The position numbers and the translations under genes were made by a program. This document shows positions 1-64,000 of a stretch of 64,000 nucleotides of DNA, one piece after another. Each line of letters opens with the position of its first letter. The first letter of the stretch is position 1. Origin of the DNA: Kondoa malvinella (taxonomy: Eukaryota; Basidiomycota; Agaricostilbomycetes; Agaricostilbales; Kondoaceae); the NCBI GenBank assembly GCA_039545315.1, contig BCIM01000001.1, positions 1,702,943 to 1,766,942 of the forward strand, read 5' to 3'. The notes below the pieces were generated by a model. That model was not told the DNA's origin and did no database searches. It saw nothing but the letters and a program-made list of their open reading frames with translations.

Positions 1-2
1 CG

Positions 3-347
3 GAAGAGCAGAGAAAGGTGTACGAGGACCTATGGTCAAGCTGCGAGAGTCTAGCGGGACAGAAGAAGGACGTCAAACTGACCCTTGGGCCGAGACTGGT
101 CTGGGATGGCAGATGTATGAGTCTGGAAGTATCGCAGCTCAGTGAAGGGCACTGGGGCAGCGCAGAGAGGATGAAGTCGTTCCATGTCACTGTTGGCACG
201 GCGAGGAAGGATATTAATGGTGTAGAGGGTAAATGGTTGATGACATGGCTTGAGCAAGGCAGGAAGAAGAGTCAAGCTGGGCAAGAGATGCAGGTGGTCG
301 AGATCGGGCAGCATGAGGTAGAAGGCAGAGTTAAAGGTTTGATTTGA
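3..347 (+). CDS. C-terminal end of a probable fungal tRNA ligase (5' truncated by window edge)
   Basis: The reading frame is open from the first bases of the window to a TGA at 345-347 (about 114 codons), so this is the 3' end of a gene starting outside. The end carries a leucine-glycine-arginine-leucine-valine-tryptophan-aspartate-glycine-arginine stretch followed by FHVTVGTA and then an EGKW segment. This resembles the second H-x-T motif of the cyclic phosphodiesterase domain that ends fungal Trl1-type tRNA ligases, which open the 2',3'-cyclic phosphate during tRNA and HAC1 splicing. The first H-x-T motif and the ligase and kinase domains would lie upstream and cannot be seen. The assignment is by remembered family resemblance only; another 2H-phosphoesterase is possible. 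Confidence 0.5.
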   Translation, partial: EEQRKVYEDLWSSCESLAGQKKDVKLTLGPRLVWDGRCMSLEVSQLSEGHWGSAERMKSFHVTVGTARKDINGVEGKWLMTWLEQGRKKSQAGQEMQVVEIGQHEVEGRVKGLI

Positions 348-521
348 GGTATATGGCATGATGATACCCTAGCATTGTGATATGAGCATTAGAGATACAC
401 CGTCAAAGTCAACAAGGGAGCATCTCAAACAAGCAATTGTACAATTCACACGCTGGACATTCACATTCCACCTCACACTCAGAGACACCCTATCAAGCAC
501 CAAAAACAACCCCGACGGCTT

Positions 522-2282
522 TCAGTCATCTAACATCTCCTTGTCTTCTTCACCAGGCTTGTCCTCTGCTAATTCCCTCTGCGGACCGATGTAATGCAGC
601 TGCGTCGGTATATGAATGACCGTAGAAGCTATCGGGACATTAGCCTCGAAAGTTGCAATGCATTGGAGGGACTCACCCCGACTGGACTTGCCAGTGGATT
701 TAGACATTCCCGTGCTTCCAGATCCAGTCATGTTCGCTGTACCAGCCTTTCCTGAATCGGTTCTACTCAAGATTGCGCGAGTCAAGAGTGTAATCGAGAC
801 GAAGAAGGAGAGGAAGGGGTAGATGCTGTAACGAATGCCGAGTACGAGACCTGTGGCGCCCACGTCGGCGACCTGGAGAAGGCATCAGACAACTGCTAGA
901 GACAGAAAAGACAGACAAACAATTGCATCGTAGCGATAGGTCCATAGCGATACCACTATTGAGTACGCTGCAGCTGCCAGAAGGACGAGGACCATCTCAA
1001 CAGCACTGAGTTCCCATGAGCACACAACACCATGACAATATATCACACTTACATCAGATGATATGAGTTACGAAGCCTTTGCATGTCGCGTGATCGCCGA
1101 GAAGAAGAGAATTGTAGCTCGTCCAAGCCTTTAATCTGGTCCCGCAAAGTAACTGCGTAGACGATGCTGACGGGTACGAAGATCTACACTAGAGGTGAGA
1201 TTGGATATGGTTTGAGAAACGGGACGCACCAGCACAACGGTAATCATCATTCCCAGATACGTCTGGTTTGCCATGCGGTTGTATTTCATGTAGGGTGTCC
1301 AGACGTCGAGTGCCGTTATAGCGTCCACCCAGCCAGCTGGTAACTGCTGAGTATTTTTCTGCAGCAGAAAGCCAGGGACTAACCATCAAATCTGAATTTT
1401 TGGCCTGGACGCCATGCTCTTGCAGAAACAGTGATCGCATCGGTGAGCATTCGTATTGCTCCCATTCCTCTAGTGAAGTAGTAGCTCGAGATGGCATATG
1501 GAATGCCAATTGAGCAGATGACGATAAAGTATAGACAGCTACAGCCGGTACTTGGGTCAGCTCGATAGAATCGGTAGAATGGCCAACTCACGCAAAGCCT
1601 ATGTTAAACACCATTGCTGATCTAGCCGACCAACCGAGTAGCTTGTGTGCAGTCTGTCCGGAGCCAAGCAGAAGGAAGACACAGATTCCATGTAGCTCGG
1701 AGACAATAGCCATAATTGCTGTGAGATCTGTGAGTCCTTTGCTTTATTCGTTTCCACCTGTACTCACTCAATGGCCACTGAAAAGCGTTCAGCATCTGAT
1801 ACACGTCCACTCGCCCTATCCCCTTGTAGGCCAAAACCATGAAGGTATTGCTTGTAGCCGATACGATAGCATAGGCGATAGAGATCAGGGAGAAGACATT
1901 CGTCGTGTTCGGCGTGAGTAGCGGCCCACCTTGAGATTCGGCGATCTTGAAGAACCAAAGCGAGGCATTCTTCCAGCGAATCAACAATGTGACAACGTAG
2001 CAGATGAATGAGATGAGTAGCAAGATGTTGTCAGTGTAGATGATGCCAAACCAGGCGTCGCTAAGCTGAGCAAGTCATGAGACCAAATACAGCGTATCTT
2101 CACACGTGTCGTGCTTACTTGAAAGTTCGCTCGCTCGTCTATGGCAGTACGACTGATGCCCAATATCAGCACAGAAGATGTAGTGTAGTGAGGCAGGAGA
2201 CTGACAACCAGACATATGGGTTCTTGTCTGTGATCTTTCCTGCTTCCGATAGCAAATCTATGACTAGTTCAGCAGCCAACAT
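522..2282 (-). CDS. Unidentified polytopic membrane protein (about seven hydrophobic segments)
   Basis: The gene reads from ATG at 2282 to TGA at 522 through about eight exons whose phases agree (for example, GTAAGC donor near 2128, GTGAGT donor near 1769, GTGCGT donor near 1230, GTAAGT donor near 1051). The translation has a short hydrophilic start (MLAAELVIDLL...), then a series of hydrophobic stretches, including ILLLISFICYVVTLLI, SLISIAYAIVSATSNTFMVL, ICVFLLLGS, CLYFIVICSIGIPYAIS, MMITVVL, MVLVLLAAAAYSIVV and YPFLSFFVSITLLT, and a Ser/Thr/Gly-rich hydrophilic tail of about 80 residues. That topology is what a heptahelical receptor or a transporter-like protein would show. I do not recognise the family. 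Exon edges near 2170-2210 are the least certain. Confidence 0.55.
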
Positions 2283-3021
2283 GTTGCGACTGATTGTTGT
2301 CAGGACCGTCGTTGATCTTCAACGTGTGGCCAAGTCCAGAGCCAAGGCGACAGCTGAAAGACAGAAGGGAATAGAAGCAAAACACCGAGTGAACGGTCAT
2401 ACGATAGAAGATTCGCACGGATTAAGATGCCGCCGGAACTGAACAGAGTCACATGGAATCGTCTGATGATTCATGGGCTCGGACGTAGAGCACGCTAGAG
2501 CAGAAGAAGGTTCCGGGATGTAATGAAAGACCAGTTCGCGAGACATCTGCCTTGAGGTCTGAGAGCGAAACACAAGGGATGCTGGAGCTGAAAGGTGCTT
2601 GGAGAGTGGCCGGATGGGTCAGCCAGAATCTAAGGCCTTTGACGTCTGGCTGCCAAACATGGCGCAATTGGAGTGTTCAACATTCAGCGCTCAGCTGCGG
2701 CATCTGCAGCATCGAGTCAAACAAGTACTCTTTCCGACAGTCTGGCGAGCTTCGAAAGCACTAGAGCCAGTCTTACAGCTCTACAGCGTCAGCCAAGGCG
2801 GTTGCTCAGCATCAGGAACTCGACGTTGCGGTCAAGCGAATACCATCGAAATTCGCATCAAGCGATATCGGCAGGTAAGGAATGCAGGGCCTTCACACAC
2901 GCGCGACTGAGAGCCAAGTGAACTGAAGGTGCTATTAAATATACTGTACAAGTGAAAACATGTTACAATCCATTCCTCAACACCCAATACTAAACTTTGT
3001 GTAATAGTCTGTTCACAATCT
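2283..3021. other. Gap between two minus-strand genes, with a broken coding-like patch
   Basis: No gene can be supported here. On the plus strand, 2662-2876 shows a Ser/Ala/Thr-rich frame (RSAAASAASSQTSTLSDSL...) that, about 30 codons on, continues sensibly only after a one-base shift (AKAVAQHQELDVAVKRI...) and then ends. No intron of usable size explains the shift. It may be a decayed or mis-sequenced small coiled-coil gene. The rest would hold the promoter of the minus-strand membrane protein gene (starting 2282) and the 3' flank of the histidine kinase. Confidence 0.3.
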
Positions 3022-6000
3022 TCACTCTGGTATCGCCCCACGTAGTTGCTTTCGACCATATTGCCGCTGAAAGTCCAAGATTTGTTGGAATTGATATGGT
3101 TTCGTCTATCGGAGTATGTTAGCAAGATGTCTCCCATAGAAGAACAAAGGCACTGACCAGGCACTTGTCCATCCCAGCGGCTATAGCAGCTTCTATCTGC
3201 TGATCTCGAGCGTTCCCTGTCACGCCGCAGACAGGTAGTCTTGGTCTGCTATGCCCGCTGGCAGCTTCCATCTCTCGCAGCTCTTTGATGGTTTCCATGC
3301 CGTCCTTTTGCGGCATCTCGACGTCAAGGAACACCGAAGAGAGGCCTGGGTTGGCAGCTATTATAGCAAGCGCTTCCTGGACAAGGACGTCAGAACACAC
3401 TCCTCGCAGTGGGTCATACATAATAAAGGCTTACAAAGCCATTTGCAGCAGTAGCAGTCCGAAAGCCCTTTTTCTCCAGTTGGCGCTTCAACAACTTACT
3501 ACTTATTGCGTTGTCCTCTACCACAAGCACCAAAGGAGCTGTACTGCCTGTACTGGAACTGGTGCTTGCGCTATTGGCGGAAGACCGCCGCCGACTTGTG
3601 AGATTGCTGGGCAAGGGCGAAAGGGTTTTAGGCGATCGTTGTCGCCGTTCTAGAGCTTGCTGCCGCTTATACAGCTCCGCTTGAACATTTTCGGCATCGC
3701 CTGGAAGTACACTAATGTAGAAGGAGAATGTTGTACCTTCGCCCACTGTAGATGTCACGTTGATCTCGCCATGCTGCAGTTGACATAGCTTCCGACATAC
3801 TATGGGCAGGTATCAGCTGTCTTCCTGCTCGGATTCAGACAGACTGACGATATAACCCAAGACCTGATCCGAAGTTCTTTCTGCCACTGGTATTGAAACG
3901 TGTGAACAAGCTGTTGATGTCTTCCGGACTGGTAAAATGAAGGTATGAGATCAGTTCTCAAAGAGCAAGGTCTCGCGCACCTGATGCCAGGGCCATTGTC
4001 CTGAACATGTATGACCAACCAGATCAGACGATTATCAAGAGGCACTGGTGTCCTAGGGCCAAAGGTCGGCTTTTCCTTTTCGAGACTGACTCGTAAGAAG
4101 CAAGATCTTGGATGTCGACTGGCTTCCAAGAATCGCAGCGAATTAGAAAGGAGATTGACAATGATTTGGTTTAGGCGAGTAGGATCAGCCTTGACGCATA
4201 TATTGTCGCTAGCGGTTTCCCAGACAATGCTGAGGTTGATGTTTGACGCTCTTGCTTGAATTTCGAAGACAGACATTATGTTTTCGATTTCATAGGCGAG
4301 AGCCATGTCAATAGGCTTGATGGCGAGCAAGCCATCATGGAGCTTCGAGGTTGACAATATATCACTGGCGATCACTGATTGATGCCTAGCGGCTAGCGAA
4401 ATCGAATCTGCGACTTCCATGCATTCCTCGACTGTCGAAGGCTAAGCATTGGCATCTTACAAGATCACGATGGGACTCACTCTCTGTTGCGCAATCGTTG
4501 AGCATACTCTGCATTTCCAGCGACTCCAATTCGTCTAGACTGTCGAGAAAGACATGCAGGCCTTGATTCATGCTTTGCAGATTCGTCAAGCAGGTATTCA
4601 GGAGCTGACCACCTTGCACGATACACGAAGTTGGACTGACATACTATCAGCTACCGTTTCTTTAGCTCATCGATGGCGCTCACTTCCTGATCTCATGCTG
4701 GACCACATCCACGAAAGCCTCTTGCTCCTTTCTCGCCCGAATAGCGACATCCGCTCGGTCCTTCTGCTCTTCTACCAGCCTCAATGAATGCCTCTGTACT
4801 TCCTTTGTGCGCTGTTGAACGAGAGACTCTAATCTTGCCAACGCTTTCTTGTCTGCTTCTTTCGATCCAGCAGCCAGTAACGCACTATCGACCTTGCGCG
4901 CTACTGAGATGAGAAAGTCGTTATAGGGTGCTGAGCATGTGGTTCGCGGATTGAGAGCGACCACGATGACGGAACAAGGTAAACCGCCAGTAAGGGACAC
5001 GGCAACGACAGCGAAATTTCGTAACGGATCTGGCCAGCCCCTGCTTGTGTTGTATTTGGCGTGCTCTTCGTCAATGCGGACTTCTATCACTTGATTTGGA
5101 GTAGTGATGATCTGTTTGAAAGGAAACAAGCCATGCTCTTCCCTTTTCTTCATGTTCAACCAAACTTCTGGTATCGCCAAAGAATGCTTGTCTGGCAACC
5201 CAGTAGTGCCCGATAGCTTGAGGTAGATCTCTTGCGGATCTTCTGGATTCTGTTCGACGCTATACAGCATGACCACGGGTAAATCGAGGGGAAGTGATTC
5301 GGCTGCTGAAATAGTATGCTGCCAGACCTCAGATACGTTGTTGGCTGAGGTCGTGTTGCCTAATTTGCGAAGCATTTCGTATCGCCTGTAGGCAAAGGCG
5401 TCTTCCGTCTTGTCTACGCAAAGATTGTGCATGCCAATGATTGCGCCATCGTCTCCAGGTATCGGCATAAAAGCCCAGTCAACGATAACTGCACCATTCA
5501 TCAGCCGCCAGCCATTGCCATAAATCTCTCCTCACTTTCTCGCAGAACCGAGTCCTCGAGCGTGTCAACGCAAAAAGTCGTATCCCTCGTCAAGACCGTT
5601 CGACCTTCTTTGATGACCAGATTGCAGACTTTCGATACCGGTTCTGCGACTTCTGCCCATATTTCGGTAAAGCTCTTGCCCATTGCCCAAGTTGACTTTT
5701 TGCCCAAGATGGTGCGGTAAGCTTTATTGTGCACCATTACTGCCCCAGAGCAGTCTGTAGCTCCAGGTGGGAGGAGCCACTATTATTCAGAGACTCAGCT
5801 TCGAACAATACAGCTTTAGGCTTAGACTGACGACTGCGGCTGGCCATTCCAGCGATAAGCAGTGATAGATTGCATTCCGTTTCGCGGGGTGCCATGATTC
5901 TAAAAGACCAAGCGCAGTCGCCGACCAATCTACGGACAAGAACTTCTCTGCTTCAGGTACTTATACAGAACCTTGTCAATTCCTGATCCAAGCCATGTGT

Positions 6001-6351
6001 GAAGCCGAAATTACCTTTATACCGATTCAGCAGACATTTCGCAGAGACCAATTTCGAGCGACAAAGGACAAAGAAATCCGACAGCTCTGCAGTAACTTTC
6101 CAAGTGCCTTGACTCAATTCTACAACGGTCCCAATTTTCGGTCGGTCATGCGAAAGCGCTGACCGAACATCATAGAGATCGGTCAAGGACAAGTTGATTT
6201 CAGAGTCTTGTGAAGCTTTGTTTTGCCAGACGTTGATGGAATGCAAGAGGGCTTCTTGGGTGCATAGGACTTCTCGAGCAATCAGGATATAGCACTCTTC
6301 TAAGCGGTCGAGATAGTCGATTAAAGCGACACTTGAGGCGCTGGCGCTCAT
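3022..6351 (-). CDS. Hybrid sensor histidine kinase
   Basis: Ten exons join into one frame from ATG 6351 to TGA 3022, about 940 codons. Order of parts: an N-terminal region of about 110 residues without recognised domain; a PAS-like segment (GTDW-type start, then AVMVHNKAYRTILGKK); a coiled linker; a HisKA box with the phosphoacceptor His in VVQHEIRNPTS; an ATPase domain with N box (LNQIIVNLLSNS), G1 (VQDNGPGI) and G2 (GSGLGLY); and a C-terminal receiver with the acidic pair (VVEDN), phosphoacceptor Asp in FLDVEMP, conserved Thr (VTGNA) and Lys (TKPY). All catalytic residues are present. It lacks transmembrane segments, so it is likely cytosolic. Known role of the family: autophosphorylation and relay through an HPt protein to response regulators such as Skn7 (a SKN7-like gene lies at 29.6 kb). 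The input signal cannot be told. Confidence 0.88.
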
Positions 6352-6550
6352 GAGAGCAGCGCACCAAACAGGGTATTTTACAAGTCTAGGTATCTACGCA
6401 TGGGCTGGTCGTTCCGAGTAGTCTACATCGTTTAGGTTTCGAGATTGCAAGAGGTGCCTATAGCGTAAGCAGCATTGTTTGTTTACAGACCGAAAGTCAG
6501 CGAAAAGGGTCAGGTTACAATAGCCTTTATACAGAGTAGTACATCTTCCA

Positions 6551-7738
6551 TCAAGCCCTCGCTCGTTTCAAAGCAGGCCCATAACGTTCTCTCGATTCAC
6601 CCATCTCGCGCCTGCGCTTCCTCTCCTGATCTTCCTTCATCAGCTGCTCAACAGCCGTAAGCGAATGCTGAGTCGGCTTCTTTTCCGCTGCTGGTGCTTT
6701 AGGTGCTTTGAGTGGATTGGCTTTGAGAGGATTGGCCTTCTTGAAAGCGTTCAATTTGATCGGAGCTGGTGCGACGGTTGGAGCAGGAAGAGCAGAGGTC
6801 GATGCGACTGGCTCAGCTGATGCTTCGACAGGCTGTGGTGTTTCAACTTCGGTAGGTGGAGAAGCAGGTTTGGATGGAAGAGGAGGAGAGTCCTTCTTGA
6901 TGCTTCCGATAGAAATGCTGATTGGAGCTCCAATAGAAATGCTGATTGGACCAGTCGGTTTCCTTTCCTCGCTACCGGACTTGTTCTCCTCCTCTGAACC
7001 GCTCTTCTCCTGAGTCTTTGCAGCCTTCTCCTCTTCCAAGATCCTCGCACGCTCAATCTGTTCCGCAATATGCTTTCGCTGCCTTTGCTCGTCATCCACA
7101 TCTGCCCGTTCCTTGACCTGGTTGGAAGCTTGTTTCGACAAAGCTTGAGGCGAATTGTCAATCCAAGAAACAAAGAAGCCCTTTTCAGTCTCATCTACGT
7201 GCACGATACCAGCTCGTCCGAGGTGTTTGATGAATTCAGTCAATGAGACCCAGCGGGTAGACTAGACAGGAATCAGCCAGGTAACGGAAGTAAGGAAGAG
7301 TAGCTCACATTCATATGCAAATGGTCCTTGTCCTGAATGTACTCTTGATAGACTTGATTTGCGCGAACACGCTTGGTGCCCCATCTGCTCGCCGAAGTCA
7401 GTGTCTCGTGAATGACTAACGCTTATGGGACTCACCGCCTCGACAGCAAGATGAGAAACTCTCTCTGGAAACTACTGCTATAGTCACTAATGTGCTTGCC
7501 CGCACTCTCGCCGACGACCAGCATTTGCCTAAGATGCGATTCCGACATCTACAAGCACCGTGTCAGCCCTTTAGACTTCAGGACAAGAGAGACGCAGACG
7601 AACCATGTGGCATTTGAAGCCGTTGTCATCTCGACACTGCTTCTCGCATACTTGACAGTACCATTTAAGCTTTTGTAAGCCTTTCGACTTCATTTTGTTG
7701 GCCAAATGTTTGGCTGAACCCTTTTCAGCTTTCGGCAT
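6551..7738 (-). CDS. KIN17: KIN17-family zinc-finger protein
   Basis: Starts at ATG 7738 with MPKAEKGSAKHLANKMKSKG, followed by a C2H2-type finger (CQVC ... CH ... SESH), and the highly conserved winged-helix segment ending TEFIKHLGRAGIVHVDETEKG and FFVSWIDNSP. Four exons are joined with GT..AG junctions near 7605, 7439 and 7310. The first 160 residues match the fungal/animal KIN17 (DNA/RNA-binding, spliceosome- and DNA-damage-associated) core very closely. The C-terminal half is a charged coiled coil (ERARILEEEKAAKTQEK) and low complexity, with a tandem ISISIG repeat and two NPLKA repeats. No KOW/SH3 tail is seen, so it is the short, yeast Rts2-like form. Stop TGA at 6551. Confidence 0.93.
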
Positions 7739-7789
7739 CTTGTTCTAATGTGTCTCGTTGTTGTTGTAAAAGGGCCTAGCTGAGGATTG

Positions 7790-8760
7790 AGTTGGTGGAC
7801 GAGAGACAAGCCAGAATTCGACTTCGCGCGCAGGTTGGTTAGCATTTGCCACTTTGCTGTCTATCTTGTACAAGATGCTCCAGATCTGGTCGTATTGGAC
7901 TGCTGCGCACGACGCTCAGACTCGCAAAGTAATCAATTGGCACTTCTTTCACGTCGAGGTCCCCAACTTGGGCAAGTGACCAAAGTCCTTCATGATCCAG
8001 CCAATAACCGTGACATGCATAGGTCAAGCACCTCTCAAACCAAATCAAGCACGAAGCATATGCAAGGTCTAACCAAAAATGCCAATGGACACTATCAAGG
8101 CAAGCGCTTGTAGTCCTACTGAAGCATTTGAACACGGTCGAATGTTGCCATGTTATCCCTGCCCGAGACCTCCTCGAGTCTGAAATACCATCGTCTGCAC
8201 TGCATGTCCAGTGAAACAAGATGACAACTTGGCTTTGTGCCTTTGGCGTTCCATCCCGAGCTCAATGAACTGGCGCACGAGCTTGCTTTTACCTGAGACC
8301 TGCACATCAGCCTTACAAACACTTCATTCCACAAGCTCAAGGACGATATGCATCTTGGTTTCTATCCCGCGCTCGAGTTGTTCAAAGACTTCATATGCAT
8401 CGAGGTAGCTCAGTTGGCAACACCGAGGAGCGGCTATTTCTACCACGAATCTTGTCCCTTCGCCGCTTAGATTGTTGCAATCGCATTGTACTCTCTCTTG
8501 CTCAAACCAGTTCGTTCACGTTTTCTTGGGCTGTCAAGCTGGTCTGCCGATGACCACAACGGACATACTGATCAACCTTTTCGCATAACCAGACCTATGC
8601 TTGACCTCATACTATCGATCTGCCAGCGTTCCCGAGTGTTAAGCTGCTCATCCATCCCAATATCGCAGCTGAGCACTTCCCAGCTTACATGGCTTGTTGG
8701 CCTCTTCTACCCTGTACACCTGCGCAATCGGACGTCCTTCTTGATAGCCTGAATTCCTCC
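7790..8760 (+). other. Unassembled coding-like remnants
   Basis: Several plus-strand stretches read like protein but do not join into one frame: IWSYWTAAHDAQTRKVINWH followed by FFHVEVPNLG (about 7877-7975), VKHLSNQIKHEAYAR (8022-8070), NELAHELAF (8265-8290), then FHKLKDDMHLGFYPALELFK (8330-8390). Some gaps have usable GT..AG edges, but an in-frame TGA at about 8293 has no fitting intron. The opposite strand has a competing open stretch at 8327-8519. I cannot name a family. This may be a decaying gene or one with an unusual exon layout. From 8760 to 9148 nothing is seen beyond the presumed promoter of the pyruvate decarboxylase gene. Confidence 0.25.
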
Positions 8761-9148
8761 TTTATTGATAACTATTGCTGCAGAACATTGTATCTCTGCT
8801 GGCTTGCCAATACTTTGGCTGGCTACGCGTTTCAATTGCACGGCATTGAAACGAACGACGAGTCAAACGGTCTGAACAGTAGGCATAATAGTCTGGGGCG
8901 CAGCGCAGCGAAGATGGGGCATGGCCGTCTCTTGTCGGTGCCGTGAGGGTTCCATGTGTTTCACCATGCGCTCATGAAAACCGCGGCTTGCCGTTTGCTT
9001 GGGCATAATGTTAGACTCGAGTTTTGTACCGTAACAGCATCAGCGACTGACTACTAGCTCAGGAGTTCTCAATACGCGTCTTATCCACCTCGCCGCCAGA
9101 CGATTTCCGTATCCCCTTGCGCATTCCAACCTCTGTGTCACCAGCGAA

Positions 9149-11637
<2,489 letters not shown>

Positions 11638-12540
11638 TTTGCGTCTGAGCAGACCGACCACCTTTGTAAATCCGTGCAATCTCTGTCCATCGGTTGATAC
11701 CCAGATCGGGAGTCAATACCAATGCTATTCTGCATTGCGTCGTGCGAGTAGCATACCGCCAGCAATGTGTTCCTTGCCTCTGCATTCGAATCACCTTGTC
11801 TCTTGTTAGGTTCATCATCTCAATACCTTCGATCTATCACATGACCGGTCGTACTCATTATGCCTGTTCGAGGGCTCATTCTTGCCTCTACCCCGCTTGG
11901 GGACAAACGCTTGTCTGCTCCTTTCAACGACATGCTGCGAGTTATAACTCTCAGCAAAACTATTTCACGATAGTCTTTTTTCTGTCTATGCTATAGCGAC
12001 TGTCTTCGCTGGCCCACGAAGCGGTCTCGATCTCTCAGGAAACGTCTGTGACTCCCGCTCCCTCATCTACTCCGTAACAAGTCGTTTGTTCTCGTCCATC
12101 TAAACCAGTCCATGCTCTTAGCTAGTTTCCTATGTCGCAATTAAGTCATTGCCTATCTTTGGTTCGCCGTCATACAAACGTCTCTTCTCATTGCTTGTCG
12201 TGCTTCGTCATGCTGTCGTAGGCAGGTGCATCGGCTGGTCCCCGCTCAAAAGGTTATTTGGTTGGTGCCAAAAAAATGATCGGTTTCGCCTGATCGACCA
12301 CTGCAGGAACGTCAAATCGCTCCGCCTCAATCTCCTAGAAGTGCAAAGAAACAAAGGCTTGGAGCTGATGTATGAAGTCGAGGTCTTGCCGCTCAACGTT
12401 CATCTCGTCCCTCGCGTCAAGTTGTATCTGCTGGTCAACAATCAACCAGAGCTATGGCTGTTGATGAAGCGGGATCTGACTCTGATTCAGACTTCGTTGC
12501 ATGAGGATTTGGTCTTTATTGCATGAGGATGATGGGGTTG
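11638..12540. other. Gene-poor stretch after the decarboxylase gene
   Basis: I see no supportable gene. The first part is the likely 3' flank of the decarboxylase gene. At 12330-12525 (+), one frame reads like an S/R-rich protein tail ending in an acidic GSDSDSDF stretch, but it is interrupted by a TGA at about 12370. A second frame there (12149-12526) is open but resembles nothing. This looks like old coding debris. Confidence 0.35.
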
Positions 12541-12707
12541 CTAGCTGATGGGCGTAGAANTTGTAGGAAACATCTGCTCTGATCTATGTATTAACAGACT
12601 TGAATCCGCCAATGGAAGATTTACTCTGCTGCTGCTGCTGTGACAGCGTATGGATCCGCCTCGGTTATTTGGAGAGCAAAAAAGTGAGTGGGCAGAAAGC
12701 NCAAAGC

Positions 12708-12715
12708 AAAAAAAA
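12708..12715 (-). terminator. Pol III oligo-T terminator of the tRNA-Asp gene
   Basis: Read on the minus strand, eight consecutive T lie 14 nt downstream of the discriminator base of the tRNA. This is the expected RNA polymerase III stop signal and argues that the interrupted tRNA gene is, or recently was, a Pol III unit. Confidence 0.8.
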
Positions 12716-12749
12716 CCCAGAACGGAAGACTCTCTGGCCGGGAATTGAA

Positions 12750-12802
12750 CTGTCATGANCGTTTTTGAGTTGGGAACAAATGATGATCGGAATATTACAT
12801 AC
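12750..12802 (-). other. 53-nt intron-like insertion in the T arm of tRNA-Asp
   Basis: Read on the minus strand, the insert begins GTATGT and ends GACAG, with a CTCAA candidate branch site about 20 nt before the end, and its length is typical for the mRNA introns of this window. It separates G53 of the T stem from T54 of the T loop. The boundary can slide by one base (GT..AG or GG..CA). The downstream exon keeps AGTTCAATTCC, so a near-consensus B box survives. Confidence 0.85.
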
Positions 12803-12817
12803 CCCGGGTCGCCCGCG

Positions 12818-12827
12818 CTTCATTGAA
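12818..12827 (-). other. Canonical-position tRNA intron (10 nt) of tRNA-Asp
   Basis: The ten bases TTCAATGAAG lie directly after A37, where eukaryotic tRNA introns are cut by the splicing endonuclease. Removal restores a 7-nt anticodon loop with C38, an Asp identity base. Confidence 0.85.
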
Positions 12828-12864
12828 TGACAAGCGGGTATACTAGCCACTATACTACCAAAGA

Positions 12865-13524
12865 TGGGATCAACTTTTGATTGATATATGCCGACTCACC
12901 CAAACTGATTTGTCCAACATATCGGTTTTTTGTAAGAAAAAGAATCGAAAACACCAAAAACCTCAGCGAAGTTGCAAGCTGGGCACAACCCCAGTCAGAG
13001 TCATGCTACCTCGTCAGCGCCGCCTGCGGCTAGGTACTGCAAAGTATACGGATGCTGTAGAATCGGTTGTGATTGGGCCGGGGCGGGATTCTGATCTTGT
13101 ACCGAAGCACCTCGCTATATGCTTGGAGCGATGCCAATCGAGAATATCGTTCATTCATTCATTCGGTGTCTAGAAGAGCCCAGCTAGAAGGGCTGTACAG
13201 CTGCAATTGGCAAGCATCAATGCACTTTGACTCGTAACCCACGAGTCAGATAAAAAGTTCTGCTTCTTCCTTCACGACCACGATCAGATAACACGTATAC
13301 CTCGAATATCTATACCACTCCATCTGGGCTTATACCCTGCATATACTACATACAATTGCAAGAACTCTGCTTGCCATGAAGCGTGAACAGATGATTCTGG
13401 ACGATGCTCCAGCACAGAGGCATATCTCGTGGATTGGACTAGTATGCAATGACTGTATGTAAGCTAGCATGACCTCAAGACTAAAGTGTGCTTCCTGACA
13501 CCCTACACAGGCTGAAAGCGTGCC
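12865..13524. other. Stretch without a recognised gene
   Basis: No open frame or RNA fold that I can support. It holds the presumed upstream flank of the tRNA-Asp gene and the left flank of the cyclin-like remnant. Confidence 0.5.
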
Positions 13525-14100
13525 AACATGTTGAAGATTATTCAACACGTTGACCAAAGTTCAATACTGCTCCTTGGCTGGTCGCTCTGATGAACAAAAG
13601 CTCTCAAAGGCGTCAAGCGCACTGATGCTCTCGGTGTCAAGTCACATCTGAACGTCGAGTACCTGTAAAGAAGGTCGCTAAAAGCAATCTTGTCAAAGCT
13701 GATACTACATGCGCTCTCGTTGGACCTGAAGAGGAGGCTGAGCAGCATGATGAGATCAAGGTGTGCATGTCTTGAAGAGATTCAGGTGCTTTCGCTGTTC
13801 TTATTCTTGGACATTGCTCATCTGTACATTCAGCTACAAACTGCCTGATCCGCAATACATGGCTCGCCAGATCGATTTGACAAGGCGGATGACATTGTGC
13901 GACTGGCTCGTTGATGTTCATAGGCTTGNTTCTGTCCATTTTCTATCGCATCTAGGCTGACTTGTCTTTGCAGCAAATTCCGCTCCTTTCCTGAAGCCAT
14001 CTTCCTCGCCATCAGCATCATTGACCGCTTCCTCTCTATACGCACTGTATCCTTCCAGCTTGGTGGTATCACTGCACTTTCCATTGCTGCAAAGTACAGA
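13525..14100 (+). pseudogene. Decayed partial copy of the B-type cyclin gene
   Basis: The plus strand matches, in order, the middle of the cyclin gene that lies on the minus strand at 16951-18820: the KALKGVKRTGALGVKS segment (here GVKRTDALGVKS), the acidic VDPEEETEQDD segment, and the start of the cyclin box (PDPQYMARQIDLT versus PDSQYMARQTELT; CDWLVDVH in both), up to the AAKY residues. The intron that follows the codon for His in DVH is still there (about 13920-13973), so this is a DNA-level, not a reverse-transcribed, copy. It has lost about 100 nt before the cyclin box, part of a conserved arginine-glycine-isoleucine, nine bases of the SLVK segment, and the whole 5' and 3' thirds, and has frameshifts. 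It cannot encode a cyclin. Confidence 0.85.
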
Positions 14101-14352
14101 CTGGTACTGTGCGCATCAATGGATGTCGGGTCGCAGAGTGAATGGGCTAGGCGGGAAAAGATCAGGATAATGTGAGATAAAGGCGCTATGAAGCTAGTGC
14201 ATTGTGCAAAGGTCGATCACATTGAACCGAGTTCTTTCCCATCACACCTCTAACCCTTTTGCACCTCAAGCTCTTGCTAGCATGCAACGACAAAGCAAAT
14301 NTGTAAANCATCCCACTCTCTCTCTCTTGCTCCTTCTCCTCTCCCTCCCTAT

Positions 14353-14762
14353 TCAAACTCGCTCCTTCAACAAAGCCACCGCTTTCCTNGTCCACTCCTT
14401 GTTCAAATCAAACACTTCAACCGCTCCCTTGTAGCTCGTGTACATCCAGTCAATGTCCCCGTTTGGTAGAGCAGCTGGAGCTTTCAAGTGAAGACGAGTT
14501 GAGAACAATGCTGGTGAATCGAGCTCAACTCTGTGCAATCAATTGATCAGTATTCATATCAACCCTTATTGCTGACTTACTGTAACGAGCGCGCATTANA
14601 TCCTACAAAGGTAGAAGAAGGCAAAACTGAGGTAGGCGTGAAAGACCATTCCGAGACCGTTCGGCATGCTTCAATCCTTTAAGGTAGACTTCTGTAAAGA
14701 GGCAGCGTAGATGACGCTTTTNAAGTGCCAGCTTCATAGCGCGAGCCAAAGTCTCTTGTCAT
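14353..14762 (-). CDS. Small hypothetical protein (98 aa), copy A of a duplicated gene
   Basis: Three exons (14762-14690, 14626-14581, 14530-14353) give exactly 99 codons with agreeing phases. The first intron is 63 nt (GTCTAC..CTCAG); the second is GTAAGT..CTGAT..CACAG. The protein begins MTRDFGSRYEAGTLKASS and ends in a charged helix-like RKAVALLKERV; a central segment reads GDIDWMYTSYKGAVEVFDL. No signal peptide or membrane segment. I do not recognise the family. Two codons contain N (14599, 14389), and a third N (14722) is resolved as T by the identical first exon of copy B at 63925. Whether this copy is expressed cannot be told; the neighbouring cyclin remnant shows that the region receives and degrades duplicates. 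Confidence 0.55.
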
Positions 14763-14781
14763 TGGACGCAAGATGATGATG
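14687..14781 (-). repeat. 95-nt perfect inverted match to 63906-64000 (copy A)
   Basis: The reverse complement of this segment is identical to 63906-64000, apart from one N here. It covers exon 1 of the small gene plus some upstream sequence, and the match runs off the window end in the other copy. A second, weaker block (14785-14830 versus about 63715-63760, roughly 85 percent identical) continues it, separated by a 145-nt extra segment in the 64-kb copy. Confidence 0.95.
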
Positions 14782-14831
14782 AAGAGTAATTAGTTCAGCA
14801 GGAGCAGCCCTTTGGAACATGTGTAGAGAAT

Positions 14832-15192
14832 GGAAAGAGAAAATGCGCTACCGGCAGAGTCGATAAGCGAAGCGAATCTGAGACCGCGCATCGTTCTTAT
14901 GAGCACGATGGAACCAAAGAGACAGTCTCGAGAGTACTGCGTGTTTGTGACCGGCGGTCACAACGGGAGCGAAAGTGGATCGTGTTGGTCGAATAGCAAA
15001 GCGCAGACGACGAAGACAGAGACAGAGTTTGAAAGCTGGTGCAGGATACTGATGGTCTGAAACAAGACCCACGGGGCTACAATGACAGATGGAAGTACAA
15101 TTATGAACAAAGCCCCTCACAGTCTGAACACGGTAGCGTAAGTAAGCATCAGGTGAGAGAGGCAAGTTCGCAAGCGCTTACCGATCAAGCCT
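14832..15192. other. Stretch without a recognised gene
   Basis: This is the upstream flank of the small gene and the 3' flank of the exonuclease gene. Open frames here have no coding character that I trust. Confidence 0.5.
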
Positions 15193-16572
15193 CTAAGCCT
15201 CTATCGGATCTGTCGACTGCTTCAATGCTAACGAGGGTGCTTTGTACTTCTTGAAAGCGAAAAGATCCTTGCGCCAGGCAGCTTCCAGCGCATTCATCTG
15301 TTCCGTCGTCAAGCCTTTCGCTGATGCGGGAACTCTGAGCAGAGCGTCCAGCAGATGCTGCAATACCTGTCAGAGCCCCGCGAAGTTATGATAGCAGCAA
15401 CTTACATTCAACACCGAAGTAGGCTTGATGTCCATCTGCTTTGCTGCTGCTTCGATATCCCAAGACCACTCATCAGAGTCTGTGTCTGACCTAGGAAAGA
15501 CGCGAAACCAGGCCTCTACTTGTTTGGGCGTAAAGCTAATTGATTGCCTGACAGCTTTCGTGAAAGCCACATGAGCGAAATCTCTAGGCAAAAGAATGAA
15601 GCAACATACCAGGTGGTAGTCCGCCAACTAAAGCGCCACTGACATTGTATGCCCTGAGGTAATCTTCAAGTTTGGCACCCGCATCACAAGCTAAAAGCCT
15701 CTGCAGACCATCTTCAGCCATTGCAAACAGCGTAGTGTGCAGACTTACCTTGTAAAGGACATTATATAGGTCCACGGTTGATAGTACGTCTCCAGCGGCG
15801 TCTGAATCATAGGATGAGTACCATCATAGCAGTCTATCTACTCAGACTGACATTGCAACACTTTGGGTGGCATATATTTCGACTGTTGCACTTTGTCAGC
15901 ACTACCAACGAAGTGCATCGCATTGACCGACCTCCCAATTCGAATTTGTGCGTTCTTCGCCTTTGGACAAATGCCTTTCCAAATAATGCGCTACCAGATT
16001 CTGCAACGAGATGATCCTCCCTTGCTGACTTTGCCATCGCTCAGGATCTATCCGACGTGCAATATCCGACAGTTCCAAGAGACCAGCGAAAGAGAATTCC
16101 TCGTTTGGCCAATCGCGATTGAGCTTGCCCGTGTCGCCAGTGATGTGCACGCCCATCTTGATATGCGCAGGAGATTCGAGGTATTGCTTCAGAGAAGAAG
16201 GTAGTCTGTCCGTCTCCCCGCGAGGCACGCTGTATAGTAGAAGACCAGCTTCTGGATGTGCAACCTGAATCAGGCCAACTCTGCGCTGAGGTCCACGTCG
16301 CATGTCTTCACCAAGCTATGAGCCATACACAGGGAGGGGTATAGCGTAATACACTCACTCCATTCCATATCGAAAGCGCTGGCTGGTTCTTTCGCGTCCA
16401 ACACTCGTTTCATGAAATCGTTGACGTCCGAGGCATACAGCGTCAAGCGCAGGGCAGATGCGGGAGGCAGAGTGTACGGAGGCAGCGCCAGGATAGCATC
16501 AGGGATAGGTTTTGCAGATTTCGACCCGGCGAGCTGATAAGCTGTCGTACGAATGAAGCGCTTGCATTGCAT
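15193..16572 (-). CDS. WRN/RNase D-type 3'-5' exonuclease domain protein
   Basis: From ATG 16572 (a stop codon lies directly upstream in frame) to TAG 15193 through about seven exons. The DEDDy exonuclease core is visible: motif I FDMEW (Asp and Glu) followed by RRVGLIQVAH, motif II HITGDTGKLNRDW (Asp), and motif III YAAGDVLSTVDLY (Tyr and Asp four apart). Between them lies GLLELSDIARRIDPERW. After the domain come a LEDYLRAYNVSGALVGG segment and a basic C-terminus. No helicase domain is present, so it is a stand-alone exonuclease like those that trim DNA or structured RNA. Substrate and location are not shown by the sequence. The intron after FDMEW uses an AAGAC acceptor that keeps the phase; a nearer TAG acceptor does not. 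Confidence 0.82.
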
Positions 16573-16950
16573 CTAGCGAAATTTGACAGGGCGTGTGTTG
16601 TTGTAAAGAGGCTGCTGCATGGTCCACTAGCCTTGTCCTGCAACGCACGAGCCTGATGCTGGAGGAAAGGGTCAGTGCTTGCCTTCGGAAAACGTGTGAA
16701 GCCGAAACGAGACGAACAAGTCGAAAGGGAAGGATGGACAAATCAATGCTATGAATGCAAATGTGTGAAAGATATAAAGCAACAATACGAAGCGCTGAAT
16801 GAGTGATGTTTCCCAGTTTTGATTCTGGTTTCCCCTGCCTTTTGATTCAAGACCCAGTCTTCTCCTGGCATCTTCCCGCTCGTTATACACATGTAAATGA
16901 GGTCGTTAGTAGGTCGTGCTGTCTGTGCTGTGCTGAAAGTCGTAAGTTGA
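16573..16950. other. Intergenic, nothing recognised
   Basis: This stretch holds the promoter side of the exonuclease gene and the 3' flank of the cyclin gene. No repeats or RNA genes are seen. Confidence 0.5.
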
Positions 16951-18820
16951 TCAATACTTTGACCATTCGTCGAGTCGTGGAACCATCTTGGTTGAAGCTC
17001 CATCAGAGCCAGATGCTTCATCATCTTGTGAGCTTGAGGTAGCTGCAACTAGCTTTGACGAATCTTCAAAGTAGTTGTCCTGGATGAAGGCTTCTACCAG
17101 TGATGCTGACTTGACAAACTTTCTGCTCGAGTACTTCTTGTTGAAGTTGGCATCTGATATGATATGTAAGTTGAAGCTAGAAGACAGATGTAGAGAAAGC
17201 TTACAAGTTGGCTCGCCGTTATTGATGTCTCGAGCGACAAAGTTGAGCATTTGTTGGGCACAAGGCAAAATCTCTTCTTCAGAGTAGGTAGACTGATTGT
17301 TAGAAGAGTCAGCTTCAATATGCGATCAATGAGATAGAAACTCACGTAGTGCACGAGATTGCAGTCCCATTCACCGCGATCTAGGACTTTTCTCGACAAC
17401 CAGCACGCGGCAGCAGCCAATATGGACGGCGGGTATTGCATGAAGCGACGGTCTACGCAAGCCATCTCCATAAAGTACTTGGCGACGGTTCGGCTGTTTA
17501 CATCATATTGGTCGGCCTTGCTGATTCGACGAAGGAAGTTGATTGGATTCGGGTAGGACAGGTCGTAGCCGATCATCTGGAGCATGTATCTTTCCGCTTT
17601 GAGAATCTCTTCATCGGTGTAGCCGCCATCGGTCATGTATAGAAAGCTGGAGATCGAAGGGCAGACAATCTCTTCATACTTGGCAGCGATAAACAGAGCA
17701 GTGACGCCGACAAGCTGGAACTTGACTAAAGAGACAGTGCGGATGGAAAGAAAGCGGTCGACAATGTTGGTAGCGAGGAAGATGGTTTCTGGCAAGAGTC
17801 GGAATTTGCTATCGCACGAGATCAGGTCAACACAATGACAGACGAGAACAGGCATACCTGTGAACATCGACAAGCCAATCGCACAATATGCCTCGCATGC
17901 GCCAAGTGAGCTCGGTCTGGCGAGCCATGTATTGAGAGTCAGGCATGGTTTGGAGCTGTGATCGAATGAGCACAGTGTAGAGAGAAAAGCGCAAACGGCT
18001 CACTTCCAGCTCCTTGAGGTATTCGTAGACTTCCTCGACATATTCGGTCACCATCATTGGATCATCCTCATCTCCTTCGTCCAGATCCTGCCAGCCAGCG
18101 TCCTTTGCAACACGTGCACGCTTGCTTCGAGCAGCCTTGACCTCATCATCTTGTTCAGTCTCTTCTTCGGGATCGACGAGTGCGCGTTTCGTATCAGCCT
18201 TGACACGCTTGCCCGCAGCGGACTTCTTTGCAGGTACAAGAGGTGCAGCTTTGACGACATTAGCAGACTTGACACCAAGAGCACCAGTGCGCTTGACGCC
18301 TTTGAGAGCTTTTATGGGTCGGTCAGCAATGTCTTCAACATTGGATTCAGCCATCTTGACATCGTTATCCGCTGCCGCTGATGAGCGTGTCCTTGGCTTG
18401 TTTGGCTTGACATCGCCTGGCAATCAAGGATCAAACCTTGATCTTGACAGTATGCAGCAGTCAAAACACACCTTTGGCTAGAGGACCAGCTGCCGAGACA
18501 GTCTTGTTGACTGCTTTTGTACCCAGAGCTCCGGTAGTGCCCTATGATAAGTCAAAGAGCGACATCAGCAAGACTTCTACAAGATGGCGAGGCAGTAGAC
18601 TGACCTTGGTAGCTAGAGAAGCTTTGGTAGTCCGCGCCTTCGCTGCGGGTTCTTTGGCTGCGAGACCAGACTTGGTCGACGTGGCTTTTGTAGCAGCAGG
18701 TTGCACAGCATTCTCGTTGCCCAAACGACGTGTTGTTCTACGAGTGGCCTGCGACAGAGAGGAAGCGAGGTTCTGATAAACAAAGCCGTTCGTTTGTTTG
18801 TGATGACAACTTACAGCCAT
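16951..18820 (-). CDS. B-type (mitotic) cyclin
   Basis: Coding exons run from ATG 18820 to TGA 16951. The first coding exon is only six bases (ATG GCT, 18820-18815). The N-terminus is basic and Ala/Lys/Ser-rich with three related T-(T/R)-G-A-L-G-(T/V)-K repeats; the only destruction-box-like site is a shortened RRLGNEN. The cyclin N box is complete (MARQTELTWRMRGILCDWLV ... FRLLPETIFLATNIVDRFLS ... LVGVTALFIAAKYEE), followed by the C box (DRRFMQYPPSILAAAACWLS) and an acidic tail ending RLDEWSKY. Known role: activator of the mitotic Cdk at G2/M. A broken inverted copy of its middle part lies at 13525-14100. Among B cyclins the exact subtype (Clb1- or Clb2-like) is not decidable here. Confidence 0.93.
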
Positions 18821-19412
18821 TGTTTTTCAAAGTGTATAGGAAAGATGCGCGGGAAATGTGAAGCGCAAAGGAGAAGAGGTATAGAGTCTGAACGTTGGCA
18901 CAAAGCAGAAAAAGGAATGAATCAAGGGGTCAACAACAACAACTTTGAAACAACATCAGCTTTGGTGCGAGGGCAGAGCTGGCAGTGAAGCCACTTACCG
19001 TTCGATGTATCGGTGCGTGTGTTGCGTGAGGCAGTAGGACAAATCAAGTAGCAATGGAATCTGCTGCGGTTCAAGAGAAGAGGTGAAGTGGGTAAGGGAC
19101 CTTTCGGCCCGGACCCCGACTGTTTTGAACTGAGGCTTTCGCGCTGGGTGTTGTTCTAAGCAGCTCAATGGCGTCGTATGCTCTCTCGCGGGCTCTCTAA
19201 AGACCATTGACGCGTTAAACATGATTCATTGAGCCCTTTCAGGTCGCGAAGAAGCCAACTCTAAACACAGCGAGCAAGTAGATACTTCTGACTCAGGATA
19301 CTGATTGCAATAATTAGTATAGAGCTATGCACACCATCCTATCCTTTTGTAGCCTTTTCAATTTGACCCCAAGTGCTTTCAATTGCCCATGCAGTAATGT
19401 TTTCCTCTCTCT
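18821..19412. other. Cyclin promoter region / glycogen synthase 3' flank
   Basis: No gene seen. It contains a short CAACAACAAC run near 18931. The region upstream of the cyclin start should hold its promoter; no site could be assigned by eye with confidence. Confidence 0.5.
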
Positions 19413-22226
19413 CTATTGCCCCCCTCCTCGAACCCAAGCGTCGGTAGTGCCTGTGCACACAGGTCAGCCAAGAGACAGTATCAAGCGATTCGACTTACGG
19501 GAGCTCAAAGCAGCATCAGCTTTTGCCAAATCCCTCTCGCTCAACACTTTGGTTGCTTTCCCGTTGACTGAGCCTCCTGCGCCTCCACCAGGAGTAATTT
19601 GCCCACTTGATGCGCCAGACTTCTTCTTGAGTACGAGCGGGAAGTAGCCAGAGTCTGCTTCATCCTCATCGGGCTTATTTTGTGCTCCCCAGTAGTCTGA
19701 TGTTCCAAGACCCTCTGCTCAAATGGTCAGTCTGCGCCTGACAGAGTAAAAAAGGACGCATACCCATATCTTCAGTCAAGGTGCCCAAATCACCAGGCGT
19801 CATCATGCCGCTGCGCAACCTTGGACTGCCTGGAGCAGACAAAGGTCGAGAAATCTTGACATGGCCTTCGTCAAAGTCAAAGTCGTCTTCGAACTCGTCT
19901 GGGTACGCTCTTCTCAAAGCAAGCTGTCTCGCCTTGGCGTATTCCAGACCCATGCGCTTCCAGTCGAGCAGATCTGACAGACGTTCGGTTCGGTTACGTT
20001 GGTTGATACGTTGACGACGTGTCTTGGTAGCAAAGCTGAACATTTGGTCGGTGAGTTGGTTAACAGAATCTTCGACTGATTTCATGCGGCGGTCAACAAT
20101 GTAGATACCGTAGTCTTGCGAGTTTTCGATAAGTTCATCCATAAAGCAGCCGAAACCAGACAGGTTGGTTGTGATCGAAGGAACACCCATGACTGTGCAT
20201 TCTGCTGGAGTGTACTGCAAGGTCATATGAATCAGAGCTGGACTTTTCGATGGATCAATGTAAACTTACACCCCAAGGCTCGTAGTACGACGGGAAGACA
20301 CCCAAGTGACAACCTCGAACAAACTCTTCATAGTCGAGACCCAAGATTGGGTTGTTCGAGTTGAGGAATTCTGGATGGAAGATGACCTTGACTCGATCAC
20401 TCGATCTGTTGAAGAGCTGGACACGGCGGATCTGGTTGAGAATAGGATCTGAGCTGTCGTCCGCCATGTTGTGGGTCGTGACCGGCGGAAGAGAGTTTCG
20501 TCTGAGGGCAAACACGCGACGTTTCAATAGAATCTTGTCTTCCGCTGAGAGCAGTAGATCTGCGTCTGGTACTTCTGATCCAGGTTGTCTACAGAGCCCG
20601 TCAGCCCGACTCCCTGTACTAGAACCGAAGACCTACCCATTGAAACGAGCCGTCCTTTCAAAGAGCCTTTGGCCGATTCTATGCTGGATCTCGGTGACTG
20701 TGTCACGCAGCTGTTTGGTTACTGCTTGACCCTTGAGGGCTTCTATAGTGTAAGAGTGAGTTGCAGCCGGCATGATGATAAATGCGACCACAGTGACATT
20801 GCTGCCAGCTTCCTTGAGGCGGTAGTTGAGTCCTGGGGTTCAAGTAATTAGCTTAGAACAGTTAAGCTGCGAGAGGGAAAGCGTACGGGCAAGAGACTCG
20901 ATGAACATGTCTACACCCTTATTTCTGTACTCGTATCGACCGGCAGTGAAGAAGTATAGAGTGTTGTCTAAATCAAAGTCCTGTTTGGATGTCAGCTAGA
21001 GCTCTTGAAGGGAAGAGCATACTCACGTAGTGGCCATAGAAATGTCCTCGAATAAAGTCGTTAATTTTGCCCTTTGCCAGCGCATGCAGATTTTGGAACT
21101 CGTGCATAGCCGAGAACTTGACTACATTGAGACCATTCGGCAGGACACCATCTGTGGAGGTAGAGTAAGCAACAGACTCTCGACACCCAGGAAGCTTCGC
21201 GTACCAGGCTTTCGCTTGAGCAAATGTTCCGACTCATAGGCAGTGATATGTGAGACGGTAGTAAATACATCAGCCGAGTGAGTAGCAGATCTCTCAATGC
21301 AGTATCTGTGGTAGATGCCGCGCTTGCCAGCCTCGTGGTCCACATCGAAGTATTGCAAGTTGTTGTAAAAGTCGACTGAACCAGCGCATAGGTATCGACC
21401 GAGCAGAGTAGCGTGAGTGGTGAAAATGGTGGTGACATCAATCTTGCGCTTGCGACAGCTATCATCTCCAGATCAGCACAAGCAGAAAAGAAACAAGAGG
21501 AACGCACAGAGGCACAGCAAGACCGGCCAACCATTCGTGGAAATGGGCTACAATAGCTCGTTTGGTCTCACGAGCTGCAAATTCGCCCAAAAACCATGCG
21601 ACGAGATAACCGAAGACCACAGTCTCGTTGGTTTCTTGGTCGTTGCCTGGTGTGGGAATGCCAGCAACGCTCCATAGATCAGATTTCCACTCGTCCAAAC
21701 GGTTGAAGCAAGATCCAGTGTCGAAGAGCAGGACTCGTGGGCCACCCTCAATGAGCCAGCGACCATACAAATACTTGACACCGCGGTCTCTCATCGATTT
21801 GAGCGAGTCTGCGAGCTCTGATGTTTCGGGTTCGACGGATTCTACTTCCATGGGAGCGGATTTGTATGAAAGCGGCCCAATAAGGCAGTAGCGGTCGCCA
21901 TATTCTTGCACAGTGACTGGCGCTTTCGTCTTGATGACGGTGTAGATGCCGCCCACTGTGCGTCACCGAAGGCAACCTTGTAAATCACAATGAAAGCTCT
22001 GCGCCGAGCTCGGCATACCTTTGTTGGCGACTATTGTGCGCAAATACAATCTCGTGAGCCCCAAAAATTGCGAGAAGCGGAGACTCGAGCGAACCTTCCC
22101 ACGCAATTTCAAACAGCAAGTGATTGTGCACATCTCTAATTGAGACAGATGGCCTCAGCTATCTGCACTTCACATTTCAATGAATTTAGCTGTCCACGCT
22201 TACCTCGAGGTGCCGTTTTGGGACAT
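19413..22226 (-). CDS. GSY1: Glycogen synthase (GT3 family)
   Basis: From ATG 22226 (MSQNGTSR, then intron) to TAG 19413 in about ten exons, giving roughly 710-720 codons as expected. Family landmarks in order: [113 protein letters not shown], and the second catalytic-Glu region [20 protein letters not shown]. Known reaction: UDP-glucose added to the growing alpha-1,4-glucan in the cytosol. The C-terminal tail has [13 protein letters not shown], which resembles the GSK3/Pho85-type phosphorylation sites that switch these enzymes off. The last exon adds a short glycine-rich end. No anomalies seen. Confidence 0.97.
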
Positions 22227-22489
22227 GTTTGCGAAGAAAGGTGGGGAAGAGGGCGTTGACGAGAGCAAGGAGTGAACAGAAAAGGTCTAGAGGGCAGAAG
22301 CGTGCGTGTATATAATCAGAAGAGGACCTGACACAGCTTCTCGACAAGTCAAGAAGTGTCAAGATTCGATGAAATCATCTCGAGTCGGGGTGCGGACCGG
22401 CAAAACCAGCCTTGGTGCTCCAGACGAGCTCTCACGCTCTACAACGATCGTTCGAACAGGCATACTGTACAGCTCTATCGTTGGCTACC

Positions 22490-25400
22490 TCATGCTGCGC
22501 TTTGATCCCACTTTGCAATCAATCCTTTGAGACCCGCCGACGAGTGACCGTGTGATGAAGTCTTCTGCTGGGCAAGCACACTAGGTGCAGACATGGCTGG
22601 GAACTTGGCCAATGTTGTATTGAGATATGCGGGAGCCGATAGACCCTTGTTGAAATCTGGTCTTCCAAATGATGTGCGTTTTCCAGCTCGAGCAGCGCCA
22701 TCCTTGTTTGGCTTGGTCTGAGTTGAGGTTAGCAGAGGTAGAGTTGTATCCTCTTTAGACTTCAGTACGGGCGCGTCTTGAGCCATCAAATCCCGAAGTG
22801 CTCTCAAGTTGACACGAGCACCTGCACTTTCTGGCGACGTCGGGCGAAGAGCAGCTGAAGTGTTGTGCGGATTAATGAGCAGCGCTTGTGGCCTATTAGA
22901 GCTGCTCAGCTTGATACCAGGAATGACGTGGTCTGCTCACTTTGCATTTGGCAACTTTGGTACGGGCACCTTTGAAGCTTCTTCCGATGCAATCTTTCCG
23001 CTCCATAGTCCAGCTACACTTGTCACTACACCACCTCGACCACCTCGGGCTGACTTGACATCGTACTTTGGCTTGTCAGTTTCGTCATCTTCGCGCAACG
23101 AAGTTCGTCTTTGGCCTAAAAGTGTTTTGGCGGCCGGTTGATCTTTGCCAGCGCTGACAGCCTTAGTAAGATCAGGAAGCTTCTGGCTGGACAGTGCAGC
23201 AGCTCGTTGCGATTTGCGTGCCAACACTGAATCGTTGAGACCGATGTTGGACCTGCTGGCATCGGGCGGAGAGGGAGGCGGAGTCAGTTCGTAGAGAGGT
23301 AGACTGAGGACCGTCGTTGTGGGAACAGTTGCGACGCGAGTCTTGGTAGGGTGTGGCAGCTTGGAAAGGGTAAAAGTAGTTGGCACTGCAGGTAGAGAAA
23401 TAGAATGTTTAGGCCCAGACATGCGGGCTGGCTTGTCTGGCAGAGAAAGAAGCTTGTCTTGCAAGATTGCCCTCGATTCTATTGGCAGACTGATCTGATG
23501 CTTCGGCTGACTTCGAGGTTTGACGATTTGCGAAATGCTATCGTTGACACTGATGGCATCAGGGCTTGTAGATCGAGCTAGCAACAGATACGAGACCGCA
23601 TCTGGCACTGGCGAAGCTGTATCGCTTGAGCGATCTAACCATTTGGTAACTCTATCCAGGGAGGGCTCTTTGACTGGCGGTGTGAGCGTCGATATAGCTG
23701 GCATGGTTCGAGGCCTTTCTGTGTTACTGGCAGGCTTCGTTGGCTGGTCGACAGGTGACGAAAGGTCGAAATGCTCCTTAAGGGATATCGAGCTACTTTT
23801 GGCACGTAAAGCGCCCGCTGAGACAGGCTTGATCTTCCTTGGTAATGCAGGTGGTCTTTGACTGGGAGTGATTTCTGTCAGAGGCGAAGTAGGTCGGGTA
23901 AGCCGCTGTTCAAGTGATGCTAAGCCAGCCTCTGATTTGCTCTTGGGAATCAAAGGTCGCGCTTTCTGTACTGGCTCCAAGGTGGATCTGGTATCAAGCG
24001 ACAGCCGTCTCCCCTGCCTGGTCTTCTGCTGGTCTTCATCAGCAGCAGCTTGCGGAGCAAGGGTGTTCATGGTCGTATTGATCATCTCACTCGGTGCGTC
24101 TACTGCTGTCTCTGCTCGAGGAAAGATGTCCATAGCCGCAGGAACTGTGGTTAGAGTTGTCGGTTTGGTTCGAGCACTTGGCACCGGCGGAAGCTCGGAA
24201 GACTCTTGCTCCTCTAACTTGAAGTCAGGCTGCTCGACTAATTCTTCTAGATTTGCAGCGCTTGATCCTCTTATAAGCGCAGGTCGCGAGGCTTGACATG
24301 ACTGAATTTCTGGCATCGGTGGTGCATCCTCCCGTAGTAGAGCAGCTAACGCAGCAGGATTTCGCAGCGTTCCAGCTTGACTCTCCCCGTCTTCACCAAT
24401 GGTGTCCAACAAGCTGGGCGAGTCTGTCTGTCGCGGTTCACCTTCGGGTGGAAGGAATCTAGAAGACGGCGAAGGAGGCGGAGGGGTTGTTCTGCTTGCT
24501 GTTTCGCCGAGTTGAGGTGCTGACATCCTTCTCACTTTCATGGAATCCCTCAATTGCTCACGCGTCATATTGGCCCGAACGACTCCAGAATATCGCAGCG
24601 GCTCGACATTGGCTTGTATTTGCTGGCGCTCCAAATCTGTGAGACCTTCGAATTCTGGCAAAGCTGTTGCAGCGCGGCTTGGACTACGTTCGTGTTCTGG
24701 TGCAGAAACACAGCGATCGCCACGAGCAGAAGTCGGTCGGTCTGGTATGCTGAAATCTGCCTGGGTAGATGTTTCTAAGAAGGGTATTGTAGATGGTCGA
24801 TGATGCGCCTGCGGAACTGGTTTATGATATGCTGCTGGCGGAGTCGGTGCCGCACTCCAAGATCTGGACAGACCTGGATCCGCAGACATAGGTATAGACG
24901 GAAAGTAGGGATTCTCTTGCGGACGTGAGATTGCGTAGTCCTGATTGACGAAATTCGGTGGCGAAGCGATAGGACGTGCGGCATCCAAGTCGATATACTG
25001 CGGCTGTGTCCACGGGTGTAAAGGTTTTTGGAAGCGCCAATCCGGTGGGTGATGAACCGGAGATTGGTTGTACATTGCTGGAGATGAAGCGGAATATGGC
25101 AGAGAAAAGCCTTGCTGAGGCGAGACTGTCGAAAAGGCAGGTTGGTATGAGGGCTGTTGGTATGTTAGGATGTTTGGTGTTACTGCATGCTGGGTCCATG
25201 GTGAAGGGGAATAGTTTACGAAGACAGGGTCAACACCATTAGGTGAAAAATGCTGAGGCAACAAAGGTGCATAGGCTGACTGAGGTGGAGCCTGCATTGG
25301 AGAGAGTGCGCGTGGGTGTGCTGAATGCGGTCGAGTGGATGGACTTCTTAGAGGAGCTGTGTTCTGAGGAGCTAAGAGTTGAAGGCTATAGTCGATAGCC

Positions 25401-26612
25401 TCTCTAGGCATAGAGGCGGGATGAAACAGCCAGACCGGTAGTTCGACGGCCAGTTCCTTGCTACCCAATCCAGTTGGACTGCCGATCTTGAGAATTACTC
25501 GCAGTATTGTGTTGACGTCGAAGAGCTTTGTTCCTCGAGTGCAGAAGAGATTGGAGGGAATCTGATATTCGACAGCTGTCTGCTTGCAGCATCCAGTTGG
25601 AAAGTCGTACTCCTTGCCCCGGAACTCGTCATCGACTGCGAGCTCGGTGACTTGAGGAGCAGGCAGAGCACCAGGGGGTAATTCAACTGATGCAGAGGGA
25701 ATTTGTAAGCGGCGGACAACTTGGATTTTCAAGTCGCTCAGCTACATATATTCATGAGCATATGTATACATAGCCTGAAAGGTTACTTACATGTTTCTTT
25801 GTCGAGTTGCGGACTGTCACTTGTATAGGCAACACACCTCGAGCGCTAGAAGCCATCTGATCTAGAGGGTCATGCTTCCAAAAGATTGAAGGATATAGGG
25901 ATGCTTCTACAGAAACACTGCCGCTGCTTTGCCGATCGCTTGCTTCCGCTCTAGCTACTTGCCAGTACCGATCATCTTGCCAGTCCGCCAACTTTTCGAG
26001 CACGTTTACGTCGACCTTTCGCATGACATTGCTGCGTTCACTGTTGTATTGCACTTGCGCACATGCCTTGAGAGTGTACCTCAGCTGAGCGTTGCCAGCG
26101 AAAGAACATGACGACGGTAGAGTGTCTACCCAACGTCTGCTAAGCAGCCGTCGCAACGAGGGTTCTATATACGTACCTGGAAGCTTGAAGCTGAACTGGA
26201 ACCTAGTCTTGCCTTGCCTGGCGACCCAATATCTTGCAAGACAAGGCTGATCTGCATCCACTGCATTGCTTGGAGGTGTATGTCGCGATTGAAAGTAGAC
26301 GTGAGCCTTGTGGAATGTCTGCGTGGCCGTGTGATCCAGCGAAGTAAGTTCTGCAAACGCGAGAGACAGCGTCAACCAAGTTGTCAACAAACATAAGATT
26401 TGGAGACAGGGCAGACCTTCGTGTCCTACGAGTTCCAAGCTGAGATCGGCTAGCCTTAGCTTTGACGAGCTGCAAGCTAATTCTACAATCCCGTGAACAG
26501 CCTGGCCTGCGACAAACAGCGTCGACGAGGGCAATACCGCAATCTGGAGGTGCTGATGATGAGCAGTGCCAGTCTCGGCTCTTTCTGGAACGCGTCTAGG
26601 GCCTGCAGGCAT
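22490..26612 (-). CDS. Arrestin-related trafficking adaptor-like protein
   Basis: From ATG 26612 to TGA 22490 with introns near 26423-26350, 26178-26136, 25789-25745 and 22934-22895, about 1,250 codons. The first 380 residues fold like an arrestin pair: LRLADLSLELVGHEG, FHKAHVYFQSR, LRYTLKACAQVQY with a basic linker, then PIQVTVRNSTKK and LSDLKIQVVRRLQIP with a FDVNTILRVILKIGSP strand. The long remainder is Pro/Ser/Gln-rich and disordered. In fungi such proteins recruit Rsp5/Nedd4 ubiquitin ligases to plasma-membrane transporters. I found no strict PPxY in the tail, but one LPLY (LPxY type) at about residue 830-840. A shorter relative outside the ART group is possible. Confidence 0.72.
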
Positions 26613-26925
26613 TGCTGGTAATCTAATGATGGTGGTATCTTATGCGAAAGGTATAATCCGGCAAAGCCTCGCGATAGGAGGTCATGGAAGAAGCATGTCG
26701 ACCTTCTCGAAGAAGGAAAACCGAGAAGGTAGCTCGCCGAACACTTGCAGTAACAGCAGACATACAAATGCCTACAGTACCAGCTGAGCGAGCTGTTTTT
26801 CGAAGTTCCGACCTGACATTGCCAATAGTGCTCAGGCTACACGAGACACTGATGCAAGCGGACCGGAAGACTCACCAAAGCTGACACGTCCCAATATGTA
26901 ATAGCACAATGCAGCCATGCTGGGT
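26613..26925. other. Intergenic, nothing recognised
   Basis: This stretch holds the promoter side of the arrestin-like gene and the 3' flank of the BolA gene. Confidence 0.5.
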
Positions 26926-27766
26926 TTATTGAGCTTGGGGTTGTGCTGGTACTTCCATTCCCGCTTCTTTCGGTGTATACGTCTTCAGAACCAGCGCATG
27001 TAGACCTTGATCAAGCTCTTCCTTTAGTGCTGCATAGATCATTCGATGCCGCTGCATCTGCCTCTGTCGCACATGTCAAGTAAACGATCCGTTCAACCCA
27101 TCGAAGTGCAAGCTTACCTTGCCTTCAAACTCCTTGCTGACAATATTACATGTAAAGTGCGTCTCTCCGGTAAAGGCGCCTGGGACTTTCATTGGTGCAT
27201 GATGTGAATGAGCAGCAGAGTCATTGGAAATTTGTAGATTGAGCGGTTGTAATAATTCGGTCAGCTGCCAAGGAACAATAGCTTAGCTACTTGCTCGCAT
27301 AAAGGGGCAGTACTATCCAATCGGCATTGACGGCCAAGAGGAGAGCGCATAGGACATCAGAGAAGCAAGTGATGTTGGAAGAAGGAAGCCGCAATAGACA
27401 AAGCCGTGACAGACGCATGCGGAGAGCGCAAAGCTGCGGATTGCGGATAGCGATAGACACACATGTCACGCATCAAGCACAACGCTGGGCTGCAGTATCA
27501 GACTCAGCGCTTCATGCCAGCCAGAAGGTCCCTTTCGGGCACGATTCAGGAGCAATACGGGAGAATCCGCAAGCTGAAAAGAGACTGCAATTTTTGTAAA
27601 GATGTACCTTTGTGCGAATGCTTTCCTCCATTGGACCTTCTGGCTGCGGTGAATTCGACATGAGGCTTCGGCGAACCCAATGACTGCTTGCTGAGGATAT
27701 GGGGTACTGTGGCACACGAAATGCACTGCTGCTTATCAGGCGAAACCGTTGGCAGCTGGCTTGCAT
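26926..27766 (-). CDS. BOL1: BolA-like protein, probably mitochondrial
   Basis: Three exons: 27766-27608, 27264-27118 and 27063-26926. The joined protein is about 147 residues. Its core matches BolA: a GPMEESIRTKLTELLQPL helix, ISNDSAAHSHHAPMKVPGAF, ETHFTCNIVSKEFEGK, MQRHRMIYAALKEEL and GLHALVLKTYTP. The first 35 residues (MQASCQRFRLISSSAFRVPQ...) are rich in Arg, Ser and Ala and lack acidic residues, typical of a mitochondrial presequence. Known role of mitochondrial BolA proteins: work with glutaredoxin 5 in maturing [4Fe-4S] clusters. The first intron (27265-27607, 343 nt) is far longer than any other in the window. The third exon was recovered from splice signals and ends in a Gln/Pro tail. 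Confidence 0.85.
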
Positions 27767-27905
27767 GGATCGTTGGTCGCTCAAGGCAGTGAGACCTTCA
27801 CTCGAAGGCGAAGCTCGAGGGGGGCGTCACATGATGCTGTCAGATTGAGCTGCAATGCTGATAAATGCCCTATTATTGATATTACAATATAGTTCCCTCG
27901 CGTTC

Positions 27906-29438
27906 TCAAAACTTGATCGAATGGCTCTGCATCGCTGTCGAAAAGGCATTAGATCGCATCAGCAGCCAGAGCAGAGGCACATACTGATCTCGCCTCCTCT
28001 GTAGCTCCCGCGTTTCTTCTTGTTCTTCTCCTATGGTGACAAAATGCGTCAGCCATGTACCAGCAAGTCGAGTCAGACCGACCTTGCGGAAGCCATCACC
28101 TCGGGTAACAATCAAATCATTATGTGCTCGAGCTCCATAATCATTCATTCCCCCGCCCTGGAAGAGCCTCAGCAAACAAATTTTCTGTGAAAGAAGCTGA
28201 CTCACCCTAGCCTCAAACCCATTATGCCTCAAACGCTCGTCATGAAACTGCACATCTTCTTCCTTGACTCTTCTGAACGGCTGATTCTGAGTCCTTTCCT
28301 TGCCCTTCTTGTTCTTGGGCTGAATCGCAAATGGTTCCTGTATGATTGTGACCTTTTCTTCCTTGATCTCGATGGTAGCAGGTGCGTCGATAGCGATAGT
28401 AGCAGGTCCAGAGATAGTTTCGGTCTTTGTTTCGATCTCGGCTTTAGGTTTGTCAGTTTTGGCTTTTTTGGCAGCTGGAGCAGCTTTAGCTGGAACTTCT
28501 TCTTCATCTGAGCTGTCCGAGCCTGATGAGGACGAGCTTGGCGCCGCTTTCCGCTTGATACCGCCATGCACAAGTGATACTTTCTCCTTTTTAGCGGGGG
28601 CTTCATCTTCGGATGATGACGAAGAAGAGGATGAAGAGCTAGCAGTCCCTTTTTGAGCAGGCTTAGAGGGGGCTGCTTTTATTGATGCAGCTTTTGCCGG
28701 CGAGACCTTTGCTGGTGCTTCATCATCGGACGAACTTGACGAGGACGAGGAACTGGAAGCAGGCTTTGATACTGCTTTAGCGGGCGCAGAGACGGCCTTG
28801 GCTGGCTGATCATCCTCAGATGAACTCGAGGAGGAGGACGAAGAGCTAGCAACAGGTTTGCTAGAGGCTTTCGCTGAAGCTGGGACAGGTTTTGTTGGCT
28901 CCTCATCTTCGGAACTCGAAGATTCCTCGCTCGAAGACGCAGCCTTCGCCTTGACTACTGCTTTGGCTTTGCCATTCGTCTTTGGGGCTGCTACAGCTGG
29001 TTTTTCGTCCTCAGATGAGCTGCTGGACGAGCTGGAACTGGTAGCTTTCACAGGCGAGATCTTCTTGTTATTTGTTTTGGAGGTACTAGCCACAGGCTTC
29101 TTGATGACAGCTGCCTCTTCTTCCGAGCTGGACTCTTCCGAGCTAGACGATTCAACCTTGACATTTCTACAGCCTCTAGTCAACGACCCGACATGGATGT
29201 CATCGACAGATATGCTCACGCTGCTTGAGCACTGATCAGAGATTGAATGGAATAGTCTAGAGTCTTGTAAGCAGCAGGGTCGAACTTTGCTTCCTTGACC
29301 AAAGCCTTTGCAGATTTTGGATAGGCAATTTGAAGAAACTGATAGACCAGCTGCAGGGCGGCTGAGAGGCAATCAGCAAGGCGTAGCAGCTATGAGAGGA
29401 TCTATGAGCTCACTCGCAGTCTCTGGAGAGTTCGTCAT
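27906..29438 (-). CDS. SRP40: SRP40/Nopp140-type nucleolar phosphoprotein
   Basis: From ATG 29438 to TGA 27906 in six exons. The N-terminus is a LisH-like helix pair (LQLVYQFLQIAYPKSAKALV). The centre alternates acidic Ser clusters (runs of 8-11 Ser followed by EDE/DDE, ideal CK2 targets) with Lys/Ala/Pro-rich basic linkers, about seven times between 28480 and 29160. The C-terminal SRP40 domain is complete across introns: PFRRVKEEDVQFHDERLRHN, NDYGARAHNDLIVTRG, then KKKRGSYRGG and the closing SIKF. Known role: a nucleolar chaperone of box C/D and H/ACA snoRNPs and of Pol I transcription. The length (about 435 aa) lies between yeast Srp40 and animal NOLC1. Confidence 0.95.
28480..29160 (-). 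repeat. Coding tandem repeats of acidic-Ser and basic modules in SRP40
   Basis: About seven imperfect units alternate a poly-Ser-(E/D)-(E/D) stretch with a Lys/Ala/Pro-rich stretch. On the plus strand this appears as runs of TCC/TCT/GCT-like complements. The repetition is at the protein level and is normal for this family. Confidence 0.85.
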
Positions 29439-29599
29439 GTCGCTGTACGTGACAAGAGAAAATTTATGCATGACAGCGCTCGAGGGCCAAAAGAGGGCGA
29501 AAAGGGAGGGGAAGGCCATATAAATAATACATCATTCGATAACAGGTTGAGACAATAGCTCTACTTCAATATTGACAAATACCTCGCTTGCATGTTCCC

Positions 29600-32023
29600 T
29601 CACATTTCATCATAACGCTGTCGCTTGCCTCCCGAGAAACCTTGTCCATCTGGCATATCTCTTTTATTGTTGACATTCAGCTGGCCAGAATCAACCTGTG
29701 GTCGTCCTGGTATTGGTTGCTCCATGTTTCCATTGACCAAAGCAGCAAGCATGTGAACGTAGTCGTACTGTGAAGGCTCGTTAGCACGAAGAAAGCTGCG
29801 ACAGCCGAGTCACACACATCAGCATCGTTGACCATATCGGCAAATGGATTGTTGGCAGATGGATCGCTAAACGTCGTCACCAAGGCGGACTTGATGGCAT
29901 CATCCGAGATTCCAAGCGCTTTTGGAATTTCAGTGAGCGACTGCATTTGCTTGAGATGGATTAGATGTTTCTGCGCCTTCTATCAGTGACTGTATTGTGA
30001 GTCGCAGAGACACTCACATCCAACATGCCCAATAAACCTTCTTTCGTGAAGGGCTTTGGCAGAATGTCGTTCATACCGTGAGAGAAATAAGTGAGGATCT
30101 CTTGAGGGTCTGAATTACTCGTCATAGAGATGATAGGCGTCGTTGGATCGAATTGACGAATCAAAGAAGTCGCCGAGACACCTTTACACGGAGCAGTAAG
30201 CATCTCGCACAGGCGCCAAGTAGGCATGACCTACCATCCAAATGAGGCATCATAATGTCCATGAATACCAGATCGTACTTCTCCATGTTGACCTTGTTCA
30301 CTGCCGACACGCCATCCTCCGCTACATCGATCTGACAACCAAACACTTGCAAGAACTTGCTCGACAGCTTGCGGCACACAGGATCGTCCTCCACAAGCAA
30401 CACTTTCGGCGCGACAGCCCAGCCAGAGGAGGGCGTCTTAGCCATTTGCCCTGCTTGGTGTTGTTGCGGTGCTGTCTGCGCAGGCTGATGCATGTTGTTG
30501 TTGAAAGGCATCTGCTGTTGATGCATAGAAGGGTAGGCATTCTGTCCTGGCTGGTCTTGCTGATTGCCCTGTGGCTTGAGTTCCATTGACTGGTGGTGAT
30601 TCTGAGGTGCGCTACCGCCATGGCGAGACATTTGATCAAACGGCCCGGCTTGGAGATACGACGATTCGCTCGAGAAGGGCCCAGAAGAATGGGGAGATTG
30701 CCCAAGGTTTGCTGAGCGTGGGCTTGCAGAATGTCCGCCGCTGCCAGGACTACCAGGTCGCAGTGCGTTGCTGACTAGTCGACCAGTAAGCAGCGATGAT
30801 CGTCTTGTAGTGTCATCGAGCTGTTCGAAAGTGACTCGAGAGGCTTCCTGGTACGCTGATACCAGTCGCTGGACTTCTGGTGAGGGAACATAATTGTTGT
30901 TCTCGCCCGGCGAAGGATTGTCGTTGGTTCTGGCATTGCGTTCTATGTTGTAGAGGTATTGAATGAGCTGTTGAATCATTTGGTCCTGAGTGCTGAAATT
31001 GCGCTGAAAGTTGTTCATCTTGGAAGTGACGGTTTGGTAGTCGCGCGAGAGGTTATTTACATGCGCGACAAGATTATGCTGATCTTGAGCAAGAGCATCG
31101 AATTGTCTTTGAAGATTGATGTATACGGGATCCGAAAGGCTGATGCGCATATCTTCCCGAGGTGCGGAATGCGAGTGCGTTGCCAAAGTAGAAGGAGTAG
31201 CAACGTGAGCTGTTTTCGAGCCGGATCCAGAGGCTTTGCTCGTAGATGCGGCAGCTGGTGCTGCTTTCTTTGGTACTGGAATCTTGCGCTTGATGTTCTC
31301 GAGATCAGACTTCATATCGGCGCGAAAGTGGGGGTGGCGAAATTCCCAGATCTAAGCCAACTTTAGATGTCAGAACGGAAGCAGGCATGAGCGGCTGACA
31401 TGATCTCCATAGACTCCCGTCTCTCCACTGGACTCGGGCTTCTTCACCTTGTGAAAGTCATACTTGTTCAATTGGCGTACAAACGAAGCAAAGTTGGAAT
31501 GCTTGAAATGCTTTGGAAGAATGCTTTTGGTAAAGTCGTTCATGTCCTAGCGACATTTCAGACGACATCATAATGTCTGCAGGGGCCTCTAGCTACCTTT
31601 ACGACGAAGCTATCGCCTTTGTCATTCCAGCCAACCGTTTGTGCGTGCGCTGCATCTTCGAGCATTCTACGGAATTGTGATTAATAGGTTGTCCACCCTT
31701 CTTTGACAGTGTCAGGTATACCTGTACAACTTCTTCACAAAGTCACTGGCTCCTCCGGCCTTTTCTTTGGCTAGCATGGGTGAAGGAACGGCGAGATCTT
31801 GACGGTATTCTGCTGGCGGTGTAGTGCCTTCAGAAGACGAAGGACCAGCCATGGGCAAATGATCCATAGCTAGCAAGGGAGAATAAGGAGCGGGATAGCC
31901 TGCAATTCCGGGTGACGCGATATGTTGTATTGAAGGCAAAGTGTGCATTCGCGGCCTGGCACTTTCAGGCTGGTGATCAAAGTAGGCTGACTGCTTGGAA
32001 TAGGCTCCTTTACTTTCAGCCAT
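29600..32023 (-). CDS. SKN7: SKN7-type response regulator / HSF-domain transcription factor
   Basis: From ATG 32023 ([17 protein letters not shown]) to TGA 29600 in about seven exons. An HSF-type DNA-binding domain is built from three exons ([63 protein letters not shown] ... WEFRHPHFR). A coiled coil follows ([19 protein letters not shown] ...), then a Gln/Pro/Ser-rich linker and a receiver domain with [13 protein letters not shown], phosphoacceptor Asp in [17 protein letters not shown] and the Lys in PKPFTK. The tail ([18 protein letters not shown]) is typical of Skn7/Prr1. Known role: nuclear regulator of oxidative and cell-wall stress at the end of a His-Asp phosphorelay. The hybrid kinase at 3022-6351 could feed it through an HPt protein not seen in this window. 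Confidence 0.95.
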
Positions 32024-32846
32024 AAGGGACCCTTCGAGTTGACGATTTGTGCTTTCAGGCGAGTCCACGCTGCATAGCAAACTTTATTTTGGCGAGTTGC
32101 GTGGTCTGGCAAGTGCTACCGGACTATGTGGCGTGCTACTGGGTATGTGGACGGCCAGCAGAAGGTCTTTGGGATTTTGAGCGATCGGTCGCTTGCGCCC
32201 AAGCAACGAATTAAACTCAAAACGCCGGGTAGCCTTTAATTACGCTAAGCTCTAAGCTGCCAGTCTTGCTGTTGTCGTGCTTTCGAGAGTCTCGCGCTCT
32301 TCTTTGCTCGAGTCTTCTGCAGATCTTCGGAGCTTTATGCGCTGCCGTAGCAAAGTGCCTTTTCCACGCGTGCGTGTCTCTCTGCCTCACATAAAGTAGC
32401 TCGTATCTTTGCTCTCGTCCTCTGTCACAGTTTACTTTCATTGTTCCGCCGGGATCAGTGAAAGGCTTTCTGCTCGTAGGCCCTTTCTCTCAGCGTGTCA
32501 CCACATTGCAAGCATTCCGTAGTGAATCACTGCGGTGGTCAATGTAGTGCTGTACTGTCTGGCCGCACAAGTTATGTGTCGCGTCGATCCAAGCATGCTG
32601 CAGCGATCCCGATCGCCTTTGCCTCCGCCTATTGCCTCGTTCCTGCGGACTGAACGAGTGCACTATGATGCTAATTCATACAGAACCGTCTGCTTCTCTG
32701 ATGATGGAGCATCTCTTCTGCACACGGATAGAGGTCGTCATGTCGACCAGAAGAAAGCTTCTGTACCAAACACGTAATTCAGACAACGCTTTCCGTTTCG
32801 TTGACAACCTACTGTTGGACATGCACGAAGAGCTGGATCTCTCACA
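32024..32846. other. Divergent promoter region of SKN7 (-) and the GPI-protein gene (+)
   Basis: There are 820 bases between two divergent start codons without a supportable gene; short open frames on both strands lack coding character. It is one of the longer gaps of the window, as is common for stress-regulator promoters. I could not assign individual sites. Confidence 0.5.
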
Positions 32847-33477
32847 ATGATGTTGATAAGAACTCTGCTGTCTGCTCTTAGCATAGCTCAACTTACACTA
32901 GCTTCCAGGTGAGATTTCAGTACGCTCGCTTGCAGCTGCATGCTGAGAACCTCTAGCCCTAGCAACTTACAAGGACTACCTACTGCCTTTGACCCGGCTA
33001 TACCAACCCTGCCTCTTCTGGCAAGAGATGATCTCGCGTTGCGACCAATCGACGGATTCGCAGCAACCGGCTCTGTACCTGGTAAGCTCAATAGCGCCAG
33101 CTGGCACACACTAGCTAAGCGAGCTCTATCCATAGCAGGTGCACTACAAAAACAGAGACTTCGGAAAAGAGTCTGTTCGCCCAAAAAGGCAAAAAGAGCT
33201 TTAGAAGGTACACTCGGATCGACACGTTCCTCTCGCACAACTGACGCGATGGCTAATAGCGGGGCACAAGAGACACAAGCGCTGCACTAAGAAAACACCT
33301 AACAATCAGTTGGCAGCAAGTAGCAGCACAATTGCTGTAACGACAGCTTCGACAGATACTGCACAGCCAGAACCCACGCCAACGGTCGTAACAACGGACA
33401 CCAGCGCGGCAAGCAAGACGGGTCTTACTAGCATCGGCGCTCTGGCTTTAGCGGGAATGTGGCTTTTGTTTGCATAG
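32847..33477 (+). CDS. Small secreted GPI-anchored protein
   Basis: Four exons (32847-32908, 32957-33081, 33136-33207, 33260-33477) join with agreeing phases to about 158 codons. The product starts with a signal peptide (MMLIRTLLSALSIAQLTLAS) and ends in a GPI-attachment tail: a Ser/Thr-rich segment (STIAVTTASTDTAQP), small residues around SAASKTG, and a closing hydrophobic GALALAGMWLLFA. The middle is strongly basic with several dibasic sites (QRLRKRVC, KKAKRA, GHKRHKRC) and just two Cys in the mature part. It is probably a cell-wall or membrane-surface mannoprotein. No domain is recognised. Because of its introns it is invisible as a single open frame. Confidence 0.75.
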
Positions 33478-33666
33478 CAGAGATAGAGCGGCAATGGCTT
33501 ACATGTTTCGAGCGAAATACAAAACTGGTATAGACACAATGAATGCGGAGAAGTTGCACAGCGAGACGTCAGCGATTCGACGAAATCCATTGTGATATCT
33601 TTTGGTCTACAAAATCCTGCACTTCATTTGTCAGCTCAACCCTGAGACAGTCAGCCGACTACTGAC

Positions 33667-34873
33667 ATCACATGAAAAGCGCGAAAGGATAGCCAGGCGA
33701 TTTGATCTTGAACAAGCCCGTCAAGACAGCATGCATAAGGATGAGTACGCCGACCCAAAGATAGACGCCTATTCGTTGCGATTGAGGTGACTTGATTTTC
33801 GGTAGGACGAGGAGGATGACCGTCATCGCCAATGTGAGGACGCCGTCTGTGTGCGATAATTAGCAACAAATCAACCACGCAAGACAGGGATAACTCACAG
33901 ACACCCGAGATGATGTGCGTTTCTACTCCGTACTGATTGCTATACCCGCTGGCAACAAAGCTAACTGGCTTTCCGTTCTGGCCTCCCACCATATAAGGCG
34001 GATGCCGAATCTGATTCCACATGTAACCGGAAGTCATGGTGAGGATGAAGCCTAGGGCAAGTAATGACCAGATATGCGAGCCTGTGACTAAAGGTGATAG
34101 CGTAGCCCAGTGTCGATAGAAGGTAATGAGGATGGCGGAGATGGTGAAGACGTAGGTCATGACTTTGGCCCAATCGACTGGCTGTCTGTATGTGAAGGAG
34201 ACTGGCGTTCGGATGGTGTTGACAAGCCAGGACGCGAATGGCGGAGCAGTGAGGCTGTTGTCAAGTCAGAGACTGTTAGAAGAAGAGCGGAGCTGTGCTC
34301 ACCCTTGTCTAAACTCGTAGGCATCTTCCTGAACCTTGCCTCTCTCCGTTGCATTGACAGGCTGGAACAGCTTCAGGACGGGAGCCGTAGTCAATCCAAG
34401 CTATAAGAAGAGATCTCAACCCTTGCAGAGCTGCGTTTGAGCTGTGGAGAGTTCACCTTGCGAAACACTTCTTGACCGACAGGAAAGTCGAGCGAGGCAA
34501 AGAAGGTAGGAGTCTCCGTTTTAGCCTTGCGATGCCATTGCTTTGCTACTTTGCCATACTCTCCATCGAATGTCCTGGAAGCAATACATAAGCCTGATGA
34601 CCTCGTTTGAACGAGATGCTCGACGCACCGACATTGAGCGCAATTGAACTCTGGTTTCAGTGCCGTAAGCACCACAGATAGTGCATAATCCCTTTCACCA
34701 GCAGGCGCAGCTGTAAACTCTTCGTATAGCGCGCTGTTGAAGCGAATCACACGGTCCGGCGAGGATGCAGATAACTTCTGTAGCTTCTGCAGTCTGGCGC
34801 TCCCTGACGTTGCGTCGGCTAAGGCGAGCGGCAGCACTAGTAACCAGCTCAATACAAAGCTGCGAGCCAACAT
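33667..34873 (-). CDS. OST3: Oligosaccharyltransferase subunit OST3/OST6
   Basis: From ATG 34873 to TGA 33667. An N-terminal signal peptide (FVLSWLLVLPLALADA) is followed by a lumenal thioredoxin-like domain with the redox motif CAQC (in PEFNCAQCR), preceded by VVLTAL, and then four transmembrane segments (VMTYVFTISAILITFY, IWSLLALGFILTMTSGYMW, LTLAMTVILLVLP, VYLWVGVLILMHAVLTGLF) with the conserved RHPPYMVG between TM2 and TM3. Known role: mixed-disulfide capture of acceptor proteins for N-glycosylation in the ER membrane. The start codon lies 58 bp from that of the divergent eIF1A gene. Confidence 0.95.
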
Positions 34874-34931
34874 GACCGACTATCGCTAAGAGTATCCGTT
34901 GTCCTCTACCACCGTCTAACACTCGCCCAAG
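34874..34931. promoter_or_regulatory. 58-bp bidirectional promoter between OST3/6 and eIF1A
   Basis: Only 58 bases separate the two divergent start codons, so the 5' leaders must be extremely short, or the core promoters overlap the opposite gene's transcribed part. No TATA element is evident. The eIF1A gene continues with two introns in the next 130 bases, which may hold transcription-relevant sequence. Confidence 0.55.
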
Positions 34932-35717
34932 ATGCCCAAGGTCAGTCACACGTCTGGCCGTACAGATCCAAGCCTGATGCACCTGCGCTCTGACAGAATA
35001 AAGGCAAAGTCAGTGTTTTTGGACTTTTTCAGAATGTCCATGTCCTGAACTCGCAACATGTTTGAATAGGGAGGAAAGAATCGTCGAAGGGGAAAGAACG
35101 AAAACGAGTCTGACAAGAGAGAACTAGTGTTCAAAGAGGATGGTCAGGGTGAGCCTCATCCAAGTTCTGGCCACTCTCGTACACGACAGCTGATGGACTG
35201 TTTGCAGAGTACGCACAAGTGATTAAAATGTTGGGCAACGGTAGACTGGAAGCGACTTGCTTTGATGGCGAAAAGCGACTGTGTCACATTCGAGGAAAGA
35301 TGCGCAAGAAGGTGATTTCCATTAAAGGCTCTTTGTGGCTATGTCAGGTCTGACGAACGTCACAAAAGGTCTGGATCAACCAGGGAGACATTATACTCTT
35401 GTCGCTTCGTGATTTCCAAGACGACAAGGCCGATGTCATTCAAAAGTACACTACCGATGAAGCGAGAAACTTGAAGGCCTATGGAGAGCTGCCTGGTGCG
35501 TCGCTTCTTATGTGGATAGGGACTTGAGCTAATCTCAACGCGCTACAGAAACCGCAAAAATCAACGAAACAGATACTTTCGGTCCAGAAGACGAGTGCGT
35601 TCACATCTTTGACTATTCTATAATATGCTCATGCCGTGTTTGTGCAACAGCGAAGCGCTGGTCGACTTCTCGGAGGGCGATTCGGACGCGGCAGAAGTCG
35701 ACATCGACGACATCTAG
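34932..35717 (+). CDS. TIF11: Translation initiation factor eIF1A
   Basis: Seven exons: 34932-34940 (9 nt, Met-Pro-Lys), 34997-35008 (12 nt, Asn-Lys-Gly-Lys), 35070-35148, 35218-35310, 35369-35495, 35549-35594 and 35651-35717. The joined product (about 144 aa) is the textbook factor: basic N-terminus ([20 protein letters not shown]), the S1/OB fold ([20 protein letters not shown], then [18 protein letters not shown]), and an acidic C-terminus ending EVDIDDI. Known role: binds the 40S A site with eIF1 during scanning and start-codon selection. The TGA/TAG context is normal. The density of introns (six in 144 codons, two flanking tiny exons) is notable. Confidence 0.97.
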
Positions 35718-36538
35718 ATCTTGGTTCGATATGCACATGTACTTCTTTGCGAGCGTTGTCTCTTCCTTCCCGTCTCCAAGCATCAGTTCATGCCGCATGT
35801 CTGGAGTATGGTCTGCCTCTTTTTTGCCCTTTCGATTTGCCGTAATCTGCCTTTGATTGTCATGCTGTCCTTGCCTCTAATTTTACCTGCGCTATGTGCT
35901 TATCCCGAATCCATGCGTTCTGGGTCTATTCTTTCGGTAACACTTCCAAGTCAGCTGAGCTGGAAGGCGTAACGTCCCGTCTAAACCCCGATCAAGATCT
36001 GGTCGCTGGAGATAGAGTTATCGCCAGAATTCGGTTTCTCGACAATTCTACCTCGCATGTTGCTAAGTTGCTATAGCAGTGCAAAGGCGTATTGTCTATA
36101 TTGCCCGTCATTAATCACGCTTTGTGAGCCATCGAAGAGCCACGTTTGCTTCAATTCGCGTGGCATCACTTGGAGGCGCAAAGCAGGTTACCTATAATAG
36201 CAGTTGCCAAACAGTATAATAGCATCGACCCTTGAGTCTAAGGACGCCGTTGAGCCCGACAAGCAATTAAGGCACATACTTGAAAAAACCTGGAGGGCCG
36301 AGACATTTGTAGAGGACGAGAGACATCTTTCCCTGAAGCTCGACCTCAGAGAGCGTGGACGCAACACTGCTTAACTCTCCTAGCAAATTGCTGTGCAGCG
36401 TGTAGTCTATTCTTTCATTCAAGAGGATTAGCAAAGAGAAGGCCCAAGCTTTCGAAAGAAAAGACTACCCCACTTTCTCACCCAACGACTTCTCGCCTTT
36501 CTTTCTTCCTCTCGTCCACTCTCCCTCTCAACTCCAGC
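35718..36538. other. eIF1A 3' flank and leader of the C2H2 gene
   Basis: No gene can be supported. A 60-codon frame at 35894-36076 (+) ends in a plausible segment (DQDLVAGDRVIARIRF) but has no partner exon. The last 70 bases before the next ATG are strongly pyrimidine-rich (CTTTCTTTCTTCCTCTCG-like), a common feature of fungal 5' leaders. Confidence 0.4.
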
Positions 36539-38360
36539 ATGACGAACAGCACGGCGTCTACGTCCAAGGTCAAGGCATCCAACAAGCCTCCAACGGCGTG
36601 CGAGTATTGCTCAATGGTGAGATTTGCAAACATATCAAAGCACCGGGGCACCAAAGTGTTCTGACAATTCCTTTGTTGTGTCACAGAGCTTTAAGAAATT
36701 GGAGCACCTGCAACGGCATATGCGAATCCGTGAGTTGTGTTTGCCTTCGATATCGCCAAGAGGCGTCATGCATATAAGGTTCATTTTGGCTGACGTTGAT
36801 CTGTCCTCCACCAGACACGCAAGATCGGCCGTATAGCTGTGTAGCACCTGGTTGTGGAAAGGCTTTCGCTAGACAGTGAGTTGATATTGACGTCGAGGTC
36901 AGGTGCCTGTGCGAACAGTGCTGATATTCTATTTGTTTAGGGACACTTTGAACCGTCATGCTCGCTTGCATACGCGCAACAAGGATGGGGAGGAGCCAAC
37001 GCATGGTCGAGCTCGCCGTCGTACAAAGTCTGTATCCGAATCTTCGACCGCCAGCACTCGCCGCACTTCTACCTCACCCTACCCCAACGCAACTCAACGC
37101 GAGCAGGACAGCAATGGCTCTGCACACCTTTCTGGGCCCACATTGGTTCACGGGTTCCATGTTTTGTCCCCGTCCATACCGGAACATGCGGCTGCTCAAG
37201 CATACATGCCAATGTCGATGCCGCCTATAGCAGCGTCTTCCAAATTCAGTACTATGGATCTGCTCGGCATCTCTTACCCAGATAGCGATGCGGCCAGCCC
37301 AAACAGCGACTTTTCGCCTCTGCCAAGTCTGAATGAGCTATATGGAGCACAAAGCTTGGACGGCGCGACGATGTTTGAGAAACACCTCTCAAGGCACCAC
37401 GGCATGTTCCAGCCTCGTGGTCTAGTCCAGCAACCTTCTTCTGCGATACATCAAACTCACCAACTCGACTTTGCCAGCCCGACCGCTTCTGCAGCTTCGC
37501 CCTGGTCTGATGATGGTCTCTCTATCGGCTCGAACGAGTTTGGGCGTACGCCTTCCCTGATCCACTCTTCCGGTCTTTCCAGCATGTCCTCATCCTACGA
37601 CACTACTTTCATGGATCGATCTCCAATGCTCGGCTCTCTTCCACAGCTCAATCGTACTTTCGGCCCCTTCTGTGAAGAACCTCAAGCAATGTCACCCAGT
37701 TACGAAGGAAAGATGCCAGGCACCGATGCGTATTGCAGTACAGATTTGATGCTTCAGCAACTGTTCCAAGCTGCGGATTTGCAACAGATCGGCTCGCCCA
37801 TGACCAGCAGCAGCATGTCTGTCGCTTCTCCTCAGACCAACAGCAACCCGATGTCGCCGCCTTACAACAGTTTGGGTCTTTTAGCTGGCTACAACACCCA
37901 GCCAGATTCGTTGCGACCAATTCCTATGCCTACCCACACGCACAGCTCATCGGCACCCGCGTATCCCATTTCGGCGCCTCCCTTCTCCTCGCAAACATCA
38001 TCTTGGCCAGCTCCAGCTCACGCAACCCAATTCATGGCTCATTCAAACAGAGATGCGCCCAAGTTCTTGTCGGCTTCTGTCATCTCGCAGTTCGCCCACC
38101 ACCTCGTTGGCGTCGCTCCAAGCTCCATCTCGCCTGCCAGTCAGCCAAGCCCTGCATACAATGCTTTCGGTCTGGACAACATGCATTCACCGGCACTGAA
38201 CACCGGGAAGATGTCACAGTCGTTCCCGACCAACAACAATAACAGCCTATACCCTATGCTGCCGTTTGAACATTCTGGAAAGGCTCCAACGGCCCAAGAT
38301 CTATCCTGGCTGACCGACAGCTCAATTTTGGATCTGCCAGATTGGATGAGGGATTCGTGA
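36539..38360 (+). CDS. C2H2 zinc-finger transcription factor
   Basis: From ATG 36539 (MTNSTASTSKVKASNKPPT) through four exons to TGA 38360, about 545 codons. Two adjacent C2H2 fingers are assembled across three introns: CEYCSMSFKKLEHLQRHMRI plus H, and CVAPGCGKAFARQDTLNRHA plus RLH, joined by TQDRPYS. They are followed by a basic RARRRTKS patch. The remaining 430 residues are one long exon, rich in Ser, Pro, Gln and Asn, with no other domain (TTFMDRSPMLGSLP, SMSVASPQTNSNPMSPP), ending ILDLPDWMRDS. It is a sequence-specific regulator with a probable transactivation tail; the target genes are unknown. Introns inside the fingers make the finger exons small. Confidence 0.88.
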
Positions 38361-38617
38361 ATCGAAGGGCTACTTTAGACGATTAGAAGAAGAGGACAAG
38401 CGTGTGGGCATCAAGGCGGATTTGGCTGATAGCTCACCAACCGCTTTCCAGCACCTGTATAGAAAGGACGTTATACATTTGGGGATTGCTTGAGTACTGA
38501 AGGAAGAGCGAATGCACCGCTGGCTTGTAGCGAGATGCTTGTAATGCTATGAGATTATTTGCTTGTACTCTGGTTCTCGTGGCGCGAAACACTTTCGCAT
38601 TTTTTTTTCGACAGGTT

Positions 38618-41600
38618 ATGCAAGAGGTTTACATCAACCGATACCCGTCAGCGATGGAGCTCGATAGCTTGGAGCATACCTCTTATCAGATCCCCATAAT
38701 TGAGACCTTCCGCGAGCAAATTCTGGCAGATGAAGGAATTCAAGCAGCAATCGCTTCGAAACGAAAAGCGCCAGCACCTCAGCGAGACCTTCATGCTGTG
38801 AACGAGCAGACTCAGGCTCTTGATCTGGACCTTGCTGCAAGCGTGGAAGCTCTTCTGTCAGATCTAGGTCTGCTAGATGCAAATACTATCGCATTCGACC
38901 AAGAAGATTTCTCAAGGCTGTCTAGGGAGACTGAAGATGCCTCTCTGCTCACAATGTCTCAATTGGCAATCTTGCTGTCCTTTGTTCCGTCCAATCGCTG
39001 GCCTGCCGATTACCAAATGCCAGGACCTTCATCAAGAAAGCCAAACGTCAATGCTCTGCTAGACCTACTGTCCCGTCTGGCTCTTCAGCCTGCAATGACC
39101 GTTTTCATCTATGCTCGCTTTCGACCAATTTGGATCGATCTGGTCGCTAGATGGCTTTCCTTTGTCAATTTTAATGGAACAGATTTTGGCAATGGGCCGC
39201 ACGATGATCAAGAGTTGCTCGATATCTTGTCTGCTTTTGCGAGGGTAATCGACTGGGATCGTTCAGTCTTTCCGTACGTGCTCATAGCATGAACTATGTT
39301 GGATCAACCTGACAACAATTTCAGGCTATTCATGACTTTTCTTCGTCATCCAATTTGGGCCGAAGATCTGTTCGAAGTCATCCTTAACGATCTCGCTCTA
39401 CATCGACCAGGTCTCGAGCTACCGGCCGAACCACTTTACGAGCCACCTACTCATAGCCCGCCAGACAACAAGACCGATGGCATCTTCAGCAATCCATTCC
39501 TCCCTCAGCTTCTTCTGACTCTCTTTCGCATGTTCAGTCAAATTCCATACCTGCCGGCTCATGCGACTCTCGTAGCTTGGTCGACACCCTCGCCCTTTCT
39601 GATTGCGTGCTTGCAACGACACCCATTGATCAGCATCAGACTACTGGCATGGCGAATCACATGCTTATGGCTGGGGACTTTGGCTTCAAAAGGAGAGGAT
39701 CTGCGGTTAGAATGGGTGTACGCCGACACTGAGACCAGCTATGCCGTCAAGCAAGTCGCTCCTTTCCCGATAGATGAAGCGATGAGCGAAGAAATCCTAC
39801 CTTACGAGGCCGTGCCTACGGGAAGAGCACAAGTGCGCGCAAACAGTTGTTTTATTGGGGTCCGGCAGCGCAAAGTGGATAGCTGGCTGCTTCCTCAGGT
39901 CGAAAGGCAACAGAACCGATATCACCTCCATCAGCTCAATACACGTGCTATGCTCTTCAAATCATCAGCCATTTCTTCCGATTCGATGGAAGTCGACGAC
40001 ATTTCCCCCAAGCTACGCACTTCTGATTTCTGCCCTTGGGTCATTCATATATCCGGCTTGCTACTCATGCAAGAATCATATCTACCCAACATATCATACT
40101 CCGCATCTATTTCCGCATCTATATACCAGGCATCATCATTCGTTCTCACCAATACAGCAAAAAACACTCTTCGCACTTTAGCAAGTCACGTTACTCATCG
40201 TCGTCCGGTTATTCTCACTGCACCACCCTCTTCCGGCAAGAGCGCTACACTCGAATACCTCAGCGCTCAAATGCACTGCAAATCCAGTTTGGCGTCACAA
40301 AATCTGGTTACCATTAATCTGGCCGATCGGTCAATAGACGCAAAATCCCTACTCGGCTCCCTTTCTTCCTCGCCTACCGAGCCAGGGCAATTTGTCTTCT
40401 TGGAGGGCACCCTGACAAGGTGTTTGAGGCAAGGCAAATGGCTTGTCCTTAAAGACATTGATAAAGCCGCCGAAGATGTTCTCGTACTGGTCAGCAGTTT
40501 GGCGGAACGCATGCGCGAACGAAGCAAGAACCTGGTTGGCGGCGCATATGGCGGAATTACTGGCAAAGGAAGTGTTTCTGTCGAAGCAGGGCATCAACTG
40601 GTCGAGGCCGCAGAAGGTTTCATGCTCTTTGCAACTCAAAGCAAGCCAGCGGGTCAAGCGGCCTCAGATTTCATCGGCAGTCAATTCTGGCAGCACGTGA
40701 TGATGCCTGGACCTGAAGCTGTCGAAGTCAAGGCTATTGTAGAGGATCGCTATCCAGAGATAGTACCATCTGTTCAAGGGCGGATGTTGGAAGTTTGGCA
40801 AGACATGCAAGAGGATAAGTTGAAGATCAATGTTGGGAGCGGAGCTGGGCGGGAACGATCTCTGCGAGATTTACTCAAGTGCGCTTCCTCTCACACTATG
40901 AACATCGCGATCAGCTAATCTATAGCTTGCTAGATGGTGCCAAAGATGCCAAGGTCTCATGCCAGAAACCACAATCGATAACCTTGACAGCAACCCGTCT
41001 TTTGTAGAAGAGCTCTTCATTGAGGCTTGCGATGTCTTCCTTGGCTCTTCCGACCTTTCCAAGCATCTTCAACCGGACTCTAGTGAGACTCGTGCCATCG
41101 CCATTCTATCTCATGGCCTTGCACTCTCCGAAGAGCGATGCAACTGGATTCTGCAGAACCGGGCGCCCAGCATTGTTGAACCTTCACTCGCACACGATTC
41201 GACTCGCGTATCTGACACTGTCCTCATTGGACGCAGTCGGATGATCTGCTCAACTCAGAAGCGTGTCGCACATAGATCGCGTCGTCCATACGCTATCACC
41301 AAACCATCTGCTATCCTTCTTGAACAGCTTGCTGTAGGCGTGAAGCAAGCGGAACCTCTTCTACTCGTTGGCGAGACAGGAACAGGCAAAACCACAACCG
41401 TTGCGCGTCTAGCAGAGATGCTCGGCAGACCTTTGGTAGCGTTGAACCTGTCGAATCAAAGCGAAGCGTCAGATATCTTAGGAGGATTCAAACCTGTAGA
41501 CACTGCAGCAGAAGCGATGCGTAGGTTTTAGATGCCCCCCACTGCTGTGCAAAGGAAGCTGATAATGTCATCTAGGGCGAGCGGCCACTCTAGTTGACCG

Positions 41601-44600
41601 GTTCATAGATCTCTTTGAGCGCTCTTTCGGTCTGGCGCGCAACGAATCATTCGTGACGGCGATCCGGTTGGCTTTGTCCAAGAAGCGTTGGAAACGCCTG
41701 GTCGCTCTAGTCAAGGAAGCGGTCAAGATGTTTGAAGTCAAGTTCATGATCGAGCCTCGAGTACCAGCCAATGTCGCAGCGAGGCAGGCGAAAAGGCAAA
41801 AGCTCAACGTCAGCGCGCTCGCCTCGGATTGGCAAGATACAGCTGCAACCGCGCAAGACTTCGATGTGGAATTCGCCCAAGGACGAAGTGCAACAAACAA
41901 AGTGGCTTTCAGCTTTGTTGAAGGTCCTTTGGTGAAGGCGCTTCAAAATGGCGATTGGATCTTGCTGGACGAGCTGAATTTGGCGTCATCTGAAACCTTG
42001 GAATCATTATCGATACTGCTACAATCTGCACACTCCTCTGTTGTTCTGACTGAGAGAGGCGACTTGCAGCCCGTCCTTCGACATCCCGATTTTCGTCTCT
42101 TTGCTTGCATGAATCCTGCAACCGATGCTGGAAAACGAGATCTTCCCCCAGCTCTGCGCAGCAAGTTCACCGAGCTGCATGTTCGACCGATCGATTCCGA
42201 CCGAGAAGCGTTGTTGAGTGTCGTACTACAGTACATTGGTCCTTGCTGCATTGGCGATCGCGCTGTTGTGGCAGATGTGGCAGACTGTTTTCTCAAGCTG
42301 AAGTCTTTGGCCTACTCAGCTCAGCTCGCTGACGGCGCAAATCATCCGCCTCACTACTCTATGCGGACCTTAACGCGCGCTCTGCAATTCGCTGCGACCA
42401 ATGCGTCATCCTTCACTTTACGTCGCGCACTGTACGAGGGCTTCTTGATGACTTTCACAATGTCTCTGGATTCCGCTAGTACCGCGCGTGTCATTCCGCT
42501 GCTGCAAAAACAACTCTTGGGAGCTCCTAACAAGGCGAGCTCGATTTTGGCTCGCAAAGCAATACCGCCAGCAGACCTTCCAAGAGATGCTCAAATTTTC
42601 GTTGGATCTTTCTGGCTGGCCAAGGGACCACTCGCACCGCAAGACTCCTCTTCGTATGTCTTGACAGATTCAGTCACGGTCAAGCTACAAAATCTGGCGC
42701 GAGCTGTATTTGCTTCGTTATACCCGGTCTTAATTCAAGGACCAACTTCAAGCGGCAAGACTAGTGTGATAGAATATCTGGCACGACAGACTGGCAATCG
42801 ATTCGTCCGCATCAACAATCACGAGCATACCGATATTCAAGAGTACATCGGTTCGTACGTCGCCGACCCCAACACCGGTAGCCTGGTCTTCAGAGAGGGC
42901 CTGCTCGTTCAAGCTCTTCGTCGCGGTGACTGGTTGGTGCTCGATGAGTTGAATCTGGCCCCGTCAGACGTCCTTGAAGCTCTCAATCGTCTACTGGACG
43001 ACAATCGCGAACTTCTCATTCCAGAGACTCAGGAAATCGTGCGCCCTCATCCATCCTTCCGCTTATTTGCAACGCAAAATCCTCCAGGCTCGTATGGAGG
43101 TCGCAAAGTTTTATCCCGAGCTTTCAGAAATCGCTTTCTAGAAATGCATTACGACAATGTGCCGCAACACGAACTACAGATCATATTGTCTCAACGATGC
43201 CAGATCGCCCCTTCCTATGCCGCACGGATTGTGGATGTGTTCGTAGAATTGCAGCGCCGTCGCCAGATCGAACGCGTTTTTGAAGAGAAAGAGGCCTTCA
43301 TCACGTTGCGTGATTTGTTCCGCTGGGGAGCCCGAGGCGCAGTCGGGTATGAACAATTGGCGTGTGATGGCTTCATGCTGCTTGCCGAGCGCACTCGCAA
43401 CACAGAAGATCGAGGCATGGTCAAGACTGTCATCGAAAGCCAACTCAAGACCAAGATCGATACATCAGTGCTTTATCAGACACCCTCGACAAGCTCATCC
43501 GACTTTGTCTGGACAGAGCCTACTAAGCGACTGTATGCACTTGTCCGTGGCGCCTTGAAACATACAGAGCCAGTCCTTCTGATCGGAGAAGCCGGAAGCG
43601 GCAAGACGTCAGTTTGTCAAAAGCTTGCCATGGATCTCGATTTACCCTTTTACTCCTTGAACTGTCATATGAATACGGAGGCAGCTGATATCCTCGGTGG
43701 TCTACGTCCAGTTCGGTCTCGAGCCTCAATCCAAGAGCAACTAAAGAAAGATATCGGCACCTTGTTTGCAGACCTGCGCCTGCCAGTACCCAGCGACACC
43801 GAGCCGTTCTCCATGTGGACTGCTGCTCTAGTGAGAATCGCGCGGCCTCGCGCAGATCAAGAGCAAGAGAGCAGGATCAAATCACTCGTTGGCAGCTGTC
43901 AGCGAGCTATGAGTCTCTTCGAATGGCAAGATGGACCGTTGGTGCAAGCAATGAAGAATGGCGGCATCTTTCTGCTCGATGAAATCTCTTTGGCTGATGA
44001 TTCTGTTTTGGAACGACTCAACAGTGTTTTGGAACCTGCTCGAACTCTTGTTTTGGCTGAAAAAGGCGGTCTTGACGCTGAAGAAGCTCAATTGGTCGCT
44101 CATCCAGATTTCTTGCTCGTATCTACCATGAACCCTGGAGGCGACTTTGGCAAGAAGGAACTTTCCCCGGCTCTTCGGAATCGATTCACCGAGATTTGGG
44201 TCGACAAGATCAAGGACGATGCAGATGTGACAGCGATACTTCACTACAAGCTGTCGAAAGAGGCTCCAACAGGCATGGCTCAAAATATGTTGCAATTCTC
44301 TCAGTGGTTTAGCGCGACCATCTCAAGGAGCGAGCTCAGTCTGCGTGACTTGTTGGCTTGGTGTACTTTCATCAATACAGCTGGTGATAAGACGACTTCT
44401 GTGTTGATTCATGGTGCCTTCTTGGCGCATATCGATTCCATTGGCAGCCTCTCGGCATACTCAACAGCTTCAGAAGACGAGTTGCGCGCACTTCAGGATA
44501 GCTGCGTGCGGAAATTGAACGAGTCAACATCCGGCAAGTTCGATATGGATTCCGTACTGTCTCCGGTCCTGCAAATCACAGCAGACTCCCTTGCAATAGG

Positions 44601-47600
44601 TGATTTTAAGATCGAGCGACATGCAGCCATCCGCCCTTCCTCTTTCGACTTTGCATCTTCTACTCCAAGAGCGAACGTTTTGCGGCTGGTGCGAGCTATG
44701 CAGATAGCCAAGCCTGTTCTTCTAGAGGGTAGTCCTGGTGTCGGCAAGACGAGTATCGTAGATGCTCTGGCTGCGGCCACTGGCAACGCTCTGTGCCGCA
44801 TCAATCTTTCGGACCAGAGTGATCTCATGGATCTGTTCGGTTCAGACATGCCAGTCGAAGGTGGTGAATCAGGTCAATTCGAATGGAAGAACGCCCCTTT
44901 CTTGACCGCCATGCAAAACGGAGATTGGGTCCTTCTCGATGAGATGAATTTAGCGTCTCAACAAGTACTGGAAGGCCTCAATTCCTGTTTGGATCACCGA
45001 GGTGAAGTCTTTGTCCCTGAACTCAATCGCTCGTTCTATCGCCATCCAAGCTTCCGCATCTTCGCAGCTCAGAACCCTCTTGCTCAAGGAGGCAATCGAA
45101 AAGGTCTGCCCAAGTCGTTCTTGGATCGATTCACGCGAGTCTTTTTACATCCTCTGACCGACAAAGATCTCGTCGCAATCTGCAAAGCGGCCGCACCTAA
45201 CCTGCCTGGCCAAACAGTCGAATTGATGGTCTCGTTCATTGTACGCCTGGCTCGACATGCATCGACATCCTCGGCTTTCGCACAACATGGAGCGCCGTGG
45301 GAGTTCAATCTTCGAGATGTCTTGCGTTGGCTTCACCTCATCGACCGTCAATCGGACTTGCACCATCAACAGCGATTACCAGACATCTATGCGGATTTAG
45401 CCATATTTCAACGATTTCGGACAGCAGAAGACCGACTGATAGCTCGATCAATTTATCAGGAAGTTTTTGGCAGCATTCCGCCGCAAGAAGATACGGTCGA
45501 GGTGAACTTACAAAGCAAGTATCTGCAAGCTGGTAGCGTAATTCAAGCAAGAGCTGACCTGTCCGGTCTTCATCATCAATCATACGCTCCTTCAGCCCTC
45601 GCTGTCAGATTATCGACTCCCATGCAACACATTGTTCGTGCGCTACAAAACAGCAGACTCCTACTCTTGGTGGGCGACAGCGGTTCTTGTAAATCAACGC
45701 TTCTTCGTCAGACAGCAGCCCTAATCGGAACACCTATCGACGAGCTGCCCTTGAATTCGCAGACCGACTCCCTTGATCTGCTTGGAAGCTTTGAACAGAC
45801 TGGACCGGCTTTAGAGTGGAACAAGATCTCTGCTGCTCTTCACAAGATTTCGCGCACATTGTTCTTCACATCCCGAAGCTCTCTCAGTCATCATCTTCTC
45901 GTCAGCCAAGTTGATTTGCTTCTCAAGGATATCCATCACAGCTTGAGCCATCTAGTCAATGCAGATGCTGGCGATTCGCAAGTCCGAGATATCCTGCGCC
46001 GCCTCGAAACCTTGTCAAGTTTACCTGAAACATCTGCTTTCAGCTGCTCAAAAGATCTGCAAGGTCTCTGCCGCGAGATCATACATGGTGGCAACAGCGC
46101 AGGCCGTTTCGCGTGGATCGATGGACCCTTGTTGCGTGCTATGGAGCTAGGCCACTGGCTAGTGCTGGACAACGCAAATTTATGCCCAGCATCTGTTCTT
46201 GATCGTCTCAACTCTCTCGTTGAGCCGAATGGCCTTCTTCTGCTCAACGAAAGAGGCCTAGTCAACGGCAAGTTCTTGCAGTTATCGCCGCATACCAATT
46301 TCCGACTCATCATGACTGTCAATCCAAGACACGGCGAACTATCCAGAGCAATGCGAAACCGTTCTATCGAGCTTTTCATGCCCAGTCATCCAGTACCCAT
46401 TCACTTCAGCTCAACTACATCGAACATCGGCTCGCCAGGCTTCTGTCCATCCTATGACGCGGATGCTATGGATGAATCAATGTTGCAAGCTACCGACCCT
46501 TCTCTTCATGGCACGATCAGCCGGCATCGAGGTGGATTCAAGCCGATCGCCTGTGATCAACTGTCGAGTCCTTTCGCGCATGAAATCGTCGCATCACTGA
46601 GAGCTGAAGCAATAACAAGAGGATGCCCAGAAGGAGTCTTTATCAATAAGGTACACTTTTATGTTCACGCTGCAGATGATCTGGTTTGAGCCTTCTGGTC
46701 TGCAGAGTTTGGATCCGACATGCTCGCCCTACGCCGTACCTGTTCACGCTCACACCAGATTAGACAATCCACTCGTTTCGATCAGCATGAAACTAGAGTT
46801 ACTTTCAAGGCTGCTGTTCCGATGCTCTCCAGTTCGTCAAGGCAGATCAAAGTCTGCCCATACGCAGGGCGTCCGCGCACTCGTTGCGACTCTTTTTGGC
46901 GAGCTGTTCGAGGCCTTTTCGAATGCGCGACTGCCGGTACAGGTGCGGTCTTGTCCAACACACTACCGTTCGACCTGACTGTTGTCCCATAGGAGTGTCC
47001 AATCTTTTCCACCCTAGCAAATCACATCGCCGCTGCGGACTTTGCGATCGAACTCAAAGATTTGGCCGAAGCCGAAGTCACAGACCTATCTACCCTGTCT
47101 CAACTTCTGCCTGGGCTAAGCAAATGTCTTGATGCACTGCAAGAGCATTTCACTGCCACCAAGGACGGCATCAAGAGTCTAGACACAAATGTCGGCCGCA
47201 CGGAAGGACACGCCATGGAGAGATTATGGAATGTGCTGACAGCTGGTGATGGTCTACTGCAGCCAGACGCGAGGGAAGCTAGACATGGATTGGTGGATGC
47301 TATGCAATCCCGGGCGCCGATGCGCAACAAATCAGGTCAGTTCCCGAGCGTATCAATTGGCATCTTCGACGAACTTAATGTCTGCCGATAGATCTGTTCC
47401 TGCTGACAGTCAAGGTCATCGCTTCAGCTCCGCCCTCATTAGCGGAATCGAGCAGGTATGCGCAAGTATGTCAGGATCTCACTCACGTGAGTCTGACGAG
47501 CCTACTGCGCATTGTCCATATAAGCTGAAGCCTTTAAAGCAATGGCTTGCACAAAATCCAAATAGCATCTACGAAATGCACTCAGAAGTAACACTCGCCG

Positions 47601-50600
47601 CAGAAAGACTCGTCAATAACGTCTTTGGTGAGGCGCAACTCCAATCGGCTAGTGGGAGCTCCAATGCGGAGACCGCATTACACCGCATGCCTACACCGAT
47701 GTGTCTTGATCGACACTGCTTGAATCTGAACATGTGGCTCGGTCGCTCTTATATGGCAAGCGCTGGCAACGATGGTGAGTGCCCACTGTTTCTGCCTGCG
47801 TGTGCCTGCGTGTTCGCTGACCGATGGAGAAGCCATAGTAGGGCTCTCTGTCAAAATGAACACTCTGAGCGAAGGATTAGACTACCTGGCACGATCACTC
47901 GGTGTTGGTGACAAGTCAAAACCTTCGTTGGCCCTTCAAGCTAATACAGATTGGTACGACAGGATGATCTGGCCGGTGGCAACACCATCTTCTCGGCTCG
48001 TAACCTTCAAGCGACCATTCAGTTGAGGTATGGTTGCTGTGACCTGTTTCCGATATCGTGGCTGAATTTCCCTCTCAGAGAACGCATAGATGCTGTGCCG
48101 TTAAGCTCTGCGACCGCGGCTAGAAGTGCCAAAGCTTTGGCGGCTTCCGAGTACCTCAAGATAGCGAGCCTCACCTTCGGCAGTAATGAACGAACAACTT
48201 CCGCGATCGCGCTGATGACCTCTACGCTGCACGAGGTACGCAAACAGGCTGAGACGCTCTCGTGGTGAAATCATACTCATACTTATGCACAGACTCTGAT
48301 TGCTGCTAATGTGCTGCCCGAAAACGTGGAAACGAACAGCTTGACTATGAAAGAGCTATTGGCAACTTCGCAAAGCGCTTTGTCATCTCATTTACCGGCT
48401 GAGGTAGCTGCCTTCGTGTATGGTCAGCTCGACCCACCGCCGACGCTCGACTCTTCAATCCAGCGATTGAGACAACTCTCCCTGGCAGCTCTGCGAACTT
48501 CTGCCATCATCTGGACTCTTTACGTTCCCGATGTTCCGCTTGATCCAGCTATAGCCGCAATGGCCAAGCTCCAATTCCTGGAGAAGAAGGAAGCCAGACT
48601 CATGGAGCGCATTCGATCACTCAGCGAGTATGACCCGGCTATTCGATATTCGAGATACGCCTTATTATGGGAAGAGCTGTGTCAAGTGCGCAATGACAAG
48701 AAAGAACAGCAACCTATAACCATTCATCGCAAGTCGACACCCGCAGAGCTAGTGGCCTTGTATCGCGAGATGCAGCGATCATACGACCAATTCTTGCAAC
48801 CCAAGAAGGTTACCGCTGCCTTCACTGCTAGCGATGCTGATCGTAGCGTTCGCGTGACCAATCTATGCACGTCTCTTCAGGCTGCAATACTCCGTCTACA
48901 AACTGTCTATTCCAACTACGGCGATTTGATCAAGCCAGCGCTACTATGCTACAACGCAACGATCATAGGTCTCGCAGCATTGAAAAGAGCACAAGAGTCA
49001 GAGACTCGAACTGATGAAAGGGGGAGTGTCGTTCGTGAAGCTCTCCAGCATCTTTGTCAAGCACCACTCGAAGCCGTCAAAAGCGATCTCGTCTCTGATC
49101 AAGCCTGGCAAAGTGTTTCAAGCGTTATGAGACCGCTGTGCCTACCTCTCTTGCGCTTGCAAGCTTTCGGCATGCTCTCAGCTGGTGATATTGCTTCATG
49201 CCTGCCACAGATCGAGGCTATCTACGAGGACCTGCATCGATATTGGAAGACCTGGCAAGCACAAACACTTCAGCGAGAAGACAATGCGAAAAGTCTGTAC
49301 AAGAGCCGCTTCCAGATCAGCTCTGATGCAGCAGAAGACATCGATGACGAACAACTGGCAGACAGGGAGGTGCTAGAACTGTTTGGCATCACCGACCTCA
49401 TCGCCCAACGGCCCTCTCTGACCGACTCTGCTCAAGAAGTCCCAGCTCTGACGCCTTCCGATTTCGTTCGCATAGCTACAGCACACATTGCTATGTTCGG
49501 GAACACGCCCGAGCAAGACAAGAAGATCGATGTCAATTTTGCAGCTCTACATGTAGAAGCAGTTCAGCAGCTCGTCGAGAAGCATGCTTCAGAGACCGAT
49601 GACTCCTTGGACCAGCTATCAAAAAATCTTCAGCTCGATATGCTCGCTACTTGTTCCGAACAAACACAGTCCAGCCATGCAGCCATTTCCTTCTATCATT
49701 CTGCCGATCCTAAAGAATCGACGGCAGTTGCTGAGATGCTAGAGGGACTTCTAGCTGCGGTTCGCCATCTACAGGACGAGTGGCCGGAACAAATGATTCT
49801 GGTCGATATCGGCAACCGCGCAGATCAAGTGCTCGCCTTGCGCACCGATCTATCTGTTGCTCGACTACTTGGCGCTATGGAACATGTGCTACCCGCGATC
49901 GATGATTGGCAGCAGGTCTCGAGCAAAGAGTATTCCCTGGCACTTCATCAGAATGCATTGGTGCAGAGGATCATCCGCTATCGCCAGCTGGAATTGGAGT
50001 CGTGGCCGAACCTGCTCGATATCGAAGATCAATCATTTTCGGACCGCTCGCACGAGTACTGGATGCCTCTATATGAGAACGTTGTCCAAGCACCTTTCCG
50101 GATCATCCAAGATCCGGCTGGCGACATCGAGAGCCATCTACGCGAGTTGGCGGCAATTATAGACAGCTTCCTACGTGAAAGCCCGGTCGGTCAATATAGA
50201 CAACGCCTGCTACTTCTGAGCAGTTTCGCTTCTTATGCTCGAGCTTCACCCGACTTACCTTCAAGCATCCCTTCATTGCTCAGCAGCATGCACTGCCATT
50301 ACAGCCGGTCTTTACAAGCCGTCGAAGATTGGAAATCGGAGCAGCGTGCCAAGGTCAGTATATGTCCGTCCCTCTTTGTAACATCGTTGACAAAGAAAGG
50401 CGAGTAGTTGGTATCCGAGGTCAAGGAAATCATCAAATTGGCCAGTTGGAAAGATGTCAACGTCGTCGCGTTGAAGCTGAGCGCGCAAAGAAGCCATCGT
50501 CAACTTCACAAGATTGTCCGCAAATATCGCGCAGTGCTACAACGATCTGCTATTGAAGCTGCAGGCCAACTTTCGGCCTCTCATCTGACTAAAGAGCAAC

Positions 50601-53600
50601 TTTTGGCTGTCTCCACCAATACTTCACCAATCATGTCTCCAAGCGATGAAGACCAGCTTCTTCCGACTGACATTGCGTACTTGAATAACCTGCCTCGTAT
50701 CTTTAGCAAGCTTCAGCATATCAGAGACCAGGTCATCCAGCCCAGCATTTCGTCAGCCGAGCAAAATTGCCACGATGTAGTGGACTTGGCGGCTGCAATC
50801 TCAGATCAAGCTAAAAGCCTCAAGAATACGCCTCTGATAGGCTCCGAAGAAGTCCAGCAAAAGCAAGCCAGCGCGCTGTTGACTCGGAAGCGCAGGCGAT
50901 GGGCTGATCTTTTGCGAGAACTCAAGAGACTTGGTCTGTCACACAACCCTACCGAAACGAATCGCCGTAGCATTCAAGAGCTTCTCACGTACCATCGCCA
51001 CGGCGTTCTCGCAGCAGCGTCCTCCCAGGCAGCGACTTCTTTCAACAACTTGTACTCTCAAGTCACAGAGCTTGTGCCTCGTCTGGCGGCATGTCTAGTC
51101 AATCATCACGAGGACCTGGCTGGAAGAGAAATCGCCAGAGCTGTAGGAAGTGCTCATTCTCTGGCGATTGTGTGTATCAACGGCAAGAGAGATCTGCTGA
51201 ACCTTGCTAGTATGCACATCAGATTCGTTTCCTGCTTGAGGAAGTTAGAAGCTGCATTCTCCTCCGATCACCTTCCTGACATGGCGCAAGAAGGTCACAA
51301 AACTCTGAGCGGACCGGTGGCTTGTCTCAACGCGCATCTCAGTCTGGTTCGCAAGAGTCAAGCAAGCCTGTTGAAGCTCAAGGCGACTGTTCTGCTTCAA
51401 AGCAAGATGCTTGGTGACGCGTCCTCGGTCGACCAAGTAGCTGAAGAGCTGGAGTCGCTGATTCTACTCGCCGCTGACTGTTCTGCTGGGCTACGTAATG
51501 CCGTCGACAAGAATACCAGTTGTGCACCTGGCTTTTTCTTGGACTCTGACCGGAAGCTACTGCGAGACGCCGAACTTGTCGTGGACTCCGTCCTTGAATG
51601 TTTGTCTTCGATGCAGCAAAAGTATCCAGCATGGCGGTATCAAGTGGTCCCTGTTGCTCAATTCTTGGCCACAGCTCGCACATTCACCTTTCAGTCTGCT
51701 TCAGCGAAACTTAGTCCCGCTACTTCGACCATCATGGAGTCTTTCAAATTGCTCGTTGATTGCATCCTCATCACCTTTCAACGATTGTCGGCACTGTCTG
51801 CAACAGCAGTCGAGGAAAATGCCAGTGAACCTGCCGAGGACCTACCTACTAGATCAATAAAGGCCGAATCGTCCGTTATAGGCAAACACCTTCTTGCGCT
51901 CAACTTGGAAGGTGTTTCTTCCGCCATGTCGCATTTCATGTCTGCTATACACCACGCTACATTCGCCTCACAATCTGCTATTGACGAAGCCCGCCTATCG
52001 ATCCGGCGTGCTCTGCCTTTCTTGGCTCACTACGAGGTCACGCTCCACCAGTGTCTAGGCCTCTGCACGAACCAGAATTTGAGCAATCTCAATCTGCTAC
52101 AAACTGTCAGTCAGCTGATCCTGACCATCTCGGACCAAGGATTTTGCCAACCCTCAAAAGGCGACGAACAGAGCGAGTCGGCCGATGCCAAGGGCGAGTC
52201 GACAGGAACAGGTATGGGCGAAGGAGCTGGCGGCAAGAACGTTAGCAAAGAAATTGAAGGCGAAGAACAAGTCGAGGGCTTGCAGAATGAGGCGCAGGCT
52301 GAGGAACAAGATGGCGGCGATCAACCTGACGATGATGAGCGTGTCGAGATGGAGAACGACTTTGATGGCAAATTAGAAGATGCCAAAGAGGAAGAGTCAG
52401 GAGCTGAAGGCCAAGAGGATGAAGATGAAGCTTCTGAGCCAGATGCGGATGAAACTGTTGACCAGGTGGATCCCAACGACCCCAATGCTGTCGATGAAAA
52501 GTTCTGGGGCGAACAAGATGACAAACAGCAACCAGAAGCAGAGGAGCGGGGCAAAGATGCAACCGATGGTCAAGACCAGTCAACCGAGCTAGGCGAGAAA
52601 CAAGCTGGCGAAAAGAAGCAGCCTGAAGATGCCAACGATGAGAGTCCGGACGATCTACCAGAAAAGGCAGATCAACCAGACGATGGGATGGATGTAGATC
52701 AGCCGGCAGAAGACGAGCAATTGCAAGATTATGTCGGACCGCACGAAACAGACAAGCTCGACTTGCCAGATGCGTCCAAAGATGATGACGAAGTTCTACC
52801 TGAGGATGCCGAGATGAATGAGGTAGATGATCAGCCCGATGGTGAGCCAAACCTTTCCTCTCTCTGCAGACCAAGTCTGACCGAATGTGACATCCAGCTC
52901 AATCAGAGCCTGCGGCAGACGATGAACAAAGTCAAGCCGGAAGTCCGCGCGATACAACAGAAGCCGATCGTGGCGACCAGGCTGAAGACGAAGCTGCTCA
53001 AGACCAAGTCGACGGAATGGCGGAGAATGAAGCTGAAAATTTGGCTGAAAAGGATTTGGCTGATCAAGGAGATGCTCAAGAAGGCAGCGGTGATACAGCA
53101 GGCGGAAGTGGTACGGCTGAAGAACAGTCATTGCAAGCCGAAACACCGCACCAACCGGAAGCAAGTGTTTCTCAGCGTGTCTCAGACTCGACAGCTCAAG
53201 ACGCCAACGACTCTGCTGCTGATGCAGAAGAGCGCGCTCTTCACGGACCTGAGAGCGCTCGGGAAGAAGACTCTTCTGGACAAGATCAAGGGACAGGTCA
53301 AGCTCAAGATGCAGGTTCGGCAAACGAGCCGAATGCCTCGCAGCAACTGGGATCATCTTTGCAAGAATGGGAGAGACAGCTCAAAACCATCCAACAAGCT
53401 GCAGCCCCTGAAGACATGCCTTCTCAACTCGACGCTCAGACCAGTGCCAACACGAGTCAAGATGTCCAGCATTTGAATGCCGAAGAAAGCTCCGCGTTAC
53501 AGGCGGTAGGCACTCTAGCTGACCAAGAAGCATCTGAATTGCGCGACGCCTTCCCAAGCGATAATCATGAAGGAGCTGATGCGACGCAGGATGCCGAGCA

Positions 53601-54851
53601 AGATGTCGAGATGACAGAAAGCACTGAAATACCCTCTGTGCCGTCTGTGCAACTGCTTGAAGACGATCAGACCAGCAAGACGGATCTCTTTGGCGCGGCT
53701 GAGTCAAGTAAAGTGCACAACGCCGCGACGAACGGTCTCGACTCTCTCTCAGAGTTGCCCGAACCAGCCAACACCGCATCAAAAGACAACGAAAAATCTG
53801 TACCGAGCGATCAAGATGTTCAGTCTGATGTGGAGAACAACACGCAGCTGCTACAATGGCATCGCGGCGACCGCCAACAGCTGGAACCGGCTGCAGTTTG
53901 GCAACACTATCTTCATCTGACACGCAATCTCAGCCACGGCTTGACGGAGCAGCTCAGGCTAGTGCTCGAGCCAACGCTCGCTACCCGCTTGCAGGGAGAT
54001 TACAAGTCTGGCAAGCGGCTCAACATGCGCCGAATCATTCAATACATCGCGTCCGATTACAGCAAGGATAAGATTTGGCTCCGCAGAACCAAGCCAAGTC
54101 AACGAGAGTATCAAGTTCTGCTTGCTGTGGATGACTCAAAATCAATGTCCGACTCAATGTCTGTTCACCTTGCTTTCCAAACGCTTGCTCTCGTGTCAAC
54201 TGCGCTGCAAAAGCTAGAAGTTGGCGACATCGCTGTTGCTAGATTTGGAGAGCTGGTGCATATGGTCAAAAGCTTTGACAGCGGGCCGCTGACCGAGGCT
54301 GATGGCGGCAAGCTGGTCTCGGACTTCACCTTTAGCCAGAGAGGGACCAATGTGCGCAAGTTGCTCGAAGACTCGCTGGCTGAATTCGCTCGTGCTCGCA
54401 ACCTTCGTCGATCCAGTACTTCAGCCGATGTTTGGCAACTGCAGCTTATCATCTCTGATGGCATCGTCGAAGAGCAAGACCAGATTCGCGCGCTGTTACG
54501 CCAAGCCATCTCACAAAAGGTCTTTGTTGTCTTTATCGTGCTCGACTCGCTGCAAAACAAGTCCTCCTCCTCCTCAACCAGCCAAAACACTCCAGTATCC
54601 ATCCTCGACATGAAAGAAGTTCAATACGCACAAGATGCCAATGGCGCCATGTCTCTTAAGATGACGCCTTACCTGGACAAGTTCCCTTTCGACTACTATG
54701 TCATTCTCAGAGATACCAACGCGCTGCCGGCTGTGCTCAGCCAGACATTGAAGCAGTTCTTTGAGATGGTACGTCTGCTTGTATGACCTTCTGATTGCAC
54801 AATCTAACGGATTCTCCACTGATACAGGTATCGTCTGGAACCGTAGGCTGA
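38618..54851 (+). CDS. MDN1: Midasin (Rea1/Mdn1), giant AAA+ ATPase of 60S ribosome biogenesis
   Basis: About 15 exons give roughly 5,100-5,200 codons. Six AAA+ modules are visible by their P-loops: PPSSGKSA (about 40220), GETGTGKTT (41370), GPTSSGKTS (42745), GEAGSGKTS (43588), GSPGVGKTS (44735) and GDSGSCKST (45675, with Cys where Gly is usual). Walker B: DELNLAS, DELNLAP, DEISLAD, DEMNLAS, a degenerate KDIDKA in module 1 and DNANLCP in module 6. A long helical linker (46.7-52.1 kb) is followed by an Asp/Glu-rich domain (52.1-53.9 kb) and the MIDAS domain with LLAVDDSKSMSDS (DxSxS) near 54120. Known role: pulls Ytm1 and Rsa4 off pre-60S particles in nucleolus and nucleoplasm. The start is uncertain: ATG 38618 or 38654 (38549 is less likely). 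The intron near 47905-47955 is the least certain. Confidence 0.97.
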
Positions 54852-55156
54852 GGAAGAGCAACGCGATGATCTGTATTGTGTTGTTAGATAGGCGGAAGTG
54901 AGCACCTTGTCAGATTTTCTATCCCGATTACTGACCCTATTGAATTAGTATTTGGACGATGAGGCTTGGGATGCTGATGTATTTATCGCTTTAGAGAGGG
55001 CTGTAGAGTACTGGACAGAGGGCAATGGCTTCTTTGTTGATTTCTTTGGACACGTGACTTCTATTGTTTTGATTTCCACTCCAGGCTCTCTTGCTCTCTT
55101 CTCCCGGCAACTTTGGCATACAAGCTATTTCTTGGAAAGGAATGCTCACAGCGTAA
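54852..55156. other. Midasin 3' flank and promoter of the next gene
   Basis: No gene is seen in these 305 bases; short frames only. Confidence 0.5.
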
Positions 55157-57702
55157 ATGCTCAACACACCGACACCTGGCTTTGCTTCACAAGCTGCTTC
55201 AAATTTGACCTCAATACATCGCTCAACGTCTTCACGTCAACAACAAGTGCCTTCACCGAACATGACAGACGTTAACATCTCTGTCGACGGCTCGGAAGCC
55301 CATCGAAGGTCTCTAGAATCTGATGTGCAGCGTCGTCTGGCAGGCAAGATACGAAATTCTAGTCAACAGCCTGCCGGTGCTTTGCAAAGTTTCGATGAAA
55401 ATTCCCCTCGCTACGGCGACAACCCTCGTTCCAGATTGGATGGTCGAGCTCGACCGCCTTATCCTCGCCGAGCAAGGGTACAAAGCGGCTCATCGAGCGA
55501 AACAGAAGAGAGCGATACTGCTTCATTGCATATTGCCTTGAACCACCAAACAAAAGCCTCTAGCCGCAATAAGAACGCTTCTTCACCATTTCAGCCTGCT
55601 CATAAAGTCAGGATATCAGATGACCTCTCCTCTACTCATACCGCTTCACCTCAGAGACAGCAGCCTTCAATGATGTCGCAAGAATCACCTGTCAGTGGAT
55701 TTGATGGCATGGCAAGAGAACTGCGAAGGGAATTCGAACGGATCACAGCTGGCGCTGGAACAGGCTTACCTCGATCGTCTGCGACTTTCAGTCCTGGTCA
55801 ATCGAAATACGTCGAATCACCTTCTCGTACGCCTTTTTCGGCTCGTCCTATCCTAGGCGAGATCGGCAACACAGTGCTCACATCTCAGCGACCGGCAGAG
55901 GGCGCCAAATCAACCAGGAACGCAACCTTTCTTCCAGCAGAAACTCCAGCGCCAGCACGGTATTCTGATGTTCCCTTTCCCTCATCCCCACCGCAATCAG
56001 CCTATCAGTCACGTATTTCCGAGCCAGCACAACCGCCTCGCAACAATTATCGTTCTACTTCTTCTCCGTTCTATCAACAGCCAAAATCACATCGCGACTA
56101 TGACGCGCAGTATCATGTGCCAGATATTACAGGCGTCACGGATGCTCTCGCCTCACCAGAGAAAGCTATGGGCCATCGAACGGTCGCCATGTCAGCACAT
56201 TCGGATGACACTTCGAGAACCGCAGTCGACTCACCTCCAAGACAATACCAGCCTGCGCAGCCTCATTTCGAACCTCCTACACCTCGTCCAACTAGCTCCC
56301 GGTCGACCTCGAGAGCAGACCCGCAATTGCAAGCTGCTTTGTCACAACTCGAAGCGAGATTGAACGCCCTGGAAGATGAGAATGGACATTCAGCCGAAAG
56401 GGTCAAAGATCTCGAGGCAGAGCTTGGGAAGAAGAGAACAGCAGGGTCTGGTCATTGCGGCACGACAGGACAGGATGATCAATATCCACATCGACCGACC
56501 AACTCCAAAAGCCAACAAGGTTTGTTCCTCTTTCAGTACATTGGTGCTATACTGACATTGCTGCAGAAGAGCTTGTGGATCACTTACAGGCTCATGTTGC
56601 TCGGCTCACCAACTCGCTAGCTCTTCACACCCAGACTGTCACCCAGCTGAAAGAAAGTGCTGCCTTTGCCAAAGACTTTTCGGTACTCAAACGAGAGGTA
56701 CATGGCTGGTCGGATCAAATCGAGACATTGAAGGACAGCGTGGAGACTCTATCAAAGGAAATTGAGGACGTCAAAAGCTTGATTGCCAGTCTCAACAAGT
56801 CCACATCTGCTAAGGTGAACGCTACTCTATATCTCAATTGCTCTCACTGACCTGACTTGCTTACTAGGGCATCCAACCTGTCATACCTGGTAGTCAATCC
56901 AGACCATCCTATGGCGGGAAGGTTGGTTCTGAAACAGTCTTTGCGCGCTGTCGCTAATGCCTTCCTTAGTACTCTGACCCATTACCGGCTCCCAAGCCTC
57001 GACCACTCTTCCGTCCCATTGTAGAAGATGAAAGACCAAGAACAGCACCTTTACCCGACGCGTATGAGAATCAACGCGGCTTATGGCGCCATCTTGGCCG
57101 AGAAGCTGAAACCGATCCAGACTTACAAAGAGCTGAGGCTATTCTGAAAAGCGTGCCAACCGAGCACGATGATGCAACATGTCGGATATGCCAACACCGC
57201 AATCATCACAGCTCAACGTCTCGTCCAAAGTCTACCTCGCCTAAGCTGTCGCCTCAACAAAGGTGGACCGATGATGATGATGAAGGCTTTGCCGAGGGAG
57301 ACGAAAGTACAGACTCGTTGCCGCCGCAGACATATCTAGCGAGAGCGCTGAGGGATCTCGAAGAGGACTTTGTTTCGCACAAAGCGTGAGGTTTCTCAAC
57401 GTCTGTTTCGCTTCCAAGGCTAATTTTCGTGATGCAGAATATATAACGAACTGTCTGAAGCATACAGAAGGATGGACCCGGCATCGAAAGTCACCAAGCG
57501 GAGGACGCTCGCTGCTCATCTAAAAGAGTCTATAGATGTGCTGGAAAGCAAAGTGAGTCTTTTTGATCCATTACTTCTCTTCAGTGTTCATGATCTCTTG
57601 CCCTGACAGGCTGATCAAATAAAGCGGCTATATGATCTTTTGCACTACCAGAGTCATCCTGATGCTGTGCCATATCTGCAAGCGGGTAAGGCTAGGTACT
57701 GA
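55157..57702 (+). CDS. Ppc89/Cep57-like spindle pole body protein
   Basis: From ATG 55157 (an alternative in-frame start is 55262) to TGA 57702 in about seven exons, roughly 730 codons. The first 400 residues are disordered and Ser/Pro/Arg-rich with two SP-rich regions. A coiled coil follows (LQAALSQLEARLNALEDENG; then LVDHLQAHVARLTNSLAL to IEDVKSLIASLNKS). The C-terminal part has a CxxC site (TCRICQH) and the conserved block RALRDLEEDFVSHK, IYNELSEAYRRMDP, LKESIDVLESKADQIKRLYD. That arrangement matches fungal Ppc89 and the microtubule-binding end of Cep57. Known role: anchors the spindle pole body core and the septation network. The assignment rests on motif order, not on a search. Confidence 0.78.
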
Positions 57703-57957
57703 TTGTCTGTCGGTCATTTATATTTCGGTATTTCTTGAGTTGTACAATTGGTCCCTTGGTGTTTAGTTCAGAGATAATCAAGCCTGCTTGCCGTACGGCT
57801 TGTGTCCAGCGATTGTGGCAACGAGACGTGTCATTCTTGAGACGTCTCGTCACAATCTATGTCCCAGACAAGCTCGACTCGAAGCGACACGCCTTTGCTG
57901 TATATCCCCTCTGCCTCGCAAGACTAGGATAAATACCCCTCTTCGAGCTATAATGCC

Positions 57958-60369
57958 ATGTTGAACATCAGTCTTTGGCCCTACGCTGCTGTCTCGACTT
58001 CCCTCGCTGCTTGGGTGGTGCTGCTCGCTTTCCAGCAAAGGAGCAACTTCTTCTCGGCTGCTGTCTACCTGAGCAAGAGCAATGCATGCATGCTTGTCAG
58101 TCGCACCCATCCAACAAAATGCGTTTGACGGAACTTGACGTATACTTGGGAATAGATCCTTTGGAACTTTGGCATCTTTCTCGCAGTCATCGCCGGCAAG
58201 CTATTCCAGAAGATCTTCTTCGGTCCTCTACGGCTCATCGAACTCGAGCGTCTCCATGAACGAGTCTGGTACACCATTACCGAGAGTCTGCTGGCGTTGA
58301 CCATCTTTCGCGATGAGTTTGACACGATCTTCGTCATACGTTTCGTCACGCTGCTATTCCTCAAGATCTTCCATTGGCTCGCAGCGGATCGAGTAGAGTC
58401 TGTGCGTGACAAACAGCGAGATTTTCCTGGTCTAGGCTAATTCCTGCTTCGCCATGCCGCAGATGGAACAGTCGCCTCAGCTATCACGCACCTTCCATCT
58501 AAGAATGGTTACCATGCTCAGCCTTTTCTGGATTGTTGACCTGTTATTCACTGCTTTCGCTTGTGAATCTATTCTACTCGAAGGGCCAAGCGTGATGATC
58601 CTGTTTGCTTCCGAAGTATGCGAGCTCAAGTCTATATCTGCTCTTTCTGATGTGTTGCCCAGTACCTCATAATGACCGCAAACAATTGGAATACTACCTT
58701 CAAGTACGCTGCCAATGCTATAGATCTTCAGTCAGACGTACCATGGGAGAACAAGTCTCAGCTCATGTTCTACATCGACCTTGTGACCGGTATGCCAGGG
58801 CTTCATCTACGAAAGACGTCTCCCCTGATTTCTTATCTGTACTAGACTTCATGAAGCTTTCGATATACTTAGCGTTCTTCTCCCTCATATTGACCTTCTA
58901 CGGCTTGCCCATCAACGTATTGCGAGACGTATACCTCACCGCACGCTCCTTTCTTCGCAAATGTCGCGATCTCAAGCGATGGCGGGAAGCTACCAAGAAT
59001 ATGGGTTCTCGATATGCGACTGCGACAGAAGCAGAGATGCAACATTTGGCAGACAAGACGTGCATCATCTGTAGAGAGGAGATGCAATATGAGGATCCAA
59101 AGGACAGAGCGGAAAGATTGCGAGTCACTGCACCGAGGACAGGAGGATGGTTTCGCAGATTCATGCCAAAGCGAACTGCACAAGATGATACGCCGAAGAA
59201 GCTTCTCTGTGGCCATGTCTTCCACTTTCATTGCTTGCGCTCCTGGCTGGAGAGACAGCAGAGCTGTCCAACCTGGTCAGTCCATCTTGTGTTGACTTCT
59301 CCTTTACTGAGCCTCTCTTAGTCGGAGGTCTGTGCTTCAGCCTGGAGCTGCTTCAACTGCCATTCCAGCGGGCGCGCAGCAAAATGCCGCCCCTCGACAA
59401 CCTGCAGCTCCTCAACCCGGTCAAGCGCCAGCGATACCACCTCAGACAGCAGGAGCAGCAGCTATGCAAGGCCGCCCGCAGCCAACACCTACGACTCGAC
59501 TTCCCTCGGCTTCTCCGCTGGCATCTTCATCCAATCCGATGCCAACACGTAATCCTTTTCTCGAGCTTCAACTGCCAAAAGATCTGACATCAGATGGACC
59601 ATACTCTGTGCCAAATGGCTTCCGAAAGTCCAATTTGCCAGCTACCGAGAAAGAACAGCTAGACTTCAACCGAATGACCTTCGCTGCGCCCGAATTAGGT
59701 GTACCCAAGTCTCTCCAGCATGCTACTATGTCGAACGCATCTGCTTCCAGATCTACCACACAAGCGACTCCGGCGCATCCGTTGGCCACGTCTGCTACAC
59801 TAGGCGGAGAAGGAACTGTCGACCTGAATGATCCAATAGATCGCGTTGCGGCAATGAGGAGGCAGAGAGAATTGCTATTTGGCAGAGGTAATTCGAACAG
59901 AACAACTCTATGATCAATGCTGATCCTGTATACAGGATCTGATGCGTCACCTTCACGTTCAAGACCGCAAACACCTCTGCTGGGATCTTCGCTTCCACCC
60001 TCGCCTCAAATAGGTTCCAGTAATCCAGAGACCTCGACAGCTTCTTCGACTTCGACTTCTGACAGCTACCCGAAACCTCAACTTATACCGTTACTCCGGG
60101 GCAGAAACGCCAATATCTTCGACCATTCTATCACAGACTTACTCAGCTCTGCAGCACAAGCTACGCCTCCGGTATCGATACCAAACGAGCTGACAGAAGA
60201 GCAATTGCAGACGATGAGTCGAGACACCAGAGAGGGCATCGAGGCTCGTCTGGCTCTCTTGCAGAGTGTGCAGCGTAATATGCAGTCTTGTATGAGCGAT
60301 CTGCAGCGGGCTCTGCAGGTTATTCCTGACGAAAAGGGCAAAGGAACAGCGGAGGGCATCAATGTATAG
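57958..60369 (+). CDS. HRD1: ERAD E3 ubiquitin ligase HRD1 (synoviolin)
   Basis: From ATG 57958 to TAG 60369 in about six exons, about 690 codons. The N-terminal half is a multispanning ER membrane domain (PYAAVSTSLAAWVVLLAF, LWNFGIFLAVIAGKLF, RFVTLLFLKIFHWLAADRVE, MVTMLSLFWIVDLLFTAFAC, FMKLSIYLAFFSLILTFYGL). It has the conserved MEQSPQLSR, and then a RING-H2 domain: CIICREEM, LLCGHVFHFHCLRSWLERQQ and CPTC, the last Cys being split by an intron. The cytosolic tail is long, Ala/Pro/Gln-rich and ends in a short coiled coil (RLALLQSVQRNMQSCMSDLQ). Known role: retrotranslocation channel and ligase for misfolded ER proteins. The family length is normal for a fungus. Confidence 0.95.
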
Positions 60370-60543
60370 TAGAGTAGAAAATGCAGAATTTAGGTTTTGC
60401 ACACTGGCAAGAGTCTATGCCTTACAATGACAAATCCCCTAATTTGTGGATCGCCCACATACTGACCACAACGGAACATGAAGATGAACAAAGCAGAAAT
60501 GAAGGAGGGAACAGATATCGCGGAGGCGATCCAGCGGGCATTT

Positions 60544-62414
60544 TCAACAAGCTGCGCCGAGTCCTGGTGGAAAGCGAAGGTCTGGCTGAGCCGGGACGAA
60601 GGTGCTAGTCGAGGAGGTAGACAAAATTGAAGCGGTGCTGCCAGAACGATGATGTTTTTGGAAATACTCCGATAGCGGCTGCAAGCGTTGATGAGTCAAG
60701 TCGTTTTGAGGCTGATATGCGAGCGGCGGAGCATATGATGGGTGCATTGTAGGAAAGGCCTGCTCGTGTAATGGGTACTGATTTGTAGGCGGGGTGAAAA
60801 CTCGATCAAGATGAGCTTCGAAACCTGCTAGACTGCCTGATGGAGTTTGATGATATGCAGGCATCTCTTGTTTGCCATAGTACGCATCATACGCCGCATA
60901 TGAGGGATTCGGGTGAGCAAAATGACCAGGAAATGGTTGTTGATATTGAGGCGCTTGGTTATAGTGATGATGAACATATCTGGGCTGGTCAGGTAAAGCA
61001 GGATAAAAGCTGCTATCGTTGAAGTACGGTTGCCTGTAATTTGCTGAAGGAGGAAGGACGAGGTTGAACTTTTGAGCATCTGCGTTTGGCTGAGAAATGA
61101 GAAAGCCTTCCATAACACCCGGAGAAGCTAAACGTGTGCTTGGATGATGACCTGAACGCTGCGGCAGCAAGAATTGATTTGGTGGTACAGGTGGAAGCAT
61201 ATAATTTTGTTGCGGATGTCCTAGAGATTAATTGATCAGATGGTTGTGATGAGGAGGTGCAAATGACCTGCCCGGATGCATGTGTCGTAAGCCATAAGCC
61301 CAAGGATAGCCAGGCGGCTGAGCATCTTTTGAGCTGTCTCGCCTGATCAGCCAGTTCAGAGAAGACAAGAAGCAATACTGACAAAGCACCGAATCGACCA
61401 TGTGGATCACCGCAGACAGGCATACCGCCAGGACCTGACATTTCAACAGCAGCAACCTCAGCGAGTGCTATCAGGAAAGGCGAGAGGAACGCACCGGTCA
61501 CGTCGCTGGCGAGATAGCCCAACTTTCCATCGTGTACTCGAATGTGAATGTTGTACTCTACAGGCTCGCCTTTGACGAGAGATTTGAAATTCTGTTCGGG
61601 TGCGAATTCCTCAGCTGGTCGCAAACGTAAGGAAGGAAGGCATACCTCTATATTATTGACGCGTTGAATAGCGGTATGATGGACAAAGACTGTCAGCGGA
61701 AGATGAGATCCGTGGGTGGACAGATTTGAGATGAGCTCACCATCATGACCATTGAGCTCTTCCTGGCCAAAGTCATCAACGATGAAGCCGAATCCCTTGT
61801 GCATGTCTGCAAGCAAGAGTCAGCACATGGATCACTGCACTTGAGGGAGAACTCACTGAAGGTTTTTGCTCTGCCAGAGCGGCGCTTGTAAGGGGAATTG
61901 ATAGGCTGAAGAGGCGCTAGTTTGGGAGGAGGCACGATAGGCAAAGGAGAAATTTCGACTTCATTTGAGAATACCGGTTGATAGCTTGGTGCGAATGCGT
62001 TGTTTACTGGCACTGGCTGATAGACAGGTGCGCCAGAGTTATTTGCTTGCCAAGTGTTGACAGTGCGTAAATTGGGCAAGCTGCGGCTCAATGGAAGCGA
62101 CACTGCTTCAAAGTCGAGTGTAGGGTCCGGAATGAGGATCTTGGAAGGTCTGTGCTTGAGCGTAGTAGCTGCACGAGCATGAACGGCCGAGGAAGGCTCC
62201 GCTTTGGGGATCTGGTCAAGTACGGCAGCCTGATCGAGCTGAAACTCGAAAGAGCTGTCTGGTGTAAAGGAAGGGATGCTGTTTATGTCTAGGTTGTTGA
62301 AAAAGGAGGAAGTACCTGAAGAGCTTTCGATGGAGAGGTTCGACAGCTCAAAGGCAAACGAGCTGTCACCGCCATCCTCGCTGCCAGACTCGTAAAGAGT
62401 GTCGAGGGGCATGG
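60544..62414 (-). CDS. Cold-shock-domain (CSD) RNA-binding protein
   Basis: From ATG 62414 (MPLDTLYESGSEDGGDSS) to TGA 60544 in about seven exons. A disordered N-terminal 200 residues lead to PINSPYKRRSGRAKTF and then a CSD: MHKGFGFIVDDFGQEELNGH, DVFVHHTAIQRVNNIE, FKSLVKGEPVEYNIHIRVHD. This has the aromatic RNP1 (GFGFI) and RNP2 (VFVHH) motifs of CSD and LIN28-like proteins. It is followed by a Gly/Pro stretch and a long Pro/Gln/Tyr/His-rich tail (YAAYDAYYGKQEMPAYHQ). The intron at 61221-61271 appears to use a GC donor; if it is not spliced, translation ends at 61228. No zinc knuckles were found. Role: RNA binding, probably mRNA stability or translation; targets unknown. Confidence 0.78.
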
Positions 62415-62719
62415 TGAGAGTGAGAAGGTGGATGCTGGGAGAAAGAGAGGAGCACAAATAGATCAACGCTTTAAAGAAGCCATTGCTCGAAAATTCAAAA
62501 CAAAGGTGAGATCTTCCCACAACAAAATTTTGGAAGAGCGGCTATGCAGCGCTCTGGTGAGGACCTCTCACAGATATCAGCATCCGCAGTGCCTTGTTGT
62601 AAGTCAGATATCGCGTATTGTTGGCTGTCCTGCAGCAAAGATGCACTGCTCTTGAGAGATGGCGCAATGCTCTTGGAGAGCGCCGCATACTATCGACATC
62701 CTCGCTGCGAGCATTGACG
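62415..62719. other. Divergent promoter region of the CSD (-) and SET (+) genes
   Basis: These 305 bases lie between divergent starts, with no further feature recognised. Confidence 0.5.
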
Positions 62720-63643
62720 ATGCGGATCTGCGGGTGCACTGCTGCGCGCGCCGTCTGGACGTCTGCCCTGCTATTCACAGTCGAAGCAGCAGCAGCAGCA
62801 TCAGTCTGGTCACCTCATGTAGAAGTCCGCAACAGTTCTCTGGGAGGACGAGGGCTCTTCGCAACAACGACCTTTTACCCTGGTGACGTGATACTGCTCG
62901 AAGAAGCTACCATCACCATACAAAAGCCAGTCAAGGATGCGTACGACTATCTTAACAAGATTCAGCATGCGTATAGACAGCTCGACGGGCAGCAGAAGGA
63001 AGACGTGCATACTCTAGTCAATAGCAGGCCTGATCATCCAAAGTTGCTGGGCATTGTCGAGGTGTGTACAATGCTGCTTTTGGCTTCATTCACTAAACTT
63101 CTCCGTCTCAGACCAACGCATTCGGCTACGGCTCATCCACCGCATCTGTTGAAGGTCTTTTCGTAAAAGCGGCAACCATCAATCATGCTTGTCAAGGCGC
63201 TGCTACTGCTGCATGGACCATGTTTGCTGCAGACAAAGCACAAGATCCGCCCAAGATTCTGGTCAGCGCAGTGCAGGTGATCAAGCCAGGTTCGGCCATT
63301 CCTCATTTGTCTCCAAATTGGCACTAATGCATTTTGCCAGATGAGGAGGTGAATACTTGAATACAGTATTGGAGCAATTCTGATAGTATGCAGATCTTGC
63401 ACGCATACAACCTCGATCTGTATCCAGCCAATAATGCTTACTATGGGTCGTGTACAGCCGATCGAAAGTGAGCATGATCAATCTCCGACAAAGAGGTCCA
63501 CTGAGTGACCAGCAGGGCCAAGTTGTCATCCTTATTCGGCTTTGACTGCCAATGCGATCGATGCACTGGGAAGATTCGGCTCAAGAATTACAAAGAGATG
63601 GGTTGTCAACACCGGACGGTCCGTGAACTGCAAAGTGATCTAT
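62720..63643 (+). CDS. SET-domain protein (SMYD/SET-type lysine methyltransferase-like)
   Basis: ATG 62720 (MRICGCTAARAVWTSALLFT...) begins a hydrophobic leader, followed by the SET core: RGLFATTTFYPGDVILLEEA, then after an intron (GTGTGT donor at about 63062) TNAFGYG, AATINHACQG (the N-H-x-C motif), and ILVSAVQVIKP, and finally the post-SET-like Cys cluster FDCQCDRC near 63540-63565. The stop is TAG near 63641-63643. The exon order is clear, but one junction between 63350 and 63510 does not keep phase under any splice choice that I tried, so the 3' part may hold an indel or an unusual exon. Known role of the family: methylation of histone or non-histone lysines. The signal-like leader would be unusual for a nuclear enzyme. 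Confidence 0.7.
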
Positions 63644-63924
63644 AGGAGCATCAGAGCCACATTCGGTGGCCCTTGGAGTGTGTTACTTGTACCACAGTTT
63701 CCTTTCTCTCCCTCTTCTCCGCACATGCTCCGGGGGGCTGCTCCTGCTGACCTAATTACTGTCTTCATGCTCTATACACTTTTCTGCAGGCCCTGTTTTC
63801 TTGATATCCCTGATTTTAAATCGGAACTCTTGGTTTTTTACTCTCAGTCTTTCGGTGGGCAAGGAAGACATTCGCATCTAGGCTTGCCCTGTCGGACGCG
63901 CTCTCCATCATCATCTTGCGTCCA
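63644..63924. other. Upstream region of copy B of the small duplicated gene
   Basis: About 45 bases (63715-63760) match the region just upstream of copy A (14785-14830) with roughly 85 percent identity; the next 145 bases (63761-63905) have no counterpart there. Otherwise nothing was recognised. Confidence 0.6.
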
Positions 63925-64000
63925 ATGACAAGAGACTTTGGCTCGCGCTATGAAGCTGGCACTTTAAAAGCGTCATCTACGCTGCCTCTTTACAGAAGTC
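63906..64000 (+). repeat. 95-nt perfect inverted match to 14687-14781 (copy B)
   Basis: This is the inverted partner of the repeat at 14687-14781, cut by the window end; the duplication may continue further. Confidence 0.95.
63925..63997 (+). CDS. First exon of copy B of the small duplicated gene (3' truncated by window end)
   Basis: The ATG at 63925 begins the same 24-residue exon (MTRDFGSRYEAGTLKASS...) as copy A at 14762-14690, identical in every base, ending at the same phase-1 GT donor (63998). The remaining exons lie beyond the window. The base at the position of copy A's N (14722) reads T here. The family is unknown. Confidence 0.5.

Follow-up and report, generated by a model that had tools for sequence, protein, structure and literature searches.

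The splicing of tRNAs has been described, in the accessible part of PMC13149111, as independent of the spliceosome. In archaea, in the nucleomorphs of cryptophytes and chlorarachniophytes and in Cyanidioschyzon merolae, ectopic tRNA introns are found in the D arm, the T arm and the variable loop, and several may occupy one gene alongside the canonical intron; excerpts of PMC4090602 and PMC3978253 ascribe them to the tRNA splicing endonuclease, acting on bulge-helix-bulge (BHB) or relaxed sites, with some cases unexplained. A different kind of interruption is known from fungal U3 snoRNA and U6 snRNA genes, which carry GT-AG introns whose CTRAY branch sites lie 6-36 nt before the acceptor; U3 introns are broadly distributed in Basidiomycota, and no small structured RNAs other than U3 and U6 are known to be frequent hosts of such introns (PMC5832005).

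The window analysed here, by which we mean the whole 64-kb stretch of Kondoa malvinella DNA, contains a tRNA-Asp gene with an insert in its T arm. Judging from its sequence and that of its counterparts elsewhere in the genome, this insert is very probably a spliceosomal intron of the ordinary kind, and the tRNA-Asp gene that it interrupts is very probably functional and probably present once. Counting this one, such introns number at least 16 and are spread over 15 tRNA genes. As with fungal U6 and U3, small structured RNA genes are interrupted by GT-AG introns, and U6 is likewise transcribed by Pol III; unlike there, the hosts are tRNA genes of many isotypes, and the only U6 snRNA gene found in this genome (L114, G000:C14:428362-428477) has an intact core and no intron. 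The ectopic introns of the Guillardia nucleomorph measure 3-24 nt (PMC3978253, in excerpt), whereas those described here measure 47-55 nt, are of GT-AG type, carry a branch motif and form no strict BHB. Canonical 37/38 introns of nuclear tRNAs co-occur with them, yet differ in position, ends and recognition. We found no precedent for a spliceosomal intron in a tRNA gene in the open literature, including the accessible parts of PMC3978253, PMC11782384, PMC5832005, PMC13149111 and PMC4090602, most subscription papers and bioRxiv lying outside the scope of this search. The intron type itself is known; its presence in tRNA genes, and what this would mean for how tRNAs mature, are not.

The tRNA-Asp gene of the window

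An earlier note on this DNA had placed a 53-nt insert after base 53 of a tRNA-Asp(GUC), and this placement holds: on the minus strand, which that note did not specify, the insert reads GTATGT...GACAG from 12802 to 12750 (Table 1). The full cloverleaf that it described is likewise recovered, with 0 mispairs, provided that a 10-nt intron at 37/38, absent from that note, is also removed. The yeast aspartate identity bases to which it referred (G34-U35-C36, C38, G73 and G10-U25) are all present by inspection. Its comparison with mRNA introns is borne out too, the 53 nt of the insert standing against 49-55 nt in six picked introns of the window.

ARAGORN reports no tRNA in the 64-kb window, and the Rfam tRNA model scores the locus at 27.0 bits, below its gathering score of 29. 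With the GT-AG insert cut out, ARAGORN does report a tRNA, which it labels Phe, placing the other intron differently. When both strands of the window are scanned for GT..AG excisions of 40-70 nt that restore a cloverleaf, the tRNA-Asp locus alone is returned. The assembly has an N at 12759, which is the first base of the probable branch motif.

Table 1. Features of the tRNA-Asp locus (window coordinates), inserts outside 37/38 in the 15 interrupted tRNA genes (tRNA positions, approximate where the length of the D loop varies) and inverted pairs of tRNA genes (contig coordinates)
Feature	Position	Strand	Length or sequence
tRNA-Asp(GUC) gene, two introns, three exons	12864..12730	minus	
Exon 1, bases 1-37; A box at ~12857-12847	12828..12864	minus	
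Canonical 37/38 intron	12818..12827	minus	10 nt, TTCAATGAAG
Exon 2, bases 38-53	12803..12817	minus	CGCGGGCGACCCGGG
GT-AG intron at 53/54	12750..12802	minus	53 nt, GTATGT...GACAG
Probable branch motif, branch A 7 nt from 3' end	12755..12759	minus	NTCAT
Exon 3, bases 54-73	12730..12749	minus	TTCAATTCCCGGCCAGAGAG
B-box core, completed in the DNA sequence by the last intron G	12742..12750	minus	GTTCAATTC
Probable Pol III terminator, T run then GC	12706..12715	minus	TTTTTTTTGC
Asp-GTC insert	53/54		53 nt
Gly-TCC insert	51/52		52 nt
Thr-CGT insert	32/33		49 nt
Pro-CGG insert	53/54		50 nt
Leu-TAA insert	25/26		50 nt
Asn-GTT insert	51/52		51 nt
Trp-CCA insert	25/26		54 nt
Gly-CCC insert	15/16		55 nt
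Ile-TAT insert	15/16		51 nt
Arg-TCT insert	15/16		49 nt
Leu-CAA insert	32/33		49 nt
Elongator Met-CAT insert	48/49		49 nt
Cys-GCA insert	13/14		47 nt
Arg-TCG insert	52/53		48 nt
Pro-TGG, two inserts, plus 5-nt canonical intron	27/28; 45/46		48 nt; 55 nt
Inverted pair, Thr	C2: 2276k/2287k		
Inverted pair, Lys	C2: 2568k/2573k		
Inverted pair, Gly	C5: 932k/959k		
Inverted pair, Glu	C5: 939k/941k		
Inverted pair, Phe	C13: 120k/136k		

Interrupted tRNA genes across the genome

The assembly searched comprises 19.09 Mb on 20 contigs. A pattern blind to anything upstream, consisting of a B box and then TTTTGC, returned 61 rows, against 13 for a reversed control pattern. By hand tally, 37 of the 61 rows correspond to 36 tRNA genes; 12 of these carry a GT-AG insert and the other 24 have no interruption outside 37/38. 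An Rfam search added three more interrupted genes (Gly-TCC, Arg-TCT and Arg-TCG). Altogether, 44 nuclear tRNA genes were located, and 15 of them, on nine contigs, contain 16 inserts at ten positions outside 37/38; the remaining 29 genes (L001-L028 and L075) have no such insert. Scanning 20 of the 24 non-tRNA rows of the pattern yielded no new tRNA. A looser B-box core followed by TTTTTGC occurs 142 times in the genome, compared with 36 occurrences of its reversed form; 20 of these loci, chosen from 100 of the 142 rows, gave no tRNA with or without excision, and neither did any of another 18 control loci that combine a B box with a T run (0/18).

With their introns removed, all 15 interrupted genes assume a complete cloverleaf with the conserved bases by our own scorer, with 0-2 mispairs per gene (one in elongator Met, two in Leu-CAA). 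The Trp gene can be fitted with a 16-nt variable loop or, by eye, with a longer 37/38 intron and one A-C mispair, the latter being the likelier reading. As fitted, a canonical 37/38 intron of 4-32 nt is present in every interrupted gene except Gly-TCC (14/15).

Insert boundaries were picked by cloverleaf score among GT..AG excisions, with neither the G at +5 nor the branch motif imposed; the exceptions are tied donors in L063 and L079 and the two introns of L044, both set by eye. Among all boundary pairs within 25 nt, our scorer places the GT-AG pair among the best, alone or tied, in 8 of 14 genes, and in 6 of 14 a non-GT-AG excision comes out 0.5-2.5 points higher by this crude measure. ARAGORN assigns the expected isotype to 12 of the 15 genes after excision and to only one (Leu-TAA) before; the tRNAs that it reports before excision, in 3 of the 15, are each obtained by taking 49-59 nt as an intron. 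After correct excision it misnames Asp as Phe and Leu-CAA as SeC and leaves Leu-TAA undefined. Since 24 of 138 off-target GT..AG excisions made in these loci also pass ARAGORN, this control is not clean, which argues mildly against ARAGORN as proof.

Spliceosomal hallmarks of the inserts

All 16 inserts begin with GT, end with AG and have a G at +5. A CTNAY branch motif whose A precedes the 3' end by 7-22 nt is found in 15 of them, to which the NTCAT of tRNA-Asp, with its assembly N, can be added; for fungal introns in general, the branch-to-acceptor distance is given as 6-36 nt in the accessible part of PMC5832005. Ten of the 16 motifs have the published fungal form CTRAY and six, Asp among them, are CTYAY, the Asp motif being the weakest of all, with an N as its first base and only 7 nt to the AG. 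By comparison, the window contains 6633 chance GT..AG segments measuring 45-57 nt, of which 25% have a G at +5, 15% have CTNAY and 4.7% have both (Asp being counted with its N on the side of the inserts).

The six mRNA introns of the window mentioned above agree with the inserts in motifs as well as in length, CTNAY being present in all of them. They were hand-picked from 95 candidates, many of them chance pairs, because the ORFs on either side reach at least about 200 aa; a candidate of 65 nt at 53315-53379, with no motif and with long overlapping ORFs, was omitted. Two of the six belong to midasin, and alignments of that protein are interrupted at these very points. Used as one query against the genome, 14 of the 16 tRNA gene introns (both introns of L044 being left out) matched only at their own 14 loci. 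They therefore do not stem from recent copying of a single element, and a recent burst of introner type is rejected, as these 14 introns share no sequence with each other or with other genomic copies.

Endonuclease processing and precursor folding

The first reading of the earlier note, entry of a spliceosomal intron into a tRNA gene transcribed by Pol III, is supported by motifs and lengths in at least 15 genes. Its second, an extra cleavage site of the endonuclease, is disfavoured. We consider it very unlikely that the tRNA splicing endonuclease has gained non-canonical sites and removes the inserts, as it does in archaea, nucleomorphs and Cyanidioschyzon, even if 25/26, 45/46 and 53/54 are also archaeal ectopic positions (PMC4090602, in excerpt) and the Guillardia nucleomorph has many ectopic introns without a defined BHB (PMC3978253, in excerpt). 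None of the 16 inserts shows strict BHB geometry (two outer pairs and a central helix with 3 or 4 of its 4 pairs formed, the relaxed hBH/HBh' forms falling outside this test), whereas all 16 have a branch-like motif. The central helix alone can be formed by one of the 16 inserts, compared with 8 of 15 canonical introns of the same genome (Fisher p 0.006), and no canonical intron of other genes has GT..AG ends (0/15). Cleavage by the endonuclease would, moreover, leave the GT, G+5, CTNAY and AG of all 16 inserts unexplained.

Folding of the tRNA-Asp precursor, which had been proposed as a way to reveal a BHB, shows none at either junction of the minimum-energy structure by inspection. With the insert in place (N read as C), the T arm is misfolded and the structure is no stabler than shuffled sequences (z 0.16); minus the GT-AG insert, the predicted fold is cloverleaf-like (z -2.36). 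This suggests that the endonuclease, which needs a mature-like fold, can act only once the GT-AG insert is gone.

Functional status of the interrupted genes

That the interrupted genes are decaying pseudogenes, with working copies that lie elsewhere or are unassembled, strikes us as extremely improbable. There are observations that such decay would account for: tRNA-Asn has an uninterrupted copy (L001, which also has no canonical intron) beside the interrupted L048, a tRNA-Ala(AGC) copy with a GA-AG insert and two stem mispairs (L078) looks degenerate, seven isoacceptors were not located, and only 63 of 531 Rfam candidates were scored. However, the exons of the interrupted genes retain full cloverleaves, and random decay would not produce 16 inserts that all measure 47-55 nt and bear both splice and branch motifs.

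The third reading of the earlier note was a fresh pseudogene whose function other copies cover, to be recognised by several intact tRNA-Asp genes together with a lack of spliced reads from this locus; a genome search for tRNA-Asp(GTC) by patterns and Rfam (63 of 531 candidates scored) returned no uninterrupted copy in the 19.1-Mb assembly. Its joined T arm, as a 17-nt pattern with at most one mismatch, has 0 matches in the genome (the pattern is one base off and admits the exact joined arm and few variants); its 5' half (24 nt, at most three mismatches) occurs once, at the locus in the window; and none of the 34 Rfam tRNA matches is an intact tRNA-Asp. Cys, Trp and elongator Met were, like Asp, located only in interrupted form, and no intact substitute for any of the four was found with the patterns and the scored Rfam candidates, which makes pseudogenes unlikely. 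No intact Leu(UUR), Arg(AGR) or Gly(GGR) gene is present among the 34 Rfam matches or the assignable pattern matches either. The seven isoacceptors located in no form are initiator Met, His, Tyr, Val-AAC, Val-TAC, Leu-AAG and Glu-TTC; searches for initiator Met (13 loci scanned, 69 rows viewed, against 21 for the reversed pattern) and for further Val genes gave no recognisable tRNA.

Promoters and terminators

One could also suppose that the GT-AG introns are removed from Pol II read-through transcripts in which the tRNA is embedded, the Pol III product being dead. Pol II transcripts are the normal substrate of the spliceosome, and the intron of Ile-TAT contains TTTTT, which could stop Pol III. 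We nonetheless give this scenario scarcely any credence, for the signals of Pol III transcription are largely kept. In the DNA of 14 of the 15 interrupted genes the B box GTTCRANYC is unbroken, Arg-TCG having TTTCGATCA; in the two genes Asp and Pro-CGG, the GTTC of the B box is restored in the DNA by the G that ends the intron, so an internal promoter is kept despite the insertion. TTTTGC follows within 42 nt in 12 of the 15. Across the 44 located tRNA genes, 36 have the same motif no more than 42 nt past the B box and acceptor strand, in a manner resembling a conserved terminator. The tRNA-Asp gene itself is situated within 7.3-17.1 kb of the window, a region without any ORF of at least 200 aa, though a 92-aa open frame overlaps the gene; ORFs upstream, at about 9.7-11.6 kb, have translations that we take, by eye, to resemble pyruvate decarboxylase, and a cyclin exon lies at 17.1-18.0 kb. 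Ranked by bit score, the best named match to the cyclin is Rhodotorula graminis (74% over 54% of the query), followed by Cronartium (67%), Melampsora (66%) and Malassezia (69%), which makes Pucciniomycotina a likely though not certain affiliation; the nearest match overall is a contig at 94%. Finally, splicing of a Pol III transcript has a fungal parallel in U6 (excerpts of PMC5832005 and PMC10484740).

An assembly error as the source of the tRNA-Asp insert, a worry that the N at 12759 had raised, is ruled out by the interruption of 15 genes across nine contigs.

A possible maturation pathway and its implications

If the inserts are spliceosomal introns, Pol III would transcribe the whole tRNA gene from its A and B boxes and halt at the T run. 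Going by the motifs, the spliceosome would then act on the precursor through its GTNNG donors, CTNAY branch sites and HAG acceptors, joining the exons. The interrupted arm could fold only once the exons are joined, and end trimming and export would therefore follow spliceosomal excision; the tRNA endonuclease and ligase would take out the 37/38 intron last.

With 15 of 44 located genes interrupted, and only interrupted genes located for Asp, Cys, Trp and elongator Met, the spliceosome has probably become an obligatory tRNA-maturation machine in this fungal lineage. As these are the sole located genes for the four tRNAs, many codons would need tRNAs processed by both the spliceosome and the endonuclease. 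If this is correct, translation in Kondoa malvinella depends directly on the spliceosome, spliceosomal introns have spread to a class of genes believed to exclude them, and it becomes possible to test in which order tRNAs are processed (folding, trimming, export and endonuclease splicing). The tRNAs that were not located (initiator Met, His, Tyr and some Val and Leu) may be interrupted too. ARAGORN reports a tRNA in just 3 of the 15 genes while they are unspliced, so further cases may lie among the tRNAs that seem to be 'missing' from other fungi.

Further observations on tRNA loci

The T loop of the tRNA-Ala(AGC) at L078 (G000:C3:1147700-1148500) is split by 50 nt reading GAATGT...CTAAT...CAACAG. 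This insert is like the other introns but starts with GA, not GT, and the two stem mispairs were noted by eye; the locus may be a decaying copy, a sequencing error or a GA-AG intron. Two partial loci were also observed. On the minus strand of L071 (G000:C12, near 51025), opposite the interrupted tRNA-Cys, there is a second tRNA-Cys-like 3' half with B box and terminator, with no 5' half in the 260 nt upstream. At L097 (G000:C2:1747220-1747580), a perfect T arm and acceptor strand (GCCGG TTCGAGC CCGGC GTTGGGT) stand before a T run and are preceded by GC-rich repeats; no 5' tRNA half was found.

Duplicated tRNA genes form inverted pairs 2-27 kb apart, each pair on one contig (Table 1). The G53-C61 pair is near-universal in tRNAs; here, the 53-61 pair is A-T in the tRNA-Ala(CGC) of L008 (G000:C4:1253250-1253327) and T-A in the tRNA-Arg(TCG) of L077 (G000:C1, minus strand, 1770534-1770620).
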